64,000 nucleotides of DNA, taken from contig NZ_FOKC01000003.1 of assembly GCF_900112035.1 (NCBI RefSeq), positions 62,001 through 126,000 of the forward strand. Direction: 5' to 3'. The translations under genes and the position numbers were made by a program. This stretch comes from Nocardioides alpinus (GTDB taxonomy: Bacteria > Actinomycetota > Actinomycetes > Propionibacteriales > Nocardioidaceae). The notes below the pieces were generated by a model. The model was not told the origin of the DNA and did no database searches. It was given only the letters and a program-made list of their open reading frames with translations. Shown piece by piece: positions 1 to 64,000 of the stretch (within the stretch, counting starts at the first letter, position 1; the number at the start of each line of letters is the position of its first letter).

Positions 1-1041
1 GACGCCGCCGTCGAGGTGCTCGACCTCGACCTCCTCGGCGTCGTACTCGTCGGTGATCTCGCCGACGATCTCCTCCAGCACGTCCTCGATCGTGACCAGC
101 CCGGCGGTGCCGCCGTACTCGTCGACGACGACTGCGATGTGCTGGCGACGGGCCTGCAGCTCGGTGAGCAGGGCGTCGACGGGCTTGGAGTCGGGGACGT
201 AGTGGACCGGGCGCATCACCTCGTCGACACGCTGGGTGAACTCCACGTCGGGAGCCTCGAAGTCACGCCGCACGAGGTCCTTGAGGTAGGCCATGCCGAC
301 GATGTCATCGAGGTTCTCGCCGGTCACCGGGATGCGGGAGTAGCCGCTGCGGAGGAAGAGGGACAGGGTCTGGCGCAGGTTCTTGTGGCGCTCGATGTAG
401 ACCATGTCGGGGCGCGGCACCATCACCTCGCGGGTGGTGGTGTCGCCGAGCTCGAAGACGGAGTGGATCATCCGACGCTCGCCGGACTCGATGACCGCGG
501 ACGCCTCGGCCAGGTCGACCAGCTCGCGCAGCTCGGTCTCGGTGGAGAACGGGCCCTCGCTGAAGCCCTTGCCAGGGGTGATCGCGTTGCCGAGCATGAT
601 CAGCAGCGCCGGGATGGGGCCGAGGATCGTGGTGACCAGCGAGATCGGGCCGGCCGACATCAGCGCGACCTGCGCGTCGTGCTGACGGCCGATCGTGCGG
701 GGCGCGACGCCGATGACCACGAACGAGACGACCAGCATCACGCCGATCGTCGTCAGGATGCTGGGCAGCAGGGAGTCCTGGAAGGCGTCGCGCGCCCAGG
801 TGGAGACCAGCACGATCGCGCTGATCTCGCACAGCAGCCGCAGCAGCAGTGCGGTGTTGAGGTAGCGGGTGGGGTCGTCGAGGAGCTTGACGAGCCGGGC
901 GGCACCGCTGCGTCCCTCGGCCCGCATCTCCTCCGCGCGGGCCCGCGAGAAGCTCCCGAGTGCGGCGTCGGCGGCGGAGAAGAGGCCGGCCAGCAGGACC
1001 AGCAGGGCTGCCGATCCGAGCTGCCAGATGTCGGCGGTCAT
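1..1041 (-). CDS. CNNM/CorC-HlyC family membrane protein with CBS domains (partial)
   Basis: The first 347 residues are visible; the C-terminus runs off the window. An N-terminal DUF21 (CNNM) membrane domain has hydrophobic segments near residues 5-28, 60-80, 88-110 and 125-150. A CBS pair follows, starting around residue 205 ([10 protein letters not shown]) and 272 ([10 protein letters not shown]). The family is linked to Mg/Co ion transport and contributes to membrane ion homeostasis. The missing part should be the small transporter-associated domain. The ATG lies 2 bp after the ybeY stop, so this is the third gene of a phoH-ybeY-corC operon, a common actinobacterial order. Transported ion not determinable from sequence. 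Confidence 0.9.
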
Positions 1042-1043
1042 CG

Positions 1044-1535
1044 TCAGCCAGGTTCCTGGTCGGCGCGGTCCTGGTCGGCACGGTCCTGGCTCGCGCGCCA
1101 CTTCTCCAGCAGCTCGGCCTGGAGGCCGAACATCACCGCGTGCTCGTCGGGCTCGGCGTGGTCGTAGCCGAGGAGGTGCAGGATGCCGTGGGTGGTGAGC
1201 AGGTCGATCTCGGCCTCGCGCCCGTGACCGGCCTCCTCGCCCTGCCGCTCGGCGACGGCCGGGGCCACGACGAGGTCGCCGAGCACGCCCTCCTCGGGCT
1301 CCTCGTTGACCTTGCCGGGGCGCAGCTCGTCCATCGGGAAGGCGAGCACGTCGGTCGGCCCCTCCTTCTCCATCCACTTCTCGTTGAGCTCGGCGATGGT
1401 GTCCTCGTCGACCGCCTTGATGCACAGCTCGGCCTGCGGGTGGACGCGCATCTCGTCCATCACGAAGCGCGCCAGCCGGGACAGGCGGCGTACGTCGAGC
1501 TCGAGGCCGGACTCGTTGAGGACCTCGATGCTCAT
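1044..1535 (-). CDS. ybeY: Endoribonuclease YbeY (rRNA maturation factor)
   Basis: A 163-residue protein, the usual family length. The zinc-binding signature HGILHLLGYDH lies at residues 116-126 and supplies the three metal-ligand histidines. YbeY is a single-strand endoribonuclease acting in 16S rRNA 3' maturation and ribosome quality control in the cytoplasm. Its start overlaps the phoH stop by 4 bp (ATGA), which indicates translational coupling. The C-terminus carries a short charged tail with a DRADQ repeat (near residues 150-160), probably lineage-specific. Confidence 0.97.
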   Translation of the reverse strand: MSIEVLNESGLELDVRRLSRLARFVMDEMRVHPQAELCIKAVDEDTIAELNEKWMEKEGPTDVLAFPMDELRPGKVNEEPEEGVLGDLVVAPAVAERQGEEAGHGREAEIDLLTTHGILHLLGYDHAEPDEHAVMFGLQAELLEKWRASQDRADQDRADQEPG

Positions 1536-2602
1536 CGGGTGCTCCGCTCGGACTTGGTCGGCGCGGTGCGCGGTCGCTGGGCCTGCGACGGGCCCTGCCC
1601 CGCACCCGGGGTCTCGCTGGCGGCGTCGAAGACCTCGTAGGCCTCGACGATGCGCCCCACCAGCCGGTGGCGTACGACGTCGGTCGGGGTGAGGCGGCAG
1701 AAGGTGATGTCCTCCACGCCCTCGAGGATGCCCTCGACGACCCGCAGCCCGGACTTGGTGCCCGAGGGGAGGTCGACCTGGCTGGTGTCGCCGGTGACGA
1801 CGATCCGCGAGCCGAAGCCCAGCCGGGTCAGGAACATCTTCATCTGCTCGGGCGTCGTGTTCTGCGCCTCGTCGAGGATGATGAAGGAGTCGTTGAGCGA
1901 GCGGCCACGGAGGAACGCCAGCGGTGCGACCTCGATGGTGCCGGCCGCGAGCAGCTTGGGGATGGTGTCGGGGTCGACCATGTCGTGCAGCGCGTCGTAG
2001 AGCGGGCGCAGGTAGGGGTCGATCTTCTCGCTGAGCGTGCCGGGCAGGAAGCCGAGGCGCTCACCGGCCTCGACGGCCGGACGGCTCAGGATGATCCGGT
2101 TGACCTCCTTGGCCTGCAGGGCCTGCACGGCCTTGGCCATCGCGAGGTAGGTCTTGCCGGTGCCGGCGGGGCCGATGCCGAAGGTGATCGTGGACGTGTC
2201 GATCGACTCGACGTAGCGCTTCTGGTTGAGCGTCTTCGGTCGGATGGTGCGGCCGCGGTTGGACAGGATGTTGAGGCTCAGCACGTCGGCCGGACGCTCC
2301 TGCGTCTCGGTCTGCAGCATCAGGATGATCCGCTCGACCGTCTCGCCGGTGATGCCCTGGCCGGTGCGGACCAGCGTGACGACCTCGTCGAGCAGCCGCT
2401 CGGCCATCGCGACCTCGGCGGAGTCGCCGGACAGCGTGATGCGGTTGCCGCGCACATGGATCCTGGCGTCGAAGGCCCGCTCGATCAGCCGGAGGTGCTC
2501 GTCGCCCGGCCCCAGGACCGAGACCATGTCGATGCTGTTGGGGACGACGACCGTGTGGGTCGGGGTGTCCTGCTGGGCGTCGGGGCGGGTCGTGTCAGTC
2601 AT
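1532..2602 (-). CDS. phoH: PhoH-like ATPase
   Basis: 356 residues. A KH-like N-terminal region (about 25-90) precedes a P-loop domain with Walker A GPAGTGKT (144-151) and Walker B IILDEAQN (241-248). PhoH-like proteins are cytoplasmic ATPases/putative RNA helicases, often linked to YbeY in RNA metabolism, and here they are adjacent and overlapping. The C-terminal 40 residues (after about 315) are low-complexity and basic. About 100 bp with no recognisable terminator separate it from the next upstream gene on the same strand. Confidence 0.95.
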
Positions 2603-2703
2603 GGATGCCCGTGACGGGCGGCCTTCCGGGTCGTTGGCGTGAGCCCCTCCATGCTACCGAGCGGGTGGCGTACGGCCCACTCAGTTGCGGCGCGAGGTGC
2701 GCC

Positions 2704-3927
2704 TCAGCCCCGCGTGACCTGCAGCATCCCGAGGCACATCTCGTCGGTGGTGCCCTCGCCCCACACGACGTAGCGGTCGGGCTGGCCCTCGAAGGCGGGC
2801 AGCTTGTCGCGCAGCCACTGGACGTGCGTGCACGTCACCTTGACCTGCTCGAACGGCTGCAGGGTGATCGGCTCGATCGGCCGGCTGCCCTGGTCGTCGA
2901 AGTCCCAGACCGGGATGTCGAGGACGGTCTGCGCCTGGGGAGTGCCGGGTCGGACCTCGATCCTGATCGAGCGGCCCAGCAGGTGCATGTGGCCGGCGAC
3001 GCCGTGGATCGTGATCGGCTCGCCGAGCGTACGGAGGCACGACTGGGTCTGGCCGGGCTCCGGCTCGCCCCCGCACAGGAGGTGCAGCAGGTCGGCGGTG
3101 TTGCCCTCGGCACCGAAGCGTTCCTTGACGTCGGCCAGAGCCGCGGCGCGGTCGCACAGCGCCCCCTCGTCGTGCTTCGCGCGGCACGGCAGCTCGACCG
3201 GGGCGGGCAGCAGCATCGTGCTGAGCGCCTCGTAGGGGCGCTTGCCGGGGGCGAGGCGCAGCTGGGCGGCGGAGGTGTCGGGCTGCACGCCGGCGAGCAG
3301 GTTGTAGTGCACCTGCATGACGATCCGGCTGCCCTGGGCAAGACGGACGCCGAAGCCGGGCTTGACGACGGACTCCTTGCCGCCGGGCGCCCATGCGCCG
3401 ATCCACGAGGACTGGTCGACGTTGGTGACGCGATCGAGCCCGGTGCCGCCGAAGCAGGTCCAGCCCTCGTCCTCCTCGGCGTCGTCCTTGGCCTCGGCAG
3501 CCGCGACCTGCTCGGGTGGCACCTGGAAGAGGATCACGTGGTGCACGACCTCGGGGTTGCCGGGCAGCACCTGCGTGCCGGTGAGCCAGGTGTCCCGGTC
3601 GAGCTCGGGGTCGAGGAGGAAGCAGCGGTAGTCGTCGGTGCCGGTGCCGTAGGGCGCGGACGGGGTGTAGCTGCCGGGCATCGCGATCGTCGTACGCGTC
3701 TCTCCCGCGCGCAGCGGCCGGGACTTCGCCGGCTCGGCGTAGTGGCCGCTGTGGCCCGCACCTCCGGCCGCGGCCTCCTCGGCGACGGGCGAGGTGTCCC
3801 CGGAGTCGGCGGGCTGGGTGGCGCGGCTCTCGCCGTCGGAGCCGGCGTCCGAGCCGCCGCCGCAGGCGGACAGCGCGAGCAGGCCGGTGGTCAGGAGTGC
3901 GGCGAGGACGGCGCGGGTGCGGGGCAT
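2704..3927 (-). CDS. PHM/DBM-like copper type II monooxygenase-family lipoprotein
   Basis: 407 residues. A signal peptide ends in the lipobox LSAC (Cys22), followed by a Gly/Ser/Glu linker and a two-domain region resembling peptidylglycine alpha-hydroxylating/dopamine beta monooxygenases. All copper ligands of that family have counterparts: HH at 129-130 (HHVILF) and H207 (MQVHYN) for CuH; H313 and H315 (GHMHLLG) and M397 (TDEMC) for CuM. Known members use copper, O2 and ascorbate to hydroxylate C-H bonds. This one would sit on the outer face of the membrane. Its substrate is unknown. The start lies 10 bp after the HIT gene stop, so the two are probably cotranscribed. Confidence 0.8.
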   Translation of the reverse strand: MPRTRAVLAALLTTGLLALSACGGGSDAGSDGESRATQPADSGDTSPVAEEAAAGGAGHSGHYAEPAKSRPLRAGETRTTIAMPGSYTPSAPYGTGTDDYRCFLLDPELDRDTWLTGTQVLPGNPEVVHHVILFQVPPEQVAAAEAKDDAEEDEGWTCFGGTGLDRVTNVDQSSWIGAWAPGGKESVVKPGFGVRLAQGSRIVMQVHYNLLAGVQPDTSAAQLRLAPGKRPYEALSTMLLPAPVELPCRAKHDEGALCDRAAALADVKERFGAEGNTADLLHLLCGGEPEPGQTQSCLRTLGEPITIHGVAGHMHLLGRSIRIEVRPGTPQAQTVLDIPVWDFDDQGSRPIEPITLQPFEQVKVTCTHVQWLRDKLPAFEGQPDRYVVWGEGTTDEMCLGMLQVTRG

Positions 3928-3937
3928 GTCGGGCGGC

Positions 3938-4291
3938 TCAGATCAGGGACTCGGTCATGGCGGGCGTCGAGCCGAGCACATGGAAGTGGGTGTGGAAGAC
4001 GCTCTGTCCGGCACCGACGCCGGTGTTGGCGATGAGCCGGTACTCCTCGTTGCCCGAGGCCTTCGCGACCTCGTCGGCGAGGGACACCAGGTGCCCGATG
4101 ATCGCCGGGTCGGCCGCTGCGGAGGCGGCAGCGTTCTCGTGGTGGTCGACCGGCACCACCAGCGCGTGGAACGGCGCCTGCGGGTTGAGGTCCTTGAAGG
4201 AGATCGCGTGCTCGTTGCTGGCCAGCACGTCGGCAGGGATCTCACCGGCGACGATCGTGCAGAAGATGCAGTCGGCCGACGTCTCGCTCAT
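3938..4291 (-). CDS. HIT family nucleotide-binding protein
   Basis: 117 residues. The histidine triad HTHFH sits at 100-104 followed by VLG, the HINT/HIT nucleotidyl hydrolase signature. An N-terminal CxxC (C8, C11) is the zinc site typical of the branch. Family members hydrolyse phosphoramidates such as AMP-lysine; the physiological substrate is uncertain. The ATG follows a TAGGCT -10 hexamer by 6 nt, suggesting a leaderless mRNA, and the copper lipoprotein gene follows directly downstream. Confidence 0.93.
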   Translation of the reverse strand: MSETSADCIFCTIVAGEIPADVLASNEHAISFKDLNPQAPFHALVVPVDHHENAAASAAADPAIIGHLVSLADEVAKASGNEEYRLIANTGVGAGQSVFHTHFHVLGSTPAMTESLI

Positions 4292-4297
4292 CGGGTC

Positions 4298-4303
4298 AGC
4301 CTA
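4298..4303 (-). promoter_or_regulatory. -10 hexamer of the HIT gene
   Basis: TAGGCT ends 6 nt before the HIT ATG; GTTACA 18 nt upstream is a possible -35. Confidence 0.45.
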
Positions 4304-4330
4304 GGACCTCTCCCCGCGGCGTGTAACCGA

Positions 4331-4358
4331 TTGAGGGGGGTCGACGTCCAACTACCGT
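4331..4358 (+). promoter_or_regulatory. Promoter of the GerMN lipoprotein gene
   Basis: TTGAGG (4331-4336), a 16-nt spacer and TACCGT (4353-4358). A transcript would start at or next to ATG 4366. This argues for that ATG over the in-frame GTG at 4357, which lies inside the -10. Confidence 0.45.
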
Positions 4359-4365
4359 GGACATC

Positions 4366-5298
4366 ATGACCTTCCCCGCACGCCGCCCGTCCGTACGACG
4401 ATGGGCGGGCGTGACCGCCGTCGTCCTGGCGACCGGCCTCACGCTCGCCTCCTGCAGCAACGACGACCCCGTGCCGGCCTCCGGCGAGACCGACGAGCCG
4501 ACGCGCACGCCGAAGCCGTCGACGTCCCCGTCGGAGGAGCCGTCCGGCACGCCCAGCGAGACGCCCACCGAGGACGACGGCACCGCGGTGCCGGTCTACT
4601 TCGCCGGGGACGGTCCGCGTGGTCCCGCGCTCTTCCGGGAGTTCCACCGGGTCTCGGGCGACCCCCTGCTCGAGACCGCACGCCTCGTCGCCGGTGGCGG
4701 GACCCCCGACGACCCCGACTACCGCACGCTCTGGCCGCCGGTGGAGATCACGTCCGTCACCGCGACCGACGGGGTGCTGCTCGTGGAGGTCGCGTCCGAC
4801 GCCTTCACCGAGCGCCCGGACGGCATGTCGAAGCGCCAGGCCGGGCTCGCCGTGCAGCAGCTGGTCTACTCGCTCCAGGGCGTGCAGCAGGAGCGGGTGC
4901 CGGTCATGGTGCAGCGTGAGGGCGGACTCCCCCTCTTCGGGCTCCCGACCGACGCGCCGTTCGAGGCTGCCAGCGCGCTGCGCACCCTCAACCTCGTCAA
5001 CATCACGTCCCCCGCCGAGGGCGACACCGTCACCGGCGACACCCTGACCGTGACCGGCGTGGCCAACTCCTTCGAGGCCTCGGGGCCGTGCCGGCTGGTC
5101 GTGGGAGGGCAGGAGGTGGCCCTCGAGGGCTACCAGTCCGACGGCTGGATGGACGACAAGCTCTTCCCGTTCGAGGTGGAGCTCCCGCTCGACGGCGTCA
5201 CGGGCGAGGCGGTCGTCCAGTGCGAGACCGACGACCCCTCCGGCGGTGCCGAGGGCAACGGGCCGGCGATCGACACCAAGACGATCACGGTCCAGTAG
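4366..5298 (+). CDS. GerMN/Gmad2 domain lipoprotein
   Basis: 310 residues. The N-terminal signal sequence has the lipobox LASC. A Ser/Thr/Pro-rich linker (about 40-70) leads to a GerMN domain (about 75-200; starts PVYFAGDG). A C-terminal Ig-like Gmad2 domain follows (about 210-310; NITSPAEGDTVTGDTLTVTG). The GerMN-Gmad2 pair occurs in extracytoplasmic lipoproteins of both sporulating and non-sporulating bacteria. A role in envelope or peptidoglycan binding is inferred, not shown. Start chosen at ATG 4366 because the promoter -10 overlaps the upstream GTG. Confidence 0.85.
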   Translation: MTFPARRPSVRRWAGVTAVVLATGLTLASCSNDDPVPASGETDEPTRTPKPSTSPSEEPSGTPSETPTEDDGTAVPVYFAGDGPRGPALFREFHRVSGDPLLETARLVAGGGTPDDPDYRTLWPPVEITSVTATDGVLLVEVASDAFTERPDGMSKRQAGLAVQQLVYSLQGVQQERVPVMVQREGGLPLFGLPTDAPFEAASALRTLNLVNITSPAEGDTVTGDTLTVTGVANSFEASGPCRLVVGGQEVALEGYQSDGWMDDKLFPFEVELPLDGVTGEAVVQCETDDPSGGAEGNGPAIDTKTITVQ

Positions 5299-5326
5299 CC
5301 GTCTCCTCGCCCACGCGGGCGTGCGC

Positions 5327-5405
5327 GTCGGACAGGACGAAGTCGGAGATCGGGGGTCCGGCCACGCTCAGCCCGCGCCCGTACGCCGACTTTGTCCTGT
5401 CCGAC
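5327..5405. repeat. 79-bp palindromic repeat, copy A
   Basis: Begins GTCGGACAGGACGAAGTCGG and ends with its near-perfect reverse complement (19 of 20 positions; the mismatch is a G-T pair). The centre holds CCGGCCACGCTCAG, shared with copy B. It lies between two convergent genes and could fold into a long hairpin in either transcript. Confidence 0.85.
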
Positions 5406-5418
5406 CCACCCCCTGCGT

Positions 5419-5497
5419 GTCGGACAGGACAAAGTCGGAGATCGGGGACCCGGCCACGCTCAGGCGTCGGGCGTACGCCGGGTTCGTCCTGTCCGAC
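5419..5497. repeat. 79-bp palindromic repeat, copy B
   Basis: Same length and orientation as copy A, offset by 92 bp. The outer 12 bp (GTCGGACAGGAC / GTCCTGTCCGAC) are perfect; the inner right arm has diverged (GCCGGGTTC instead of GCCGACTTT). With copy A it fills most of the 229-bp gap between the GerMN gene and rsmE. The rest of that gap shows nothing recognisable. Confidence 0.85.
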
Positions 5498-5527
5498 ACA
5501 CCCGGGGGCCGCGGGACAGACGGGGGT

Positions 5528-6268
5528 TCAGGCCCAGCGACCCGTACGCGCGAGCAGCGCGCCGACCGCGACGACGCCGGCGGTGGACGTACGCAGCACC
5601 TCGGCGCCGAGCCGGACCGACACCGCTCCCGCCTCGGCGAGGGCGGCCAGCTCGTCCGGGGCGATGCCGCCCTCCGGTCCGACGACGACCACGATCCGCC
5701 CGGAGGTCGGCACGGCCAAGCCGGCGAGCGGTGCGGTCGCGTCCTCGTGGAGCACCACGGCGAGGTCGGCGTCGGCGATCAGCGCGACGAGATCGGCGGT
5801 CGAGGCGAGGGCCGAGACGGTCGGCAGCCACGACCGGCGCGACTGCTTGGCGGCCTCGCGAGCGGTGGCCTGCCACCTGGCGTGGGACTTCACGGCCCGC
5901 TCGCCCTTCCACACCGCGACCGAGCGCGAGGCGGCCCACGGCACGATCCGGTCCACGCCCACCTCGGTGAGCACCTCGACGGCGAGCTCGCCGCGCTCGC
6001 CCTTGGGCAGCGCCTGGACAACGGTGATCGCGGGCTCGGGACGCGGGTCGTGGCGGACCGAGTCGACCCGCACGGCGAAGACCCGCTTGCCCGTCGACGC
6101 GACCGAGCCGGTGACGGAGGTCCCGAGGCCGTCGGTCAGCACGACCTGCTCGCCCTCGCGCAGTCGTCGTACGGCGACCGCGTGGTGCGCCTCGTCACCG
6201 GTGACCTCCACGACGGAGCCGACCGCGGCTCCGTCCAGCGAGCCGACCAGGTGGACGGGGAGCGACAC
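5528..6268 (-). CDS. rsmE: 16S rRNA (uracil1498-N3)-methyltransferase RsmE
   Basis: 246 residues, the usual length. A PUA-like N-terminal region (1-70) precedes a SPOUT methyltransferase domain with VVGPEGGIAPDE and RLGAEVLRTSTAG, the SAM-binding knot signatures. It methylates U1498 of 16S rRNA in the assembled 30S subunit. The GTG start at 6268 is supported by GGAGGG 9 nt upstream. The frame stays open further upstream, but that stretch is antiparallel overlap with dnaJ. Third gene of hrcA-dnaJ-rsmE, 17 bp after the dnaJ stop. Confidence 0.95.
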   Translation of the reverse strand: MSLPVHLVGSLDGAAVGSVVEVTGDEAHHAVAVRRLREGEQVVLTDGLGTSVTGSVASTGKRVFAVRVDSVRHDPRPEPAITVVQALPKGERGELAVEVLTEVGVDRIVPWAASRSVAVWKGERAVKSHARWQATAREAAKQSRRSWLPTVSALASTADLVALIADADLAVVLHEDATAPLAGLAVPTSGRIVVVVGPEGGIAPDELAALAEAGAVSVRLGAEVLRTSTAGVVAVGALLARTGRWA

Positions 6269-6277
6269 CGTGCCCAG

Positions 6278-6283
6278 CCCTCC
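6278..6283 (-). promoter_or_regulatory. Shine-Dalgarno site fixing the rsmE start
   Basis: GGAGGG, 9 nt before the GTG at 6268; no comparable site precedes other possible starts. Confidence 0.6.
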
Positions 6284-6285
6284 GA

Positions 6286-7446
6286 TCAGCCCTGGAAGGC
6301 GTTGCGGAGTCGGCCGAACATCGACGTGTGCGGCGCCTCTACCTGACCGTCGGGCGTCTCCTCGCCGCGGATCGCCGCCAGCTCGCGCAGCAGCTCCTCC
6401 TGGCGCGGGTCGAGGCGGGTCGGGGTGTCGACGGAGATGCTCACGACCAGGTCGCCGCGACCACCGCGCAGGCTCGGCACGCCGAAGCCGCGGATCACCT
6501 GCTCCGTGCCCGACTGGGTGCCGGCCTTGACCTCGAGGTCGAAGGTCGTCGACGTCTCGGAGTCGGCAGAGGCCACGTCGGCCTCCAGCAGCGGGAGCGT
6601 CAGCTGGGTGCCGAGCGCTGCGGCGGTCATCGGCAGCGAGATCGTCGTGTGGAGGTCGTTGCCGTGGCGGGTGAAGGTCTTGTGGGGCGCCACGTGGATC
6701 TCGACGTAGAGGTCGCCGGCCGGGCCGCCGCCGGGACCGACCTCGCCCTGGCCGGTGAGCTGGACGCGGGTGCCGTGGTCGACGCCCGCGGGGATCTTCA
6801 CGGTGAGCGTGCGGCGGGTGCGGACGCGGCCGTCGCCGGAGCACTCGCGGCACGGGTCCGGGATGACCGAGCCGAAGCCGCGGCAGGCCGCGCAGGGGCG
6901 CAGGGTGCGGATCTCGCCGAGGAACGACCGCTGGACGACCGCGACCTCGCCCTGGCCGTGGCAGGTCTCGCACGTGGTCGGCGAGGTGCCGGGCGCGGTG
7001 CCCTCGCCCGAGCAGGCCTCGCAGGTGAGCGCGGTGTCGACCTTGATCTCGCGGGTCACCCCGAAGGCCGCCTCGGCGAGCGTCGCGTCGAGGCGGATCA
7101 GCGCGTCCTGGCCGCGGCGCGCACGCGAGCGCGGACCACGCTGGGCACCGCCACCTCCCGCACCGCCACCGAAGAACGCGTCCATGATGTCGGTGAACGA
7201 GAAGCCCTGGCCGGCACCGCCGAAGCCCTGGCTGAAGGCGTCGCCGCCGCGGTCGTACGCCTGGCGCTTGCCGGCGTCGCTCAGCACCTCGTAGGCGCGC
7301 GAGACGTCCTTGAAGCGGTCCTGCGTCTCCGGGTCGGGGTTGACGTCGGGGTGCAGCTGTCGGGCCAACTTGCGGTAGGCCTTCTTGATCTCGTCGGCGC
7401 TGGCGTCACGCGAGACGCCGAGGATCTCGTAGGGGTCCTGGGTCAC
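6286..7446 (-). CDS. dnaJ: Chaperone protein DnaJ
   Basis: 386 residues with complete type-I architecture. The J domain carries HPD at 32-34, followed by a Gly/Phe-rich linker (about 75-110). Four CxxCxGxG zinc-finger repeats follow ([32 protein letters not shown]), then the C-terminal substrate-binding domains. It stimulates DnaK ATPase and delivers unfolded clients. Linked to hrcA rather than dnaK, so this is the second DnaJ (DnaJ2) arrangement common in actinobacteria. The 4-bp overlap with hrcA implies coupling and CIRCE/HrcA control. Confidence 0.97.
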
Positions 7447-8465
7447 TGGTTTCCTTCATCGAGGATCCGCGAGACGTAGCGCGCGACGGCGCGTACGGCT
7501 GCCATGGATCCGGGGTAGTCCATCCGGGTGGGGCCGACGACGCCCAGGGAGCCGAGGTGGAACTCCTGGGGGCCGTAGCCGGTGGCGACCACGCTGGTCG
7601 CCGCGAGCTCGGAGTAGGGGCCTTCGTGGCCGATGCGCACCGTCACCGCGTCCACGCCCGACTCCCCCAAGAGCTTGAGCAGCACGACGTGCTCCTCCAG
7701 CGCCTCGAGGAGCGGGCGGACGGCGGTGTCGAAGTCGCCGTAGCGGGCCAGGTTGGCGGTGCCGCTCACCGCGACGCGCTCGTCACTGCGGTGGTCGGAC
7801 ATGGCGTCGGCGAGGACCGTCGCGATCGCGCGGGTCGCGTCGGCCTGCTCGGGGCGTACGGCCTCGGGCAGGTCGACGACCGCCGCGGCTGCGGCCGCGA
7901 TCTGCACGCCCGCGCTGACCCGGTTGACCGCGGCGCGCAGCTCCGCGAGGTCGGTGTCGGCGAGCTCCGCGTCCAGCTCGACGAGACGCTGCTCGACCCG
8001 GCCGGTGCTGAGGATCAGGATCACCATCACGCGGGTCGGGGTCAGCGCGACCAGCTCGACGTGGCGGACCGTGGAGCGCGAGAGCGAGGGGTACTGGACG
8101 ATCGCGACCTGGCGGGTCAGCTGGCTCAGCAGGCGCACCGACTTCTGCACGACGTCGTCGAGGTCGACGGCACCGTCGAGGAGCGTCGAGATCGCGCGGC
8201 GCTCGGCCATGCTCATCGGCTTGAGGGTGGCGAGCTTGTCGACGAAGAGCCGGTAGCCCTTGTCGGTCGGCACGCGGCCCGCGCTGGTGTGGGGCTGGTG
8301 GATGTAGCCCTCCTCCTCCAGCGCCGCCATGTCGTTGCGCACCGTCGCCGGGGAGACGCCGAGACCGTGCCGCTCGACCAACGCCTTGGAGCCGACCGGC
8401 TCCTCGGTGGCGACGTAGTCCTCCACGATCGCGCGCAGCACGTCGAGCTTGCGGTCGTCGACCAT
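7443..8465 (-). CDS. hrcA: Heat-inducible transcription repressor HrcA
   Basis: 340 residues from ATG 8465 ([14 protein letters not shown]). The N-terminal winged helix includes [20 protein letters not shown] and is followed by the GAF-like HrcA domain. HrcA binds CIRCE elements and represses chaperone genes. A perfect CIRCE lies 37 bp upstream, so the operon is autoregulated. A longer reading frame upstream would run through the CIRCE, so it was not used. Second-gene overlap with dnaJ is 4 bp. Confidence 0.96.
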
Positions 8466-8501
8466 GGATTCCCTCCTCGCCGGCACTGGACTCTCACTGG
8501 G

Positions 8502-8528
8502 TTGGCACTCGTTCGCCCTGAGTGCCAA
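8502..8528. promoter_or_regulatory. CIRCE operator
   Basis: TTGGCACTC, 9 nt, GAGTGCCAA: a perfect 9-9-9 inverted repeat differing from the classic TTAGCACTC arm by one base in each half. It lies upstream of hrcA. On the other strand it covers the -35 position of the divergent metallo-beta-lactamase gene. Confidence 0.95.
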
Positions 8529-8544
8529 CTCTACTAGCAGCCCG

Positions 8545-8550
8545 TAGTGT
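8545..8550 (+). promoter_or_regulatory. -10 hexamer of the MBL-fold gene
   Basis: TAGTGT, 7 nt before ATG 8558. Its -35 region would fall inside the right arm of the CIRCE. Confidence 0.4.
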
Positions 8551-8557
8551 CCCGAGC

Positions 8558-9409
8558 ATGCCCGACTTCACGGAGGTGGCGCCGCGAGTCTGGGTGGCGC
8601 ACTACGACTGGATGCACGTCAACATCACCCTCATCGGCGGCTCCGACGGGCTGCTCATGGTGGACACCCACGGCTCGGCCGCGCAGGCGCGGATCGTCGC
8701 CGACGACGTACGACGCCTCGGCGCGGGCCCGCTGACCGGCCTGGTCAACACCCACGAGCACTGGGACCACCACTTCGGCAACGCGACGATGGTCGAGCAG
8801 TTCGGCGAGATGCCGATCCACGCCACCGACTGGGCGCGCGACCACGTCGAGGAGTCGGCCCGCCACACCTTCGAGATGTACGACGGGCAGGCCGACCACC
8901 CGCATCGCGACGACATCCTCGCGACCGAGGTCCTCCTGCCGACGCACACCTTCTCCTCCGCGGTGCAGCTCGACCTAGGGGACCGCGCCGTGGAGCTCAT
9001 CCACCCCGGTCGCGGGCACACCGCGGGAGACCTCGTGGTCCGCGTCCCCGACGCCGACGTGCTGCTCGGCGGCGACCTGATCGAGGAGTCCGACCCGCCC
9101 TTCATCGGTGACGACTCGTGGCCGATGGAGTGGCCGCTGACCATCGACCTCGTCCTCGGACTGATGACCGACCGGACCGTCGTCGTGCCAGGCCACGGGC
9201 AGGTGGTCGACAAGGACTTCGTCCAGGACCAGCGCGTCGAGCTCGGCATCATCGCCGAGACCATCCGCGACCTCGCCTCGCGCGGCGTGCCCCAGTCGCA
9301 GGCCCTGGCCGAGGGCGAGTGGCCGTGGGAGCGCGAGCGCCTCGCCAGCGCCGTACGCCTGGGCTACGAGCACCTCCCCCGCAGCCAGAAGCGGTTGCCA
9401 CTGGTCTGA
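8558..9409 (+). CDS. MBL-fold metallo-hydrolase
   Basis: 283 residues. The metal-binding motif HEHWDH lies at 66-71; a further ligand histidine is in [10 protein letters not shown] and another in VVPGHGQ. The fold is a zinc-dependent hydrolase of the beta-lactamase superfamily with no signal peptide, so probably cytoplasmic. Closest resemblance is to the general MBL hydrolase group (quinoprotein-relay/SoxH-like); substrate not predictable. The -10 spacing supports ATG 8558. It is divergent from hrcA and may share the CIRCE. Confidence 0.85.
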
Positions 9410-9423
9410 CCGCCCACGTTCAG

Positions 9424-9442
9424 TTAGGGTTGCCTTACCTAA
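9424..9442. promoter_or_regulatory. DtxR/IdeR-type iron box
   Basis: TTAGGGTTGCCTTACCTAA matches 16 of 19 positions of the palindromic DtxR/IdeR consensus TTAGGTTAGCCTAACCTAA. It ends 14 bp before the start codon of the DUF2470 gene, a repressing position. Confidence 0.85.
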
Positions 9443-9456
9443 CCAGTGGAGACGTG

Positions 9457-10140
9457 ATGACCCCTGCCGATGCTGCCCGGCTCGCCCGCAGCGTGCTGTC
9501 GTGCCCCGACTCGATCACCCTGCGGGTGGATGAGCAGCGCGACGCCCTCACCGACGAGGCGTACGACGTCACGTGCGACGTGCACGGCTCGCCGGTCTTC
9601 AGCGCGTCCGACGCCTCGGCACTCCTGGCGGCCGCACGCAGCGGGGCCGGCGGGGTGGTCGAGATCGGCAGCGGGCTCGGCGCCTCCGGCGCTGGAGAGC
9701 CGCGGACCGACCTGTTCCTGCAGGGACGACTGACCCAGCGTGGTTCGGGCTGCCAGTGCTGCGGCGACCCGCGCGCGCTGGTCGCGCTGGAGGTCTCCCG
9801 GGTCACGCTGTTCCGTGACGACCGCCCCGTGCCGGTCGACGTGGCCCTGTTCCGCGACCGCGGGCACGTGCTCAACCCCGGCTACCTCCAGCGGACCGCC
9901 GAGCACACCAACGAGGCCCACGAGCTCGAGCTGCGGTCCGCCATGGCCAGTACCTTCGGGCTGCCTCTGCAGTCGTTGCTCGCCGCGAGCCTGCTGCGCG
10001 TCGATGCGGCCGGCGTCGACGTGTCGTGGCTCGACGACGCAGGTGGCCACACGCAACGGCTCGACTTCCTGCGCACGGTCTCCTCGCCGCAGGAGCTCGG
10101 CGCCGCCCTGCGCTCCCACCTGCACGCCGGCATCTGCTGA
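9457..10140 (+). CDS. DUF2470/HugZ-like protein, iron-regulated
   Basis: 227 residues from ATG 9457, preceded by GGAG. The C-terminal part (about 150-225: HELELRSAMASTFGL then VDAAGVDVSWLD) matches DUF2470. In HugZ-type haem utilisation proteins that domain follows a split-barrel domain; the N-terminal 140 residues are compatible with a divergent split barrel. An unusual CQCC cluster (near residue 100) could bind metal. The upstream iron box suggests expression under iron limitation. Haem binding or degradation is inferred from the domain and the operator, not shown. Confidence 0.75.
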   Translation: MTPADAARLARSVLSCPDSITLRVDEQRDALTDEAYDVTCDVHGSPVFSASDASALLAAARSGAGGVVEIGSGLGASGAGEPRTDLFLQGRLTQRGSGCQCCGDPRALVALEVSRVTLFRDDRPVPVDVALFRDRGHVLNPGYLQRTAEHTNEAHELELRSAMASTFGLPLQSLLAASLLRVDAAGVDVSWLDDAGGHTQRLDFLRTVSSPQELGAALRSHLHAGIC

Positions 10141-10206
10141 GGGCCGCAGGTGCAGCACACCCCGACGGGGCTGGTCCGCCGCGCCGGGGGCCGGTAGGAC
10201 TGGAGG

Positions 10207-10548
10207 ATGACCGACACCAGCGACGCCCAGCCCGATCCTGCCGCCTCCACCGAGACCCCTCAGTCCAGTGCCGGCACCAGCCCGGCCGACGCGGACCACT
10301 CCGGCGACACCACGTCCCCCGACTCCGCCACCCTCGGCGGGATCTCGGACGACCAGCTCCCCGAGGACCTCCAGCCCGGCGAGGACAACCCGCTCGCCGA
10401 GCCCCTCGACCCCGACGCTGAAGAGACCAAGAGCCGCGAGGAGCTCGAGATGGACGCCACCCAGGAGGACCTGGGCAACGACGACGGCGCGAGCGCAGCG
10501 CCCGACCAGGAGGGCGACACCGAGTCCGGCGGCGGCGCCGGCAGCTGA
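10207..10548 (+). CDS. Acidic low-complexity hypothetical protein
   Basis: 113 residues, very rich in Asp, Glu, Ser, Pro and Gly, with no hydrophobic segment and no recognised domain. A central LGGISDDQLPEDLQPGEDNP stretch is the least repetitive part. GGAGG sits directly before the ATG. Likely an intrinsically disordered cytoplasmic protein. Function unknown; it ends 3 bp before the convergent membrane protein gene. Confidence 0.6.
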   Translation: MTDTSDAQPDPAASTETPQSSAGTSPADADHSGDTTSPDSATLGGISDDQLPEDLQPGEDNPLAEPLDPDAEETKSREELEMDATQEDLGNDDGASAAPDQEGDTESGGGAGS

Positions 10549-10551
10549 CCC

Positions 10552-10860
10552 TCAGCGGGTGAGCGCGAGGACCGCGATGAAGGCCGCGAAGCTGCCGAAG
10601 AAGAACAGCACGATGCCGATGCTGATGAGCAGCTCCGTCGAGGGCACCAGCCTGCCGATGCGGAAGTGGTTCTCGTCCTCGTACTCCTCGTAGTGGTTGG
10701 CCACCTCGTCCCACGTGAGTCGGGCCGACGCCCGTTCCCATCGGCTCATCGGCGCCTCGGGCCGGTCGCGGTGGTCGAGCTCCTGGGAGACGAACCCGCT
10801 CCGGCCGCCGAAGGAGCGGGCGATGGTCGAGTGCTGGGTGGGGCGTGAGCGCTTCGGCAC
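10552..10860 (-). CDS. Small single-pass membrane protein, copy 2 of a tandem pair
   Basis: 102 residues from GTG 10860, which begins one base after the preceding gene's TGA and has AGGGG 7 nt upstream. A shorter start at ATG 10749 (MSRWERASARL, 65 residues) is also possible. The C-terminal half has an acidic segment (YEEYEDENHF) followed by one membrane helix (ELLISIGIVLFFFGSFAAFI). That half is similar to the protein encoded directly upstream, so the two are probably duplicates. No known function. Confidence 0.6.
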   Translation of the reverse strand: MPKRSRPTQHSTIARSFGGRSGFVSQELDHRDRPEAPMSRWERASARLTWDEVANHYEEYEDENHFRIGRLVPSTELLISIGIVLFFFGSFAAFIAVLALTR

Positions 10861-10861
10861 G

Positions 10862-11056
10862 TCAGCGCCCCTGGGTCTGGGCAAGGAAGTAGATGAAGCC
10901 GCCGAAGCTGCCCGCCACGAACGCGACGATCGCAGCGGAGATCATCAGCTCGGTCCGCAACGGCAGCCGCACGGGGCGGAACACGCCGTCCTCCTCGTAG
11001 TCGTCGCGTACTGCCACGTCGTGCCACCCCCGAATGCCCCCGATGTCGGACGCCAC
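10862..11056 (-). CDS. Small single-pass membrane protein, copy 1 of a tandem pair
   Basis: 64 residues, GTG start. An acidic stretch (RDDYEEDGVF) precedes one membrane helix (TELMISAAIVAFVAGSFGGF). It shares the pattern acidic patch - R(L)xP - TELxIS - hydrophobic - GSF - FI with the next gene, pointing to tandem duplication. The acidic N-terminus is probably cytoplasmic. Unknown function; it precedes copy 2 with only one base between stop and the GTG. Confidence 0.65.
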   Translation of the reverse strand: MASDIGGIRGWHDVAVRDDYEEDGVFRPVRLPLRTELMISAAIVAFVAGSFGGFIYFLAQTQGR

Positions 11057-11177
11057 GGTAGGGCGTCCGGGCCCCGTGGCGCCGTCACCCGGAGTCCCGA
11101 GCGGGTCATCGGCGTGTCGCGCAGGAGCTGTGCGTCCTGCACGGCGTGGCCTCCCCCGATGCTGTTCCCGAGATCCA

Positions 11178-11183
11178 TAACGT
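11178..11183 (+). promoter_or_regulatory. -10 hexamer of the DUF3097 gene
   Basis: TAACGT, 6 nt before GTG 11190. Confidence 0.4.
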
Positions 11184-11189
11184 GGTCCA

Positions 11190-12035
11190 GTGCCTCAGGA
11201 TCGCTACGGAACCGACGTCCTCTCCACCGACTGGCGCAAGCCGGCCAACGGCCGCGCCGTCGAGACGCCCACCGAGATCGGCATGGTCGTCGAGGAGGTC
11301 ACCACCGACTGGTGCGGCGAGGTGGTCGCGGTCGACCGCGACATCGACACGCTGACCCTGGAGGACCGGCGCGGCAAGCGGCGTACGTTCCCGCTCGGGC
11401 CCGGCTTCCTCCTCGAGGGCAAGCCGGTCATCCTCACCCGCCCGGTGCGGGCAGGCGCACCGGCCGCCCCCACGCGTACGGCGTCCGGCTCGGTCGCCGT
11501 GCAGGGCGCCAAGGCACGCGTCGCACGCGCCAGCCGGATCTTCGTCGAGGGACGGCACGACGCCGAGCTGGTCGAGAAGGTCTGGGGCGACGACCTGCGG
11601 ATCGAGGGCGTCGTCGTGGAGTACCTCGGCGGCGTGGACGACCTCGCCGACCACCTGCGCGACTTCAAGCCCGGCCCGCAGCGCCGCGTCGGTGTGCTCG
11701 TCGACCACCTGGTGCCGGGGTCGAAGGAGGCGCGGATCGCCCAGGGCATCGCCCGCTCCCCCATCGGCAAGCACGTGCTGGTCGTGGGCCACCCGTTCAT
11801 CGACGTGTGGCAGGCGGTCAAGCCCGAGCGGCTCGGCATCCCCCGCTGGCCCCACGTGCCCAAGGGCATCGACTGGAAGTCCGGCACCTGCCAGCAGCTC
11901 GGCTGGCCGCACCGCGACCAGGCCGACATCGCCCGCGCCTGGAAGCACGTCCTGGGCCGGGTCTCCTCCTTCGCCGACCTCGAGCCCGAGCTCCTGGGTC
12001 GGGTCGAGGAGCTCATCGACTTCACCACGGGCTGA
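11190..12035 (+). CDS. DUF3097 family protein
   Basis: 281 residues, GTG start. The N-terminus DRYGTDVLSTDWR and the following small beta-rich region (VTLEDRRGK-like) are typical of DUF3097. The central and C-terminal part (110-280) contains IFVEGRHDAELVEKVWGDDL, resembling a Toprim-like core with an acidic EGxxD signature, and VLVDHLVPGSKE. DUF3097 is an actinobacterial family of unknown role; a nucleic-acid function is inferred only from the Toprim-like motif. Convergent with hemW across an inverted-repeat element. Confidence 0.85.
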   Translation: MPQDRYGTDVLSTDWRKPANGRAVETPTEIGMVVEEVTTDWCGEVVAVDRDIDTLTLEDRRGKRRTFPLGPGFLLEGKPVILTRPVRAGAPAAPTRTASGSVAVQGAKARVARASRIFVEGRHDAELVEKVWGDDLRIEGVVVEYLGGVDDLADHLRDFKPGPQRRVGVLVDHLVPGSKEARIAQGIARSPIGKHVLVVGHPFIDVWQAVKPERLGIPRWPHVPKGIDWKSGTCQQLGWPHRDQADIARAWKHVLGRVSSFADLEPELLGRVEELIDFTTG

Positions 12036-12039
12036 TATT

Positions 12040-12213
12040 GCGCCTCCACTTCGCTTCGGCGCGTGTCCGCGGCGCCTGAGCCCGCTCGTTCGTCGTCGTT
12101 GCCGCGCCCTCCCCCGCTTCGCTCCTCCGGACGCAGCCCTCCTCCTGCACTCCCGGTCGCGCCGCGAACTCACACCGGCTGCCAGTCTCCGGACCGAAGC
12201 GAAGCGGAGGCGC
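12040..12213. repeat. 174-bp element with 20-bp inverted ends
   Basis: Left end GCGCCTCCACTTCGCTTCGG (12040-12059); right end CCGAAGCGAAGCGGAGGCGC (12194-12213), pairing at 19 of 20 positions. The inside is C/T-rich and contains another CGCTTCGCTCCTCCGG (GGAGCGAAGCG-type motif). It fills the 177-bp gap between the convergent DUF3097 and hemW genes; its last base is the first base of the hemW stop codon. No ORF and no clear target-site duplication. It may be a MITE-like sequence or a structured terminator. Confidence 0.7.
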
Positions 12214-13442
12214 TAGTCGACGAGGTCGCGCACGACTGCGTCGGCGAGGAGCCGGCCACGCTGGGTGAGGATGAGGCGCTCGGCCACGAGCTCGACCAGG
12301 CCGTCGGCGACGAGGCGGGCGACGTGCGAGCGGCCGGTGGCCTCCAGCGCCGTGACCGGGAGTCCCTCGACCAGACGGATCTCGAGCAGGATCCGCTCGA
12401 CCTTCTGGTCGCGGTAGCCCAGCACCTCGCGGGCCAGGGCCGGCGAGACGCCGCGGCCCAGCCGGTCGGCGTACGCCGTGGGGTGCTTGACGTTCCACCA
12501 CCGCGTGCCGCCGACGTGCGAGTGCGCGCCGGGGCCGACTCCCCACCAGTGGCCGCCGGTCCAGTAGAGCTGGTTGTGGCGACACCAGTGGTCGGGCGAG
12601 GTGGCCCAGTTGGACACCTCGTACCAGCCCAGCCCGGCGGCCGAGAAACGCTCGTCGGCGAGGTGGTACTTGTCGGCGAGGTCGTCCTCGTCGGGCATCG
12701 GCAGCTCGCCGCGCTTGACCTGCCGGGCAAGAGCGGTGCCCTCCTCGACGATGAGGGAGTACGCCGAGATGTGGTCGGGCCGGCACGACAGCGCGGCCTC
12801 CACCGAGGTCTCCCAGTCCGCGAGCGACTCCCCCGGCGTGCCGTAGATGAGGTCGAGGCTGACGTCGTCGAAGCCGGCCTGACGAGCCCAGTCGACCGCG
12901 GCCGGCACCCGCATCGGGTCGTGCGTACGGTCGAGCGTGCGCAGCACGTGGTCGACGGCGGACTGCATGCCGAAGCTGATCCTGTTGAACCCGGCGGTCC
13001 GCAGCTCGTCGAGGTCCCAGGCAGCCACGCTGTCGGGGTTGGCCTCGGTGGTGATCTCCACCCCGTCGGCCAGGCCGAACTCGGCCGCCGCGCTGGCCAC
13101 GATCGCACCGAGGTCGGCCGGCTTCAGCAGGGTCGGGGTGCCTCCGCCGAAGAAGATGGTCTCGATCTTGACGTCGCGGTGCCCCAGGACCTGGCGGGCG
13201 AAGCGGATCTCGCGGATCGCAGCCTCGGCGTAGGTCGACCGGCTGGCGCCGACCTCGTCACCGAGCTCGTGCGCGGTGTAGGTGTTGAAGTCGCAGTAGC
13301 CGCAACGGACGCTGCAGAACGGGACGTGGACGTAGAGGCCGAAGGGCTTGCGGCCGAACTCGGCCCACGCCTCGTCGGGCAGCAGGCCGTCCTCGGGGGC
13401 GACGTCGCCGTCGGGCTGCGCGGGGGGCACGCGGGTCATCAA
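12213..13442 (-). CDS. hemW: Radical SAM haem chaperone HemW
   Basis: 409 residues. The radical-SAM cluster motif CSVRCGYC has its cysteines at 43, 47 and 50; FFGGGTPTLL follows. The C-terminal HemN-like domain is present (NQLYWTGGHWWGVGPGAHSH). HemW proteins resemble coproporphyrinogen III dehydrogenases but act as haem chaperones; the single cluster motif without extra HemN residues fits HemW. Cytoplasmic, possibly membrane-associated. ATG 13439 is an equally good start. Confidence 0.93.
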   Translation of the reverse strand: MMTRVPPAQPDGDVAPEDGLLPDEAWAEFGRKPFGLYVHVPFCSVRCGYCDFNTYTAHELGDEVGASRSTYAEAAIREIRFARQVLGHRDVKIETIFFGGGTPTLLKPADLGAIVASAAAEFGLADGVEITTEANPDSVAAWDLDELRTAGFNRISFGMQSAVDHVLRTLDRTHDPMRVPAAVDWARQAGFDDVSLDLIYGTPGESLADWETSVEAALSCRPDHISAYSLIVEEGTALARQVKRGELPMPDEDDLADKYHLADERFSAAGLGWYEVSNWATSPDHWCRHNQLYWTGGHWWGVGPGAHSHVGGTRWWNVKHPTAYADRLGRGVSPALAREVLGYRDQKVERILLEIRLVEGLPVTALEATGRSHVARLVADGLVELVAERLILTQRGRLLADAVVRDLVD

Positions 13443-13473
13443 ACCACGCGTGCCCCCGCGAGCAGTGCTCGCC

Positions 13474-15294
13474 TCAGGCGTACATCTCGTCGATCAGGCC
13501 CTGGTGGTTGCCCTGGACGACGTTGCGCTTGACCTTCATCGAGGGGGTGAGCTCGCCCGACTCGACCGTGAGGTCGTGGTCGAGGAGCTTCCACTTCTTG
13601 ATGGTCTCCCAGCGGTTGAGGTGGCTGTTGAGCTCGTCGACGTACTCAGCGACCATCGCCTTCACGGCGTCGGACTGCACGATGTCGGTGTAGGACGCGC
13701 CGCTCATGCCGTTGGCCTCGGCCCAGCCCGCCATCGCATCGGGGTCGAGAGTGACGAGCGCGACGACGTAGTTGCGCTCCTCGCCGAAGACCATGAACTG
13801 GCTGGCGTAGGGGCACACGGCCTTGAACTTTGACTCGATCGCCGGCGGTGCGATGTACTTGCCGCCGGAGGTCTTGAAGAGCTCCTTGATCCGGCCGGTG
13901 ATGACCAGGTGGCCGTCCTCGTCGAGGGCGCCCTTGTCACCGGTGTGCAGCCAGCCGTCGGAGGTCAGCGTCTTCGCGGTCTCCTCGGGGAGGTTGTGGT
14001 AGCCGTCCATCACGCCGGGGCCCTTGATCATGACCTCGTCGTTCTCACCGAGCTTGACCTCGCTGCCCGGGAAGACCGGACCGACGGTGCCGAACTTGTT
14101 CTGGTCGGGGTGGTTGACGAACGAGCCCGCGGAGGTCTCGGTCAGGCCGTAGCCCTCGAGGATGGTGATGCCGGCCGCGCCGAACCACTCGGCGATGTCG
14201 CGGTTGAGCGCGGCGGCACCGGAGATGAAGAAGCGGACGCGTCCTCCGAAGCGGTCGCGCACCTTGCTGAAGACCAGCTTGTCGAAGAGACCGTGCTTGA
14301 CCTTGAGGCCGATCGGGACCGACTTGCCCTCGCGCTTGAGGCGCTCGACCTCGAGGCCGGTGGCGAAGGCTGCCTTGAAGAGCTTCTCCTTGGCGCCACC
14401 CTCCGCGGCCTGCATCGTGACGATGCGGCCGTGGGCCTTCTCGAAGATGCGGGGGGCCGCACCCATGAAGGTCGGCTTCACCACGCCGAGGTTGTCGACG
14501 ATCTTGTCGACGCGACCGTCGATCGCGGCAGCGAAGCCGCACGCCATCTGGGTCGACATGAGGACCTTGCCGAACGAGTGGGCCATCGGCAGCCAGCGGA
14601 ACTCGAGGTCGCTCTCGGACAGGATGCCCTGCGCACGGATGGCCTCGCCCTCGTAGACCCACGACGAGTGCCGGAGCCGGACGCCCTTGGGGCGGCCGGT
14701 GGTGCCGGAGGTGTAGATCAGGGTCGCGAGCTGGTCGGGAGCGATCGCCTCGGACGTCGTACGCACGATGTCGGGCTGCTCGGCGAGCCTGGCGGCACCG
14801 AGCGCGGCCAGGTCGTCCAGGGTGATCACCCAGTCACCGTCGGCGGCTCCGTCGAAGGTGACGACCTTCGTGACGTGGGGCAGCTCGGCGCGGTGTGCGG
14901 TGAGCTTGGCGAGCTGCTCGTCGTCCTCGGCGAAGACGACGCGGCTCTCGGAGTCGCCGAGGATGTAGACGGTGTCCTCGGCGTTGGTGCTCGGGTACAC
15001 CGTGGTGGTCGCGCCCGCGGCGCACATGATGGCGAGGTCGGCCAGGATCCACTCGTAGCGGGTGCCGGAGGCGATGCCGACGCGCTGCTCGGACTCGATG
15101 CCGAGCGCGATCAGGCCGGCGGCGAGCGCCTCGACGCGGTCGCCGGCCTGCTTCCAGGTGACGGACTCCCACGCCTCCCCACGCGGGAAGCGGAAGGCCT
15201 CGCTGTCGGGGGATGCGGCCACGCGGTCGAAGAACTGGACGGCCACGTTGGCCGGCATCGTGTCGAGGAAGGCCGTGTCGATCGTGAGCGCCAT
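13474..15294 (-). CDS. Long-chain fatty acid--CoA ligase (AMP-dependent)
   Basis: 606 residues. The adenylate-forming P-loop TLIYTSGTTGRPKGV lies at 191-205, the YGLTETSAG motif near 375, and the C-terminal GRIKELFKTSGGKYIAP hinge near 480. It activates long-chain fatty acids to acyl-CoA via acyl-AMP, similar to the FadD15 type. Monocistronic; a palindrome lies about 25 bp upstream. A C-terminal lid helix region ends the protein at about 606, normal for the group. Confidence 0.94.
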   Translation of the reverse strand: MALTIDTAFLDTMPANVAVQFFDRVAASPDSEAFRFPRGEAWESVTWKQAGDRVEALAAGLIALGIESEQRVGIASGTRYEWILADLAIMCAAGATTTVYPSTNAEDTVYILGDSESRVVFAEDDEQLAKLTAHRAELPHVTKVVTFDGAADGDWVITLDDLAALGAARLAEQPDIVRTTSEAIAPDQLATLIYTSGTTGRPKGVRLRHSSWVYEGEAIRAQGILSESDLEFRWLPMAHSFGKVLMSTQMACGFAAAIDGRVDKIVDNLGVVKPTFMGAAPRIFEKAHGRIVTMQAAEGGAKEKLFKAAFATGLEVERLKREGKSVPIGLKVKHGLFDKLVFSKVRDRFGGRVRFFISGAAALNRDIAEWFGAAGITILEGYGLTETSAGSFVNHPDQNKFGTVGPVFPGSEVKLGENDEVMIKGPGVMDGYHNLPEETAKTLTSDGWLHTGDKGALDEDGHLVITGRIKELFKTSGGKYIAPPAIESKFKAVCPYASQFMVFGEERNYVVALVTLDPDAMAGWAEANGMSGASYTDIVQSDAVKAMVAEYVDELNSHLNRWETIKKWKLLDHDLTVESGELTPSMKVKRNVVQGNHQGLIDEMYA

Positions 15295-15319
15295 CTGTTA
15301 CCTACTCATTCGTCGGAGC

Positions 15320-15337
15320 GTGACGCGACCGCGTCAC
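15320..15337. promoter_or_regulatory. Candidate operator upstream of the acyl-CoA ligase
   Basis: GTGACGCG-AC-CGCGTCAC, a perfect 8-2-8 palindrome 26-43 bp before the start codon. Its size fits a TetR-type site; the regulator is not identified. Confidence 0.45.
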
Positions 15338-15435
15338 ACAGCGGGGGCGTGCTGCTGACTTGGGCTGTAACCTAGATCACTATGTTTACCCAGCGGTAGC
15401 AAACACCCCATTTGTCTCGCCCCGGATCAGAAAAG

Positions 15436-16371
15436 TCAGTCCTGGACGGCCTTGGTGATGGCGATGCACCGGGTGACCCACTCCTGCTCGTCGGCCGTCA
15501 GTCGCCGACCCGCAGCGGCCGCGTCCTGGACCGTCCAGCCCGCATTGACCACCATGCGCACGACCACCCAGTCGCGGGCGCGCGCCTCGTCGAGACCGGC
15601 CGCGTCGACGATCGCGTGGAATCGGCGCCGCAGCCCGTCCCGGACCGAGCCCACCGCCCCCGGCCCGGCGAGCTCGTCCATCCGGTTCCACAGCATGGGG
15701 GCAGGCTCGTAGTGCGGGTCGCCGCTCATCGGCTTGGGGTCGATGGCGAGCCACTCCCCGGCCGCGTCCGCCATGACGTTGGCGTAGTGGAGGTCGCCGT
15801 GCACGACCACAGGCCGGCCTCCGTCGTCGGCCAGCAGGTCACGTCCGGTGGAGAGGGCCTGCTCGACGTAGCGGCGCGGGATCGGGAGGTCGCGGCCCAG
15901 GCCGGCGAGGTCGTCCAGCCAGCGCTCGACGTACGACGCGACAGTGGCGAGCTGCGGCATCGCCGGCTGGTGAAGTCGGCCGTAGAGGCCGCCCACCACC
16001 TCGCAGGCCTCGACGTCCCAGCTGTCACCGAGGTCCGGTCCGGGCAGCCAGTCGAGCAGGAGCGCGCGCCGGCGCGGGTCGGCCCGCAGCAGGCGTACGG
16101 CGCCGCGCCCGCCCCAGTGCTGCAGGGCCAACCCCTCGTGGAGCGACTCGACGTCGCCGTCAAAGGTGACCTTGAGGCCAGCAGGCGCCCCGTCGGCGTC
16201 ACGGACGGGCACGACCAGCGAGCAGAAGCCGTGGAGCGTCTCTGCGCTCGGCACGAGGTGCCAGTCGGCAAGCAGGTCGTCGGTCAGCCGCGGCAACCGG
16301 TCGAGCCAGCGCGACCAGTCCTCCCCCAGGCTCCGCTGGGACAGCAGTCCCAGCGGGATGGCGACGGGCAT
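15436..16371 (-). CDS. Aminoglycoside/hydroxyurea phosphotransferase-like kinase
   Basis: 311 residues. Kinase catalytic loop HGDLHYAN at 191-198 and the metal-binding Asp211 (AIDPKPMSGDPHYE). Sequence style fits the APH(6)/hydroxyurea kinase family, which phosphorylates streptomycin in resistant strains. Chromosomal homologues often have unknown substrates, so resistance should not be assumed. A TAGGCT -10 lies 6 nt upstream of the ATG. Confidence 0.85.
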   Translation of the reverse strand: MPVAIPLGLLSQRSLGEDWSRWLDRLPRLTDDLLADWHLVPSAETLHGFCSLVVPVRDADGAPAGLKVTFDGDVESLHEGLALQHWGGRGAVRLLRADPRRRALLLDWLPGPDLGDSWDVEACEVVGGLYGRLHQPAMPQLATVASYVERWLDDLAGLGRDLPIPRRYVEQALSTGRDLLADDGGRPVVVHGDLHYANVMADAAGEWLAIDPKPMSGDPHYEPAPMLWNRMDELAGPGAVGSVRDGLRRRFHAIVDAAGLDEARARDWVVVRMVVNAGWTVQDAAAAGRRLTADEQEWVTRCIAITKAVQD

Positions 16372-16377
16372 GGGGCG

Positions 16378-16383
16378 AGCCTA
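16378..16383 (-). promoter_or_regulatory. -10 hexamer of the APH(6)-like gene
   Basis: TAGGCT, 6 nt before ATG 16371 on the minus strand. Confidence 0.4.
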
Positions 16384-16441
16384 GGGTGCACACACGAGCG
16401 AGCGTCAGCGAGCTCATCATCGAGAACAGCGCGACATGTGC

Positions 16442-16479
16442 CTCATGCGCGCACGGAGCGAAGCGAGTACGCGTATGAG
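16442..16479. repeat. Hairpin enclosing a GGAGCGAAGCGAG motif
   Basis: CTCATGCGCG / CGCGTATGAG (one mismatch) flank CACGGAGCGAAGCGAGTA. The right arm overlaps the presumed start of the XdhC-like gene. The loop motif recurs in the 12040-12213 element. Confidence 0.45.
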
Positions 16480-16927
16480 CATGCGTCAGCAACCGTGGTC
16501 GGACGAGCAGGCAGAGCACGGCCGGATCCTGGTCCTGAGCGACAACCCGATCTCGCAGGCCATCGCCACGATCGCCGGCGCGGTCGGGCGTGAGGTGCTC
16601 GTCGAGGCGGCCGACGACGGTGGTCCTGGGCTCGCCCCGCGCGCCGGCGACGCAGTGGTGCTGTGCGACCACGACGCCCCCGATGCACCGGCCGTCCTGC
16701 GGGCCGCACTCGGCTCGGAGGCGTCGTACGTCGCCATGATGGCGAGTCGACGTCGTGCCGGTGCGCTCCTCGACGAGCTCGTCGAGGAGGGTGCCGACGT
16801 GTCCGCGCTGCACGTGCCCGCAGGTCACAACCTCGGCGGCAGGGCGCCCGGCGAGATCGCCCTGTCCGTGGTGGCGGAGATCGTGGCCGAGGCCTACGGC
16901 CGGCCGGGCGGACCGATGCTCGACTAG
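16478..16927 (+). CDS. XdhC Rossmann-domain protein
   Basis: 149 residues from ATG 16478. The region from about 50 on (DHDAPDAPAVLRAALGSEASYV ... MASRRRAGALLDELVEEG ... HVPAGHNLGGRAPGEIALSVVAEI) matches the C-terminal Rossmann domain of XdhC/CoxI. Those proteins assist molybdenum cofactor insertion into xanthine dehydrogenase-type enzymes. The N-terminal XdhC half is missing and no molybdoenzyme gene is nearby, so the role here is uncertain. Upstream in-frame codons exist, but no clear Shine-Dalgarno resolves the start. Confidence 0.7.
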   Translation, partial: SMRQQPWSDEQAEHGRILVLSDNPISQAIATIAGAVGREVLVEAADDGGPGLAPRAGDAVVLCDHDAPDAPAVLRAALGSEASYVAMMASRRRAGALLDELVEEGADVSALHVPAGHNLGGRAPGEIALSVVAEIVAEAYGRPGGPMLD

Positions 16928-16931
16928 TCCC

Positions 16932-17405
16932 TCACCGAGGGACCAGGGCGCGCTCGATCTCCTCCAGCGCCTGGCGCGCGTAGCCCTGCCACATGCGGGC
17001 GAAGACGGGCATCACCATGCTCCCTGCGCGGGTCGGCTCCACGACCCACTGCCAGGACACCTCGACGCCGGTGCCGGCCGGCGCGAACGCCCACGTGCCC
17101 TCGGCCGCCGAGACGAGGGGTGTGAGCGGACCGGTCATCGGCTCGATGCGATAGCCGAAGCTCGCGCCGGGACTCACTGCGGTGAGCGTCTCGCGCATGG
17201 TGCCGCGATCGGCCAGCACGATCGTGCGGGTCTGGCCGACCGTGCCCCACACGCCCGACTGGTCGCGGACGTCCTTGATGGGCGGCAGCGCCGCGAAGCG
17301 CCGGCAGAAGATCCGCGGCAACGGCATCGGCAGCACCGCGTCGAAGGCGGCGCCCACCTCGACGGGAAGTGTGCGGCTGGCCCGGAGGGTGCGCGGTGAC
17401 GGCAT
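16932..17405 (-). CDS. SRPBCC (START-like) family protein
   Basis: 157 residues. The pattern of an N-terminal beta strand (LRASRTLPVEVGAAFDAVLP), a central MRETLTAVSPGASFGYRIE and a long C-terminal helix (FARMWQGYARQALEEIERAL) matches polyketide cyclase/SRPBCC proteins, which bind small hydrophobic ligands. No ligand can be named. Start at ATG 17405; the upstream open frame overlaps the divergent gene and was rejected. Convergent with the XdhC-like gene (4 bp between stops). Confidence 0.75.
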   Translation of the reverse strand: MPSPRTLRASRTLPVEVGAAFDAVLPMPLPRIFCRRFAALPPIKDVRDQSGVWGTVGQTRTIVLADRGTMRETLTAVSPGASFGYRIEPMTGPLTPLVSAAEGTWAFAPAGTGVEVSWQWVVEPTRAGSMVMPVFARMWQGYARQALEEIERALVPR

Positions 17406-17452
17406 GTCGCCAGTCAACCGCAGCGTCGGACCGCCGACCACCCCTCGCCCAC

Positions 17453-17458
17453 TAGCGT
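17453..17458 (+). promoter_or_regulatory. -10 hexamer of the AlkZ-like gene
   Basis: TAGCGT, 6 nt before GTG 17465. Confidence 0.45.
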
Positions 17459-17464
17459 GCAGGC

Positions 17465-18562
17465 GTGGGCTTCTCGTGGGACGACCTGGGCCAGCTGGCC
17501 CTGGCGCGCCAGTTCCCCGAGGCACCCACCGACCTCGTCGGGCGACTCGCGGCGGTCGGGCCGATCCAGTCCCAGACGGCCCGCTCCCCCATCCTCGCGC
17601 TCGCCGCACGCTTCCCGGGCACCACCCGTGACGACCTCACCGCGGCCTACGAGTCCGGGGCGGTCGTGCGCGGCAGCACGGTCCGAGGCACCGTCCACAC
17701 CGCGACACCGGAGCAGTACGCCGCCCTAGGTGCCGCGACGCGGGTCGGTCAACGCACCCTGTGGCAGCGGATGCTGCGCCTCGAGCGATCGACGCTCGAG
17801 GACCTGTGGCGGGCCACCGAGGAGTTCGCGACCGCGTGGCGCACGACCGACGAGCTGGCCGACCACCTGCACCGGTGGCTGATGGAGCACGAGGGACGCG
17901 ACGACGTGACCGGGCAACAGGCGGGTCGCTACCTCGCCTTCGGCCACGGTGGCCTCGTGCGGCGTCCGGTCAACGGGGACTGGTCGGGCCAGGGGGCACC
18001 CGAGTACCGCACCCTCCCGCCGGTCGTCGACGCGAGCGTCGCGGACGCGATCGAGCTGCACCTGCGCAGCCACGGTCCGGCCTCGCGACACGACCTCGCC
18101 TGGTGGTCCGGCGTCGGCCTGCGCGTGGTCGACGAGCACCTCGCTGACCTCGGCGAGCGGCTCGGGCTCGTCGCCGCGGACGGCCCCGACGGCCGCACGT
18201 ACGTCGACCTGGCCGATCCGCCGGCGCCACGCACGCTGGCCGGCGTACGACTGCTGCCGGAGTTCGACGCGCTGATGTGCGGCTACGACCCCGCGGGCCG
18301 CGAACGGTTCGCCGCGCCTGCCCACCTCACCCGGCTGTGGAGCGGCGCCAACGGGCTGGTGCTGCCGCCCCTGATGGTCGACGGCCGGATCACCGGCTAC
18401 TGGCGGGCGACAGGATCGGCGAGGAGGCGACCACTGGAGGTGGTGTGGTTCGCCGGCACCCGGCGGCCCCGCAGGGCGGAGCTCGACGCGCCCGTCGCCG
18501 CGCTCGAGGCGGCCCTCGGCATCACGGTCACGGACGTCTCGCTCAGCCGCGAGGTGGTGTGA
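17465..18562 (+). CDS. Winged-helix DNA-binding domain protein (HTH_42, AlkZ-like)
   Basis: 365 residues, GTG start. It belongs to the winged-helix HTH_42 superfamily that includes the AlkZ/YcaQ DNA glycosylases: GPIQSQTARSPILALAARF, the VRGSTVRGTVHTAT strand pair and the C-terminal VLPPLMVDGRITGYWR. The QxQ element (QSQTA, near residue 36) corresponds to the AlkZ catalytic motif. A role in removing alkylated or crosslinked bases is possible but unproven. Its last 20 bp overlap the convergent AraC-type gene. Confidence 0.8.
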   Translation: MGFSWDDLGQLALARQFPEAPTDLVGRLAAVGPIQSQTARSPILALAARFPGTTRDDLTAAYESGAVVRGSTVRGTVHTATPEQYAALGAATRVGQRTLWQRMLRLERSTLEDLWRATEEFATAWRTTDELADHLHRWLMEHEGRDDVTGQQAGRYLAFGHGGLVRRPVNGDWSGQGAPEYRTLPPVVDASVADAIELHLRSHGPASRHDLAWWSGVGLRVVDEHLADLGERLGLVAADGPDGRTYVDLADPPAPRTLAGVRLLPEFDALMCGYDPAGRERFAAPAHLTRLWSGANGLVLPPLMVDGRITGYWRATGSARRRPLEVVWFAGTRRPRRAELDAPVAALEAALGITVTDVSLSREVV

Positions 18563-19334
18563 GGGCGCCGGGCTGGTCGCGGAGGAACTCCCCGGGCGTC
18601 ATGCCCGCGACCGTGCGGAAGTCGTGGGTGAAGTGCGCCTGGTCGGTGTAGCCGAGGGTGGCGGCCATGTCGGCCAGCCCGGTCGTGCCCGCCTTCAACC
18701 CCTCGACGGCGTCGTGCAGGCGGCGTCGCTGGACCAGCCACTTGGGGCCGAGTCCCAGCCGCTGCTCGAGGAGTCGCTGGAGGCTGCGCTCCGTCAGCCC
18801 GACGTGCGCCGCCATGTCGGACACCCGCGTCACGTCGGGGTGGTCGCGCAGCCAGGTGACGAGCTCGTTGACCAGCAGTCCCTGCCCGTCGACGGGCAGG
18901 TGCGTCGCCAGCCACCGCTCCGTCGCCTCGATCGCCGCCGCGTGGGCGGCGGGGACGCCCGGGTCGGGCTCCATCGCGGTGCGGACCCGGTCGACGAGGT
19001 CGGCGTGCGCGGGAGACAGCACCGTGTCGAGCTCGATCCAGCGGTCCGTGACCGTGGCGACCGACCGGCCCAGCAGGAGCCGACCCGCGCCGGGGGTCAG
19101 CATGGTGCCGACGGCCCAGCCGTCGCCCTCGAGCGTGACGCTGGACCGGCCGCGGGCGACGCCGTAGAACCGGGCATAGGTGTTGCTCACGACGACGAGG
19201 CACACCGGGTGCTGGAGGGTGCTCTGGGTCGACGGCTCGGCCAGCGACCAGACCGGGATCCAGAAACGGTCCACCAGGTCCGTGAGGTGGGGGCTCGGGG
19301 CATAGCGGTGGATGGGCGGTGAGGGACGGCTCAC
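18543..19334 (-). CDS. AraC family transcriptional regulator
   Basis: 263 residues from GTG 19334. The N-terminal sensing domain resembles DUF6597 (YAPSPHLTDLVDRFWIPVW). A C-terminal AraC double helix-turn-helix follows (SDMAAHVGLTERSLQRLLEQRLGLGPKWLVQRRRL; LADMAATLGYTDQAHFTHDFRTVAGMTPGEF). The frame is open to GTG 19424 (30 more residues), but that start lies inside a 7-bp inverted repeat and promoter-like region, so the internal GTG is preferred. It probably regulates itself and the divergent TIGR03086 gene. Confidence 0.82.
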   Translation of the reverse strand: MSRPSPPIHRYAPSPHLTDLVDRFWIPVWSLAEPSTQSTLQHPVCLVVVSNTYARFYGVARGRSSVTLEGDGWAVGTMLTPGAGRLLLGRSVATVTDRWIELDTVLSPAHADLVDRVRTAMEPDPGVPAAHAAAIEATERWLATHLPVDGQGLLVNELVTWLRDHPDVTRVSDMAAHVGLTERSLQRLLEQRLGLGPKWLVQRRRLHDAVEGLKAGTTGLADMAATLGYTDQAHFTHDFRTVAGMTPGEFLRDQPGALTPPRG

Positions 19335-19394
19335 GCCCGTCAGGTGCGCGCGGTCGACCGGATCGACCTTCCGGGATCCCCGTGACGCCTGCAC

Positions 19395-19424
19395 GTGTCG
19401 GATTATCACAAGAGGCACCGACAC
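19395..19424. promoter_or_regulatory. Inverted repeat between AraC and TIGR03086 genes
   Basis: GTGTCGG-N16-CCGACAC in the divergent promoter region. On the minus strand a GATAAT-like hexamer (19403-19408) lies between the arms, consistent with an operator-promoter overlap. Confidence 0.45.
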
Positions 19425-19445
19425 CCGCGCTGCGAACGTGGACCC

Positions 19446-20018
19446 ATGACCGAGACCTCACTGAAGTTCACCGAGCGAGCCGACGTCTTCGCCACCATCG
19501 TCGGCCGGGCCTGGCCCGCGTGGGACGCACCGACCCCCTGCGAGGCGTGGACGGTCCGCGACGTGGTCGACCACGTCATCGACACCGAGCGCGAGTTCCT
19601 CAAGCGGCAGGACCTCGGCCCCGGGCCCTCGCCCGACCGGAGCGATCCGGTCGGGGCCTGGCGCCAGCATGCCGCGGCCGTCGCCGAGGTGCTTGCCCGC
19701 GACGGCGTCGCCGACACGGAGTACGACGGCTGGTTCGGCCGCACGACGATCGCGGCCACGATGGCCGACTTCTACGGTTGGGACCTCGTCGTCCACGGTT
19801 CTGACATCGCCCGCGCCACGGGACAGGAGTGGACGATCAGCGACGAGGAGGCCACCCAGCTGCACACCACGGCCGACGGCTGGGGCGACGCCCTCTACTC
19901 CGAGGGCATCTGCAGGGAGGCGGTCGAGGTGTCCGACGACGCATCCGCCTCCGACCGCCTGCTGGCCCGGCTGGGCCGGGACCCGGGCTGGCGCCCCGAG
20001 CCGGTTCGGCAGTCCTAA
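19446..20018 (+). CDS. TIGR03086 family metal-binding protein
   Basis: 190 residues from ATG 19446. It has the DinB/mycothiol-dependent isomerase fold features: TPCEAWTVRDVVDHVIDTE with a ligand histidine, and the signature FYGWDLVVHGSDIARATGQ. TIGR03086 is an actinobacterial family; many relatives use mycothiol, but the reaction here is unknown. The upstream 17 codons in frame lie over the operator and were excluded. Convergent with the alpha/beta hydrolase gene. Confidence 0.85.
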   Translation: MTETSLKFTERADVFATIVGRAWPAWDAPTPCEAWTVRDVVDHVIDTEREFLKRQDLGPGPSPDRSDPVGAWRQHAAAVAEVLARDGVADTEYDGWFGRTTIAATMADFYGWDLVVHGSDIARATGQEWTISDEEATQLHTTADGWGDALYSEGICREAVEVSDDASASDRLLARLGRDPGWRPEPVRQS

Positions 20019-20041
20019 GCGGCCCAGGCGGCCCAGTCGGC

Positions 20042-20884
20042 CTAGGCGGCGTCCCGGATCTCGCCGGCGACCATCGCCATCGTCGAGCGGGCGCGGACCG
20101 GGTCCTCGGTGAGGAAGTAGTGGTCGACGCCGGGCGTCACGTCGTGCACCACCCGGATGCCGGAGGCCCGGAGCCGGTGGGCGTAGGCGTCGCCCTCCGC
20201 GCGCAGGACGTCCCGCTCGGCGGTGAGCACGACCGCCGGCGGCAGCCCGGTCAGGTCAGCGGCGAGCAGCGGCGAGGCGTACGGCTCCAGCCGGGTCGCC
20301 GGATCGGGCAGGTACACGCGGCGCACGAGGCGGCGCAGCTCCGGCGAGATCATGCCCGGCTCGCCGTCGCGGGGTTCGGCCGACAGGTCGAGCGACGGGA
20401 TGCCGAGCACCTGCAGCGTCGGGGTGAAGGAGCCGGAGTCGCGCGCCTGGAGCGCCACCGACGCGGCCAGGCCACCGCCGGAGCTGAAGCCGCCGACCGA
20501 GACCGGGGTGCCGTCGCCCGCGAGCGCCGCGGCGACGTCGTGCGCCTGCTGCTGGGCGACGGGGTAGGCGACGCGGGGTGCCACCTCGAAGTCCACGTTG
20601 GCGACCACCACGCCCGCCGTGGCAGCGACGTAGCGGCACCACCAGTCGTCCATCGCGGGGTAGCGCATCAGGAACGCACCGCCGTGCAGGTGCACGTGGA
20701 TCGGCAGCGGGCCGGGCGCCGGCCGGTAGAGGAAGACCGGCACCTTGCCGTGGCGGGTCGGCACGAGCACGCGGTCGGGAGCCGGCAGGTCGCGGCCCGC
20801 GAACCTCAGCCCGTCTCCGTACGACACCGTGAACCTCGCAGTCGCCCGCATCATCTCGACCCGCAACCGGTCCCCTGGCGTCAC
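20042..20884 (-). CDS. Alpha/beta hydrolase (HSL family)
   Basis: 280 residues. Oxyanion motif HGGAF (67-71), nucleophile Ser134 in GFSSG, acid Asp225 (AERDVLR) and His255 (GVDHYF) form a complete catalytic triad of the hormone-sensitive-lipase-like esterases. No signal peptide. It probably hydrolyses small carboxylic esters; natural substrate unknown. GTG start. Divergent to no close gene; the next gene upstream on the same strand ends at 20934. Confidence 0.88.
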   Translation of the reverse strand: MTPGDRLRVEMMRATARFTVSYGDGLRFAGRDLPAPDRVLVPTRHGKVPVFLYRPAPGPLPIHVHLHGGAFLMRYPAMDDWWCRYVAATAGVVVANVDFEVAPRVAYPVAQQQAHDVAAALAGDGTPVSVGGFSSGGGLAASVALQARDSGSFTPTLQVLGIPSLDLSAEPRDGEPGMISPELRRLVRRVYLPDPATRLEPYASPLLAADLTGLPPAVVLTAERDVLRAEGDAYAHRLRASGIRVVHDVTPGVDHYFLTEDPVRARSTMAMVAGEIRDAA

Positions 20885-20933
20885 GGTCGCAGTTCGCGAC
20901 GGCCACCCCCGTCGGATTGGTCAGGCGGACGGG

Positions 20934-21428
20934 TCAGCTGCGCTGCAGGGTGATGACGGCGACCGTGCAGCGGCCCGCGACCTCACCCGGTCCGGTGACC
21001 AGGCAGCCGGCGTCGGTCCCCTTCAGGACGTACGCCGCCTGGTCGCCGGCGAGCGGCAGGACCGAGGTCCGGCCGAGCTCGAGGACGGTGACGAAGGAGT
21101 CCACGTCGGGCGAGGCGATGACGTTGAGCGCGCGCACCGCGCCCTCGGGCACCGACGCGACGACCGCCGCGTCCCCGGAGAACGCGAAGGGTCGGTGCGG
21201 CTCGACGACGTGGGTCTCGCCGTCGACCTCCAGCCCGAGCACCGGTCCGTCGACGACCGTCAGGAGGCGGTGCCGGCCGGGGAAGGTGGAGAACGGTCCG
21301 TCGCGGTCGACGTCGGCGAGGCTGATCCGCCAGGCCCCGTCGTCGGCCGTCGCCAGCTCCCGCGTCGTACCTCCACCGTTGCCCCAGGGCCGCGGGGGCA
21401 CCTCGTCGCTGCGGACGATCGGGGGCAC
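20934..21428 (-). CDS. HutD/Ves family protein
   Basis: 164 residues. The signature PWGNGGGTTRELA near the N-terminus and the cupin-like strands that follow (WRISLADVDRDGPFSTFPG) define the HutD/Ves family, which is associated with histidine utilisation in some bacteria but has no established enzyme activity. GTG 21428 is 2 bp after the lepA stop, so it is translated from the lepA transcript. No hut genes are nearby. Confidence 0.85.
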   Translation of the reverse strand: MPPIVRSDEVPPRPWGNGGGTTRELATADDGAWRISLADVDRDGPFSTFPGRHRLLTVVDGPVLGLEVDGETHVVEPHRPFAFSGDAAVVASVPEGAVRALNVIASPDVDSFVTVLELGRTSVLPLAGDQAAYVLKGTDAGCLVTGPGEVAGRCTVAVITLQRS

Positions 21429-21430
21429 GA

Positions 21431-23308
21431 CTACTTCTTGCCGGACTTCTCGGCCGGCTGCGTGGTGGAGAGCGCGGCGACGAACGCCTCCTGGGGGACC
21501 TCGACGCGGCCGACCATCTTCATCCGCTTCTTGCCCTCCTTCTGCTTCTCCAGGAGCTTGCGCTTGCGGGTGATGTCGCCGCCGTAGCACTTGGCGAGGA
21601 CGTCCTTGCGGATGGCGCGGATGTTCTCGCGCGCGATCACCCGGGCACCGATGGCTGCCTGGATCGGCACCTCGAACTGCTGGCGCGGGATGAGCTCCTT
21701 GAGCTTGCCGGCCAGCATCACGCCGTAGGCGTAGGCCGCGTCCTTGTGCACGATCGCGCTGAACGCGTCGACCGGCTCGCCCTGGAGCAGGATGTCGACC
21801 TTGACGAGGTCGGAGGCCTGGTCGCCGTCGCGCTCGTAGTCGAGGGAGGCGTAGCCCTTGGTGCGCGACTTGAGCTGGTCGAAGAAGTCGAAGACGATCT
21901 CGCCCATCGGCAGCGTGTAGCGCATCTCGACGCGGTCCTCGGAGAGGTAGTCCATCCCCTGCAGGTTGCCGCGCTTGGCCTGGCAGAGCTCCATGATCGT
22001 GCCGATGTAGTCGGAGGGCGACAGGATCGTGGCGCGCACGACCGGCTCGCGCACCTCGGCGATCTTGCCGCCGTCGGGGTACTCACTCGGGTTGGTGCAC
22101 TCGATGACGGTGCCGTCCTCCATCGCGACCGAGTAGACGACGTTGGGGGCCGTCGAGATCAGGTCGAGGTTGAACTCGCGCTCGAGGCGCTCACGCACGA
22201 TCTCCATGTGGAGCAGGCCGAGGAAGCCGCAGCGGAAGCCGAAGCCCAGCGCGCCGGACGTCTCGGGCTCGTAGGCCAGCGCGGCGTCGTTGAGCTGCAG
22301 GCGCTCGAGGGCGTCGCGGAGGTTGGGGTAGTCGTCGCCGTCGATCGGGTAGAGCCCGGCGAACACCATCGGGTTGGGGTGCTTGTAGCCGCCCAGCGAC
22401 TCCGTCGCCCCGTGGTGCTGACTGGTGACGGTGTCACCGACGCGCGACTGGCGTACGTCCTTGACGCCCGTGATGAGGTAGCCCACCTCGCCGACGCCGA
22501 GGTCGCTCGCCTTCATCGGCTCGGGGCTGATGACGCCGACCTCGAGCATCTCGTGGACGACGCCGTTGGACATCATCTTGATGCGGTCGCGGTGGCTGAG
22601 CTTGCCGTCGACGACGCGGACGTAGGTGACGACCCCGCGGTAGGTGTCGTAGACCGAGTCGAAGATGAGCGCGCGGGGCGGGGCGTCGGCGTTGCCGACG
22701 GGGGCGGGGGTCTGCTTGACGATCTCGTTGAGCAGCGCCTCGACGCCGAGGCCGGTCTTCGCCGAGGTCTGCAGCACGTCGGACGGGTCGCAGCCGATGA
22801 TGCCGGCGAGCTCGGCGGCGTACTTCTCCGGCTGCGCGTTGGGGAGGTCGATCTTGTTGAGCACCGGGATGACGTGGAGGTCCGCGCCGAGCGCGAGGTA
22901 GAGGTTGGCCAGCGTCTGGGCCTCGATGCCCTGGGCGGCGTCGACCAGCAGGACCGCGGCCTCGCACGCCTCGAGGGAGCGGGACACCTCGTAGGTGAAG
23001 TCGACGTGCCCGGGGGTGTCGATCATGTTGAGCACGTAGGTGCCGGGCTCGACGCCCTCGGCGTTGTCGGCCGGCACGGTCCACGGGAGGCGCACGGCCT
23101 GGCTCTTGATGGTGATGCCGCGCTCGCGCTCGATGTCCATCCGGTCGAGGTACTGCGCGCGGGACGAGCGCTCGTCGACCACCCCGGTCAGCTGGAGCAT
23201 GCGGTCGGCGAGGGTCGACTTGCCGTGGTCGATGTGCGCGATGATGCAGAAGTTGCGGATGATCGATGGGTCGGTCGAGCCAGGCTTCGGCGCGTTCTTG
23301 AGGCTCAC
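21431..23308 (-). CDS. lepA: Elongation factor 4 (LepA), back-translocating GTPase
   Basis: 625 residues. G1 AHIDHGKST (about 23-31), G3 DTPGHVDF, G4 NKIDLP, then EF-G-like domains and the LepA-specific C-terminal domain. It acts on ribosomes during stress and initiation, binding GTP. GTG start at 23308. The downstream hutD-like gene begins 2 bp after the stop. The C-terminus ends in a Lys/Ser-rich tail (PAEKSGKK). Confidence 0.97.
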
Positions 23309-23383
23309 GGACTGCTTTCAGGAGTACGACGGAGGGATCGGACCATTCTCCCACGCGGGGCGAGCCTCGCCGAACCGGCGCGT

Positions 23384-23389
23384 TAGCGT
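23384..23389 (+). promoter_or_regulatory. -10 hexamer of the EamA transporter gene
   Basis: TAGCGT, 6 nt before GTG 23396. Confidence 0.45.
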
Positions 23390-23395
23390 GCGGGG

Positions 23396-24331
23396 GTGAC
23401 TCGGCCGGCCCACGCGAACCACCTCCCGCTCCTGCCGGCCGCCGCGTTCGTGCTCGTCTGGTCGTCGGGCTACATCTCCGGGCCCGCCGCCGTGCACGCC
23501 GCCGCGCCGTTCTCGGTCCTGGGCTGGCGCTTCGTCGTCGCCGCCCTGATCGCCGCCGGGCTGTCACTGGCGCTGCGTCGACCCACGCGGATGGACCGCG
23601 CGACGCTCGGCCGGGTGGCCCTGGTGGGGCTGGTGATGAATGCGCTGCAGTTCGGCCTGATGTACGTCGCCTTCGACCTCGGCCTGGGCGCCACCCTCGC
23701 CTCGCTCTTCCACGCACTCAGCCCCGTCCTCACCGCCCTCCTGGCGGCCGGGCTCCTCGGCGAGCGCGTCTCCCGTGTGCAGGTCCTCGGCTTCGGCGTC
23801 GGGGTGGCCGGCGTGCTGCTCGTCCTGGGTGCGGACCTGGGCCACGCGGGCGGCCCCGTCGCGGTGGTCATCGGCGCGCTCAGCATGCTCACCCTCAGCC
23901 TCGGCACGCTCGGCCAGCGCTGGATCGGCGCGCAACCCGACCTGCTCTGGTCGGCGGCCGTCCAGTTCGCCGTGTCGGCACCTCCCCTGCTGGTGCTCGG
24001 CTGGCTCACGGAGGGCGCGTGGCCGGTCACCGACGGCCGGCAGGCCCTGATCTCGGTGCTGTTCCTGGCGATCGTCAACTCGATCATCGGCCTGGTGCTG
24101 CTGTCGCTGCTGGTGCTGCGCGGTGGCTCGGGCGCGGCGGCCAGCCTGTTCTTCCTCAGCCCACCGGTCACGGCCGTGCTGGCGTGGCTGATCCTCGACG
24201 AGACGCTCTCGCCCACCCAGCTGGTCGGGCTGGTGGTCGCGGTGGTCGGCGTGGGCGCCGCCACGCGCACCCGGGCCGCGCCCGCCCCGACCGCGGTGCC
24301 CGCTGCGGCTCAGGACGTCGGCACCCAGTAG
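23396..24331 (+). CDS. EamA family (DMT superfamily) transporter
   Basis: 311 residues with about ten hydrophobic helices arranged as two EamA repeats (about 12-140 and 150-285). The motifs VWSSGYISGP and LFHALSPVLTALLA (repeat 1) and LFFLSPPVTAVLAWLILDE (repeat 2) are typical. These are inner-membrane metabolite exporters of the RhaT/YdcZ type; the substrate is not predictable. GTG start with a close -10, divergent to lepA. Its end overlaps the convergent GNAT gene by 22 bp. Confidence 0.9.
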   Translation: MTRPAHANHLPLLPAAAFVLVWSSGYISGPAAVHAAAPFSVLGWRFVVAALIAAGLSLALRRPTRMDRATLGRVALVGLVMNALQFGLMYVAFDLGLGATLASLFHALSPVLTALLAAGLLGERVSRVQVLGFGVGVAGVLLVLGADLGHAGGPVAVVIGALSMLTLSLGTLGQRWIGAQPDLLWSAAVQFAVSAPPLLVLGWLTEGAWPVTDGRQALISVLFLAIVNSIIGLVLLSLLVLRGGSGAAASLFFLSPPVTAVLAWLILDETLSPTQLVGLVVAVVGVGAATRTRAAPAPTAVPAAAQDVGTQ

Positions 24332-24837
24332 CGCCGCTTCGTGCCGCGTACGTCCTCCAGCACGCCGCCCGCCGCCTCGATCACCCGGATCGATCCGACG
24401 TTGTCGTCGTCGCAGGTCACCAGGGCGGGGTCGATGCCCAGAGCGAGCGCCCACGGCAGCGCCTTCGTCAGCATCGCGGTGGCGTGCCCCTCGCGCCGAC
24501 GGGTGGGGCGTACGTCGTAGCCGATGTGCCCGCCCACGTCGAGGAGGAAGTCGTTGAGCTCGTGGCGGATGGCGAGCCGGCCGAGGTAGTCGTCGCCGTC
24601 GACCCACCACAGGGTCGTGCACGGCACGTGCCACTCGAGGCGAGGCGTCTCGAGGAGGGCGTCGGCCTTCACCGCCTCGACGAAGACCGCGAAGGCGTCG
24701 GGGTCCTGCCAGCCGGGGGCGTTGTGCTCGATCCAGGCGGCGGTCTGGCTGAACTCCGCGCCCTCGGCGACGAACTCGTCCATCGCCTCCAGGAAGGACT
24801 CGCGCACGGACGTGGTGGGCAGGACGAGCTCGGGCAT
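24310..24837 (-). CDS. GNAT family N-acetyltransferase
   Basis: 175 residues. The acetyl-CoA-binding stretch is VGGHIGYDVRPTRRREGHATAML (near 110-132), followed by VTCDDDNVGSIRVIEAAGGVL. These match GNAT motifs A and B. The N-terminal half resembles predicted acetyltransferases of the YybD/COG3981 type. Acceptor unknown. The start codon region is the mirror image of the divergent APH gene start (AGGATGGCGCCATG versus AGGATGCCGCCATG). Confidence 0.88.
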   Translation of the reverse strand: MPELVLPTTSVRESFLEAMDEFVAEGAEFSQTAAWIEHNAPGWQDPDAFAVFVEAVKADALLETPRLEWHVPCTTLWWVDGDDYLGRLAIRHELNDFLLDVGGHIGYDVRPTRRREGHATAMLTKALPWALALGIDPALVTCDDDNVGSIRVIEAAGGVLEDVRGTKRRYWVPTS

Positions 24838-24924
24838 GGCGCCATCCTGCCAAGGTCGAAGCCGCGGGCGCAGCCCGATATCCGGTGTCGGGCGCGGCGA
24901 CCGGTGGGGAAGGATGCCGCCATG
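24835..24924. promoter_or_regulatory. Divergent start region with mirrored 14-bp ends
   Basis: CATGGCGCCATCCT (24835-24848) and AGGATGCCGCCATG (24911-24924) are reverse complements except one base. Each has a (C/A)AGGAT hexamer 6 nt before its ATG, so both genes may be leaderless. Confidence 0.4.
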
Positions 24925-25881
24925 TCCCGCACGCCGCTGCCGCCCTACCCAGCCCCGCACGGGGAGACCGCCAGGCGCCTGGAGTGGCCCTTCCTCCCGC
25001 CGCACCTGCGGGCGTGGATCGAGCGCAGGTGCGGCTCCCCCGTCGTGTCGGCGATCTCGCAGACCAGCGGCTTCACGCCCGGCTTCGCGTCCGTCCTCGT
25101 GTGCGAGGACGGCTCCCGCCACTTCGCCAAGGCGGCGTCGGTCAAGGCGCAGCGCGTGTTCGCCGACTCCTACCGCGAGGAGGCCCGCAAGCTCGCCGCA
25201 CTGCCCGCGTCGGTGCCGGCCCCGCGCCTGCTGTGGCACCTGGACGACGACTGGGTGGTGCTCGGCATCGAGTACGTCGCCGCCCGGGCGCCGCACCGGC
25301 CTTGGCAGGAGGACGACCTCGACGCGCTCCTCGACTCCCTCGAGCAGGCGGCCGACCTGCTGACCCCACCCCCGGCCGGGCTGGACCTCGACACCGCCGA
25401 GGTCGACTTCGCCCCGCTCCTCGACGGCTGGACCAGCCTGCGCGAGACCCGCACCGACCTCGACCCCACCCACCTCGCCGAGACCGAGGCGCTCGCCCGG
25501 CGCTACGCCGAGGTCGTCGGCGGCGACACGTTGGTGCACACCGACATCCGCTCCGACAACGTGCTCATCGACCCCGAGGGACGCGCGCTGGTGTGCGACT
25601 GGAACTGGCCCGTGCGCGGTGCCGCCTGGTTCGACTCGTTCGCCGCCCTGATCGGCCCGCGCGCGGAGGGGATCGACGTGGACCGCGTGATCGCCGGGCG
25701 CCGGCTGCTGAAGGACGTCGACCCCGAGGCGTACGACATCAACCTCGCGCTCTACGTCGGCTACTTCTTCACCCAGTGCGAGCTGCCCGCCCCGCACACG
25801 TCCCCGCACATCCGCGACCACCAGCGCTGGCAGGGCGAGGTCTGCTGGGACTGGCTGTCCGAGCGCCGGGGCTGGTCGTGA
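24922..25881 (+). CDS. APH-fold phosphotransferase family protein (tandem copy 1)
   Basis: 319 residues. Catalytic loop HTDIRSDN at 206-213 and metal Asp226 (VCDWNWPVRG) identify the APH/choline kinase fold. It shares AWIERRCGSPVV with AWVDRSLGSPVV of the next gene, which overlaps it by GTGA; the two look like tandem paralogues with diverged catalytic loops. Substrate unknown; a small-molecule kinase is likely, and drug resistance is not implied. Confidence 0.83.
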   Translation: MSRTPLPPYPAPHGETARRLEWPFLPPHLRAWIERRCGSPVVSAISQTSGFTPGFASVLVCEDGSRHFAKAASVKAQRVFADSYREEARKLAALPASVPAPRLLWHLDDDWVVLGIEYVAARAPHRPWQEDDLDALLDSLEQAADLLTPPPAGLDLDTAEVDFAPLLDGWTSLRETRTDLDPTHLAETEALARRYAEVVGGDTLVHTDIRSDNVLIDPEGRALVCDWNWPVRGAAWFDSFAALIGPRAEGIDVDRVIAGRRLLKDVDPEAYDINLALYVGYFFTQCELPAPHTSPHIRDHQRWQGEVCWDWLSERRGWS

Positions 25882-26828
25882 CCGCGCCCCGCGCGGTCGG
25901 CGTACGCCTGCCGTACGACGGTGTGCCCGCTGCGGTCCGCGCCTGGGTCGACCGGTCGCTGGGCTCCCCGGTCGTCGAGGTGGCCGAGCAGGTGGGCGGC
26001 ATGTCGCCGGGCTGCGCCACGCGGGTGACCTGCGCCGACGGGACCCGCGCGTTCGTCAAGGCTGTCGGCGCCTCGCTGAATCCCGACACCCCGAGCCTCT
26101 TCCGGCGCGAGATCGGCGTGCTCACGCACATCGGCGCGCACGAGCTGTGGGCGCAGCTACTGGGGTCGTACGACGACGGGGACTGGGTCGCGCTTCTGAT
26201 CGAGGACGTCGAGGGGCGCCACCCCGACTTCAGCGACGACGCGGAGCTGGACGCGGTCCTCGAGGGGACCGACCGGCTGTCCGAGGTCCTGCAGGGACTC
26301 GAGGTGCCTCAGTCGGTGGACCTGGTCGACGTGGGGTTCGTGCTCCGCAGGTGGGCCGACACCCTCGACACGCTCCGCGACGCACCGGCCGAGGTGCCGG
26401 TGCCCGCGTGGCTGCGGACCGACCCGCACGGCTGGGCCACAGTGCTGCGTGACCACGGCTCGCGCCCGATGCCCCACCTCGCCCACTGGGACATCCGCGT
26501 CGACAACCTGCTGCGGCGACCGGGAGGGGAGATCGTCTTCATCGACTGGGGCGCCGCGGCACGCGGCCCGGCCTGGGCCGACCCGCTGCTCACCCGGCTG
26601 GAGCGGATGGACGAGCCCTGGTTCGACACCTCCATCGCGTCCTCCCCGACGCTCCTCGAGGCGGGCGAGGAGACGGTCACCGCGTTCCTCGCCGGCTTCG
26701 GCGCCCACCTCGCGGTCAGGTCGGTCGTCGCGGTCGACGTCAACCTGCCGACGCTCAACGAGTTCCGGACCCGCGAGTCGAGGCGCATGCTGGAGGCAGT
26801 GAGCAGGCGCACCGGTCGCTCGCTGTAG
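25878..26828 (+). CDS. APH-fold phosphotransferase family protein (tandem copy 2)
   Basis: 316 residues from GTG 25878, overlapping the previous stop (GTGA). Catalytic loop HWDIRVDN at 203-210 and Asp223 (FIDWGAAARG). Translationally coupled to copy 1, suggesting joint function. The longer reading frame upstream is the shadow of copy 1. The Trp at 204 replaces the usual Gly/Thr of the loop, as seen in several uncharacterised actinobacterial APH relatives. Confidence 0.83.
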   Translation: MTAPRAVGVRLPYDGVPAAVRAWVDRSLGSPVVEVAEQVGGMSPGCATRVTCADGTRAFVKAVGASLNPDTPSLFRREIGVLTHIGAHELWAQLLGSYDDGDWVALLIEDVEGRHPDFSDDAELDAVLEGTDRLSEVLQGLEVPQSVDLVDVGFVLRRWADTLDTLRDAPAEVPVPAWLRTDPHGWATVLRDHGSRPMPHLAHWDIRVDNLLRRPGGEIVFIDWGAAARGPAWADPLLTRLERMDEPWFDTSIASSPTLLEAGEETVTAFLAGFGAHLAVRSVVAVDVNLPTLNEFRTRESRRMLEAVSRRTGRSL

Positions 26829-26833
26829 GCGGA

Positions 26834-26864
26834 TTTGGGCGCTCGGGACGGGTGCCGGTAGTCT
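26834..26864 (+). promoter_or_regulatory. Candidate rpsT promoter
   Basis: TTGGGC (26835-26840), an 18-nt spacer, TAGTCT (26859-26864). This gives a 5' leader of about 110 nt; no further element was recognised in the 153-bp gap. Confidence 0.4.
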
Positions 26865-26981
26865 TTCTCACTGCATGTCCGGCGCCCGACCCTCCTGTGC
26901 TCATCGGCAGGAGCGGTTGCCAGGCAGCCGACAGCACGAGACTTTCACCCTGACCAGCTCCACAACATCGAGGACCCACAC

Positions 26982-27242
26982 GTGGCGAACATCAAGTCCC
27001 AGATCAAGCGCAACAAGCAGAACGAGAAGGCGCGCGTGCGCAACCAGGCCGTCAAGTCGCGCCTGAAGACCGCCGTCCGCAAGTTCCGCGAGCTCGCCGA
27101 GACCGGCGACAAGGACGCGGCCGTCGCCGCGGGCCGCGACGCCATGAAGGCGCTCGACAAGGCCGCTGCCAAGGGCGTCATCCACGACAACCAGGCCGCC
27201 AACCGCAAGTCCTCGATCGCCAAGAAGGCCGCGTCGCTCTGA
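26982..27242 (+). CDS. rpsT: 30S ribosomal protein S20
   Basis: 86 residues, strongly basic, beginning [20 protein letters not shown], the S20 N-terminus. It binds 16S rRNA at the base of the 30S body. GTG start. Monocistronic, followed by an intrinsic terminator and preceded by a leader of roughly 110 nt where autogenous control could act, as known for rpsT in other bacteria. Confidence 0.98.
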
Positions 27243-27260
27243 CCCGAGCCTCCTCGCTGG

Positions 27261-27286
27261 ACACCCGCCCTCGTGGCGGGTGTTTT
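27261..27286 (+). terminator. rpsT intrinsic terminator
   Basis: ACACCCGCC-CTCGT-GGCGGGTGT, a perfect 9-bp stem followed by TTT. Confidence 0.9.
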
Positions 27287-27319
27287 GCATTTCGGGCCCA
27301 GTCGGTCAGCGGGGGTCGG

Positions 27320-28306
27320 TCAGCGGGGGTCGCGCAGCCCGGCGACGGTGAGGACCAGCCGCTCGAGGGTGTAGGACGCGTCGTGCGCCTGCCCCTTGAT
27401 GTCGGCGTCGGCCACGGCGACCGCGCGCACTGCCGCAGCGATGCCGTCGGGACTCCACGACCGCGACTGGTCGCGGACCGTGCGGACCTTCCACGGCGGG
27501 ACGCCGAGGTCGCGGGCGAGGTCACCGTCGCGCGCTCCCCGCGGTGAGCCGAGGTAGCGGGCCAGGCTGCGCGCGGAGGCTGCCATCGCCGAGGTCACCA
27601 GCACCGCGGCGGTGCCGGAGTCGAGCGCCCACCGCAGCTCCTCCAGGGCGAGCGCCCGCTTGCCCGCGAACGCCGCGTCGGCGACGGTGAACGACTTGGC
27701 CTCGGCGCGACCACCGAAGTAGCGCTGCACCTTCTCCACGGTGAGCTGCTCACCGTGGAAGTCGTTGGTCAGCTGGTCGGCTGCAGCCGCCAGCGAGCGC
27801 AGGTCGGTGCCGACAGCCTGGACGAGGAAGGTGGCGGCGTCGGAGTCGATCTTCGCCCCGTGCGTGGCGACCTCGGAGGTCACGAAGCCCGGCATCTCGC
27901 TGGCCCTGATCTCCTCGGACTTCACCTCGGTCACCGCGGGGAGCTTGCGCAGCTTGGCCAGCACGCCGCTGCCCTTGGCGCCGCCGGAGTGCACCAGCAC
28001 GAGCGCGACGTCGTCGACCGGGTCGGCACAGTAGGCGAGCAGCCCGTCGACCGACTCGTCGGGCAGGTCCTCCAGCCCGCGCACCGTCACGCAGCGGATC
28101 GAGGAGAAGAGGGACGGCGCGGACATCTCCCCGAGGGAGGCGAGGGTCAGGTCGGAGGCAGGCGACTCGGCGAACTCGGCGTCCGCGTCGTGCACCCGAA
28201 CGGCGTCGCGGACCGAGACGACGGTGCGCGAGGAGAGGTACTCCTCCTTGCCCGTCACGAGGACGACGTGGCCGAGGACCTGCGCGGCGGAGGGGGTGCG
28301 TGCCAT
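27320..28306 (-). CDS. holA: DNA polymerase III subunit delta
   Basis: 328 residues. The N-terminal RecA-like region is ATPase-degenerate, as expected for delta, and the C-terminal collar domain is present (ALEELRWALDSGTAAVLVTSAMAASARSLARY). Delta opens the beta clamp within the clamp loader. It follows comEC by 12 bp and ends the leuS-degV-comEA-comEC-holA run; the comEA-comEC-holA-rpsT neighbourhood is widely conserved. Convergent with rpsT. Confidence 0.94.
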   Translation of the reverse strand: MARTPSAAQVLGHVVLVTGKEEYLSSRTVVSVRDAVRVHDADAEFAESPASDLTLASLGEMSAPSLFSSIRCVTVRGLEDLPDESVDGLLAYCADPVDDVALVLVHSGGAKGSGVLAKLRKLPAVTEVKSEEIRASEMPGFVTSEVATHGAKIDSDAATFLVQAVGTDLRSLAAAADQLTNDFHGEQLTVEKVQRYFGGRAEAKSFTVADAAFAGKRALALEELRWALDSGTAAVLVTSAMAASARSLARYLGSPRGARDGDLARDLGVPPWKVRTVRDQSRSWSPDGIAAAVRAVAVADADIKGQAHDASYTLERLVLTVAGLRDPR

Positions 28307-28318
28307 GGTGCCGTCACT

Positions 28319-30586
28319 CTATCCGCGGGTGACGACACCGACCTCGCCGTCCCTCACCACCACGACCACGTCGCCGGCGGTGTCCGTACGCCACACCCGC
28401 GCGCCCGCGGCGGACAGCGCGAGGAGCAGGTCGGGCGCGGGGTGGCCGTAGTCGTTCCCCTCCCCCACCGACACCACCGCCAGCCGGGCTCCGAGCGACG
28501 TCAGCCAGTCGAGGTCCTGGTGCCGGCTGCCGTGGTGCGGCACCTTGAGGACGTCGACCCGGAGCCCCGCGAGGTCCCGCGCCAGCGCCGCCTGGGCGGA
28601 CGGCTCGACGTCGCCGGTGAGCAGGATCCGGAGGCCCGCCACCTCGGCGACCAGCACGACACTGGCGTTGTTGGGTGCACTCTCGCTCGGGTCGCCGCCG
28701 GTCCCGTCCGGACGGGGCCACACCGCCTGCAGGGTCACCCCACCCACCCGTCGCGTCATGCCGTACGACGACAGGGCGGCGTGGCGGCCGAACGCGGACT
28801 CCACCTCCTGCACCCCCGCCGCGGGCTCGAGCAGGGCCGAGCCCTCGATCGCGGCGACCTCGCGGCCCTCGAGCACGCCTGCGACCCCGTCGACGTGATC
28901 GGCGTGGAAGTGGGTCAGCACCAGCAGCGGCACGGACCGGACCTCCAACCGGTCGAGGCAGGCGTCCATCGTCTCGGGGTCCGGTCCTGCGTCCACCACC
29001 ACCGCCGCGTGCTCGCCCGCCCGCAGCACCAGTCCGTCGCCCTGCCCGACGTCGCAGACCGCGAACACCCACCCCGTCGGTGGCCACCCGGGGCTCGGCG
29101 GCCTGACGAGCATCACCACCACCAGCAGTCCGGTGCAGGCCAGCGTGGAGCCCGGACGGCGGAGCACCCGGGGTGCCAGCGGCACGGACGCCGTGCACAG
29201 CAGGGTCAGCAGCACCAGCGGAGCCGGGCCGGTCCCCCAGTCGACCGCTGCCGTCGGCACGTCGGCTCCCCACCGCGCGACCGCGATGATCCACTGCGCA
29301 GACCACGCGGCGGGAGCGGCCGCCAGCACCCCGAGCGGCGACCAGGCCAGGCCGAGCAGCCCTCCGGCCAGCCCGAGCACGGTGGCCGGCGCGACAGCCG
29401 GAGCCGCGAGGAGATTGGCGCCGACGGCGACCAGGCTCACCTGGCCGGACAGCGCGGCCACCACAGGCGTGCACGCGACCTGGGCGGCCAGCGGCACCGA
29501 GACGGCCTCGGCCACCCACCGCGGCGTCCAGCGCATCAGCGCATCCCGCCAGACCGGGGCCAGGAGCAGGATGCCGGCGGTCGCCAGGACCGACAGGGCG
29601 AAGCCCGCGGTGACCGCGAGCCGTGGCCAGAGGAGCAGCAGGCCGAGCACGGCGACGCCGAGCCCGCGGGTGCCGCGCGAGCGGCCGTTGCGCGCCATCC
29701 CGACGAGGGCGACGGTGCCCATCGCGGCTGCGCGTACGACGCTGGGCTCGGCCCGTGCGGTCATCACGAAGCCGGCGATCCCGACGGCCGCCAGCACGTA
29801 GAGCCATCGCCCGCGCACGCCCAGCCACCGTCCCAGGACGAGGAGGAAACCGACCACCAGGGTCAGGTTGGTGCCGCTCACCGCCAGCAGGTGGGTGAGC
29901 CCGGTCGTCCGGAAGTCGTCGGCGAGGGCAGGGTCGAGCCCGCCGTCGTCACCCACGACCAGCGCCGGGACGAGCTCGCGGGCGTCGGCGTCCCGTCCGG
30001 CGACGGCCGCGCGCACCGAACGGCGTACGGCTGCGGCGGCGTCCCACCACACGTCCGGCTCGGCCACCACCCGTGGCTCGCCGGTGGGGCGCACGAGTGC
30101 GGCCACGTCGTCCTCGGCCGGCACCAGCCGGGCCGTGGTCTCGACGGCTGTGCCCAGCGCGAACCGTGGCCAGTCCGCAGAGGCCATCAGCACCACCGGG
30201 GCGTCGAGGTGCCACGCGCGCCCCCTCCCCTCGACCCGCTGGACCCGGGCCTGCGCGACCTGGAGGTCGCCGTACTGGCCGGCGACGACGCGGACGTCCG
30301 AGGTGACCTGGAGCCGGACCGAGACGACGGCGCCGTCGTCGGCGAGCCCGGTCAGCGGTGACGTCTCGACGAGGGTCTGCTGGAGCGTGGCGATCCCGGC
30401 CACGGCGGCGAGGGCGGCGACAGGACCCAGCCAGGCGGCAGACCAGCGTCGACCACGTGCGCCACCAGCCACGACCAGGACGACCGTGCAGACCGCGACC
30501 AGCGCCACCCACCCCGGCAGCAGCAGGACCAGCAGGGCGCCCACCCACGCCCCCGCGCCGAGGGCCAGCGCGCGCAGGTCGGGCAC
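28319..30586 (-). CDS. comEC: ComEC/Rec2 family DNA uptake membrane protein
   Basis: 755 residues. N-terminal helices with a DUF4131-like OB region, a central Competence domain with many helices (HLLAVSGTNLTLVVGFLLVL), and a C-terminal metallo-beta-lactamase domain. The MBL motif THFHADHVDGVAG lies near residue 555, so the nuclease-like site is intact. ComEC forms the channel for single-stranded DNA entry in competence. It begins 3 bp after the comEA stop. Whether the organism is naturally competent is not shown. Confidence 0.93.
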   Translation of the reverse strand: MPDLRALALGAGAWVGALLVLLLPGWVALVAVCTVVLVVAGGARGRRWSAAWLGPVAALAAVAGIATLQQTLVETSPLTGLADDGAVVSVRLQVTSDVRVVAGQYGDLQVAQARVQRVEGRGRAWHLDAPVVLMASADWPRFALGTAVETTARLVPAEDDVAALVRPTGEPRVVAEPDVWWDAAAAVRRSVRAAVAGRDADARELVPALVVGDDGGLDPALADDFRTTGLTHLLAVSGTNLTLVVGFLLVLGRWLGVRGRWLYVLAAVGIAGFVMTARAEPSVVRAAAMGTVALVGMARNGRSRGTRGLGVAVLGLLLLWPRLAVTAGFALSVLATAGILLLAPVWRDALMRWTPRWVAEAVSVPLAAQVACTPVVAALSGQVSLVAVGANLLAAPAVAPATVLGLAGGLLGLAWSPLGVLAAAPAAWSAQWIIAVARWGADVPTAAVDWGTGPAPLVLLTLLCTASVPLAPRVLRRPGSTLACTGLLVVVMLVRPPSPGWPPTGWVFAVCDVGQGDGLVLRAGEHAAVVVDAGPDPETMDACLDRLEVRSVPLLVLTHFHADHVDGVAGVLEGREVAAIEGSALLEPAAGVQEVESAFGRHAALSSYGMTRRVGGVTLQAVWPRPDGTGGDPSESAPNNASVVLVAEVAGLRILLTGDVEPSAQAALARDLAGLRVDVLKVPHHGSRHQDLDWLTSLGARLAVVSVGEGNDYGHPAPDLLLALSAAGARVWRTDTAGDVVVVVRDGEVGVVTRG

Positions 30587-30589
30587 GGG

Positions 30590-31411
30590 TCAGAGGGTGA
30601 CGAGCGGGGCGAGGTCCTCGAGGGTGGCCTCGCCGATGCCGTCGACCTCGAGCAGCTCGTCCACGGAGGTGAACCCGCCGTTGTCGGTGCGCCACGCGAT
30701 GATCGACTCGGCGGTCACCGGCCCCACCCCGGGCAGCGTCTCGAGCGTGGTCTGGTCGGCGGTGTTGAGGCTGACCAGCGCGTCGCCTGTCGACGGAGCG
30801 GTGAGGGTGCCGGCGACCCCGGGCACCGGCGCGACGCCGACGAGGATCTGCTCGCCGTCGACCACGGGCCGGGCCAGGTTGAGGGACGTGAGGTCGACCC
30901 CGCGGCGCGCCCCTCCAGCCGCCTCCAGCGCGTCGACGACCCGTGACCCGGCCGGGAGCACGGCGATGCCGGGCGTGCGCACCTTGCCGGCGACGTCGAC
31001 CACGAGGTCGGCGGCCTCCTCTGACGATGCGGTCCCGGCTTCGGGACTCACGTCGGCCAGCGGCGACGGTGACCCCGCCGCGGAGCCCACCGGCGCCATC
31101 GGCACGGCCTCCGCCTGGTCGCGTACGGCCCACCACGCCGCCAGACCGACGGCCAGCGCCGCCACGACGGCGACGAGCGCGAGGTGCACCGGCCCCAGCT
31201 GGAGACCCCCGATGCGCAGGCGCCGCGACGCGTGTCGCCCCGGCACCGGAAGGACGACCGGAGGCGGACCCGCGTCCACGCGCTCGCGCACCCGCGTGTG
31301 CGTCGAGGCGTCGTCCGGCTCGCCGCGGACGGCAGCGAGCTCCGCACTCAGCGTCGCGAGTCGGCGCGACACCGCCTCGGCGTGCTCGGAGGACGACGGG
31401 GATCGGCGCAT
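30590..31411 (-). CDS. comEA: ComEA family helix-hairpin-helix DNA-binding protein
   Basis: 273 residues. A cytoplasmic N-terminus (about 85) precedes one membrane helix (LVAVVAALAVGLAAWWAV, about 82-100), an SLBB domain (VDVAGKVRTPGIAVLPAGSRV) and two C-terminal HhH motifs (VSLNTADQTTLETLPGVGPVTAESII; VDELLEVDGIGEATL). ComEA binds incoming double-stranded DNA outside the membrane and hands it to ComEC, encoded next. Confidence 0.94.
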   Translation of the reverse strand: MRRSPSSSEHAEAVSRRLATLSAELAAVRGEPDDASTHTRVRERVDAGPPPVVLPVPGRHASRRLRIGGLQLGPVHLALVAVVAALAVGLAAWWAVRDQAEAVPMAPVGSAAGSPSPLADVSPEAGTASSEEAADLVVDVAGKVRTPGIAVLPAGSRVVDALEAAGGARRGVDLTSLNLARPVVDGEQILVGVAPVPGVAGTLTAPSTGDALVSLNTADQTTLETLPGVGPVTAESIIAWRTDNGGFTSVDELLEVDGIGEATLEDLAPLVTL

Positions 31412-31417
31412 CCCTCC

Positions 31418-31423
31418 ACGCTA
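31418..31423 (-). promoter_or_regulatory. -10 hexamer of comEA
   Basis: TAGCGT, 6 nt before ATG 31411; the intervening GGAGGG abuts the ATG and is too close to serve as a Shine-Dalgarno site. Confidence 0.4.
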
Positions 31424-31447
31424 GGAACGACGACGGGGCCGCAACAG

Positions 31448-31476
31448 GGGGCCTGCGCGATCTGTGGACAGGCCCC
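31448..31476 (-). terminator. Hairpin between degV and comEA
   Basis: GGGGCCTG / CAGGCCCC, 8-bp stem with a 13-nt loop, just after the degV stop; no T tract, so a weak or Rho-type terminator at best. Confidence 0.35.
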
Positions 31477-31484
31477 GCCGGGGT

Positions 31485-32342
31485 TCAGGGGCGCGGAGAC
31501 ACGCAGACCGCGACCATCCCCGGCCCGACGTGCGCGCCCAGCACGGCACCGAGCTCGCCGCACATCACCTCGCGACCCTCGAGCCCCTCGGCCAGCCGTT
31601 CGGCGAGGATCGCTGCGAGCTCCGCGGCCCGGTCGCCGTTGGCGAGGTGGGCGACGCTCACGTCGACGACCTGGTCGCCGGCCACCTCGACCGCCAGGTC
31701 GGCCAGCCGGGCGAGCGCGCGCGACGCCGTACGGACCCGCTCGCGCGGGACCACCTTGCCCTCGGCGATCTCCAGCAGCGGCTTCACCGACAGCGCGCTG
31801 CCGAGGATCGCGGCAGCGGCACCGATCCGGCCACCGCGACGGAGGTACTCGAGGGTGTCGACGTAGAACAACGACGTGGCTGCCTCGCCCCGGGCGAGCG
31901 CGGCCTCGGCCGCCTCCTGGCCGGTGCCGCCCGCGTCGAGCACATCGGCCGCGGTGAGCGCGGCATAGCCGGTCGCGATGCCGACCTGTCCCGAGTCGAC
32001 GACGTGCACCGGCAGCTCGACCTCGAGCGCCGCCAGCTGCGCGGACTCGAAGGTGCCGCTCATCTCGCCGGAGAGGTGGATCGACACGATCTCGTCGACG
32101 CCGTCGGCCTCGAGCTCGCGGTAGAGGTCGGCGAAGAGCATCGGCGCCGGTCGCGACGTGCTGACCGGCACGAAGTCACGCAGCGCCTGCGCGACCACGT
32201 CGGGGGTGGCACCGTCCGGCCCCTCGTCGAGCACCCTGGCGCCGATCACGACCTGCAGCGGCACGACCCGGATGCCGCGAGCCTGCGCCACCTCGGCGGG
32301 CAGGCTCGCGGTCGAGTCGGTGACGACCACCACGCGAGGCAT
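31485..32342 (-). CDS. DegV family fatty acid-binding protein
   Basis: 285 residues. The N-terminal VVVVTDSTASLP and the VSTSRPAPMLFADLYRELEADG and HLSGEMSGTFESAQLA motifs define DegV. Members bind fatty acids and, with FakA, present them for phosphorylation (FakB-like). No fakA is in the window. ATG 32342 follows a TAGGGT -10 by 6 nt, so it can be transcribed separately from leuS, which ends 28 bp upstream. Confidence 0.92.
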   Translation of the reverse strand: MPRVVVVTDSTASLPAEVAQARGIRVVPLQVVIGARVLDEGPDGATPDVVAQALRDFVPVSTSRPAPMLFADLYRELEADGVDEIVSIHLSGEMSGTFESAQLAALEVELPVHVVDSGQVGIATGYAALTAADVLDAGGTGQEAAEAALARGEAATSLFYVDTLEYLRRGGRIGAAAAILGSALSVKPLLEIAEGKVVPRERVRTASRALARLADLAVEVAGDQVVDVSVAHLANGDRAAELAAILAERLAEGLEGREVMCGELGAVLGAHVGPGMVAVCVSPRP

Positions 32343-32348
32343 AGCGAG

Positions 32349-32354
32349 ACCCTA
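32349..32354 (-). promoter_or_regulatory. -10 hexamer of degV
   Basis: TAGGGT, 6 nt before ATG 32342, in the 28-bp gap after leuS. Confidence 0.4.
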
Positions 32355-32370
32355 CTGGCGGACCGAAGAC

Positions 32371-34878
32371 CTAGACGACGATGTTCACGAGCTTCGGCGC
32401 GCGCACGATCACCTTGCGGACCGGCGCTCCGTCGATGGCGCGCTGCACGCCCTCGTCGGCCAGGGCGGCGGCCTCCAGGTCGGCCTCCGAGATGTCCGAG
32501 GCCACCTCCAGGCGCGCCCGGACCTTGCCCTTGACCTGGACGATCGCCGTGACGGTGTCCTCGACCAGCAGGGCCTCGTCGACCTCCGGCCAGCCGGCGC
32601 GTACGACGGTGGGCTGGTGGCCCAGCCGCTCCCACATCTCCTCGGCCGTGTAGGGCGCGACCAGCGACAGCAGGATCGCCACCGCCTCGGTCGCCTCACG
32701 CACTGCCGGGTCGGCGGGGCCGCACCCGGAGTCGATGGCCTTGCGGGTCGCGTTGACCAGCTCCATCACGCGGGCGACCATCACGTTGAAGCGGTAGGCC
32801 TCGACCAGCTCGGCCGCGTCGTGCACGGTCCGCGCCGTCGTACGCCGCAGCGCCAGGTCTCCGGTCGTGACGTCGGCGCCGGGCGACGACGTGACGTCAC
32901 CGGACAGCCGCCAGGCGCGCTGCAGGAAGCGCAGCGAACCCTCCGGCGACATGTTGGCCCAGTCGATGTCGTCCTCGGGCGGGCCCGCGAAGACCAGGGT
33001 CAGGCGCACCGCATCCACACCGAAGGCACCGAGCTGGTCCCCCAGGTTGACGCCGTTGCCCAGGGACTTGCTCATCTTCTTGCCCTGGTTGATCACGAAG
33101 CCCTGGTTGAGCTGGGCCGACCACGGCTCGCGGAAGTCCACCAGGCCCATGTCGTTGAGCACCTTGGTGAAGAACCGGCCGTAGAGCAGGTGCAGCACGG
33201 CGTGCTCGACACCGCCGACGTAGAGGTTGGACGGCATCCACGCGTTGACCTTCGCCGAGTCGAACGGCTGCGTGTCGTCGTGCGGCGAGCAGTAGCGGAA
33301 CATGTACCAGGACGAGTCGACGAAGGTGTCCATGGTGTCGGTGTCGCGGGTGGCCGGCCCGCCGCAGGTCGGGCAGGCGACGTTGACCCACTCGGCCGCC
33401 CCGCCCAGGGGCGAGGTGCCCTTGGGCTTCAGGTCGGCGCCGCGCAGCATCGGCAGCGTGACCGGCAGCTGGTCCTCGGGGACCGGGACCTCGCCGTCGA
33501 CCGGGCAGTGGATGATCGGGATCGGGGCACCCCAGTAGCGCTGGCGGCTCAGCAGCCAGTCGCGCAGCCGGAAGTTGACGGTGCCCTGGCCGGTCCTCTG
33601 CCCCTCCAGGAACTCGATCGTCGTGCTCTTGGCCTCCGCGACCGGCAGCCCGTTGATGTCCAGCGGGGCGTCCTCGCCCGGCGCGGGCGAGTTGATGGTC
33701 GCCCCCTCACCGCTGTAGGCCTCGCCGTCGAAGTCGTCCGGCACCTCGGTGGTGCGCACGATCGGCAGCCCCATCGCGGTGGCGAACTCCCAGTCACGCT
33801 GGTCGCCGCCGGGCACGCCCATCACAGCGCCGGTGCCGTAGTCGGCCAGGACGTAGTCGGTCGCCCAGACCGGGATCTGCTGCCCCGTCACGGGGTTGGT
33901 GGCGGTGACACCCAGGTCGACCCCGGTCTTGGGACGGTCGGTCGACAGGCGCTCGATCTCGGTCTCGCGACGGACCTCCTCGCGGTAGGTCTCGAAGGCC
34001 TCCCGCTGCGCGTCGGTGACCAGCTCGTCCGCCAGCGCGGCATCGACCGCGACCACCATGAAGGTCGTGCCGAAGATCGTGTCCGGCCGGGTCGTGTAGA
34101 CCGTGACCGGCTCGTCGCGCCCGTCGATGGCGAAGTCGACGTGCGCACCCTCGGACCGGCCGATCCAGTTGCGCTGCGCGGTGACGACGCGGGCCGGCCA
34201 CGTGTCCTCCAGCTCGTCCAGGCCGTCCAGCAGCTCCTGGGCGTAGTCGGTGATCTTGAAGTACCACTGGGTCAGCTCCTTCTTGGTCACCTCCGCCCCG
34301 CACCGCTCGCAGGCGCCGTTGACGACCTGCTCGTTGGCCAGCACCGTCCGGTCCTGCGGGCACCAGTTGACCGGGCTGTTCTTCCGGTAGGCCAGGCCGC
34401 GCTTGAAGAACTCCAGGAACAGCCACTGCGTCCAGCGGTAGTAGTCCGGGTCGGAGGTGTTGAAGGTCCGCGACCAGTCGAAGGACGCGGCGTACTTCTT
34501 GCACGACTCGATGGACTTGGCGATGTTGGCGCGCGTGTAGGTGTCGGGGTGCTCGTCGTTGCGGATCGCGGCGTTCTCCGCGGGCAGGCCGAAGGAGTCG
34601 AAGCCCATCGGGTTCAGCACCTCGTAGCCGCGCTGCCACCAGTAGCGCGCGACCACGTCGTGCAGCGCGAACACCTCGGCGTGACCCATGTGCAGGTCGC
34701 CGCTCGGGTAGGGGAACATCGTCAGCGCGTAGCGCTTCTCGCGCGGGCTGTCGTCGTCGGCCCTGAACGGGTCGAGGTCCTCCCACACGCGCTGCCACTT
34801 CGTCTCCGCGGCCGCGATGTCGTACGTCGCGCGCTCGGCCTCGTGGGCTCCGGTGTCGCTCGTGTCTGGGCTGCTCAT
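32371..34878 (-). CDS. leuS: Leucyl-tRNA synthetase
   Basis: 835 residues. Class I signature [11 protein letters not shown] with HMGH at 63-66; the KMSKS loop is [10 protein letters not shown] near residue 600; a CP1 editing domain lies between. A zinc-like CxxC pair (CPTCGGP) is present. It charges tRNA-Leu. Expression is probably attenuated: a short leader peptide with three consecutive Leu codons and an intrinsic terminator lie within 145 bp upstream. Confidence 0.98.
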
Positions 34879-34928
34879 GGCGTGTCCTCTTGTTGCTGGC
34901 GTGGTGCGTGCTGCTGGGTGTTGGCATG

Positions 34929-34951
34929 AAAAAACCCCTCACATGGAGGGG
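34929..34951 (-). terminator. Attenuator terminator upstream of leuS
   Basis: On the minus strand CCCCTC-CATGT-GAGGGG followed by six T. It lies 50 bp before the leuS ATG and 37 bp after the leader peptide stop, so read-through is needed for leuS expression from the leader promoter. Confidence 0.85.
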
Positions 34952-34987
34952 TAGCCGCGCGTCGGTCTCCGTGGGTGGGAGAGGCGA

Positions 34988-35023
34988 TCAACGCGGCTGA
35001 GGAAGAAGGAGGTCCTGGTGCAC
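34988..35023 (-). CDS. leuS leader peptide (Leu-Leu-Leu)
   Basis: A GTG-started 11-codon ORF encoding MHQDLLLPQPR. Codons 5-7 are CTC CTT CTT; CTT is rare in this high-GC genome. The GTG is 6 nt after the TATGAT -10, so the leader would be translated from a leaderless mRNA. Codons 9-11 (AGCCGCG) can pair with CGCGGCT just before the terminator stem. This is the layout of a leucine-responsive transcription attenuator. Inferred; the alternative antiterminator fold could not be resolved by eye. Confidence 0.75.
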   Translation of the reverse strand: MHQDLLLPQPR

Positions 35024-35029
35024 GTGTGC

Positions 35030-35037
35030 ATCATACT
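35030..35037. promoter_or_regulatory. Overlapping divergent -10 elements (leuS leader / nucleotidyltransferase)
   Basis: Minus strand TATGAT (35035-35030), 6 nt before the leader GTG. Plus strand CATACT (35032-35037), 7 nt before ATG 35045. The two share four base pairs, so the promoters should exclude each other. Confidence 0.6.
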
Positions 35038-35044
35038 CGCTTCC

Positions 35045-35848
35045 ATGGCTGCTGACCTGAGCAGGTACGACGACGTCCTTCGGCTGCTGGCCGCGCTCCC
35101 CCACCACGTCCCGGCGCTGCAGGTCGTCGTGGTGAACGGCTCGGCGGTCACCGGCGGGTGGGACGAGCACTCCGACCTCGACGTCGAGGCCTGGTGCAGC
35201 GGCGACGCCGCGACGACGTACGACGCCGTGCTGGCGCTGGTGCGCGCGGCGCTCGACGTCGACCACGTCTGGGAGCTGCCGGAGGCGACCTGGCCCACCG
35301 GTCGGCAGTGCTTCATCCACCTGCAGCCCGACGCCGCCGACCTGTCCCGGCCGACCCGACTGGTCGACGTGGTCGTCCAGACCACCCCCGAGCGGCTCAC
35401 CATGGACACCCGTCGCCACGGCACGCCGATGGTCCTGCACGACCCGAATGGCCTCCTCCTGCTCGAGGACGACGACGAGGCGCAGATGCAGGCCCAGCGG
35501 GACCAGGCCGTGCAGCAGGCGGTGGCGCGGCGCCAGACGGCGGCCTGGCTGGTGGAGCGGGCGATCGCGCGTGGGGACCAGGCCGAGGCGACCGCACTGC
35601 ACCTGCGCCTCGCGGTCGAGCCGCTGGTGCGGCTGCTGCGGATCCAGCACTGCCCCGCGCGCCACGACTTCGGGTTGCGCTACCTGCGCACCGACCTGCC
35701 GGCCGGGATGGCCGAGCGGGTGGAGGCACTGCTGCCCGGGCCGGCCGGCTCTGCTGCTCGGGCGACGTCGTCCCCGCACGAGCTGCTGACGGTCCGGTCG
35801 CGAGCAGCGTTCGCGTGGCAGGACGAGGTCCTGGCTCAGCTCACCTGA
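35045..35848 (+). CDS. Nucleotidyltransferase-fold protein
   Basis: 267 residues from ATG 35045. The polymerase-beta-type motif GS...DLD is present: G32 S33 in VVVNGSAVTGGWDEHSDLDVEAW with D44 and D46. A C-terminal helical region follows (ALHLRLAVEPLVRLLRIQHC). Fold relatives include aminoglycoside adenylyltransferases and MNT toxins/antitoxins; there is no HEPN partner beside it. Substrate unknown. Upstream in-frame codons (from 35018) lie over the leuS leader and were rejected. Confidence 0.78.
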   Translation: MAADLSRYDDVLRLLAALPHHVPALQVVVVNGSAVTGGWDEHSDLDVEAWCSGDAATTYDAVLALVRAALDVDHVWELPEATWPTGRQCFIHLQPDAADLSRPTRLVDVVVQTTPERLTMDTRRHGTPMVLHDPNGLLLLEDDDEAQMQAQRDQAVQQAVARRQTAAWLVERAIARGDQAEATALHLRLAVEPLVRLLRIQHCPARHDFGLRYLRTDLPAGMAERVEALLPGPAGSAARATSSPHELLTVRSRAAFAWQDEVLAQLT

Positions 35849-35855
35849 CGCAGCG

Positions 35856-36356
35856 TCACTTCACGAACCTGGGCGTGAAGGGCGGGTTCCACCACTCGCC
35901 GTTGTAGGCCTTGACCGTACCGATCACGTGCAGGACGCCTGCGACGACGAACGCGGCGGCGAGTGCCGGCAGCATCACGACGAGGCCGATGCCCAGCGTC
36001 AGCAGCGCCACCGGGATGGTGAGGATGCCGAGCACGACCAGCCAGATGAACATGGTGATCTGGATGTTGATCGAGTTCGCGGCGTGGGCACGGACGAACG
36101 GACCGCGGTCCTTGTAGATCATGTAGACCGCGACCGAGGCGACGAAGCCGAGGAACCCGGCCGAGCAGATCATCGCGATGACGGCGCCGGCGTGGCTGAT
36201 CGCTCCCCACGTGCGCTCGTCCTCGGCCGAGATCGTCGGCGGCTGGGCCTGGTAGGCGGTCTGCGGCGCTGGGGTGTGGGGCTGCTGGCCGTAGGCCTGC
36301 TGGTGCGCCTGCGTCTGCTGCGGGTCCTGCGGGTACTGCGGGAACTGGTCGGACAT
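35856..36356 (-). CDS. DUF4870 membrane protein
   Basis: 166 residues from ATG 36356. A Gln/Pro-rich cytoplasmic N-terminus (1-42, PQQTQAHQQAYGQQP) is followed by the DUF4870 core with three or four helices (AVIAMICSAGFLGFVASVAVYM; FIWLVVLGILTIPVALLTLGIG) and the motif RAHAANSINIQI. DUF4870 proteins are small integral membrane proteins of unknown role. It converges on the nucleotidyltransferase gene with 7 bp between stops. Confidence 0.88.
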   Translation of the reverse strand: MSDQFPQYPQDPQQTQAHQQAYGQQPHTPAPQTAYQAQPPTISAEDERTWGAISHAGAVIAMICSAGFLGFVASVAVYMIYKDRGPFVRAHAANSINIQITMFIWLVVLGILTIPVALLTLGIGLVVMLPALAAAFVVAGVLHVIGTVKAYNGEWWNPPFTPRFVK

Positions 36357-36492
36357 CTCACTCACTCCTCGGCGGGCCGGGTGCCCTGTGCTGACACCCA
36401 CTCAACCACTCCGCGAGCGGGGTTTCATCCCGTCCCGGGGTGGAGTCAGGGTCGGGTCAGGGGTCGATCCGGGACGCCTGCTCCCCCACTGC

Positions 36493-36553
36493 CCAAGAAG
36501 TGTTTGACAGTCGGCCCGACCGCCGGGCACACTCACTCCCCAAGCACTCTTGG
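36493..36553. promoter_or_regulatory. ArsR-gene control region with inverted repeat
   Basis: CCAAGAAGTGTTTG (36493-36506) and CAAGCACTCTTGG (36541-36553) are near-inverted arms (one insertion, one mismatch). A TTGACA -35 (36504-36509) overlaps the left arm and CACACT (36528-36533) is a possible -10. The right arm overlaps the Shine-Dalgarno site. Consistent with autoregulation by the ArsR protein. Confidence 0.5.
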
Positions 36554-36556
36554 AGG
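36552..36556 (+). promoter_or_regulatory. Shine-Dalgarno site fixing the ArsR start
   Basis: GGAGG, 6 nt before GTG 36563 and directly against GTG 36557; the 36563 start is therefore preferred. Confidence 0.55.
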
Positions 36557-36562
36557 GTGAGC

Positions 36563-37123
36563 GTGGATGCGACGACCGGGACCGACGACGATGCGGTGGC
36601 ACGGCTGCGGGCCAGCGCGCACCCCGTACGGCTGCGCATCATGTCGCTGCTGACCGCCGAGGCGATGAGTGCGGCCGAGGTGGCCCGTGCGCTGGACCTC
36701 ACCCACGCCAATGCGTCCTACCACCTGCGGGTGCTCCACGACGTCGGCGAGCTCGTCGTGGACAGCGAGGAGAAGATCCGCGGCGGGGTGGCCAAGCGCT
36801 ACCGGTACGACGCCTCGCGCGAGGTCGCCGACCGTACGAGCGCGGTCGACGACCGGATCGCCCACGCCCGCGCCAACGCGCTCGAGATCGAGCGGCGGCT
36901 GCGTGACGCAGCGCGGGGCGGCGGCTCGTCGAGCGACCTCGAGGCCTGGGTGCCACTCGACGTCTGGCGCCGCGCGCTGGACCTCATGCACGAGGCCTCG
37001 CACCTCCTGCACGCCGAGGCCCGCCCGGCTGGGACTCCCGACACGGTGCACATCAGCGCGACGAGCAACGCGTTCACGATGTCCGGTGGGCTCACCGGTG
37101 AGGATGCGCGGTGGCGGCCGTGA
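36563..37123 (+). CDS. ArsR/HTH_20 family transcriptional regulator
   Basis: 186 residues. A winged helix-turn-helix at about 10-90 (AHPVRLRIMSLLTAEAMSAAEVARALDLTHANASYHLRVLHDVGELV) is followed by a C-terminal helical effector region (LDVWRRALDLMHEASHLLHAEA). No metal-binding cysteine pair, so not a classic metal sensor. It overlaps the downstream MFS gene by 13 bp, making the exporter its likely target; this regulator-MFS pairing is common in actinobacteria. Confidence 0.85.
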   Translation: MDATTGTDDDAVARLRASAHPVRLRIMSLLTAEAMSAAEVARALDLTHANASYHLRVLHDVGELVVDSEEKIRGGVAKRYRYDASREVADRTSAVDDRIAHARANALEIERRLRDAARGGGSSSDLEAWVPLDVWRRALDLMHEASHLLHAEARPAGTPDTVHISATSNAFTMSGGLTGEDARWRP

Positions 37124-38382
37124 CCTGGTCCGGCGCGCTCGCACCCCTGCGCAACCGCAACTTCGCGTGGTACTTCTCCTCGCGCTTCGTCAACACGCTC
37201 GGCAACATGATGGCGAGCATCGCGCTGGCCTTCGCGGTCCTCGACATCACCGACTCCCCCACGGCGCTCGGCCAGGTGCTGGCTGCCCACACGATCCCGA
37301 TGGTCGCGCTGCTGCTCTACGGCGGCGTCATCGCCGACCGGTTCCCCCGCACGCTGGTGCTGCAGTTCTCGAACGTCGCGTCGGCACTGAGCCAGGGCGC
37401 GATCGCCGTGCTGGTGCTGGCAGGACACGCCGAGATCTGGATGCTCGTGGTGCTGAGCATCGTCCACGGTGCCGTGTCCGGCATCGGGTTCCCGGCGATG
37501 GCGAGCGTGCTCCCCCAGCTCGTGCCCCGTTCGGATCTCCAGCCGGCCAACGCACTGATCTCCCTGACGCGCAACGGGATGATGGTGCTCGGCCCCACCG
37601 CCGGTGCGCTGCTGGTCGTCACGGTGGGCTCGGGGTGGGCGCTGGCCGTCGATGCCGGCACGTGGCTCCTGGCTGCCCTGCTCCTGATGCCGGTGACGAT
37701 CCCGCCCAAGGAGTCCGCGGGTGAGCCTGCCGACACGATGCGTGAGCTGCGCGAGGGTTGGAGCTTCTTCTGGGCGACTCCGTGGTTGTGGACCGTCGTC
37801 GTCGGCTTCGGTGTGCTCAACCTCATCCACGCCGGGGCCTGGTTCACCCTCGGCCCCGCGATCGCGGACGACACGATCGGTCGGCAGGGCTGGGGCCTGG
37901 TCCTGTCCGCGGAGGCAGCGGGACTGCTCATCACGACTGTCGTCCTGCTCAGGGTCCGCCTCGAGCGCCCGCTGCTGCTCGGGATGCTCGGCGTGCTGAT
38001 GATGGCACCGCCGATGCTGATCCTCGGGGTCTCGCCCCACCTGGTCGGCCTGGTCGTGGCGGCCTTCGTGGCTGGTGCCGGCACCGAGGTGTTCGGCATG
38101 GGATGGAACCTCGCCATGCAGGAGAACATCGAGGACCGGATGCTCTCGCGGGCCTACTCCTACGACGCCCTCGGATCGTTCGTGGCGATCCCGATCGGGC
38201 AGCTCGCGTACGGGCCGTTGGCGGTGGCGTTCGGCTTCCGTCCCGTCCTGATCGCCTCCGCCGTGGCGTACGTCGCAGTCGTGGCACTCGTGCTCTGCTC
38301 GCGGTCCGTACGCACCCTGCCGCGCGCCCCGGTCGACGTGCGGGAGCCGGTCGCCGAGGAACCCGCCCCGAGCGGTGGCTGA
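37111..38382 (+). CDS. MFS transporter (MFS_3/enterobactin exporter-like)
   Basis: 423 residues with about 12 hydrophobic helices. N-terminal RNRNFAWYFSSRFVNTLGNMM and GGVIADRFPRT (motif A between helices 2 and 3), plus MFGMGWNLAMQENI-like sequence near 325, match MFS_3 drug/siderophore exporters such as EntS. GTG start inside the 3' end of the ArsR gene implies coupled expression. Substrate unknown; no siderophore genes are near. Confidence 0.88.
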   Translation: MAAVTWSGALAPLRNRNFAWYFSSRFVNTLGNMMASIALAFAVLDITDSPTALGQVLAAHTIPMVALLLYGGVIADRFPRTLVLQFSNVASALSQGAIAVLVLAGHAEIWMLVVLSIVHGAVSGIGFPAMASVLPQLVPRSDLQPANALISLTRNGMMVLGPTAGALLVVTVGSGWALAVDAGTWLLAALLLMPVTIPPKESAGEPADTMRELREGWSFFWATPWLWTVVVGFGVLNLIHAGAWFTLGPAIADDTIGRQGWGLVLSAEAAGLLITTVVLLRVRLERPLLLGMLGVLMMAPPMLILGVSPHLVGLVVAAFVAGAGTEVFGMGWNLAMQENIEDRMLSRAYSYDALGSFVAIPIGQLAYGPLAVAFGFRPVLIASAVAYVAVVALVLCSRSVRTLPRAPVDVREPVAEEPAPSGG

Positions 38383-38453
38383 GCCACACTCCCCGCTGCC
38401 CGGACTGTGGCTGGATCACCGCTCCCCCGGGTCCGGTCCGCAGTGAGCGGCCG

Positions 38454-38459
38454 TAAGGT
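38454..38459 (+). promoter_or_regulatory. -10 hexamer of the SDR gene
   Basis: TAAGGT, 6 nt before ATG 38466. Confidence 0.45.
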
Positions 38460-38465
38460 CGGGCC

Positions 38466-39227
38466 ATGACCGTCATGGACCTCTTCCGTCTCGACGACAA
38501 GGTCGTCATCGTCACCGGCGCCTCGAGCGGCCTCGGCGTCGCGTTCGCCCACTGCTTCGCCGAGGCCGGCGCGGACGTGGTGCTCGGCGCGCGCCGCGTC
38601 GACAGGCTGGAGCGGGTCGCCGACTCCGTACGCTCCATCGGCCGCCGCGTGCACACGGTGCAGACCGACGTGGCCGACCCCGACCAGTGCCAGCGGCTCG
38701 TCGACGAGGCGATGGCGACCTTCGGCCGGGTCGACGTGCTGGTCAACAACGCCGGCATCGGCACCGCCGTACCCGCCACCCGGGAGACGCCCGAGCAGTT
38801 CCGCTCGGTCGTCGACGTCAACCTCAACGGCTGCTACTGGATGGCCCAGGCCTGCGGCCGGGTGATGCAGCCCGGATCCAGCATCATCAACATCTCCTCG
38901 ATCCTCGGCATCACCACCGGCGGCCTGCCCCAGGCGGCGTACTCCGCCTCCAAGGCCGGTCTCGGTGGCCTCACCCGCGACCTCGCCCAGCAGTGGACGG
39001 GTCGCAAGGGCATCCGGGTCAACGCGCTGGCTCCGGGCTTCTTCGCCTCGGAGATGACCGAGACCTACCCCGACGGCTACCTCGACCTGGCGATGCAGCG
39101 CGTGCCGTCCGGCCGCACCGGCAACCCCCGCGAGCTCGCGGCAACTGCGGTGTGGCTGGCCTCCGACGCCGCCGGCTACGTCACCGGGCAGATGATCCCG
39201 GTCGACGGCGGACTGACCATCGCCTGA
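38466..39227 (+). CDS. Short-chain dehydrogenase/reductase (SDR)
   Basis: 253 residues. NAD(P)-binding TGASSGLG (17-24), NNAG (94-97), catalytic Ser144/145, Tyr159 and Lys163 (YSASK), and C-terminal GYVTGQMIPVDGG. Arg at the end of strand 2 (LGARRVDRLE) favours NADP over NAD. Classical SDR, similar to 3-oxoacyl-ACP reductase/gluconate dehydrogenase types; substrate not predictable. Confidence 0.93.
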   Translation: MTVMDLFRLDDKVVIVTGASSGLGVAFAHCFAEAGADVVLGARRVDRLERVADSVRSIGRRVHTVQTDVADPDQCQRLVDEAMATFGRVDVLVNNAGIGTAVPATRETPEQFRSVVDVNLNGCYWMAQACGRVMQPGSSIINISSILGITTGGLPQAAYSASKAGLGGLTRDLAQQWTGRKGIRVNALAPGFFASEMTETYPDGYLDLAMQRVPSGRTGNPRELAATAVWLASDAAGYVTGQMIPVDGGLTIA

Positions 39228-39298
39228 GGTGGTGGCGACAGTGGAGTGCCCGGACGGACCTACCGTCCCCCTGCTCCACCATCGGGAGGCCGACGGCG

Positions 39299-39580
39299 AT
39301 GTCGCACGGTGACTACAAGGCGTTCTTCGCCGCCGCCTGCGCCGGCGACGTGAGCCTGGTCGAGCACCACCTCGATGCCGGGGTGGACGTCGACTTCATC
39401 CACGCCGAGCTCCAGTCCACGGCACTCGTGGCTGCGATCGAGGAGGGTCGCGAGGACGTGGCGCTGCTGCTGCTCGAGCGCGGCGCGTCGAGGACCCTGC
39501 GGTCCCCACTCGAAGGGACGACACCGCTGGAGGCGGCTCGCGCCGCCGGCCTCGGCCGCGTGGTCGAGCGGCTCGCCTAG
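39299..39580 (+). CDS. Ankyrin repeat domain protein
   Basis: 93 residues from ATG 39299 with GGGAGG 7 nt upstream. Nearly the whole protein is two to three ankyrin repeats: KAFFAAACAGDVSLVEHHLDAGVDVDFI, TALVAAIEEGREDVALLLLERGASRTL, TPLEAARAAGLGRVVERLA. A soluble protein-interaction module. Its TAG and the TAG of the convergent fusion gene share the 4-bp CTAG at 39577-39580. Confidence 0.85.
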   Translation: MSHGDYKAFFAAACAGDVSLVEHHLDAGVDVDFIHAELQSTALVAAIEEGREDVALLLLERGASRTLRSPLEGTTPLEAARAAGLGRVVERLA

Positions 39581-40974
39581 AGCCAGGCCTCCCCGCGCAC
39601 GACCCCGGCCGTACGCCGGCCCTCCGCCGCCTCGGCGAGCCAGGCCGCCTGCTCGCCGCGGGCGAACCTGCCGCTGCTCCCCCAGCCGTCGAGCGTCCGC
39701 CTGACCACCTGGTCGCCCTCCCGCACTGCGTACACGCCCCCGGACAGGGCCAGGACGAACGCGGTGTCGACCGTCTCCAGGAGATCGGCCGAGCCCGTGT
39801 CGCAGGCATCGCAACCGCAGTCGGGCTGCCGATCGAGAACCTCGGTGGGCTCACCGACGCCGACCTGCACGAAGGCCTCCGCGGCCTCGCTCGACGGGCA
39901 CCGGGCGACGACGACCGGCTGGGTGCCCTCCCGGCCGCGGACGAGCGTGACGCGCGACGGCGTCAGCACGTGCTCGCCCAGCCAGGTGGCGGCTGCCGGG
40001 TCGACGGTCTCGGCGACCCCGAGGCCGGTGGAGGTCAGCACGTCCACCCACGCGTCGGCGCGCACCCCGAGCAACCGGTAGCGGGACGGATCGGTCACCC
40101 GGGAGTACTCGTCCTCCGCAGGACGGCGCCCGCCCGGGTGCGGGTCGGGCCAGTCGGCGAGGTCGCCCCGCAGCCGGGCGAAGGCCTCGTCCACCGCCGG
40201 CAGGAGCGCGGCAGCGGCGAACCGACGACGGTCCGGCCGGGTCGACACGGCGACCCCGTCCAGCGGGTGGCCGGTGAGCTCCCCGCCGGGGACGGCGAGC
40301 GTGAGCGAGACCGCCGGCTCGTCCCCGCCGTCCTCCCAGGACATGAACCACGACGCACCCGGCTCGCCCACAGTTGGCGTCCCCACCGGCAGCAGCGAGA
40401 TCGCCGGTCCCTGCGCCGAGTGGAACATCCGGCGCGGCCAGTGCTCGGACGGCACGAACCCCAGGGCCAGCAGGAGGTCGGCCAGCGGCTCGGGGTCCGG
40501 CGGGGTGAGGCTGACGTGCTCGACGACCGGACCGTCCGCAGGTCCCGGTCCCATCGGCGCCGTCCACTCGATGAGGAACGGCAGGGCGCCGTCGTACGGC
40601 CCGGATCCGACGTCGCAGACCCGCCACTCGAGCAGGTCGCCGTCGGGTGTGCGGCGCGAGCCGGGCACCGGCGGGTCAGGGTCGAAGCCGGCCGCCACCA
40701 GCGCCGTCCGAGCCGCGTCGAGGTCGTCGACCGCGATCGCCCACGAGATCGGGCCGGGGGCCGAGCGGACCCGGTCGAGCCACGGATTGGACTCCCCCGA
40801 GCCGGCGGCGATCAGCTCGACGTACGCCGGGCTCGGGCCGCGGACGAGCACGTTCTCCGTGCCGACGGGGTGCGCACCGCCGCGGGACGCGGGCAGGCCG
40901 GCCGCTCCCCACCGGGACGCCGCCTCGTCGAGGTCCTCGACGGCGATGACGAGGTGGTCGAAGCGGGCGCTCAC
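39577..40974 (-). CDS. VOC-like/DUF6226 fusion protein
   Basis: 465 residues from GTG 40974. The N-terminal 250 residues hold two glyoxalase-like (VOC) modules: FDHLVIAVEDLDEAASRWGAAGL and, near 145, VVEHVSLTPPDPEPLADLLLALGF. The C-terminal part (about 265-440: VDEAFARLRGDLADWPDPHP ... DCGCDACDTGSADLLETVD) resembles DUF6226, normally a stand-alone protein. The Cys-x-Cys-x-x-Cys (CGCDAC) could bind a metal. A VOC-DUF6226 fusion is unusual. It starts 11 bp after the rocD stop. Confidence 0.75.
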   Translation of the reverse strand: MSARFDHLVIAVEDLDEAASRWGAAGLPASRGGAHPVGTENVLVRGPSPAYVELIAAGSGESNPWLDRVRSAPGPISWAIAVDDLDAARTALVAAGFDPDPPVPGSRRTPDGDLLEWRVCDVGSGPYDGALPFLIEWTAPMGPGPADGPVVEHVSLTPPDPEPLADLLLALGFVPSEHWPRRMFHSAQGPAISLLPVGTPTVGEPGASWFMSWEDGGDEPAVSLTLAVPGGELTGHPLDGVAVSTRPDRRRFAAAALLPAVDEAFARLRGDLADWPDPHPGGRRPAEDEYSRVTDPSRYRLLGVRADAWVDVLTSTGLGVAETVDPAAATWLGEHVLTPSRVTLVRGREGTQPVVVARCPSSEAAEAFVQVGVGEPTEVLDRQPDCGCDACDTGSADLLETVDTAFVLALSGGVYAVREGDQVVRRTLDGWGSSGRFARGEQAAWLAEAAEGRRTAGVVRGEAWL

Positions 40975-40985
40975 CTGCGTGTGGC

Positions 40986-42215
40986 TCAGCCCGCGGCGAG
41001 GATCTCGGTGACGGCGGTGACGAGCCCGGCGATGTCGTCGTCGCTGGCGACCAGCGGCGGCGCGAAGCGGACGGTCGAGCCGTGGGTGTCCTTGGCGAGG
41101 ATGCCGCGGTCCATCAGGCGCTCCGACATCTGCCGACCGGTCATGAGGGCAGGGTCGATGTCGATGCCGGCCCACGCTCCGCGCACGCGTACGCCGAGCA
41201 GTCCCTGGCCGACGAGGGGACGGAAGCCCGCCTCGATCAGCGCGCCGATCTCGACGGCGCGAGCCTGGAAGGTGCCCTCCTCGAGCATCGCGACGACCTC
41301 GGTGCCGATCGCGGCAGCCAGCGGGTTGCCGCCGAACGTCGAGCCGTGCGAGCCGGGCGTGATGACGTCCATGATCGCGTGGTCCGCGGCGATGGCGGAG
41401 ACGGGGTAGATGCCGCCGCCGAGAGCCTTGCCCATGATGTAGATGTCGGGGACGACGTCCTCGTGGTCGCACGCGAAGGTCTTGCCCGAGCGCGCCAGGC
41501 CGGACTGGATCTCGTCGGCCACCATCAGCACGTTGCGCTCCGTGCAGAGGGCACGCAGGTCGCGCAGGAAGCCCTCGGGCGGCATCACGACCCCGCCCTC
41601 ACCCTGGATCGGCTCGAAGAGGACCGCGACGGTGGTGTCGTCGATGGCCGCGGCGACCGCGTCGATGTCGCCGTAGGCGGCACGCCGGAAGCCGGACGTG
41701 AAGGGCGCGTAGCCGGAGGTGGCGACCTCGTCGTCGGAGAAGCTCACGATGGTGGTCGTACGGCCGTGGAAGTTGCCCTCCATGGTGACGATCGAGGCCT
41801 GGCCGGCCGGGACGCCCTTGACCTCGTAGCCCCACTTGCGGCTGACCTTGATCGCGGTCTCGACGGCCTCCGCGCCGGAGTTCATCGGCAGGATCATGTC
41901 CTTGCCGGTCAGGCGGCACAGCGCCTCGGCGAAGTCGCCGAGCTGGTCGTTGTAGAAGGCGCGGCTGGTCAGCGTCAGGCGCCCCAGCTGCTCACGCGCG
42001 ACGGCCACCAGGCGCTCGTTGGAATGACCGAAGTTGAGCGCGGAGTAGCCCGCCAGGCAGTCGAGGAAGCGGCGGCCGTCCACGTCGATGACCCACGCGC
42101 CGTCGCCCTCGGCGAGCACCACCGGAAGGGGGTGGTAGTTGTGCGCGGCGTAGCGCTCGGTGGTCTCGATGTGGGCCGCAGTGGCGGTGCTGGTGGTGAG
42201 GTCGGTCGCGGTCAT
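40986..42215 (-). CDS. rocD: Ornithine--oxo-acid aminotransferase
   Basis: 409 residues from ATG 42215. Class-III aminotransferase: PLP-Lys263 in IMGKALGGGIYP, Asp234 (VADEIQSG), substrate loop EPIQGEGGV and HGSTFGGNPLA. The N-terminus IETTERYAAHNYHPLPVVL is characteristic of ornithine aminotransferase, which converts ornithine to glutamate-5-semialdehyde. That intermediate is shared with ProA, encoded 3.7 kb away. A longer frame reaching 42353 would run through a tRNA gene and was discarded. Confidence 0.92.
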   Translation of the reverse strand: MTATDLTTSTATAAHIETTERYAAHNYHPLPVVLAEGDGAWVIDVDGRRFLDCLAGYSALNFGHSNERLVAVAREQLGRLTLTSRAFYNDQLGDFAEALCRLTGKDMILPMNSGAEAVETAIKVSRKWGYEVKGVPAGQASIVTMEGNFHGRTTTIVSFSDDEVATSGYAPFTSGFRRAAYGDIDAVAAAIDDTTVAVLFEPIQGEGGVVMPPEGFLRDLRALCTERNVLMVADEIQSGLARSGKTFACDHEDVVPDIYIMGKALGGGIYPVSAIAADHAIMDVITPGSHGSTFGGNPLAAAIGTEVVAMLEEGTFQARAVEIGALIEAGFRPLVGQGLLGVRVRGAWAGIDIDPALMTGRQMSERLMDRGILAKDTHGSTVRFAPPLVASDDDIAGLVTAVTEILAAG

Positions 42216-42270
42216 GGACACATGGTGCCACCGACAACTCGGGAACGCCGAGTCCAGGGGCCGGGACGCA

Positions 42271-42303
42271 GAAGAGGCCGGACCCAGCGGGTCCGGCCTC
42301 TTC
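42271..42303 (-). terminator. Perfect 15-bp hairpin after tRNA-Ala
   Basis: GAAGAGGCCGGACCC-AGC-GGGTCCGGCCTCTTC, 5 bp after the tRNA 3' end on the minus strand. No T run follows, but stability is very high. It also separates the tRNA from rocD. Confidence 0.75.
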
Positions 42304-42308
42304 GGTGT

Positions 42309-42384
42309 TGGTGGAGGTGAGGGGACTCGAACCCCTGACCCTCTGCATGCCATGCAGATGCGCTACCAGCTGCGCCACACCCCC
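42309..42384 (-). tRNA. tRNA-Ala (anticodon GGC)
   Basis: 76 nt including an encoded CCA. Acceptor GGGGGTG pairs with CACCTCC (one G-U), discriminator A; D arm GCGCAGCTGGTAGCGC; anticodon loop ATGGCAT between TCTGC and GCAGA stems; T arm AGGGG-TTCGAGT-CCCCT. It decodes GCC/GCU. The 3' end lies 5 bp from a perfect hairpin and the DUF4112 gene ends 54 bp upstream. Confidence 0.97.
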
Positions 42385-42438
42385 AACAGCCGAGAACTTT
42401 AGCCGACAGGTGGGGCGAGGTGAAATCGGGGTCCGGGG

Positions 42439-42909
42439 TCACGTCAGCCAGCGCACCAGGAGCCAGAATCCGAGCACCGCGACGGCCAGCCCGGCCAGCA
42501 CGGGGATCGCCATCAGGGCCACCGCGCCGGCGACGTAGACCGGTGTCGGCGGCTCCCGCAGGGGCTCTCGCTCGATCTCCCGGATCAGCAGCCGGAGGTT
42601 CTTGCGGTTGGCGCGGTGCGCCACGTCGAGGAGGTCACCGAGGCCGGGCACCAGGCCCAGCACGGCGTCGATGATGAGGTTCAGCCCCATCCGCGCCAGC
42701 ACCACCATCGGCACCCGCGCCCGGATGGCGTCGCGCACGATCACGCTCGACAACGCGCTGCCGAACGCGTCCCCGATGCCGGGGATCAGCCCGATCAGGG
42801 CGTCCAGGCCGAGACCGATGTGGGTGCCGGGCACGGTCACGGCGTCGTCCATCACCCGCGCCAGCTGGCGGCTCATGGTGACGTCGACCTCGCGGGCGCG
42901 GTCGCTCAC
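42439..42909 (-). CDS. DUF4112 membrane protein
   Basis: 156 residues from GTG 42909, overlapping the phosphatase stop by GTGA. The DUF4112 core is clear: LARVMDDAVTVPGTHIGLGLDALIGLIPGIGDAFG and MGLNLIIDAVLGLVPGLGDLLDVAHRANRKNLRLL, with amphipathic or membrane segments. A C-terminal membrane helix lies at about 130-154. Function unknown. Last gene of the nadD-rsfS-phosphatase run. Confidence 0.9.
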   Translation of the reverse strand: MSDRAREVDVTMSRQLARVMDDAVTVPGTHIGLGLDALIGLIPGIGDAFGSALSSVIVRDAIRARVPMVVLARMGLNLIIDAVLGLVPGLGDLLDVAHRANRKNLRLLIREIEREPLREPPTPVYVAGAVALMAIPVLAGLAVAVLGFWLLVRWLT

Positions 42910-43529
42910 GTGGCGGCGCACTGGTTGTACGACGCCAGCTGGAGGTGGCCGAAGCGCGTGTGCTCGCGCAGCCGCAGCCAGCCGCAGTTGTCCATCCCGG
43001 CCAGGGTCTCGTCGATCTCGTCCGGCCAGGCGAGCAGCCCGGCGACGCCGACGCGCAGCGCGGCGCCGTGGGTCACCACGATGCCGGTCTCCCCCGCCCC
43101 GAGGGCGTCGAGGCAGGCGCGCATGGCGGGCACGATCCGGGCCCGGACGTCGGAGGTCGTCTCGGCCCCCGGCACGGTCAGGGACTCGTCCCCGGCCAGC
43201 CAGGCGGCGTACTCGTCGGGGAAGGCGGCCGCGAACTCGTCGAAGGTCATGCCGGTGCGCTTGCCCACGTCGTACTCGCGCAGCGCCGGGACCACCTCGG
43301 GGACGAGCCCGGTCGCCCCGGCGAGCGGCGCAGCGGTCTGGCGCGCCCGGGAGAGGTCGCTGCACCAGATCCGGGTCGGGGCGAGCAGGGCGAGCTCGGT
43401 CGCCGCGGCCGACGCCTGCGCGTGACCGAGCTCGTCGAGCTCGATGTCGGCGTGCCCCTGCGCCCGACCGGCGTCGTTCCAGGCCGTACGGCCGTGGCGC
43501 AGCACCACGAGGGTGCGGCGCAGGCTCAC
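42906..43529 (-). CDS. Histidine phosphatase family protein
   Basis: 207 residues from GTG 43529, overlapping the rsfS stop by GTGA. The phosphohistidine motif LRHGRTAWN (near 10) and second catalytic His in VVTHGAALRV (about 153) with Arg62-type DLSRARQTA identify a cofactor-independent phosphoglycerate-mutase-like phosphatase. In actinobacteria a gene of this type often follows rsfS. Substrate uncertain (GpmB/CobC-like). Confidence 0.9.
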   Translation of the reverse strand: MSLRRTLVVLRHGRTAWNDAGRAQGHADIELDELGHAQASAAATELALLAPTRIWCSDLSRARQTAAPLAGATGLVPEVVPALREYDVGKRTGMTFDEFAAAFPDEYAAWLAGDESLTVPGAETTSDVRARIVPAMRACLDALGAGETGIVVTHGAALRVGVAGLLAWPDEIDETLAGMDNCGWLRLREHTRFGHLQLASYNQCAAT

Positions 43530-43885
43530 GTCAGGTCGAGCGGGATCACCGGGCAGTCGCTCCAGAGCCGCTCGAGGGCGTAGAACATCCGCTCCTCCTC
43601 GTGCTGCACGTGGATCACGATCTCGCCGTAGTCGAGCAGCACCCAGCGACCCTCGCGGTGCCCCTCGCGGCGGATCGGCTTGGCGCCGGCCTCGCGGAGC
43701 TTGTCCTCGACCTCGTCGACGATGGCGCCCACGGCGCGTTCGTTGGTGGCGCTCGCGAGCACGAAGGCGTCGGTGATCGCGATCTGCTCGCTGACGTCGA
43801 AGGCCAGCACCTGGTCGGCCTTCTTGTCGTGCGCGGCCTGGGCCGCGACGGCGACGAGCTCGAGGGCGTGGTCGGTGGCTGTCAT
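43526..43885 (-). CDS. rsfS: Ribosome silencing factor RsfS
   Basis: 119 residues. The RsfS/Iojap core [25 protein letters not shown] and [33 protein letters not shown] is complete. RsfS binds L14 on the 50S subunit and blocks subunit joining during starvation. Its ATG overlaps the nadD stop by 4 bp (ATGA). nadD-rsfS order is widely conserved. Confidence 0.96.
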
Positions 43886-44535
43886 GCAGTGTCCTTGCTG
43901 GTGTTCGTGCCCTCGGTGGGGCTGGGAGGTGAGGCGTAGAGGTCGTGCTTCGCGATGTACTGGACCACCCCGTCCGGCACCAGGTACCAGACGGGCTCGC
44001 CGCGCCGGTGCCGGTCGCGGCAGTCGGTCGAGGAGATCGCCAGCGCCGGGATCTCCACCATGGTGACCTTGTCGGAGGGGATCTTCTCCAGCGTCTCCGG
44101 GTCCATGGTGTAGCCCGGACGCGTGCAACCCACAAACGTCGCGAGGTCGAAGAGCTCCTGGACGTCGCGCCAGGTGAAGATGTCGGCCAGCGCGTCGGCC
44201 CCGGTGATGAAGAACAGCTCCGCGTCGGGCATCTCGGCCTTGAGGTCGCGGAGCGTGTCGATCGTGTACGTCGGTCCGTGCCGGTCGATGTCGACGCGGG
44301 ACACGTTGAAGCGCGGGTTGGCGGCCGTGGCGACCACCGTCATCAGGTAGCGGTGCTCGGCCTCGGTGACGTCGCGGTCGCTCTTCTGCCAGGGGTCGCC
44401 CGTCGGCACGAAGACGACCTCGTCGAGGTCGAACCACGCCTGGACCTCCGAGGCAGCCACCAGGTGGCCGTGGTGGATGGGGTCGAAGGTGCCACCCATC
44501 ACACCGACACGACGCCCGGCGACCGGGGCACTCAC
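43882..44535 (-). CDS. nadD: Nicotinate-nucleotide adenylyltransferase
   Basis: 217 residues from GTG 44535. Nucleotidyl-transferase motif [11 protein letters not shown] (14-24) and the C-terminal ISSTDCR motif. It forms NaAD from nicotinate mononucleotide and ATP in NAD synthesis. Two in-frame GTGs are possible (44535, 44571); the later one is chosen because the earlier would overlap the preceding 50-residue gene. A hydrophilic tail ([15 protein letters not shown]) ends the protein. Confidence 0.94.
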
Positions 44536-44548
44536 AGGGTCGCCGGCC

Positions 44549-44701
44549 TCAGCTGTGCTCGCGGCCGCCACCGAAGGACACGACTGCCAGCAGCAGCGCC
44601 ATCAACAGCCCGAGCGCGATCACGCCGATCCAGTAGGGGTGGATCGCGGGCTCGCTGTGCTCGGCGGACTCGGCAGCGAAGAGGGTGATGGTGCTCAGCA
44701 T
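44549..44701 (-). CDS. 50-residue single-pass membrane protein
   Basis: ATG 44701 to TGA 44549, [20 protein letters not shown] then a membrane helix ([20 protein letters not shown]) and GGGREHS. The HPYWIG motif before the helix and the position directly before nadD suggest a conserved small gene rather than chance: the stop is 13 bp from the nadD start. Too short for most gene callers. Function unknown. Confidence 0.65.
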
Positions 44702-44720
44702 GCGCGTCAGCCTACCGGCA

Positions 44721-45977
44721 TCAGCGCACGTGGCCCTCGCCGACCACGACGTACTTGCTGGACGTCATCTCCGGCAGACCCATCGGCCCCCGCGCGTGCA
44801 GCTTCTGCGTGGAGATGCCGATCTCGGCACCGAATCCGAACTCGCCGCCGTCGGTGAAGCGGGTGGAGGCGTTGACCACGACCGCAGCCGAGTCGACGGC
44901 CGCGACGAAGCGGCGGACGGTGGCCTGGTCCCGCGCCAGGATCGCCTCGGTGTGACCGGACGAGAAGCGGCGGATGTGCGCGATCGCCCCCTCGACGTCG
45001 GGCACGACGGCCGCAGAGATCTCCAGCGCCAGGAACTCGGTGCCGTGGTCCTCGTCGGTCGCCGGCACCACGTCGTCGTACTCCGCGAAGGCGCTGTCGC
45101 CGTGGATGAGCACACCGGCGGCCTGCAGCGCCTCGACCACGATCGGGAGGAACTCGTCGGCGACGTCCTCGTGCACGAGCAGCGACTCGGCGGCGTTGCA
45201 GACGCTGGTGCGCTGGGTCTTGGCGTTGAGCACGATCGCGAGCGCCTGCTCGAGGTCGGCGGACGCGTCGACGTAGACGTGGCAGTTGCCGACCCCGGTC
45301 TCGATCACGGGAACCGTCGACTCCTCGACCACGCTGCGGATCAGGCCCGCACCGCCGCGCGGGATCAGCACGTCGACCAGCCCGCGGGCGCGCATCAACG
45401 CCCTGACGCTCTCGTGGGTCTCCCCCGGCACCAGCTGCACGACGTCCTCCGGCAGGCCGCTGCCGACCAGTGCGCCGCGCATCGCCTCGACGATCGCGGC
45501 GTTGCTGGAGCGCGCGCTCGACGAGCCGCGCAGGAGGACCGCGTTGCCGGCCTTGAGGCAGATGCCGGCGGCGTCGGCGGTCACGTTGGGGCGAGCCTCG
45601 TAGATCATCGCGACCACCCCGAACGGCACCCGCACCTGGCGCAGCTCGAGACCATTGGCGAGCGTGCTGCCGCGCAGCACCTCGCCCACCGGGTCCGGCA
45701 GGCCGGCGACGTCACGCAGCCCCTGTGCCATCGCCTCGAGCCGGCCGTCGTCGAGACGGAGGCGGTCGACGATGTTGGCCGCGGTGCCGGCGGCCTCGGC
45801 CCGGGCGACGTCCTCCGCGTTGGCCGCGAGGACCACGGACGACGAGGCGAGGAGCGCGTCGGCCATCGCGTGCAGCGCGGCGTCCTTGGTGGTCCGGGTC
45901 GCCGTCGCGAGCGCGTGGCTCGCGGTCCTGGCCCGTCCGGCGACCTCGCGGACGGCTTCCTCCTCGGCAGTGCCCAT
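44721..45977 (-). CDS. proA: Glutamate-5-semialdehyde dehydrogenase (gamma-glutamyl phosphate reductase)
   Basis: 418 residues of the ALDH superfamily with catalytic Cys260 in [10 protein letters not shown], the ProA motif [22 protein letters not shown] and [14 protein letters not shown]. It makes glutamate-5-semialdehyde in proline synthesis. No proB is adjacent here. The ATG is 7 nt after a TACGCT -10 that is half of a perfect palindrome shared with the divergent gene. Confidence 0.96.
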
Positions 45978-45984
45978 GCAGGCG

Positions 45985-46009
45985 AGCGTAGGCCGATCCG
46001 GCCTACGCT
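45985..46009. promoter_or_regulatory. Symmetric divergent promoter palindrome (proA / secreted protein)
   Basis: AGCGTAGGCC-GATCC-GGCCTACGCT, perfect 10-bp arms. Each arm contains TACGCT on its own strand: 7 nt before proA ATG 45977 and 6 nt before ATG 46016. Two leaderless promoters point away from one another and overlap face to face. Confidence 0.7.
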
Positions 46010-46015
46010 GGATCC

Positions 46016-47554
46016 ATGTCTCGCATCACGGGGGTGATCGTCGCACTGGCGACGACAGCAGCGGTCCTGACCGGCTCGACCGGAGGTCACGCACTGCCCG
46101 CAGCGGCTCCCCCGACGGCCGAGATGCCGCGCGACATCCCCGGTGGCGTCGAGCTCACGCTCGCCGACGGCGACCTGCTGCGCCTGTGGGCGGCAGAGAA
46201 CCATCGCGCCGTCTTCTCCCGACGCCTCGACGCAGCCACCGGCGTCTGGGGGCCGCGGCTCGAGGTCGTACGCAGGAAGAACCTCTCCTGCGGCGGGGTC
46301 GACGCGCGTACGTCGAACGGCGCCGTGGCCGCCATCGCGTTCTGCGACCGCTACGGCTACTCCGAGGACACCGCACCCGTCTCGTCGCGGGCCCTGTGGT
46401 CTCCGGACGGCGTCACCTGGTCGTCGTACACGCTCGAGGGCGAGGCCTACGAGGAGCCCGGCATCTCCCCCGACGGCCAGAACGCCGTGTGGCCGCTGCA
46501 CAGCCGCTACACCGCCCGGACCGCCGGCGGCTTCACCGAGCACGACCTCGACACCGACGGCCAGGAGTACACCGTCACGGCGACCATCGACGACGACGCC
46601 CGGGTGTCGTACCTCTACTTCGCGCAGCTCGGCCGTCGGTGCCGGCTGGTCGTGCAGACACGGACCGGTGACGCCACGCCGGCCCGGCAGGAGCTGCAGG
46701 TCGCCGGCGGGTGCTCGGACGTCGCGCTCGCCAACGTGGACAGCGACACCGTCTGGTACGGCGACCCGTCCTCCCCCGCGCAGCGTGCCGTCGTCTCCCG
46801 GGCCGACGCGTCCTCACCATGGGGGCTGACAGCGATCGCGCCAGCGACCGCTCCGGGGCTCTACCAGACCTGGCGGGCGCTCGACCGCACCTTCTTCACC
46901 GCACCAGGACTGCCCCTGTTCGCCCTCGGCTCCACCGACAGGCGCTCCGTGATGGCCCAGTCCTACGACCCCTCGACACAGACCTGGGCCACGCCCGTCA
47001 CCGTCCTCCGCACCCGCGAGCGCTGCTACTGGGACGACACCTGGACCGCCGAGTCGCTCGGTGTGCTGGTGGCCGACCTCAGGTGCGGTGACCACGGTCG
47101 ACGGGTCACCCTCACCACGAACGACGGGAGCACCTGGCAGGTCGTCCGGGGAAGCCGGAATCCCCGCGGCCTCTCCGCCGACGGGCAGTACGTGGCCATC
47201 CCCGCTCGCAGCACGACCTACATCATCTCGCGCGAGCTGGGCGTCCTCGCCCTTCCCGGCGGCGTCGCCGACCGATGCGACATGGTCGTGCCCGACGGTC
47301 CGGCCGGTGCGGTGCGACTGACGTCGGCAGGGCGGAGCCGGGGCTGGCCGACGGTGCTCCAGCACTCGTCAGGTCAGGGATGGACCCGCCTGGGCCGGAC
47401 CTCGCTGCCGACACCGCCCCGCGACTGCCGCTTCGCTCAGACGTCATGGGTCCAGCAGGACGCCTTCGACGTCTTTGGCCGTCGGGACCAGGGCTACACG
47501 GTGCGGATCGTCGAGCGTGCCGGCGAGTGGACGACCCGGCACGAGCGCTGGTGA
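46016..47554 (+). CDS. Secreted protein of unknown function
   Basis: 512 residues with an N-terminal signal peptide ([23 protein letters not shown], cleavage around 27-30). The rest is beta-rich with recurring blade-like segments ([31 protein letters not shown]) resembling a BNR/sialidase-type propeller, but no catalytic motif was recognised. Six or more cysteines suggest disulfides. Exported; role unknown. Terminated by a strong bidirectional hairpin. Confidence 0.75.
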
Positions 47555-47560
47555 CGCGCC

Positions 47561-47591
47561 GACGGCCCGGCAGCAGGGCTGCCGGGCCGTC
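47561..47591. terminator. Bidirectional hairpin between convergent genes
   Basis: GACGGCCCGGCAGC-AGG-GCTGCCGGGCCGTC, a perfect 14-bp stem between the secreted-protein stop (47554) and the etfA stop (47612). T-poor flanks. Confidence 0.8.
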
Positions 47592-47611
47592 GTGCGTACG
47601 GGGGGCTGGGG

Positions 47612-48565
47612 TCAGCCCTTGCGCTCCTTGACCTTCTCGGTCGCGGCGGGCAGCACGGTGTGGAGGTCGCCCACGACGCCGAAGTCGACGAGCTCGAAGA
47701 TCGGGGCCTCGGGGTCCTTGTTGACCGCGACGATCGTCTTCGACGTCTGCATGCCGGCGCGGTGCTGGATCGCACCGGAGATGCCGTTGGCGACGTAGAG
47801 CTGCGGCGAGACCGTCTTGCCGGTCTGGCCGACCTGGAACGCGTGCGGCATCCAGCCCGAGTCGACCGCGGCACGCGAGGCACCCACGGCGGCACCGATC
47901 GAGTCGGCGAAGCCCTCGACGGGCTCGAAGTTGCCGCCGGTGCCACGACCGCCGGAGACCACGATCGCGGCCTCGGTCAGCTCGGGGCGACCAGTCGACT
48001 GACGCGGCTGGGTGGCCACGATCTGTGCGGTCTTGGCGACGTCGGAGATGGTCGCGGCGAACGCCTCGACCGTGCCGGCTCCCTCGGACTCCTCAGGGGC
48101 GGCCGAGTTGGGCTTGACCGTGATGATCGGCGTGCCCTGGGTGACCTTGGCCTGGACTGTGTAGTTGCCGGCGAAGACCGACTGGGTGGTCACACCACCC
48201 TCCTGCACGTCGACGGCGTCGGTGATCAGGCCCGAGCCCAGCTTGATCGCCAGGCGACCGGCGACCTCCTTGTTCTCGAACGACGACGGGAGCAGGATCG
48301 CCGCCGGGCTGCTCTTCTCGGCGAGCTGCTGCAGGGCCTCGGCCTTGGGTGCCACGAGGAATCCCTTGATCTGCGCGTCGTCGATCACGTAGACCTTGGC
48401 CGCGCCGTACTTCTTGACCTTCTCGGCCACCGCGTCGCCCTGCTCGGGCGAGCCGAAGAACACGGCCGACGGCTCGCCGATGCGCTTCGCGATCGTCAGC
48501 AGCTCATAGGTGGGCTTCTTGACCTCGCCGTCGACGTGGTCGATGACTACCAGGACTTCAGACAT
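47612..48565 (-). CDS. etfA: Electron transfer flavoprotein subunit alpha
   Basis: 317 residues. The C-terminal FAD-binding domain is intact ([45 protein letters not shown]). ETF passes electrons from acyl-CoA dehydrogenases to the quinone pool. It follows etfB by 24 bp and is cotranscribed with it. Confidence 0.97.
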
Positions 48566-48589
48566 GTGCTCGCTCCTCTTTCCCGGTGC

Positions 48590-49390
48590 TCAGATGAACT
48601 TCTTGGACGCGAGGAAGTCGACCAGCGCGCCGGCGCCCGAGCCGTCCTCGTCGGTGACGATCTCGCCGGCGGTGCGCGGCGGACGCTCGGTGGTGTCCTC
48701 AACCTGCGACCACGCGACGGCCAGGCCGACCTCGCCGGAGTCGACGCCCAGGTCGGCCAGCGAGTAGGTTTCCAGCGGCTTCTTCTTCGCCGCCATGATG
48801 CCCTTGAACGACGGGTAGCGGGCCTCGCCCGACTGGTCGGTCACGCTCAGCACGATCGGGAGCGTCGCGCCGATGACCTCGGTCGAGCCCTCGTTGTCGC
48901 GCTTGATCCGGACCTGGTCGCCCTGCGACTCGATCACCGACGCCAACGTCACCTGCGGCATGCCGAGGCGCTCGGCCAGCATCGCGGGGACCACGGAGCC
49001 GGACGCGTCGGTCGACGCCATCCCGCAGATCACCAGGTCCACCCCGGCATCGGCCTTGATCTTCTCGATCGCCTTCGCCAGCACCAGCGAGGTCGCGATG
49101 TAGTCGGAGCCCGCGATGGCGTCGTCAAGGACGTGGACGCCGGAGTCGGCGCCCATCTGCAGCGACTTGCGCACTGCGTCGACGGCCTTCTCGGGACCCA
49201 CGGTCAGCGCGGTGACCGTGATCTCCTCGCCCTCGCGCTTCTCACGGAACTGCAGGGCCTGCTCGACGGCGTACTCGTCGAGCTCGGACAACAGGCCGTC
49301 GACGCCGACGCGGTCGACGGTGAAGTCGTCCTCGAACTTGCGATCGGCCGTGGCGTCCGGCACGTACTTCACACAGACAACAATGTTCAT
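48590..49390 (-). CDS. etfB: Electron transfer flavoprotein subunit beta
   Basis: 266 residues from ATG 49390 (MNIVVCVKYVPD). AMP-binding features DLVICGMASTDASGSVVPAMLAERLG are present. Forms the ETF heterodimer with EtfA for fatty-acid beta-oxidation; an enoyl-CoA hydratase gene lies 1.9 kb upstream. The longer frame was rejected because it has no start context. Confidence 0.97.
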   Translation of the reverse strand: MNIVVCVKYVPDATADRKFEDDFTVDRVGVDGLLSELDEYAVEQALQFREKREGEEITVTALTVGPEKAVDAVRKSLQMGADSGVHVLDDAIAGSDYIATSLVLAKAIEKIKADAGVDLVICGMASTDASGSVVPAMLAERLGMPQVTLASVIESQGDQVRIKRDNEGSTEVIGATLPIVLSVTDQSGEARYPSFKGIMAAKKKPLETYSLADLGVDSGEVGLAVAWSQVEDTTERPPRTAGEIVTDEDGSGAGALVDFLASKKFI

Positions 49391-49489
49391 GGTGGTGTGG
49401 CCTCGCGGCCCCTCCTGTGCAGTCGGATGTGCTGGTGAGGCTACAAGTCCCTCACGCGACAAGGAATGGCGATCGGGGTGGGGTCGCTC

Positions 49490-49505
49490 ACAGTGACACT
49501 GTCAC
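49490..49505. promoter_or_regulatory. Overlapping palindromes upstream of etfBA
   Basis: ACAGTG-A-CACTGT (49490-49502) and GTGACA-C-TGTCAC (49493-49505), both perfect, 100-115 bp before etfB. They could be an operator; no regulator is identified. Confidence 0.4.
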
Positions 49506-49520
49506 GGTCGTGCGGCACGC

Positions 49521-50162
49521 TCAGCGGCGCCGGACGTAGAACGTCCCGGAGCTGGTCTCCCGCAGGTGCTGGGAGTCACCGACGTACGTCACCGCCAGCC
49601 GGTAGTGGCCCTGGTCGAGGCGTCCGAGCGCGGCCAGGGCGCCCCCCGTGGTGCTCAGGCGGGTGACCACGCGCGTGCTGTCGCGGGTGCCGATCCGGCG
49701 CACGACGACCTTCACCCGACCGGTCGGCCGCGTGCCGTACTCGCCGGACGCACTCACCTGCACCGAGGTCGGGATCCGCGCACCCCGGCCGATCACCCGC
49801 ACCTGGAGCCGGGTCCGGACCTGCGAGACCACCCAGCGTTGAATGGGCGAGGCGCTCCCCTGGTCGCTCGCGGGGAACGGGACGTACGTCGCCGAGATCG
49901 AGTGCTCGCCGACCGTGGCCCTGGGCAGGACCAGCGTGGCGGTCCCGTTGGCACCGAGGTTGACCTTCCTGGCCAGCCCGTCGACGGAGAAGACGACGTC
50001 GCCCTCGGCGGCCCCGGAGCTCGCGGCCACCGTCGCCGTCGCGGTCACGCTCTGGCCGTAGGCGGACTCGGGCGCGCTGAGCGCGACGGTCGTGGTCGAG
50101 GAACCTGCGAGCGCGACGGCAGGCACCATCGCGGCGGCAAGGACGGTCAGCGGTGCGAGCAT
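49521..50162 (-). CDS. Secreted Ig-like repeat protein
   Basis: 213 residues with a signal peptide (LTVLAAAMVPAVALA). Two beta-sandwich repeats of the Big_3/Ig-like type: SVTATATVAASSGAAEGDVVFSVDG with GTATLVLPRATVGEHSISATYVP, and TSVQVSASGEYGTRPTGRVKVVVR ending YRLAVTYVGDSQH. No enzymatic motif. Likely a surface/extracellular protein; not anchored. The start is 4 bp after the stop of the preceding small membrane protein. Confidence 0.8.
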   Translation of the reverse strand: MLAPLTVLAAAMVPAVALAGSSTTTVALSAPESAYGQSVTATATVAASSGAAEGDVVFSVDGLARKVNLGANGTATLVLPRATVGEHSISATYVPFPASDQGSASPIQRWVVSQVRTRLQVRVIGRGARIPTSVQVSASGEYGTRPTGRVKVVVRRIGTRDSTRVVTRLSTTGGALAALGRLDQGHYRLAVTYVGDSQHLRETSSGTFYVRRR

Positions 50163-50166
50163 CGGA

Positions 50167-50469
50167 TCAGGGCTTCACGATCCGGTCGAGGACCCGGCCC
50201 ACGACCAGCCATGCGATCGCGCCGAGACCCCAGTTGAACAGGGCGTTCTTGACCTCGGCCCCCTGGCCGCGGAACTGCTTGATGCCGTCCTGGCGGGAGA
50301 AGACACCCAGGTCGACGAAGTCGGCGCCACGCAGGACGAAGTCGACGAGGTCGTTCTTCTGGTTGGCGTCCAGGGCGATGAGCAGCGCGCCCACCGCCAG
50401 CAGCAGTGCGGCGAAGGCGCACACCAACCACAGGAGCTGAGCCACCCTCACCCGGATCTTCGTTGCCAC
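50167..50469 (-). CDS. Small two-helix membrane protein
   Basis: 100 residues. Two hydrophobic helices (LLWLVCAFAALLLAVGALLIAL at 12-34; AIAWLVVGRVL near the end) flank a polar loop containing NDLVDFVLRGADFVDLGVFSRQDG. Similar proteins occur widely in Nocardioidaceae, unknown function. Coupled to the Ig-like gene downstream. Confidence 0.7.
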   Translation of the reverse strand: MATKIRVRVAQLLWLVCAFAALLLAVGALLIALDANQKNDLVDFVLRGADFVDLGVFSRQDGIKQFRGQGAEVKNALFNWGLGAIAWLVVGRVLDRIVKP

Positions 50470-50516
50470 TGGTCTTGTCTCCTTCAGTCACGTGATCAGT
50501 TGTCGCTGCGGCCGGG

Positions 50517-51293
50517 TCACCGTCCCACGAATGTGGCCTTGCCCGGTCCGTTCTCAACGAACGAGGTGATGCCGCGGGTACGGTCCTCGGTGGCAAAGAC
50601 TCCGGCGAACTGCTGGCGCTCGATCTCCAGACCGGTGTCGAGGTCGACCTCGCTGCCCCGGTCGATGCACTCCTTGGCGGCCCGGATGGCGAGCGCGGCA
50701 GCGTTGCTGAACTGCGAGGCGTAGGCCACGGCCTCCTCGAGCACCTTCTCGGCGGGGACGACCCGGTCCACCATCCCGATCCGCAGCGCTTCGTCGGCCT
50801 TGACGAAGCGACCGGTGAAGATGATGTCCTTGGCCTTCGCCGTGCCCACCAGGCGGGTCAGGCGCTGGGTGCCGCCGGCGCCGGGGATGATGCCGAGGAG
50901 CACCTCGGGCTGGCCGAAGACCGCGTCCTCGGCGGCGAAGCGCAGGTCGGCGCAGAGCGCCAGCTCGCAGCCCCCGCCCAGGGCGTACCCGTTGACCGCG
51001 GCGATCACCGGCTTGGGGATCCGGGCGATCGCCGTGGTCGCGGAGCTGACGGAGGTGGAGACCTTCACCATGTCGGAGTAGGTGAGGTCGGCCATCTCCC
51101 TGACGTCGTTGCCGGCGGCGAAGACGCGCTCGCCGCCCCACAGCACCACGGCCCGTACGTCGTCGCGCTCGCCGAGCTCCGCGGCCGCCTCCCGGAGGTC
51201 GGCCTGGACCTGGATGCTGATCGCATTCATCCTGGGCCGGTCGAGCCGCAGGACCGCGACCCCGTCGGTCACGTCGATCGAGACGAACTCCAT
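50517..51293 (-). CDS. Enoyl-CoA hydratase/isomerase family protein
   Basis: 258 residues with the crotonase fold: oxyanion-hole AAGNDVREMADL and NGYALGGGCELALCADLRFAA, catalytic Glu in FGQPEVLLGIIPGAGGTQRLTRLVG. Hydrates enoyl-CoA in beta-oxidation; consistent with etfBA nearby. GAGGAG precedes ATG 51293. Confidence 0.95.
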   Translation of the reverse strand: MEFVSIDVTDGVAVLRLDRPRMNAISIQVQADLREAAAELGERDDVRAVVLWGGERVFAAGNDVREMADLTYSDMVKVSTSVSSATTAIARIPKPVIAAVNGYALGGGCELALCADLRFAAEDAVFGQPEVLLGIIPGAGGTQRLTRLVGTAKAKDIIFTGRFVKADEALRIGMVDRVVPAEKVLEEAVAYASQFSNAAALAIRAAKECIDRGSEVDLDTGLEIERQQFAGVFATEDRTRGITSFVENGPGKATFVGR

Positions 51294-51361
51294 GGTGGCT
51301 CCTCATCGGTGTGGGTGCGTGTCGTGGGCGCATTCTGCCGTGACCCCGGATCTCCACCACA

Positions 51362-53536
51362 ATGGCTCCCGTGACCCCCGGAACCTGGCACCACGACGGC
51401 GAGACGATGACGGTCTGGCCGGGGCGCAACTACCCCCTCGGAGCGACCTGGCACAAGGACGCCACGAACTTCGCCGTCTACGCGCCCAGCGCCGAGGAGG
51501 TGTGGGTCTGCCTCTTCGACGACGACGACGTCGAGGTGCGCCACCAGCTCACCGAGCACTCGCTGGGCGTCTGGCACGGCGCGCTGCCCGACGTGTCACC
51601 CGGCACCCGCTACGGCTACCGCGCCCACGGCCCCTGGGACCCTGCCGCCGGCATGCGCTTCAACGCCGAGAAGCTGCTGCTCGACCCCTACGGCAAGGCG
51701 GTCTCCGGCTCGCTCGTGGTCGACGACGCGATCTTCGGCTACGCCGTGGGCGAGCCCGAGAAGGCGAGCGACCTCGACTCCGCGCCCTACGTCCCGCGCA
51801 GCGTCGTGGTCTACGACGACTTCCAGTGGGGAGCGGACACCTCGCCGCGCCGCCGGTGGCGCGACACGGTCATCTACGAGATGCACGTCAAGGGCATGAC
51901 CCAGCTGCACGACCGGGTGCCCGAGGAGCTGCGCGGGACGTACGCCGGCCTCGCCACGCCTGCCGTCATCGACTACCTGCGCGACCTCGGCATCACCGCC
52001 GTGGAGCTGCTGCCGATCCACCAGTTCTTCTCCGAGCCCGCCCTCGCCGAGCGCGACCTGGTGAACTACTGGGGCTACAACTCGCTGGGCTTCTTCGCCC
52101 CGCACAACGCCTACAGCGCCTCCGGCGACCGCGGCCAGCAGGTCACCGAGTTCAAGCAGATGGTCAAGGCGTTCCACGAGGCCGGCCTCGAGGTCATCCT
52201 CGACGTCGTCTACAACCACACCGCCGAGGCCGGACCACTGGGCCCGACGCTGAGCTTCCGCGGCCTCGACGACCGCGGCTACTACCAGCGCGTGGTCCAC
52301 CCGCCCGTCAAGAAGCCCGACGACATCCCGATGGCCGACACCTACTGGGACGTCAGCGGGTGCGGCAACACCGTCGACGCGACGCACACCCAGAGCCTGC
52401 GGATGATCCTGGACTCGCTGCGCTACTGGGTCACCGAGATGCACGTCGACGGCTTCCGGTTCGACCTGATGAGCGCCCTCACCCGCACCGACCAGGTCGT
52501 CGACATGGGCAGCCACCTCCTCACCGCGATCGGGCAGGACCCGGTGCTGCGGCACGTCAAGCTCGTCGCCGAGCCGTGGGACGCCTCGATGGACGGCTAC
52601 AAGGTGGGCCAGTTCCCGCCGCCGTGGGTCGAGTGGAACGACCAGTTCCGCGACACCGTCCGCGACTTCTGGCGCGGCCACTCGCAGGGCGTACGCACGG
52701 TCGCCACACGGCTCGCGGGCTCGAGCGACCTCTACGCCGACGACGGCCGCTCCCCCTATGCGTCGGTCAACTTCGTCACCGCGCACGACGGCTTCACCCT
52801 GCGCGACCTCGTGTCCTACAACGGCAAGCACAACGAGGCCAACGGTGAGGACAACCGCGACGGCACCGACAACAACCGGTCCTGGAACTGCGGGGTCGAG
52901 GGTGAGACCGACGACGCCGAGGTCGTCGCGATGCGGCGTCGCCAGGCCGCCAACCTGATGGCGACGCTGTGCTTCTCCAGCGGTGTGCCGATGCTGACCG
53001 CCGGTGACGAGCGCGGGCGCACCCAGGGCGGCAACAACAACGCCTACGGCCAGGACAACGAGATCTCCTGGATCGACTGGCGGCCCGAGGATGCCTGGCT
53101 CGACGTCTACGACATCACCAAGACCGCCCTCCGGCTGCGTCGCGAGCACCCCGTGCTGCGCCAGCGGCACTGGTTCGAGGGGCGACCGACCATCAGGGGC
53201 GGCATCAAGGACCTGGTGTGGATCCACCCCGACGGCCGCGAGATGGAGACCGCCGACTGGAACGACGACGACCGCCGGACCGTCGGGATGTTCCTCAACG
53301 GCGCCCCGCTGCGCTATCCCGGACCGCGTGGTGAGCAGATCCGCGACAAGTCCTTCATGATCTGGCTCAACGCCGGCAGCGACGACGTCACGCTGACGTT
53401 CCCCGAGAACCAGTGGGTCCACCACGGCGAGGTGGCGCTCTCGACCAACGCCGAGATCGCCATCGGCACGCCGGTGGTGGCCGGCAGCTCGATGGAGCTG
53501 CAGGCCCACTCGGTGCTGGTGCTGCGGCAGACCTAG
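51362..53536 (+). CDS. glgX: Glycogen debranching enzyme GlgX
   Basis: 724 residues. An N-terminal CBM48 domain (WPGRNYPLGATWHKDATNFAVYAPSAEEVWV) precedes a GH13 barrel with DVVYNHT, GFRFDLMSAL (nucleophile Asp), KLVAEPWDAS (acid/base Glu) and FVTAHDGFTL, and a C-terminal beta domain. It removes alpha-1,6 branches from limit dextrins during glycogen breakdown, fitting glgP and glgE nearby. An internal GTG at 51371, 7 nt after CACAAT, is an alternative leaderless start. Confidence 0.96.
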   Translation: MAPVTPGTWHHDGETMTVWPGRNYPLGATWHKDATNFAVYAPSAEEVWVCLFDDDDVEVRHQLTEHSLGVWHGALPDVSPGTRYGYRAHGPWDPAAGMRFNAEKLLLDPYGKAVSGSLVVDDAIFGYAVGEPEKASDLDSAPYVPRSVVVYDDFQWGADTSPRRRWRDTVIYEMHVKGMTQLHDRVPEELRGTYAGLATPAVIDYLRDLGITAVELLPIHQFFSEPALAERDLVNYWGYNSLGFFAPHNAYSASGDRGQQVTEFKQMVKAFHEAGLEVILDVVYNHTAEAGPLGPTLSFRGLDDRGYYQRVVHPPVKKPDDIPMADTYWDVSGCGNTVDATHTQSLRMILDSLRYWVTEMHVDGFRFDLMSALTRTDQVVDMGSHLLTAIGQDPVLRHVKLVAEPWDASMDGYKVGQFPPPWVEWNDQFRDTVRDFWRGHSQGVRTVATRLAGSSDLYADDGRSPYASVNFVTAHDGFTLRDLVSYNGKHNEANGEDNRDGTDNNRSWNCGVEGETDDAEVVAMRRRQAANLMATLCFSSGVPMLTAGDERGRTQGGNNNAYGQDNEISWIDWRPEDAWLDVYDITKTALRLRREHPVLRQRHWFEGRPTIRGGIKDLVWIHPDGREMETADWNDDDRRTVGMFLNGAPLRYPGPRGEQIRDKSFMIWLNAGSDDVTLTFPENQWVHHGEVALSTNAEIAIGTPVVAGSSMELQAHSVLVLRQT

Positions 53537-53547
53537 ACCTGCTCGGC

Positions 53548-54456
53548 TCAGGCCGGTTCGGCCACCCACTGCGCCGGGTCACCGGCGTCGAGGTCGGTGA
53601 TCCCCAGGGTCTCGTAGGCACCCAGCACCACGAGCCGTCGTACGGCCGCAAAGGTCAGCACGTGCGCGATCATCCCGCCGTAGGTGAAGACGCGCGGCGG
53701 GTCGCAGGTGACGTCGAGGAAGGTGTCGTCGAGGCGGCCCTCCTCGACCGTCGTACGCACCTGGGCGAGGAAGGCCGGCCCCTCCTCGGCCAGCTCGCGA
53801 CGCAGCGTACTGATCGACTTCCCGCGCTCCTGGTCCCAGTCGTAGGGACGCTGGGACGCGGCGGCGTTCCACTGGGCAAGCTGCCCGACCAGCCGGCCGA
53901 GCACCGACCGGATGCTCATGTCGTCGTCGATGGTGCCGATCGGCACCTCGATCGGGGCGTCGAGCTGCTCGTCGTCGAGTCGCTCGGCCCGCTCGAGCAT
54001 CTCGCCGGTCAGCCACACGTGGTGCTCGATCATCCGTGTCATGAGGTCCATCGGGGTCACCTGTCGTCGGGTCGGCAGCCGCAGGCTGCCGGGTGGGTGG
54101 AAGTGCACGCCGCTCGGCCCCTCGATCCGGGTGCGGGTCGGGTGCTGACGCCAGCGGCTCGGAGGCGCGCCGTACTCCCGGGCGAACGCCCTGGTGAAGG
54201 CCTCGTGCGAGCCGAACCCGGCCTCGAACGCGACGTCCACCACCGGCTGGTCACCGGTCGCGAGGCGGTAGGCCGCCCGCTCGAGCAGCAGGCGGCGGCG
54301 CATCCGCTCCGGCGGCTCGCCCCCGGTCGCCGACACCACCCGGTCGAGGTGGAAGCGGGACAGGTGGAGGCATCTGGCGCGCTCCTCGCTGCCCAGCTCG
54401 AGCGTCCCGGAGAGGGCGTCGAGGAAGGCAGCGAAGGTGTCGGCCGCTGTCGTCAT
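53548..54456 (-). CDS. AraC-type HTH / DinB domain fusion protein
   Basis: 302 residues from ATG 54456. The N-terminal 100 residues are an AraC-type DNA-binding domain (LHLSRFHLDRVVSATGGEPPERMRRRLLLERAAYRLATG; VDVAFEAGFGSHEAFTRAFAREYG). The C-terminal half (about 135-290) is a DinB-like four-helix domain with candidate metal histidines (MIEHHVWLTGEMLERA; GGMIAHVLTFAAVRR). Such fusions are known but rare. Possibly a thiol- or ligand-responsive regulator; target unknown. Confidence 0.82.
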   Translation of the reverse strand: MTTAADTFAAFLDALSGTLELGSEERARCLHLSRFHLDRVVSATGGEPPERMRRRLLLERAAYRLATGDQPVVDVAFEAGFGSHEAFTRAFAREYGAPPSRWRQHPTRTRIEGPSGVHFHPPGSLRLPTRRQVTPMDLMTRMIEHHVWLTGEMLERAERLDDEQLDAPIEVPIGTIDDDMSIRSVLGRLVGQLAQWNAAASQRPYDWDQERGKSISTLRRELAEEGPAFLAQVRTTVEEGRLDDTFLDVTCDPPRVFTYGGMIAHVLTFAAVRRLVVLGAYETLGITDLDAGDPAQWVAEPA

Positions 54457-54554
54457 GCCCACCACCTTGCCCGCGCTCCGGGTGTCGCGCTTGATCGCAC
54501 TTGCGCAGTCTGCCCGACGTGACGACGCCCCGGCTGACCTGCGACAATGGCCCC

Positions 54555-54923
54555 ATGGCCAGCAGCGTTCCGTCCCGTCGTCAGGAGAAGGGCCGCGGCC
54601 ACCTCCTCGACATGAACGCGCCCCGTCGGGTCGTCCAGGACCCGGAGAAGGACGCCCGTGACCTCGCCCGGGTGCAGAAGTGGGTCATGTCCGTGCTCGC
54701 GGTGACCACGATCTGCCACCTCGTCGTCGGCCTGGTCGTCGCCGCGGTGCTGCTCGACGACGCGCCCGACAGCTCGAGGATCGGCCTCAACGTCATCGCC
54801 GGCGTCTTCGGCGCGATCGCGGTCGCGACCGGCCTCGCCATCCACGGCAGGCGGATCCCGTCTCCCTGGTTGCTGCTGGGAGTCGTCCCGACCGCCATCG
54901 GGCTCTGGCTGACCTTCGGCTGA
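54555..54923 (+). CDS. Three-helix membrane protein
   Basis: 122 residues from ATG 54555, after a GACAAT hexamer by 6 nt. A basic N-terminus (PSRRQEKGRGHLLDMNAPRRVVQDPEKDARDLARVQKW) precedes three hydrophobic helices (VMSVLAVTTICHLVVGLVVAAVLL; IGLNVIAGVFGAIAVATGLAI; WLLLGVVPTAIGLWLTF). No family recognised. Confidence 0.7.
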   Translation: MASSVPSRRQEKGRGHLLDMNAPRRVVQDPEKDARDLARVQKWVMSVLAVTTICHLVVGLVVAAVLLDDAPDSSRIGLNVIAGVFGAIAVATGLAIHGRRIPSPWLLLGVVPTAIGLWLTFG

Positions 54924-54929
54924 GGTTCC

Positions 54930-55253
54930 TCAGAGCTGCAGCACCGACGCCGCGACGACGTAGGCCGCCTGCACCCCCGCCGGGTCGTGCACGTCCTGGT
55001 CCGAGACCGCGTCCGGGAGCGCGCGTACGGCCTCCGTGGGATCGGGCGCTACCAGCGCCCGGCTGAGACCGGCCACCACGACTGCGAGGTCGTGCTCGTC
55101 GAGATCATCCAGCGCGAGGCTGTTGTGGAGCATGGTGGCCGCCTCCTCCATCAGCTCCCGGGCGACGTCCTGGTCGACGTCGTCGCGCTGCTGCGCCGCC
55201 TCGTCGGCGGCGGCGAGGAAGGGCTCGAGGATGGTGGGCGGGACGGTGACCAT
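54930..55253 (-). CDS. Small soluble hypothetical protein
   Basis: 107 residues, acidic, helical, no signal peptide or transmembrane segment; contains MEEAATMLHNSLALDDLDEHDLAVVVAGLSRALV. No family recognised. Between convergent genes, 6 bp from the membrane protein stop. Confidence 0.55.
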   Translation of the reverse strand: MVTVPPTILEPFLAAADEAAQQRDDVDQDVARELMEEAATMLHNSLALDDLDEHDLAVVVAGLSRALVAPDPTEAVRALPDAVSDQDVHDPAGVQAAYVVAASVLQL

Positions 55254-55266
55254 GTCGTGATCCGTC

Positions 55267-55857
55267 TCAGCGCAGCACGATCGGCGCGGGGAACCGGGCG
55301 CGGTCCTGTGACCACGGACGGGCCGCGTCGGAGCGGAAGTAGCCCGTGAGGCTGAGGACCTTGACGAGCACCTCGCCCTCCGGCAAGCACCGGAGCGGGA
55401 CGTCGAGCACGATCTCGTCGGTGCGGTGGCGGACCCGCGCCCGCAGCGGGTCGCAGACCTCGTAGCTCGTCCCGCTGCCGTCGGTGAAGTAGTTGGCGTA
55501 GGCGAGGTCCCGCCGTTGCGCGCTCATGCCGATGTCCCCGCTCCAGGTCTCCGACGACCCGGCCGGCGGCACCAGACGCAGGAACACCATCTGGTCGAAG
55601 GCGCGCGTGCGGAGCACCGTGCGCAGGCGCACGGTGAAGCGAGCTGCGTCCGCGATGGGCTCCACGTCGACGCGCCTCAGGTCGATGGACGTGCGCTGCG
55701 CACGAGGGAGACCCGTCGCCCTGCGAGCGATGCGCACGTCACCCGCTCGGTCGGTCACGCTCACCGCATCCGGCGCCACGGCCCCCGAAGTTGGTGGGGC
55801 CGCTGCCACCACTGATCCCAGCAGGGCGAGCGCAACGACGTGCGAACGGATCTTCAT
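55267..55857 (-). CDS. Secreted hypothetical protein
   Basis: 196 residues from ATG 55857. Signal peptide HVVALALLGSVVAAAPPTSGAVA; mature part has VTDRAGDVRIARR near the N-terminus and beta strands (RFTVRLRTVLRTRAF; EIVLDVPLRCLPEG), similar to other actinobacterial secreted beta-sandwich proteins. Function unknown. A TACTGT -10 stands 6 nt upstream of the ATG. Confidence 0.7.
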   Translation of the reverse strand: MKIRSHVVALALLGSVVAAAPPTSGAVAPDAVSVTDRAGDVRIARRATGLPRAQRTSIDLRRVDVEPIADAARFTVRLRTVLRTRAFDQMVFLRLVPPAGSSETWSGDIGMSAQRRDLAYANYFTDGSGTSYEVCDPLRARVRHRTDEIVLDVPLRCLPEGEVLVKVLSLTGYFRSDAARPWSQDRARFPAPIVLR

Positions 55858-55863
55858 GGGCCG

Positions 55864-55869
55864 ACAGTA
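55864..55869 (-). promoter_or_regulatory. -10 hexamer of the 55267-55857 gene
   Basis: TACTGT, 6 nt before ATG 55857. Confidence 0.4.
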
Positions 55870-55971
55870 GGGCGTCCGGCGCACTACGTCTCGCGAGTTT
55901 GGGGGAGATCCACGCCGGCCCTCGGGCACCCCGTTGCGACGCCCCGTCGCGAGCCGGCCCGACAGCTGCGG

Positions 55972-58554
55972 CTAGGCGGGTTCCGAGACCAGCCCCAGCT
56001 CGGCCACGGACGCGAGCGCCTCGTTGCGCGGGACGACCCGGACCGTGTAGCCGAAGGGCCCGGAGACCCGGAGCGGGACCGCCGCGTCGAAGCGGTGCCG
56101 GTTGCCGTCGTACGACTCCCCCACCAGCATCGGCGTGACCGCGGTGGCGGTGAGCTCGTCGTCCGCGCCGATCCGGCCGTGCACGACCTGGACCTCGACG
56201 TCGTCGGCCGAGAGCGAGCCGAGCGCCACCCAGGCGCGGACGGCCAGCGTGGCGCCGACCTCGGCCTGGTCGCCGACGCCCTCGGAGTCGATGTGCTCGA
56301 CCCGGACGCCCGGCCACGCGGCGCGGACCGACTGCTTCCACGCCGACAGCTCGTGCGCGCCGGCGTAGTCGGAGTTGAGCGAGCGCGCGGTGTGCGCCGC
56401 CGGGGCGTACAGCTCGCGGACGTAGTCACGTACCTGGCGGGTGGCGAGCACCTTCGGCCCGAGCGACTTCAGGGTGTGGCGCACCATCTCCAGCCAGCGC
56501 GGCGGGACACCCTCGTCGTTGAGCTCGTAGAAGCGCGGCACGACGTCGGTCTCGAGCAGGTCGTAGAGCGCGTTGGCCTCGAGGTCGTCGCGGCGGTCGG
56601 TGTCGTCGATGCCGTCGGCCGACGGGATCGCCCAGCCGTTGTTGCCGTCGTACCACTCGTCCCACCAGCCGTCGAGGATCGACAGGTTGAGACCGCCGTT
56701 GAGCGCGGCCTTCATGCCCGACGTGCCGCACGCCTCGTAGGGGCGCAGCGGGTTGTTGAGCCACACGTCGCAACCGGGGTAGAGCGGCTGCGCCATGGCG
56801 ATGTCGTAGTTGGGCAGGAACGCGATGCGGTGGCGGATCTCCGGGTCGTCGGCGAAGCGCACCATCTCCTGGATGAGCCGCTTGCCGGTCTCGTCGGCCG
56901 GGTGCGCCTTGCCGGCGATGACCAGCTGGATCGGGCGCTCGGGGTCGAGGAGCAGCTTCTTGAGGCGGGCCGGGTCGCGCAGCATCAGGGTGAGCCGCTT
57001 GTACGTCGGCACACGACGCGCGAAGCCGATCGTCAGCACGTCGGGGTCGAGGGCGGTGTCGATCCACGTGCGCTCGGCGGGAGCGAAGCCCCGCTTGGCT
57101 GCGGAGCGACGCATCCGGTCGCGGGCGTCCTCGATGAAGCGGGTGCGCAGGGTGCGCTTGAGGTCCCAGATCTCGCGGTCGCCGAACTGGTCGACCAGGG
57201 GCCACAGCGCGTCGGTGTCGTCGCCTTCGATGTCGGCGCCGCGGCTGGCGGCGAGCTCGATGACCTCGCGGGCGATCCAGCTCGGGCCGTGGACGCCGTT
57301 GGTGATCGACGTGATCGGCACCTCGGCCTCGTCGAAGGCCGGCCACAGGCCGTTGAACATCCCACGCGAGACGTGGCCGTGCAGCTGCGAGACACCGTTG
57401 GCGCGCTGCGCCAGCCGGAAGCCCATGACGGCCATGTTGAAGACGCCGGCGTCGCCGCCGTCGTAGTCCTCGGCGCCGAGCGACAGCACCCGGTCGACCG
57501 GCACGCCCGGGGTCGGCGAGCTGCCACCGAAGTACTGGGACACCAGCTCGCGGGGAAAGCGGTCGATGCCGGCCGGCACGGGCGTGTGCGTGGTGAAGAC
57601 GGTGCCGGCGCGGGAGACCTCGAGCGCGGTGTCGAAGTCGAGGTGCGGCCCGTCGTCGCTGACGGTGAGCTCGCGGATCCGCTCGATGCCGAGGAAGCCG
57701 GCGTGGCCCTCGTTGGCGTGGAAGACCTCCGGGGCCGGTGCGCCGGTGATGCGTGACCACACGCGCAGCGCGCGGACGCCGCCGATGCCGAGCAGGAGCT
57801 CCTGGCGCAGCCGGTGCTCGGAGTTGCCGCCGTAGAGGCGGTCGGTGACGTCGCGGTAGTGGGCGCTGTTCTCCTCGATGTCGGTGTCGAGCAGCAGCAG
57901 CGGCACCCGGCCGACCTGCGCGACGAGGATGCGCGCCACCAGGTCCGGACCGTCGGGGAGCGCGATCGACACCGTGGCGCGGCTGCCGTCGGCCTCGCGG
58001 AGCTGGGTCAGGGGGAGCTCGTCGGGGTCGAGGACGGGGTAGCTCTCCTGCTGCCAGCCGTCGCGGTCCAGCGCCTGCTTGAAGTAGCCGTGGCGGTAGA
58101 ACAGGCCGACGCCGACCAGCGGGATGCCCAGGTCGGAGGACGCCTTGAGGTGGTCCCCGGCCAGGATGCCGAGACCGCCGGAGTACTGCGGGAGCACGGC
58201 GGCGATGCCGAACTCGGAGGAGAAGTAGGCGATGGCGCGCGGCGCGTCGTCACCGGCCTTGCGGGCGTACCAGCGGTCCTCGGTGAGGTAGCGCTGGAGG
58301 TCGTCGTGCGCGGCGTCGAGCCGAGCGCGGAAGTCGGCGTCGTCCACGAGGGCGTCGAGCCGCTCGCGACCGACGGCGCCGAGGAACCTGACCGGGTCAC
58401 CGGCCACGTCGTGCCAGACCTGCGCATCGATGCTGGAGAACACATCCTGCGTCGGCGGGTGCCACGACCAGCGCAGGTTGCCGGCCAGGACGGCCAGGGC
58501 TCCCAGCGGCTCGGGGAGGACAGGGCGGACGGTGAATCGTCTGAACGCTCGCAC
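55972..58554 (-). CDS. glgP: Alpha-glucan phosphorylase (GT35)
   Basis: 860 residues. N-terminal DUF3417-type domain, characteristic of actinobacterial/archaeal alpha-glucan phosphorylases, then GT35 with the PLP-lysine region GTSGMKAALNGGLNLSILDGWWDEWYDG near 575. It phosphorolyses glycogen to glucose-1-phosphate. Divergent from the M36 protease gene. A TAGCGT -10 is 8 nt before GTG 58554. Confidence 0.93.
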   Translation of the reverse strand: MRAFRRFTVRPVLPEPLGALAVLAGNLRWSWHPPTQDVFSSIDAQVWHDVAGDPVRFLGAVGRERLDALVDDADFRARLDAAHDDLQRYLTEDRWYARKAGDDAPRAIAYFSSEFGIAAVLPQYSGGLGILAGDHLKASSDLGIPLVGVGLFYRHGYFKQALDRDGWQQESYPVLDPDELPLTQLREADGSRATVSIALPDGPDLVARILVAQVGRVPLLLLDTDIEENSAHYRDVTDRLYGGNSEHRLRQELLLGIGGVRALRVWSRITGAPAPEVFHANEGHAGFLGIERIRELTVSDDGPHLDFDTALEVSRAGTVFTTHTPVPAGIDRFPRELVSQYFGGSSPTPGVPVDRVLSLGAEDYDGGDAGVFNMAVMGFRLAQRANGVSQLHGHVSRGMFNGLWPAFDEAEVPITSITNGVHGPSWIAREVIELAASRGADIEGDDTDALWPLVDQFGDREIWDLKRTLRTRFIEDARDRMRRSAAKRGFAPAERTWIDTALDPDVLTIGFARRVPTYKRLTLMLRDPARLKKLLLDPERPIQLVIAGKAHPADETGKRLIQEMVRFADDPEIRHRIAFLPNYDIAMAQPLYPGCDVWLNNPLRPYEACGTSGMKAALNGGLNLSILDGWWDEWYDGNNGWAIPSADGIDDTDRRDDLEANALYDLLETDVVPRFYELNDEGVPPRWLEMVRHTLKSLGPKVLATRQVRDYVRELYAPAAHTARSLNSDYAGAHELSAWKQSVRAAWPGVRVEHIDSEGVGDQAEVGATLAVRAWVALGSLSADDVEVQVVHGRIGADDELTATAVTPMLVGESYDGNRHRFDAAVPLRVSGPFGYTVRVVPRNEALASVAELGLVSEPA

Positions 58555-58647
58555 GATCGAGCACGCTAGGGCATTTCTTGGAACGATCCAACCCTCCCCG
58601 AGACACTCGTCAGTAACCTTCGCGCCCGTCGCGGCGTTGATGCGGTC

Positions 58648-61600
58648 ATGACCTCGCCCCGTCGCACCTTCGGCCGCACCACCCTCGCGGCCGCATCGCT
58701 CCTCGCGATCTCCACCCTCTCCACGATCGCCTCGCCGGCCACCGCCGAGTCCTCCCAGGACCAGCAGACGATCACTCCGGGCGAGACTCCCGCCGACGTC
58801 CGCACCTTGGGCGACCCGGTGGCCGGCCCCCGCGACATCGACGAACGCGGCACGGTCCTACCGAGTGACGCCCAGCGCGAGGCCGTACGTGCGTTGGGCG
58901 GCGTCGCTGCGCGGTGGAACGACTTCGGCACCCCTGCCTCGATCCTGCCGGCGAGCGGCAGCCTCGGCGTGGCCACCGGTGCACCGGTCGACGCCGCACG
59001 TGGGTGGCTGCGCGACCACGCCGACCTGTTCGCGATGTCGGCCTCCGACGTCGACGGCCTGGCCCTGGTCAGCTCGCAGAAGCTGGCCCGGTCCGACGCC
59101 CGTGCAGTGCTCTTCCGTCAGGACTTCGACGGGCTCGCCCCCGCCCTCGGCGGCCTGGTGACGGTCGGCGTCGCCGACGGCAAGGTGGCCTACGTCTCCT
59201 CGTCCCTCGCCCGCACCACCGGGGTGCTTCCCGCGGCCACCTTGACACCGCTGCAGGGCTGGTTGAAGGCCGCCACCGACCTCTCGGTCGCGCCCGACTC
59301 CGCGCAGGTCGCGGCGATCACGACGAGCGTGGGCGGCGGCTGGACGCGACTCGTCGTGCCCGGCTTCGCCCAGGAGCAGCAGGTGCGACTGCGCGCGCTG
59401 CCGATGGCCGACGGGTCGGTCCGACCGGTCCTCGAGGCCAATGTCGTCAACGTCGCCGGCGGCGCGTCCCTGGCCTTCACCAGCCTGGTCGACGGCGTCA
59501 CCGGTGAGGTCCTTGCGCGCCACAACAAGGCCGAGAACTTCGCCTACAACGACGTCTTCACCGGTTCGGTGACGGCGCAGGCGTGTGGCATCAAGCACAG
59601 CTTCGAGCTCGAGGACGACCTCACCCGCTCGATCACCGCGGTCGCGACCGGCATCCCCGCCGATGACTTCGTGGTCAAGATCTTCCAGGGCGACACCCTC
59701 CTGACCGCAGGCGACACCGCGACCAACCCCGAGGTGGCGACGTACGCCAACGCGAGCATCCCGGGAGGCACCTACTCCGTGCAGGTCTGCCCCTTCGATG
59801 CCGCGTCCATCGTCGTCGGCCAGTACGCCCTCGCGGTGACGACCAGCGACACCGCGGCCCCCGGCACCGGTGACCTGACCGGCAACCCGATGTGGCGCTA
59901 CTTCACCGCCAACCCGACCCTGGACGCCCCCGACGAGACGCCGACCAACTCGGTCGTCGGCTGCTGGCGGCTCCTCGACGCGGCGTGCACCACGCCGCCG
60001 GGCGAGCTGCGCAACGTGGCGGCCTTCGGACCGTGGGACACGGTCGGGCCTCTGTCGACCTTCACGACGGTCGGCAACAACGCCAACACTCACGAGGCGT
60101 GGGCCAGCCCACTCACCCCGGGTGGTCTGGCACAAGCACCTGTCTCCCCGACGCGTGAGTACTCGCCCGAGTTCGAGGACCGCTGGAACAACAGCCGGTG
60201 CGACGTCGCCGAGCTCGTGCCCGGTGGCAACGACATCGAGGCATCCGTCGGCAACCTGTTCGTCGCGCACAACCGGATGCACGACTACTCCTACTACCTC
60301 GGCTTTACCGAGGAGAACTACAACCTCCAGCTCGACAACGGCAGCCGCGGCGGCGTCGCCGGCGACCAAGAGATCGGCAACGCCCAGGCAGGCGCGATCT
60401 CCGGTGGCAGCCCGACCTTCCAGGGCCGCGACAACGCCAACCAGGTCACGCTGCAGGACGGCACCCCCGGCATCACCAACCAGTATCTCTTCGAGCCGAT
60501 CGCCGGCGCCTTCTACGCCCCGTGCACCGACGGCGGACTCGACATGGGCATCGTCGGCCACGAGTACACCCACGCCATCAGCAACCGGATGGTCGCCGGC
60601 CCGGACGAGGGCCTCACCTCGGAGCAGGGCGGCGCGATGGGCGAGTCGTGGGGCGACCTGGTCGCCGGCGAGTACCAGTTCGCGCACGGCTACAGCAACG
60701 GCGGCAACGTCTGGGCCGTCGGCGCCTACGCCACCGGCAACACCGAGACCGCGATCCGTGACTACTCCATCGACGACAACCCGCTCAACTACTCCGACTA
60801 CGGATTCGACACCACCGGAGCCGAGGTCCACGCCGACGGTGAGATCTGGAACGGCACGATGTGGGAGGTCCGCCAGGCCCTCGTCGAGAAGTACGACGCC
60901 CAGTTCCCGTACGCCGACAAGGCCCTCCAGCTCGACTGCGCTGACGCCACCGCGACCACCACGCCGCGCCCGGCAGACGGCTGCCCGGGCAACCGCCGCT
61001 GGGTCCAGCTGATGTTCGACTCGTTCCTCCTGCAGCAGGGCGCCACGTCGATGCTCGACGCCCGTGACGCGATGATCGCAGCCGACCAGCTGCGCTTCGG
61101 CGGCGCGAACAGGGACGTGATGTGGGCCGCCTTCGCCCGCCGCGGCATGGGTGCCGGTGCATCGACCCTCGACGCCGACAACGACGAGCCCACCCCGAGC
61201 TTCGCCACCCCCACCGGGCCGAATTCCGCGATCACCTTCGCCACCACGGGCACCGCCGACATCTACGTCGGTGACTACGAGGCCCGTGTGACGCCGGTGG
61301 CCGACACCGATCCCGCGAGTCCCCTCCCAGCCACCGCCTCGTTCTCGCCGGGCACCTACCGGATGGTGGCGGTCTCCCCCGACCGCGGCTTCACCCGCTG
61401 GACCATGACGGTCCTGGCGGACAGGGCAGCCCGCGCCGAGACGATCGGCGACGTGGTCAACCTGGCCAGCACCGCTGCCGGTGGCTCGGTGATCGGTGCC
61501 ACCGACGGCTCGCTCAACCCAGAGGCGCTGATCGACGGCACCGAAGCCACCAACTGGGGTGGCGTGAGCGCCGCCCAGGTGGACGAGTCGCACCCGTCAG

Positions 61601-62523
61601 TCTCCGTCGACCTCGCCGGCGACGTCAGCACCGTCACGCGGGTACAGGTGAGCGCCTACCTCACCCCGGCCCCCGCCTCAGGGACGGACCTCCCGTTCGC
61701 CCAGGAGGACCCGGACTCGGGCTCGCGATTCACGGCGCTGCGCCAGTTCGCCCTCGAGGCGTGCACGGCCGGCTGCGACTCCCCGGACGCGTCATGGACG
61801 CGGTTCTACACCTCGCCCGCAGACGCCTTCCCGAGCGAGCTGCCCCGCCCGGTGGCACCGACGCTCACCATGCGGGCGTTCGACGTGCCTGACACCGCTG
61901 CTGCCGGCGTACGGCTGGTGACGCTGGAGAACCAGTGCACCGGTCAGGGGGCCTACGCCGGCCAGCAGACCGCGAGCACGACCGTGCTGACCGACTGCAA
62001 GGTGGGCTCGGACCGCGGCACGATCGTCCACGCCTCCGAGCTGCAGGTCTTCTCAGCGGACGCGACGCTCCCGGTGCAGCCGACCCCGCCCCGCGCAGGC
62101 TCCGGCGGCGCGGGGGGCACCGGCTCGGGCACGGGCTCGGACACGGACACGGGGTCCGGCACGGGGTCCGGCACGGGGTCCGGCAACGACACCACCACGG
62201 CCACGCCGACCACGGTGCGCCTGCGGCCGACCGTCTCGCTGAAGGTGCTGCGCAAGTTCCAGACCCGGCGCAACGCTGCCCCGAACCTGGTCATCGGTGT
62301 CGAGTCCGAGGGCACCACCCCCGAGGCCGGGCGACTGGTGATCCTCGTCGACGGCAGGAAGTGGAAGACGGTCAGCACCACGGCCGGCGAGCGCACGGTC
62401 CTGGTGACCCGCCGTCTCATCCTTGGACGCCACACCGTGCGGGTGCGCTTCCGTCCGGCCGACCGTACGGCCTTCCGGCCCGCCCGGTCCGGCCTCAAGC
62501 GGATCGTGGTCACCGGTCGCTGA
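58648..62523 (+). CDS. M36 (fungalysin) family metallopeptidase
   Basis: 1291 residues. Signal peptide (about 1-34), an FTP/PepSY-like propeptide (about 60-290), and an M36 catalytic domain with HEYTH at 638-642 and third ligand Glu666 (GAMGESWGD). A galactose-binding-like region follows (about 940-1130), then a Gly/Ser/Thr linker with three exact 12-bp DNA repeats at 62149-62184 and a beta-rich C-terminal domain (about 1195-1291). Zinc endopeptidase secreted after propeptide removal. No LPXTG anchor seen. Confidence 0.9.
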   Translation: MTSPRRTFGRTTLAAASLLAISTLSTIASPATAESSQDQQTITPGETPADVRTLGDPVAGPRDIDERGTVLPSDAQREAVRALGGVAARWNDFGTPASILPASGSLGVATGAPVDAARGWLRDHADLFAMSASDVDGLALVSSQKLARSDARAVLFRQDFDGLAPALGGLVTVGVADGKVAYVSSSLARTTGVLPAATLTPLQGWLKAATDLSVAPDSAQVAAITTSVGGGWTRLVVPGFAQEQQVRLRALPMADGSVRPVLEANVVNVAGGASLAFTSLVDGVTGEVLARHNKAENFAYNDVFTGSVTAQACGIKHSFELEDDLTRSITAVATGIPADDFVVKIFQGDTLLTAGDTATNPEVATYANASIPGGTYSVQVCPFDAASIVVGQYALAVTTSDTAAPGTGDLTGNPMWRYFTANPTLDAPDETPTNSVVGCWRLLDAACTTPPGELRNVAAFGPWDTVGPLSTFTTVGNNANTHEAWASPLTPGGLAQAPVSPTREYSPEFEDRWNNSRCDVAELVPGGNDIEASVGNLFVAHNRMHDYSYYLGFTEENYNLQLDNGSRGGVAGDQEIGNAQAGAISGGSPTFQGRDNANQVTLQDGTPGITNQYLFEPIAGAFYAPCTDGGLDMGIVGHEYTHAISNRMVAGPDEGLTSEQGGAMGESWGDLVAGEYQFAHGYSNGGNVWAVGAYATGNTETAIRDYSIDDNPLNYSDYGFDTTGAEVHADGEIWNGTMWEVRQALVEKYDAQFPYADKALQLDCADATATTTPRPADGCPGNRRWVQLMFDSFLLQQGATSMLDARDAMIAADQLRFGGANRDVMWAAFARRGMGAGASTLDADNDEPTPSFATPTGPNSAITFATTGTADIYVGDYEARVTPVADTDPASPLPATASFSPGTYRMVAVSPDRGFTRWTMTVLADRAARAETIGDVVNLASTAAGGSVIGATDGSLNPEALIDGTEATNWGGVSAAQVDESHPSVSVDLAGDVSTVTRVQVSAYLTPAPASGTDLPFAQEDPDSGSRFTALRQFALEACTAGCDSPDASWTRFYTSPADAFPSELPRPVAPTLTMRAFDVPDTAAAGVRLVTLENQCTGQGAYAGQQTASTTVLTDCKVGSDRGTIVHASELQVFSADATLPVQPTPPRAGSGGAGGTGSGTGSDTDTGSGTGSGTGSGNDTTTATPTTVRLRPTVSLKVLRKFQTRRNAAPNLVIGVESEGTTPEAGRLVILVDGRKWKTVSTTAGERTVLVTRRLILGRHTVRVRFRPADRTAFRPARSGLKRIVVTGR
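62149..62184 (+). repeat. Three tandem 12-bp repeats in the M36 linker
   Basis: ACGGGGTCCGGC three times in direct repeat, encoding a Thr-Gly-Ser-Gly-type linker; prone to slippage, so length may vary between strains. Confidence 0.85.
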
Positions 62524-62602
62524 GTCGCTCCGGAGTCAAAGGGGTGAGACTCAGCCCCACCCGGCTTGCGCCCGTGACCCAACCTTCGCAAGTGTGGGGG
62601 CC

Positions 62603-64000
62603 ATGGTTGGACGCATACCCGTGATGGATGTTTCACCCGTCGTCGACCTCGGTCGCCTCTCGGCCAAGGCGACCGTGGGCGAGCCGATGCCGGTCCGCGC
62701 GACCGTCTTCAGGGAGGGGCACGACCAGCTCGCGGCCGAGGTGGTGGCCATCGATCCGACGGGCGCACGCCGCGACCCGGTGCGGATGCACCTCGCCGGC
62801 GACCAGCCCAACATCTACCTCGCCCACGTCACCCCTGACGTCGAGGGCGAGTGGACCTTCGAGATCCACGCCTGGTCCGACCCCATCGCCACCTGGCAGC
62901 ACGACGGCGGCATCAAGATCCCCGCCGGCGTCGACGTCGAGCTGATGTTCACCGAGGCGCGGCTGCTGCTCGAGCGGGTCGCTGCGGGCACCGGCACCGA
63001 CGCGCTGGACGCGCGCGAGGCGGGCGTCGTGAGCGGCGCCACCGCTGCGGCCGGCGACACCGAGCGACCGGTCGGCGCGCGCCTCGCGGCGCTGCAGGAC
63101 CCCGAGCTCGACGCCGTGCTCCTCGCGCACCCCCTGCGCGAGATGACGTCGGTCAGCGGGCCCTACCGCTTTCGCGCCGACCGCACCCGCGCGCTCTTCG
63201 GCAGCTGGTACGAGTTCTTCCCCCGATCGGAGGGCGCCACCCGCGACGAGAAGACCGGCACCGTCACCACCGGAACGTTCCGCACCGCCACGAAGCGGCT
63301 CGACCGGGTCGCGGAGATGGGCTTCGACGTCGTCTACCTGCCGCCGATCCACCCGATCGGCGAGGTCAACCGCAAGGGACCCAACAACACCCTGACGCCC
63401 GGCCCCGAGGACCCCGGCTCGCCGTGGGCGATCGGCAGCAAGGACGGCGGCCACGACGCCATCCACCCCGAGCTCGGCACCTTCGAGGACTTCGACGCGT
63501 TCGTCGCGCGGGCGGGCGAGCTCGGCCTCGAGGTCGCCCTCGACCTCGCGCTCCAGGCGGCGCCCGACCACCCGTGGGTCACCACGCACCCGCAGTTCTT
63601 CACCACGCGGGCCGACGGCACCATCGCCTTCGCCGAGAACCCGCCGAAGAAGTACCAGGACATCTACCCGATCAACTTCGACAACGACCCCGCCGGCATC
63701 TGCCGCGAGGTGTTGCGCATCGTGAAGCTCTGGATGGCGCACGGCGTAAGGATCTTCCGCGTCGACAACCCCCACACCAAGCCGCTCGCCTTCTGGGAGT
63801 GGCTGCTGGCGGAAGTACGTCGTACGGACCCGGACGTGCTGTTCCTCTCCGAGGCGTTCACCAAGCCGGCGATGATGCACGGTCTCGGTGCGGTGGGCTA
63901 CCACCAGAGCTACACCTACTTCACGTGGCGCACCGGCAAACGCGAGATCGAGGACTACCTCGTCGAGGTCTCGGCCGAGTCCGACCACCTGATGCGGCCG
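62603..64000 (+). CDS. glgE: Alpha-1,4-glucan:maltose-1-phosphate maltosyltransferase GlgE (partial, 3' end off window)
   Basis: 466 residues visible of about 650-700. An N-terminal domain (RLSAKATVGEPMPVRATVFREGHD) precedes the GH13 core: ALFGSWYEFFPRS, GFDVVYLPPIHPIGEVNRKGPNN, nucleophile Asp388 (FRVDNPHTKP) and acid Glu417 (LFLSEAFTKP), 29 residues apart as in characterised GlgE. It extends glycogen with maltose-1-phosphate. ATG 62603; AAGTGT lies 7 nt upstream. Confidence 0.94.
   Translation, partial: MVGRIPVMDVSPVVDLGRLSAKATVGEPMPVRATVFREGHDQLAAEVVAIDPTGARRDPVRMHLAGDQPNIYLAHVTPDVEGEWTFEIHAWSDPIATWQHDGGIKIPAGVDVELMFTEARLLLERVAAGTGTDALDAREAGVVSGATAAAGDTERPVGARLAALQDPELDAVLLAHPLREMTSVSGPYRFRADRTRALFGSWYEFFPRSEGATRDEKTGTVTTGTFRTATKRLDRVAEMGFDVVYLPPIHPIGEVNRKGPNNTLTPGPEDPGSPWAIGSKDGGHDAIHPELGTFEDFDAFVARAGELGLEVALDLALQAAPDHPWVTTHPQFFTTRADGTIAFAENPPKKYQDIYPINFDNDPAGICREVLRIVKLWMAHGVRIFRVDNPHTKPLAFWEWLLAEVRRTDPDVLFLSEAFTKPAMMHGLGAVGYHQSYTYFTWRTGKREIEDYLVEVSAESDHLMRP

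Follow-up and report, generated by a model that had tools for sequence, protein, structure and literature searches.

In the 64,000-nucleotide stretch of Nocardioides alpinus DNA analyzed here (the window), the leucyl-tRNA synthetase (LeuRS) gene leuS is preceded by a short region that raises the question of whether, and by which arrangement of RNA, the gene is controlled by the supply of charged tRNA-Leu. The original prediction read this region as a leucine leader peptide gene followed by a transcription attenuator. Elements of this kind are already known from Streptomyces: a leuS attenuator was predicted in two Streptomyces in 2005 by Seliverstov et al. (PMC1262725), and RNA-seq data published in 2021 place the LeuL2 peptide of S. 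lividans, MRAVRLLLSEPR, on a leaderless transcript (PMC8079986). No description of a leuS attenuator outside Streptomyces was found in the literature searched, subscription papers being beyond the reach of that search. What is new is the resolved layout, the spread of the element and a shared spacing rule; beyond the Streptomyces work, a 5-nt spacing, a bias towards CTT codons and distinct stop-codon classes are described.

The leuS upstream region of N. alpinus

The features of the region are listed in Table 1. The leuS product scores 919 bits against TIGR00396 with its neighbours in frame, contains the Pfam editing, catalytic and anticodon domains, and has its best matches among the named records in Nocardioides (94-95% identity). 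The TATGAT hexamer and, 6 nt behind it, the GTG-initiated ORF with three Leu codons were found exactly where the original prediction had placed them on the minus strand. The 6-nt spacing implies a leaderless mRNA, with the start codon at or near +1. The terminator hairpin with its six T residues is also present, its predicted 6 bp becoming 7 bp when the closing A-T pair is counted, and the distance between the end of the T-run (34929) and the leuS ATG (34878) agrees with the predicted 50 nt or so.

Table 1. Features of the leuS leader region of N. alpinus.
Feature	Position	Strand	Remarks
-10 element TATGAT	35030..35035	-	from the sequence; 6 nt 5′ of GTG
Leader ORF MHQDLLLPQPR, 11 codons	34988..35023	-	GTG 35023-35021, stop TGA; probably leaderless; codons GTG CAC CAG GAC CTC CTT CTT CCT CAG CCG CGT TGA
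Control codons CTC CTT CTT	35003..35011	-	last CTT, 35005-35003, most conserved in relatives
A strand, (A)GCCGCGT	34991..34998	-	GCCGC core 5 nt past last CTT; overlaps ORF end
Segment AGCCGCG within A	34998-34992	-	pairs with CGCGGCT
A:B variable loop	34961..34990	-	first bases are the leader stop codon; RNAfold
B strand, GCGCGGC(T), GCGCGGCT	34953..34960	-	partner of A; abuts terminator
Segment CGCGGCT within B	34959-34953	-	pairs with AGCCGCG
Whole terminator, ACCCCTC-CATGT-GAGGGGT	34952-34934	-	7 bp including closing A-T
Terminator 5′ arm ACCCCTC	34946..34952	-	sequence, RNAfold, covariation
Terminator 3′ arm GAGGGGT	34934..34940	-	sequence, RNAfold, covariation
T-run TTTTTT	34929..34934	-	first T common to 3′ arm
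Tail behind T-run, starts CATGCC	34917..34928	-	conserved as NTG[TC]C
leuS, leucyl-tRNA synthetase, 835 aa, short type	32371..34878	-	ATG 34878

Between the Leu codons and the terminator RNAfold predicts a second hairpin, formed by strands A and B (hereafter A:B), whose loop contains an inner hairpin, TCTCC/GGAGA, in N. alpinus; A:B and the terminator are both predicted, each with a probability near 1. AGCCGCG had been proposed to pair with CGCGGCT at the base of the terminator. The pairing itself stands, with the strong compensatory changes in relatives that had been called for as a check, but its place does not: CGCGGCT adjoins the terminator and lies outside the terminator stem.

T-box leaders would also sense tRNA charging in front of an aminoacyl-tRNA synthetase gene. 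None was found in the window, neither in an Rfam scan of its whole length at gathering scores nor in a permissive scan of positions 34840-35120, which agrees with the original prediction; a tRNA located elsewhere is the only sequence in the window to reach a gathering score, and no family of Rfam 15 matches the leuS leader element at that score. Weak matches near the leader (Hrs1 with 21.3 bits against a gathering score of 56.4 and on the opposite strand, and HOTTIP_3) were dismissed as chance.

A divergent ORF on the plus strand (35045-35848) has its ATG 10 nt from the leuS -10 element, and the leuS -35 region would fall within it. The ORF has no Pfam match at E 0.001; its sequence GSAVTGGWDEHSDLDVE resembles a nucleotidyltransferase motif.

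Conservation of the leader

A total of 209 leuS upstream regions was assembled from 37 named records (L009-L045, the first 37 of 80 loci matched), 52 search loci and 120 fetched regions. According to a strict definition, a leader consisted of a TAnnnT-like hexamer located 6-7 nt before an ATG or GTG codon that starts an ORF of 7-20 aa containing LLL. Such leaders are present in 112 of the 207 actinomycete regions of sufficient length, as compared to 2 of 10,350 dinucleotide-shuffled versions of the regions and none of 5000 shuffles of the N. alpinus region, and no comparable leaderless LLL mini-ORF was found in the antisense regions. The leader is not due to chance. These shuffle counts, together with the covariation, the codon bias and the presence of such leaders, with fitting amino acids, in front of ilvB and cimA as described below, make it very improbable that the region is non-regulatory, that is, a constitutive promoter and a chance ORF with a terminator that trims read-through.

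A wider definition retained 131 leaders, and a terminator was found in 130 of them, two being doubtful (L041 and L095). The original prediction had named lack of conservation in close relatives as the result that would count against it. Leader and terminator are kept in 73 of 86 family regions and, among the named records, in 31 of 37, including 26 of the 28 Nocardioidaceae records, which may share species with the 86-region family set. Conservation and covariation thus support the reading of the leuS upstream region as a putative leucine leader peptide gene and attenuator. Elsewhere in the class, leader and terminator were found in 26 of 86 regions. Under the rules used, 79 of the 209 regions have no leader with terminator, 60 of them being class regions outside the family. 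Inspection by eye of the 13 family misses revealed an interrupted Leu run in an otherwise similar layout in five (L097, L170, L173, L183 and L187). By eye, no such leader stands in the family regions L108, L111, L116, L121, L125, L152 and L153. As the leader is missing from several family regions and from most of the others sampled, it may have been repeatedly lost or replaced.

The -10-like hexamer is spaced by 6 nt from the start codon in 98 leaders and by 7 nt in 32, a spacing that is partly selected because the -10 score entered the selection of leaders. At the other end of the element, 116 of the 130 leaders have 5-6 T among the 7 bases that follow the hairpin. The T-run is trailed by the motif NTG[TC]C in 94 of 118 leaders, and CCGG occurs within +5 to +24 behind it in 51 of 118, compared to 16 of 119 over the 19 nt beyond. 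This tail perhaps plays a role in polymerase pausing or release. A second start codon was considered for the NTG and rejected: relative to leuS it is spread over the three reading frames (26 in frame, 40 and 28 in the two other frames), and a stop is reached ahead of the leuS match in 35 of the 94 NTG[TC]C tails. By eye, similar tails trail many of the cimA and ilvB terminators.

Control codons

The last Leu codon of the leader is CTT in 109 of 130 leaders and the penultimate one CTC or CTT in 113; the last two read CTC CTT in 52 and CTT CTT in 36 of 119 unique leaders. In the leuS coding part of the same regions, CTT accounts for only 28 of 3091 Leu codons (0.9%), and for none of the 61 in the N. 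alpinus gene, which confirms the earlier description of CTT as a rare codon. CTT and CTC are expected to share one tRNA, with anticodon GAG. Given this expectation and the CTT bias, the leader seems tuned to the tRNA-Leu isoacceptor that reads CTT and CTC.

The frequency of CTC CTT and CTT CTT at these positions would also be expected if control were translational, with the CUCCUU Leu codons mimicking an anti-Shine-Dalgarno sequence and hiding a downstream ribosome site in the way proposed for the leuA LEU element, and the leuA leaders found with our model (see below) indeed have no clear terminator. Leaders encoding the Streptomyces peptide, however, carry CTT CTG CTT, nearly every leuS leader has a terminator, and pairing of the upstream RNA with the GAGGGG arm is at the level of shuffles. 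We therefore regard translational control as improbable.

Layout and covariation of the leader RNA

Anchoring on a motif placed 128 of the 130 leaders, of which 119 are unique; L045 and L175, whose hairpin by eye contains a mismatch, were left out. Strand A (GCCGC...) starts exactly 5 nt past the last Leu codon in 108 of the 119 unique leaders. The end of B lies 0-2 nt from the terminator in 111, overlaps it in 5 and is further off in 3. The distance from A to B ranges from 18 to 118 nt between leaders, and that from the end of the control codon to the terminator is 25-61 nt in 129 of 130. The five basal pairs, GCCGC:GCGGC, hardly vary (113 and 112 of 119, respectively), and the pairs beyond them show compensated variation.

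The position of the stop codon divides the leaders into two main classes. In the first (69 of 119), A lies inside the ORF (CTT nnn CAG CCG CGC TGA), with the stop at +7 of A; in the second, the ORF stops first (CTT ACC TAG CCGCG), with the stop at -2 of A in 42 leaders and at -3 in one. The stop lies 12-25 nt behind the start of A in the remaining seven. Since A forms part of the ORF in the first class but lies past the stop in the second, it is the RNA that is conserved and not the peptide. A conserved function of the peptide, considered for the C-terminal PR (QPR, EPR) of the first class, was accordingly ruled out: these residues are the reading of GCCGCG, which in the second class is found at and behind the stop at the same 5-nt distance.

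Covariation was analyzed on an alignment (A1) of 92 leaders, a diverse set picked from 116 regularly spaced candidates. For A:B plus terminator 97.1% of the cells are paired, as compared to 41-61% for slid control structures, and 8 of the 14 pairs are changed on both sides. Cells with two-sided changes number 97 versus 20 in shuffles, and none of 500 shuffles reached any of the five measures. Without guidance, RNAalifold recovered the A:B and terminator helices from the same alignment. In a separate count on the 119 unique leaders, the pairing of pairs 4 to 10 was reached by none of 500 shuffles, that of pair 3 by 26 and that of pair 11 by 419. These results show that a second hairpin, A:B, supported by covariation, is present between the Leu codons and the terminator. 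The leuS attenuator, until now a prediction for a few Streptomyces, thereby becomes an RNA element that is backed by covariation and occurs in many of the sampled actinomycetes.

Search for a competing antiterminator

The original prediction had left the antiterminator fold unresolved. In a classical attenuator of the trp type, a separate antiterminator would take the 5′ arm of the terminator when the ribosome stalls, and A:B would be the protector. Indeed, the leuS attenuator of Streptomyces was published as "classical", with antiterminator and terminator hairpins (PMC1262725), whereas the hairpin described here abuts the terminator and does not exclude it. Masking the footprint of a ribosome at the last Leu codon lowered the mean probability of A:B from 0.955 to 0.037 (130 leaders). 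That of the terminator was not lowered, being 0.971 when free and 0.976 when masked, which speaks against a classical attenuator.

The best duplexes of upstream RNA with the 5′ arm and loop of the terminator were weaker than those of shuffles (-7.2 versus -9.3 kcal/mol; 126 unique leaders), also when only RNA beyond the footprint was considered for the 5′ arm (-5.9 versus -6.8 kcal/mol), and those with the 3′ arm were equal to them (-9.0 versus -9.2 kcal/mol). In some species (e.g. L176 and L114) the A:B loop is too small for an extra strand. Nor do the bases of A:B and terminator share nucleotides beyond expectation: pairs -1 and -2 are formed in 39% and 49% of the leaders and in 43% and 55% of the shuffles, although one nucleotide may be common to both where terminator pairing begins with the G of CTG. 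As arm pairing is on average no better than in shuffles, no classical antiterminator was seen: a conserved pairing with a terminator arm that is exclusive of the terminator was not found in these means over 130 and 126 leaders.

Individual leaders do have alternatives. One within 3 kcal/mol of the terminator exists in 15 of 126, that of N. alpinus among them, and one stronger than the terminator in four (L095, L129, L149 and L258). For the terminator 5′ arm of N. alpinus, the best alternative has -7.1 kcal/mol, the terminator -9.5 and its own shuffles -5.8, and by eye the GGAG of its inner hairpin could pair with the CUCC of the terminator. Competing pairing therefore does not fit the leader set as a whole, although the N. 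alpinus leader taken alone would be compatible with it, and we consider a classical attenuator unlikely.

Proposed mechanism

The leader ORF, A:B and the terminator together very probably act as a switch that opens leuS to transcription during a shortage of charged tRNA-Leu. Fixed distances suggest a positional device. We consider it probable, judging from the conserved sequence features, that the leader is a ribosome-mediated transcription attenuator which sets the LeuRS level according to the supply of charged tRNA-Leu, and in which A:B abuts and blocks the terminator. The start of transcription, the stalling and the blocking by abutment are steps that we infer. The leader would be translated from the 5′ end of the leaderless mRNA. 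When charged tRNA-Leu is scarce, notably the isoacceptor for CUU and CUC, the ribosome would stall when CTT, the final Leu codon, occupies its A site. Counted from the P-site codon, A:B would then begin at +12, near the mRNA entry and the site of unwinding by the ribosome, and A:B could stand directly ahead of it. Toeprints are located at 15-16 nt in PMC6851288. The base of A:B would touch that of the terminator, with the ribosome on the other side; the terminator, which would have to close inside RNA polymerase, would be blocked and leuS would be read. When charged tRNA-Leu is plentiful, the ribosome would move onto A, one codon past CTT being enough to open A:B. In 112 of 119 leaders, those of the two main classes, a ribosome at the stop codon would cover A, and with A:B open the terminator would close and transcription stop. 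Such positional stalling is in line with a slow rare codon at the furthest point where the ribosome leaves A free. In the folding calculations A:B and the terminator are compatible neighbors, so that the case for inhibition by abutment is steric and does not come from computation.

Alternatively, A:B alone might abut and hinder the terminator with no need for a neighboring ribosome, translation serving only to open A:B. This agrees with the flush spacing of hairpin and terminator and with the fact that, in the two main classes, a ribosome that has reached the stop would mask A. It leaves unexplained, though, why the distance between the control codon and A is kept at 5 nt while the position of the stop shifts between the classes, and we regard it as possible but doubtful.

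Several observations argue against the positional mechanism that we prefer. An occlusion of 26 nt centered on the control codon, as drawn in PMC13236596, would at CTT cover the GCCGC core. Five of 119 leaders have their stop 22-25 nt past the point where A starts, and a ribosome there would cover only distal A. Offsets in ilvB leaders (see below) are looser than those of leuS. Changes of regulatory codons in the S. coelicolor ilvB leader were without effect, as reported in PMC1262725, and other arrangements have been proposed for ilvB, namely pairing antiterminators in Corynebacterium (PMC10272879) and exclusive structures in M. tuberculosis (PMC13236596). A precedent in favor is that control codons are required for induction of M. 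tuberculosis ilvB1 (PMC13236596).

Comparison with known attenuators

The Streptomyces leuS attenuator is alike in preceding the same gene and in having a leader with a Leu run, MRAVRLLLSEPR, on a leaderless transcript, followed by a hairpin and a terminator with a U-run. The same peptide as in S. lividans is encoded in five genomes of one family in our sample (f18, probably Streptomyces), and these leaders fit the anatomy and the covariance model described here. The LeuRS behind one of them (L261) is of a longer type, 39% identical to that of N. alpinus, which is of the short type.

The C. glutamicum ilvBNC attenuator resembles the leuS leader in two respects: its leader starts one nucleotide from the transcript start, with CUU and GUA as control codons, and the bases of its antiterminator and terminator hairpins are adjacent, an arrangement with mutational support (PMC11857589). 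These hairpins have a GCC trinucleotide in common, whereas in leuS leaders overlapping pairs are not above the level of shuffles. A related Corynebacterium motif is ilvB-II (PMC10272879). A precedent is offered by B. subtilis tlrB (yxjB), for which PMC6851288 identifies no overlapping antiterminator and has a stalled ribosome prevent completion of the terminator. In tlrB the ribosome is halted on the terminator base by an antibiotic; in the leuS leader, a gap of 25-61 nt is bridged by A:B. The LEU element of leuA shares with the leuS leader its Leu codons and a GCCGC-like hairpin strand close behind them, but differs in that it has no clear terminator and in that a pseudoknot has been proposed for it (PMC1262725).

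Occurrence ahead of other genes

A covariance model of the leader (R1) was used to search genomes drawn evenly from a larger group, so that the tallies given are samples; its E-values are rough. In the N. alpinus genome R1 gave one clear match, the leuS leader (E 3.7e-13), the next one having E 9.1. Matches with E <= 0.01 were found in 230 of 394 sampled class genomes, a figure that is not a count of leuS leaders since weaker matches were often leaders of cimA, ilvB or leuA. Among 20 such places that were fetched, 18 lie ahead of LeuRS genes and two (L307 and L308) ahead of citramalate synthase genes. Second or weaker matches were then read in 20 regions and 30 loci, the leaders of L374 and L391 being left unread. 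The gene behind the leader was identified by tblastn at 54 loci (these 50, L307, L308 and two of the N. alpinus genome) as cimA in 24, ilvB in 18, leuS in six, leuA in four and none of these in two. The query genes exceed the NCBIfam cut-offs for citramalate synthase, acetolactate synthase and 2-isopropylmalate synthase.

The cimA set comprises 25 leaders, of which 24 were parsed, among them one without cimA behind it (L356); L308 has a visible leader that the ORF finder missed. Each of the 24 parsed leaders has ATT as its final or penultimate Ile codon and leaves 0-2 nt between hairpin and terminator, and in 23 the hairpin begins 4-6 nt past the Ile codon. In the ilvB leaders the gap is 0-1 in 17 of 17, and the hairpin is offset by 3-8 nt from the last ATT, GTA or CTT. 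Apart from two, the leaders of cimA and ilvB came from searches with the leuS model, which favors the same layout. The two exceptions, located through their genes on contig C16 of N. alpinus, nevertheless share the layout of the leuS leader. The cimA leader, MSSTTIIIA (L362), reads ATC ATC ATT GCC TAG followed by hairpin and terminator, with offset 5 and gap 1, and the ilvB leader, MRTEILVRTRRVS (L363), contains ATT CTT GTA, with offset 7 and gap 1. R1 missed both at E 10, and the tally thus undercounts such paralogues. No description of a cimA leader in actinobacteria was found in the literature searched, which again did not extend to subscription papers.

These results suggest one design that reads the supply of Leu, Ile and Ile/Leu/Val before leuS, cimA and ilvB, respectively. 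We put forward tentatively, at less than even odds, that this actinobacterial design achieves antitermination without competing base pairing. A hairpin located 5 nt ahead of the last rare codon and flush with the terminator would bridge the linear gap, and a ribosome stalled 25-61 nt upstream would thus be brought against the terminator base and block it. The spacing rule can separate antitermination by pairing from antitermination by position. If true, the rule (rare codon, about 5 nt, hairpin with any loop, 0-2 nt, terminator) would allow such switches to be found and re-targeted to other amino acids; attenuators of this class are relevant to amino-acid production strains.

The four leuA leaders (L348, L358, L387 and L392) have Leu codons with a GCCGC-like hairpin strand a few nt behind, and no clear terminator was found in them. 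Their anatomy suggests that the LEU element may be akin to the leuS leader.

LeuRS types were judged only by identity to the N. alpinus protein. Among the 18 LeuRS places, seven are of the short type (54.7-66.7% identical) and 11 of a more distant, longer-aligning type (about 37-41% identical). Both types occur with a leader in one family (f10; L311 short, L262 and L312 long), and in one genome (G292) two leuS genes, one short and one long, are each preceded by a separate leader (L202 and L309, respectively). The presence of the same leader on both types indicates that the control element follows function rather than a single orthologue, and that it outlasts or precedes replacement of the gene.

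The leader MFTPRIII of L356, with a hairpin and terminator of the cimA type, precedes an ORF of 112 aa. By tblastn this ORF is not cimA, ilvB, leuA or leuS; its product resembles a small ACT-domain protein.
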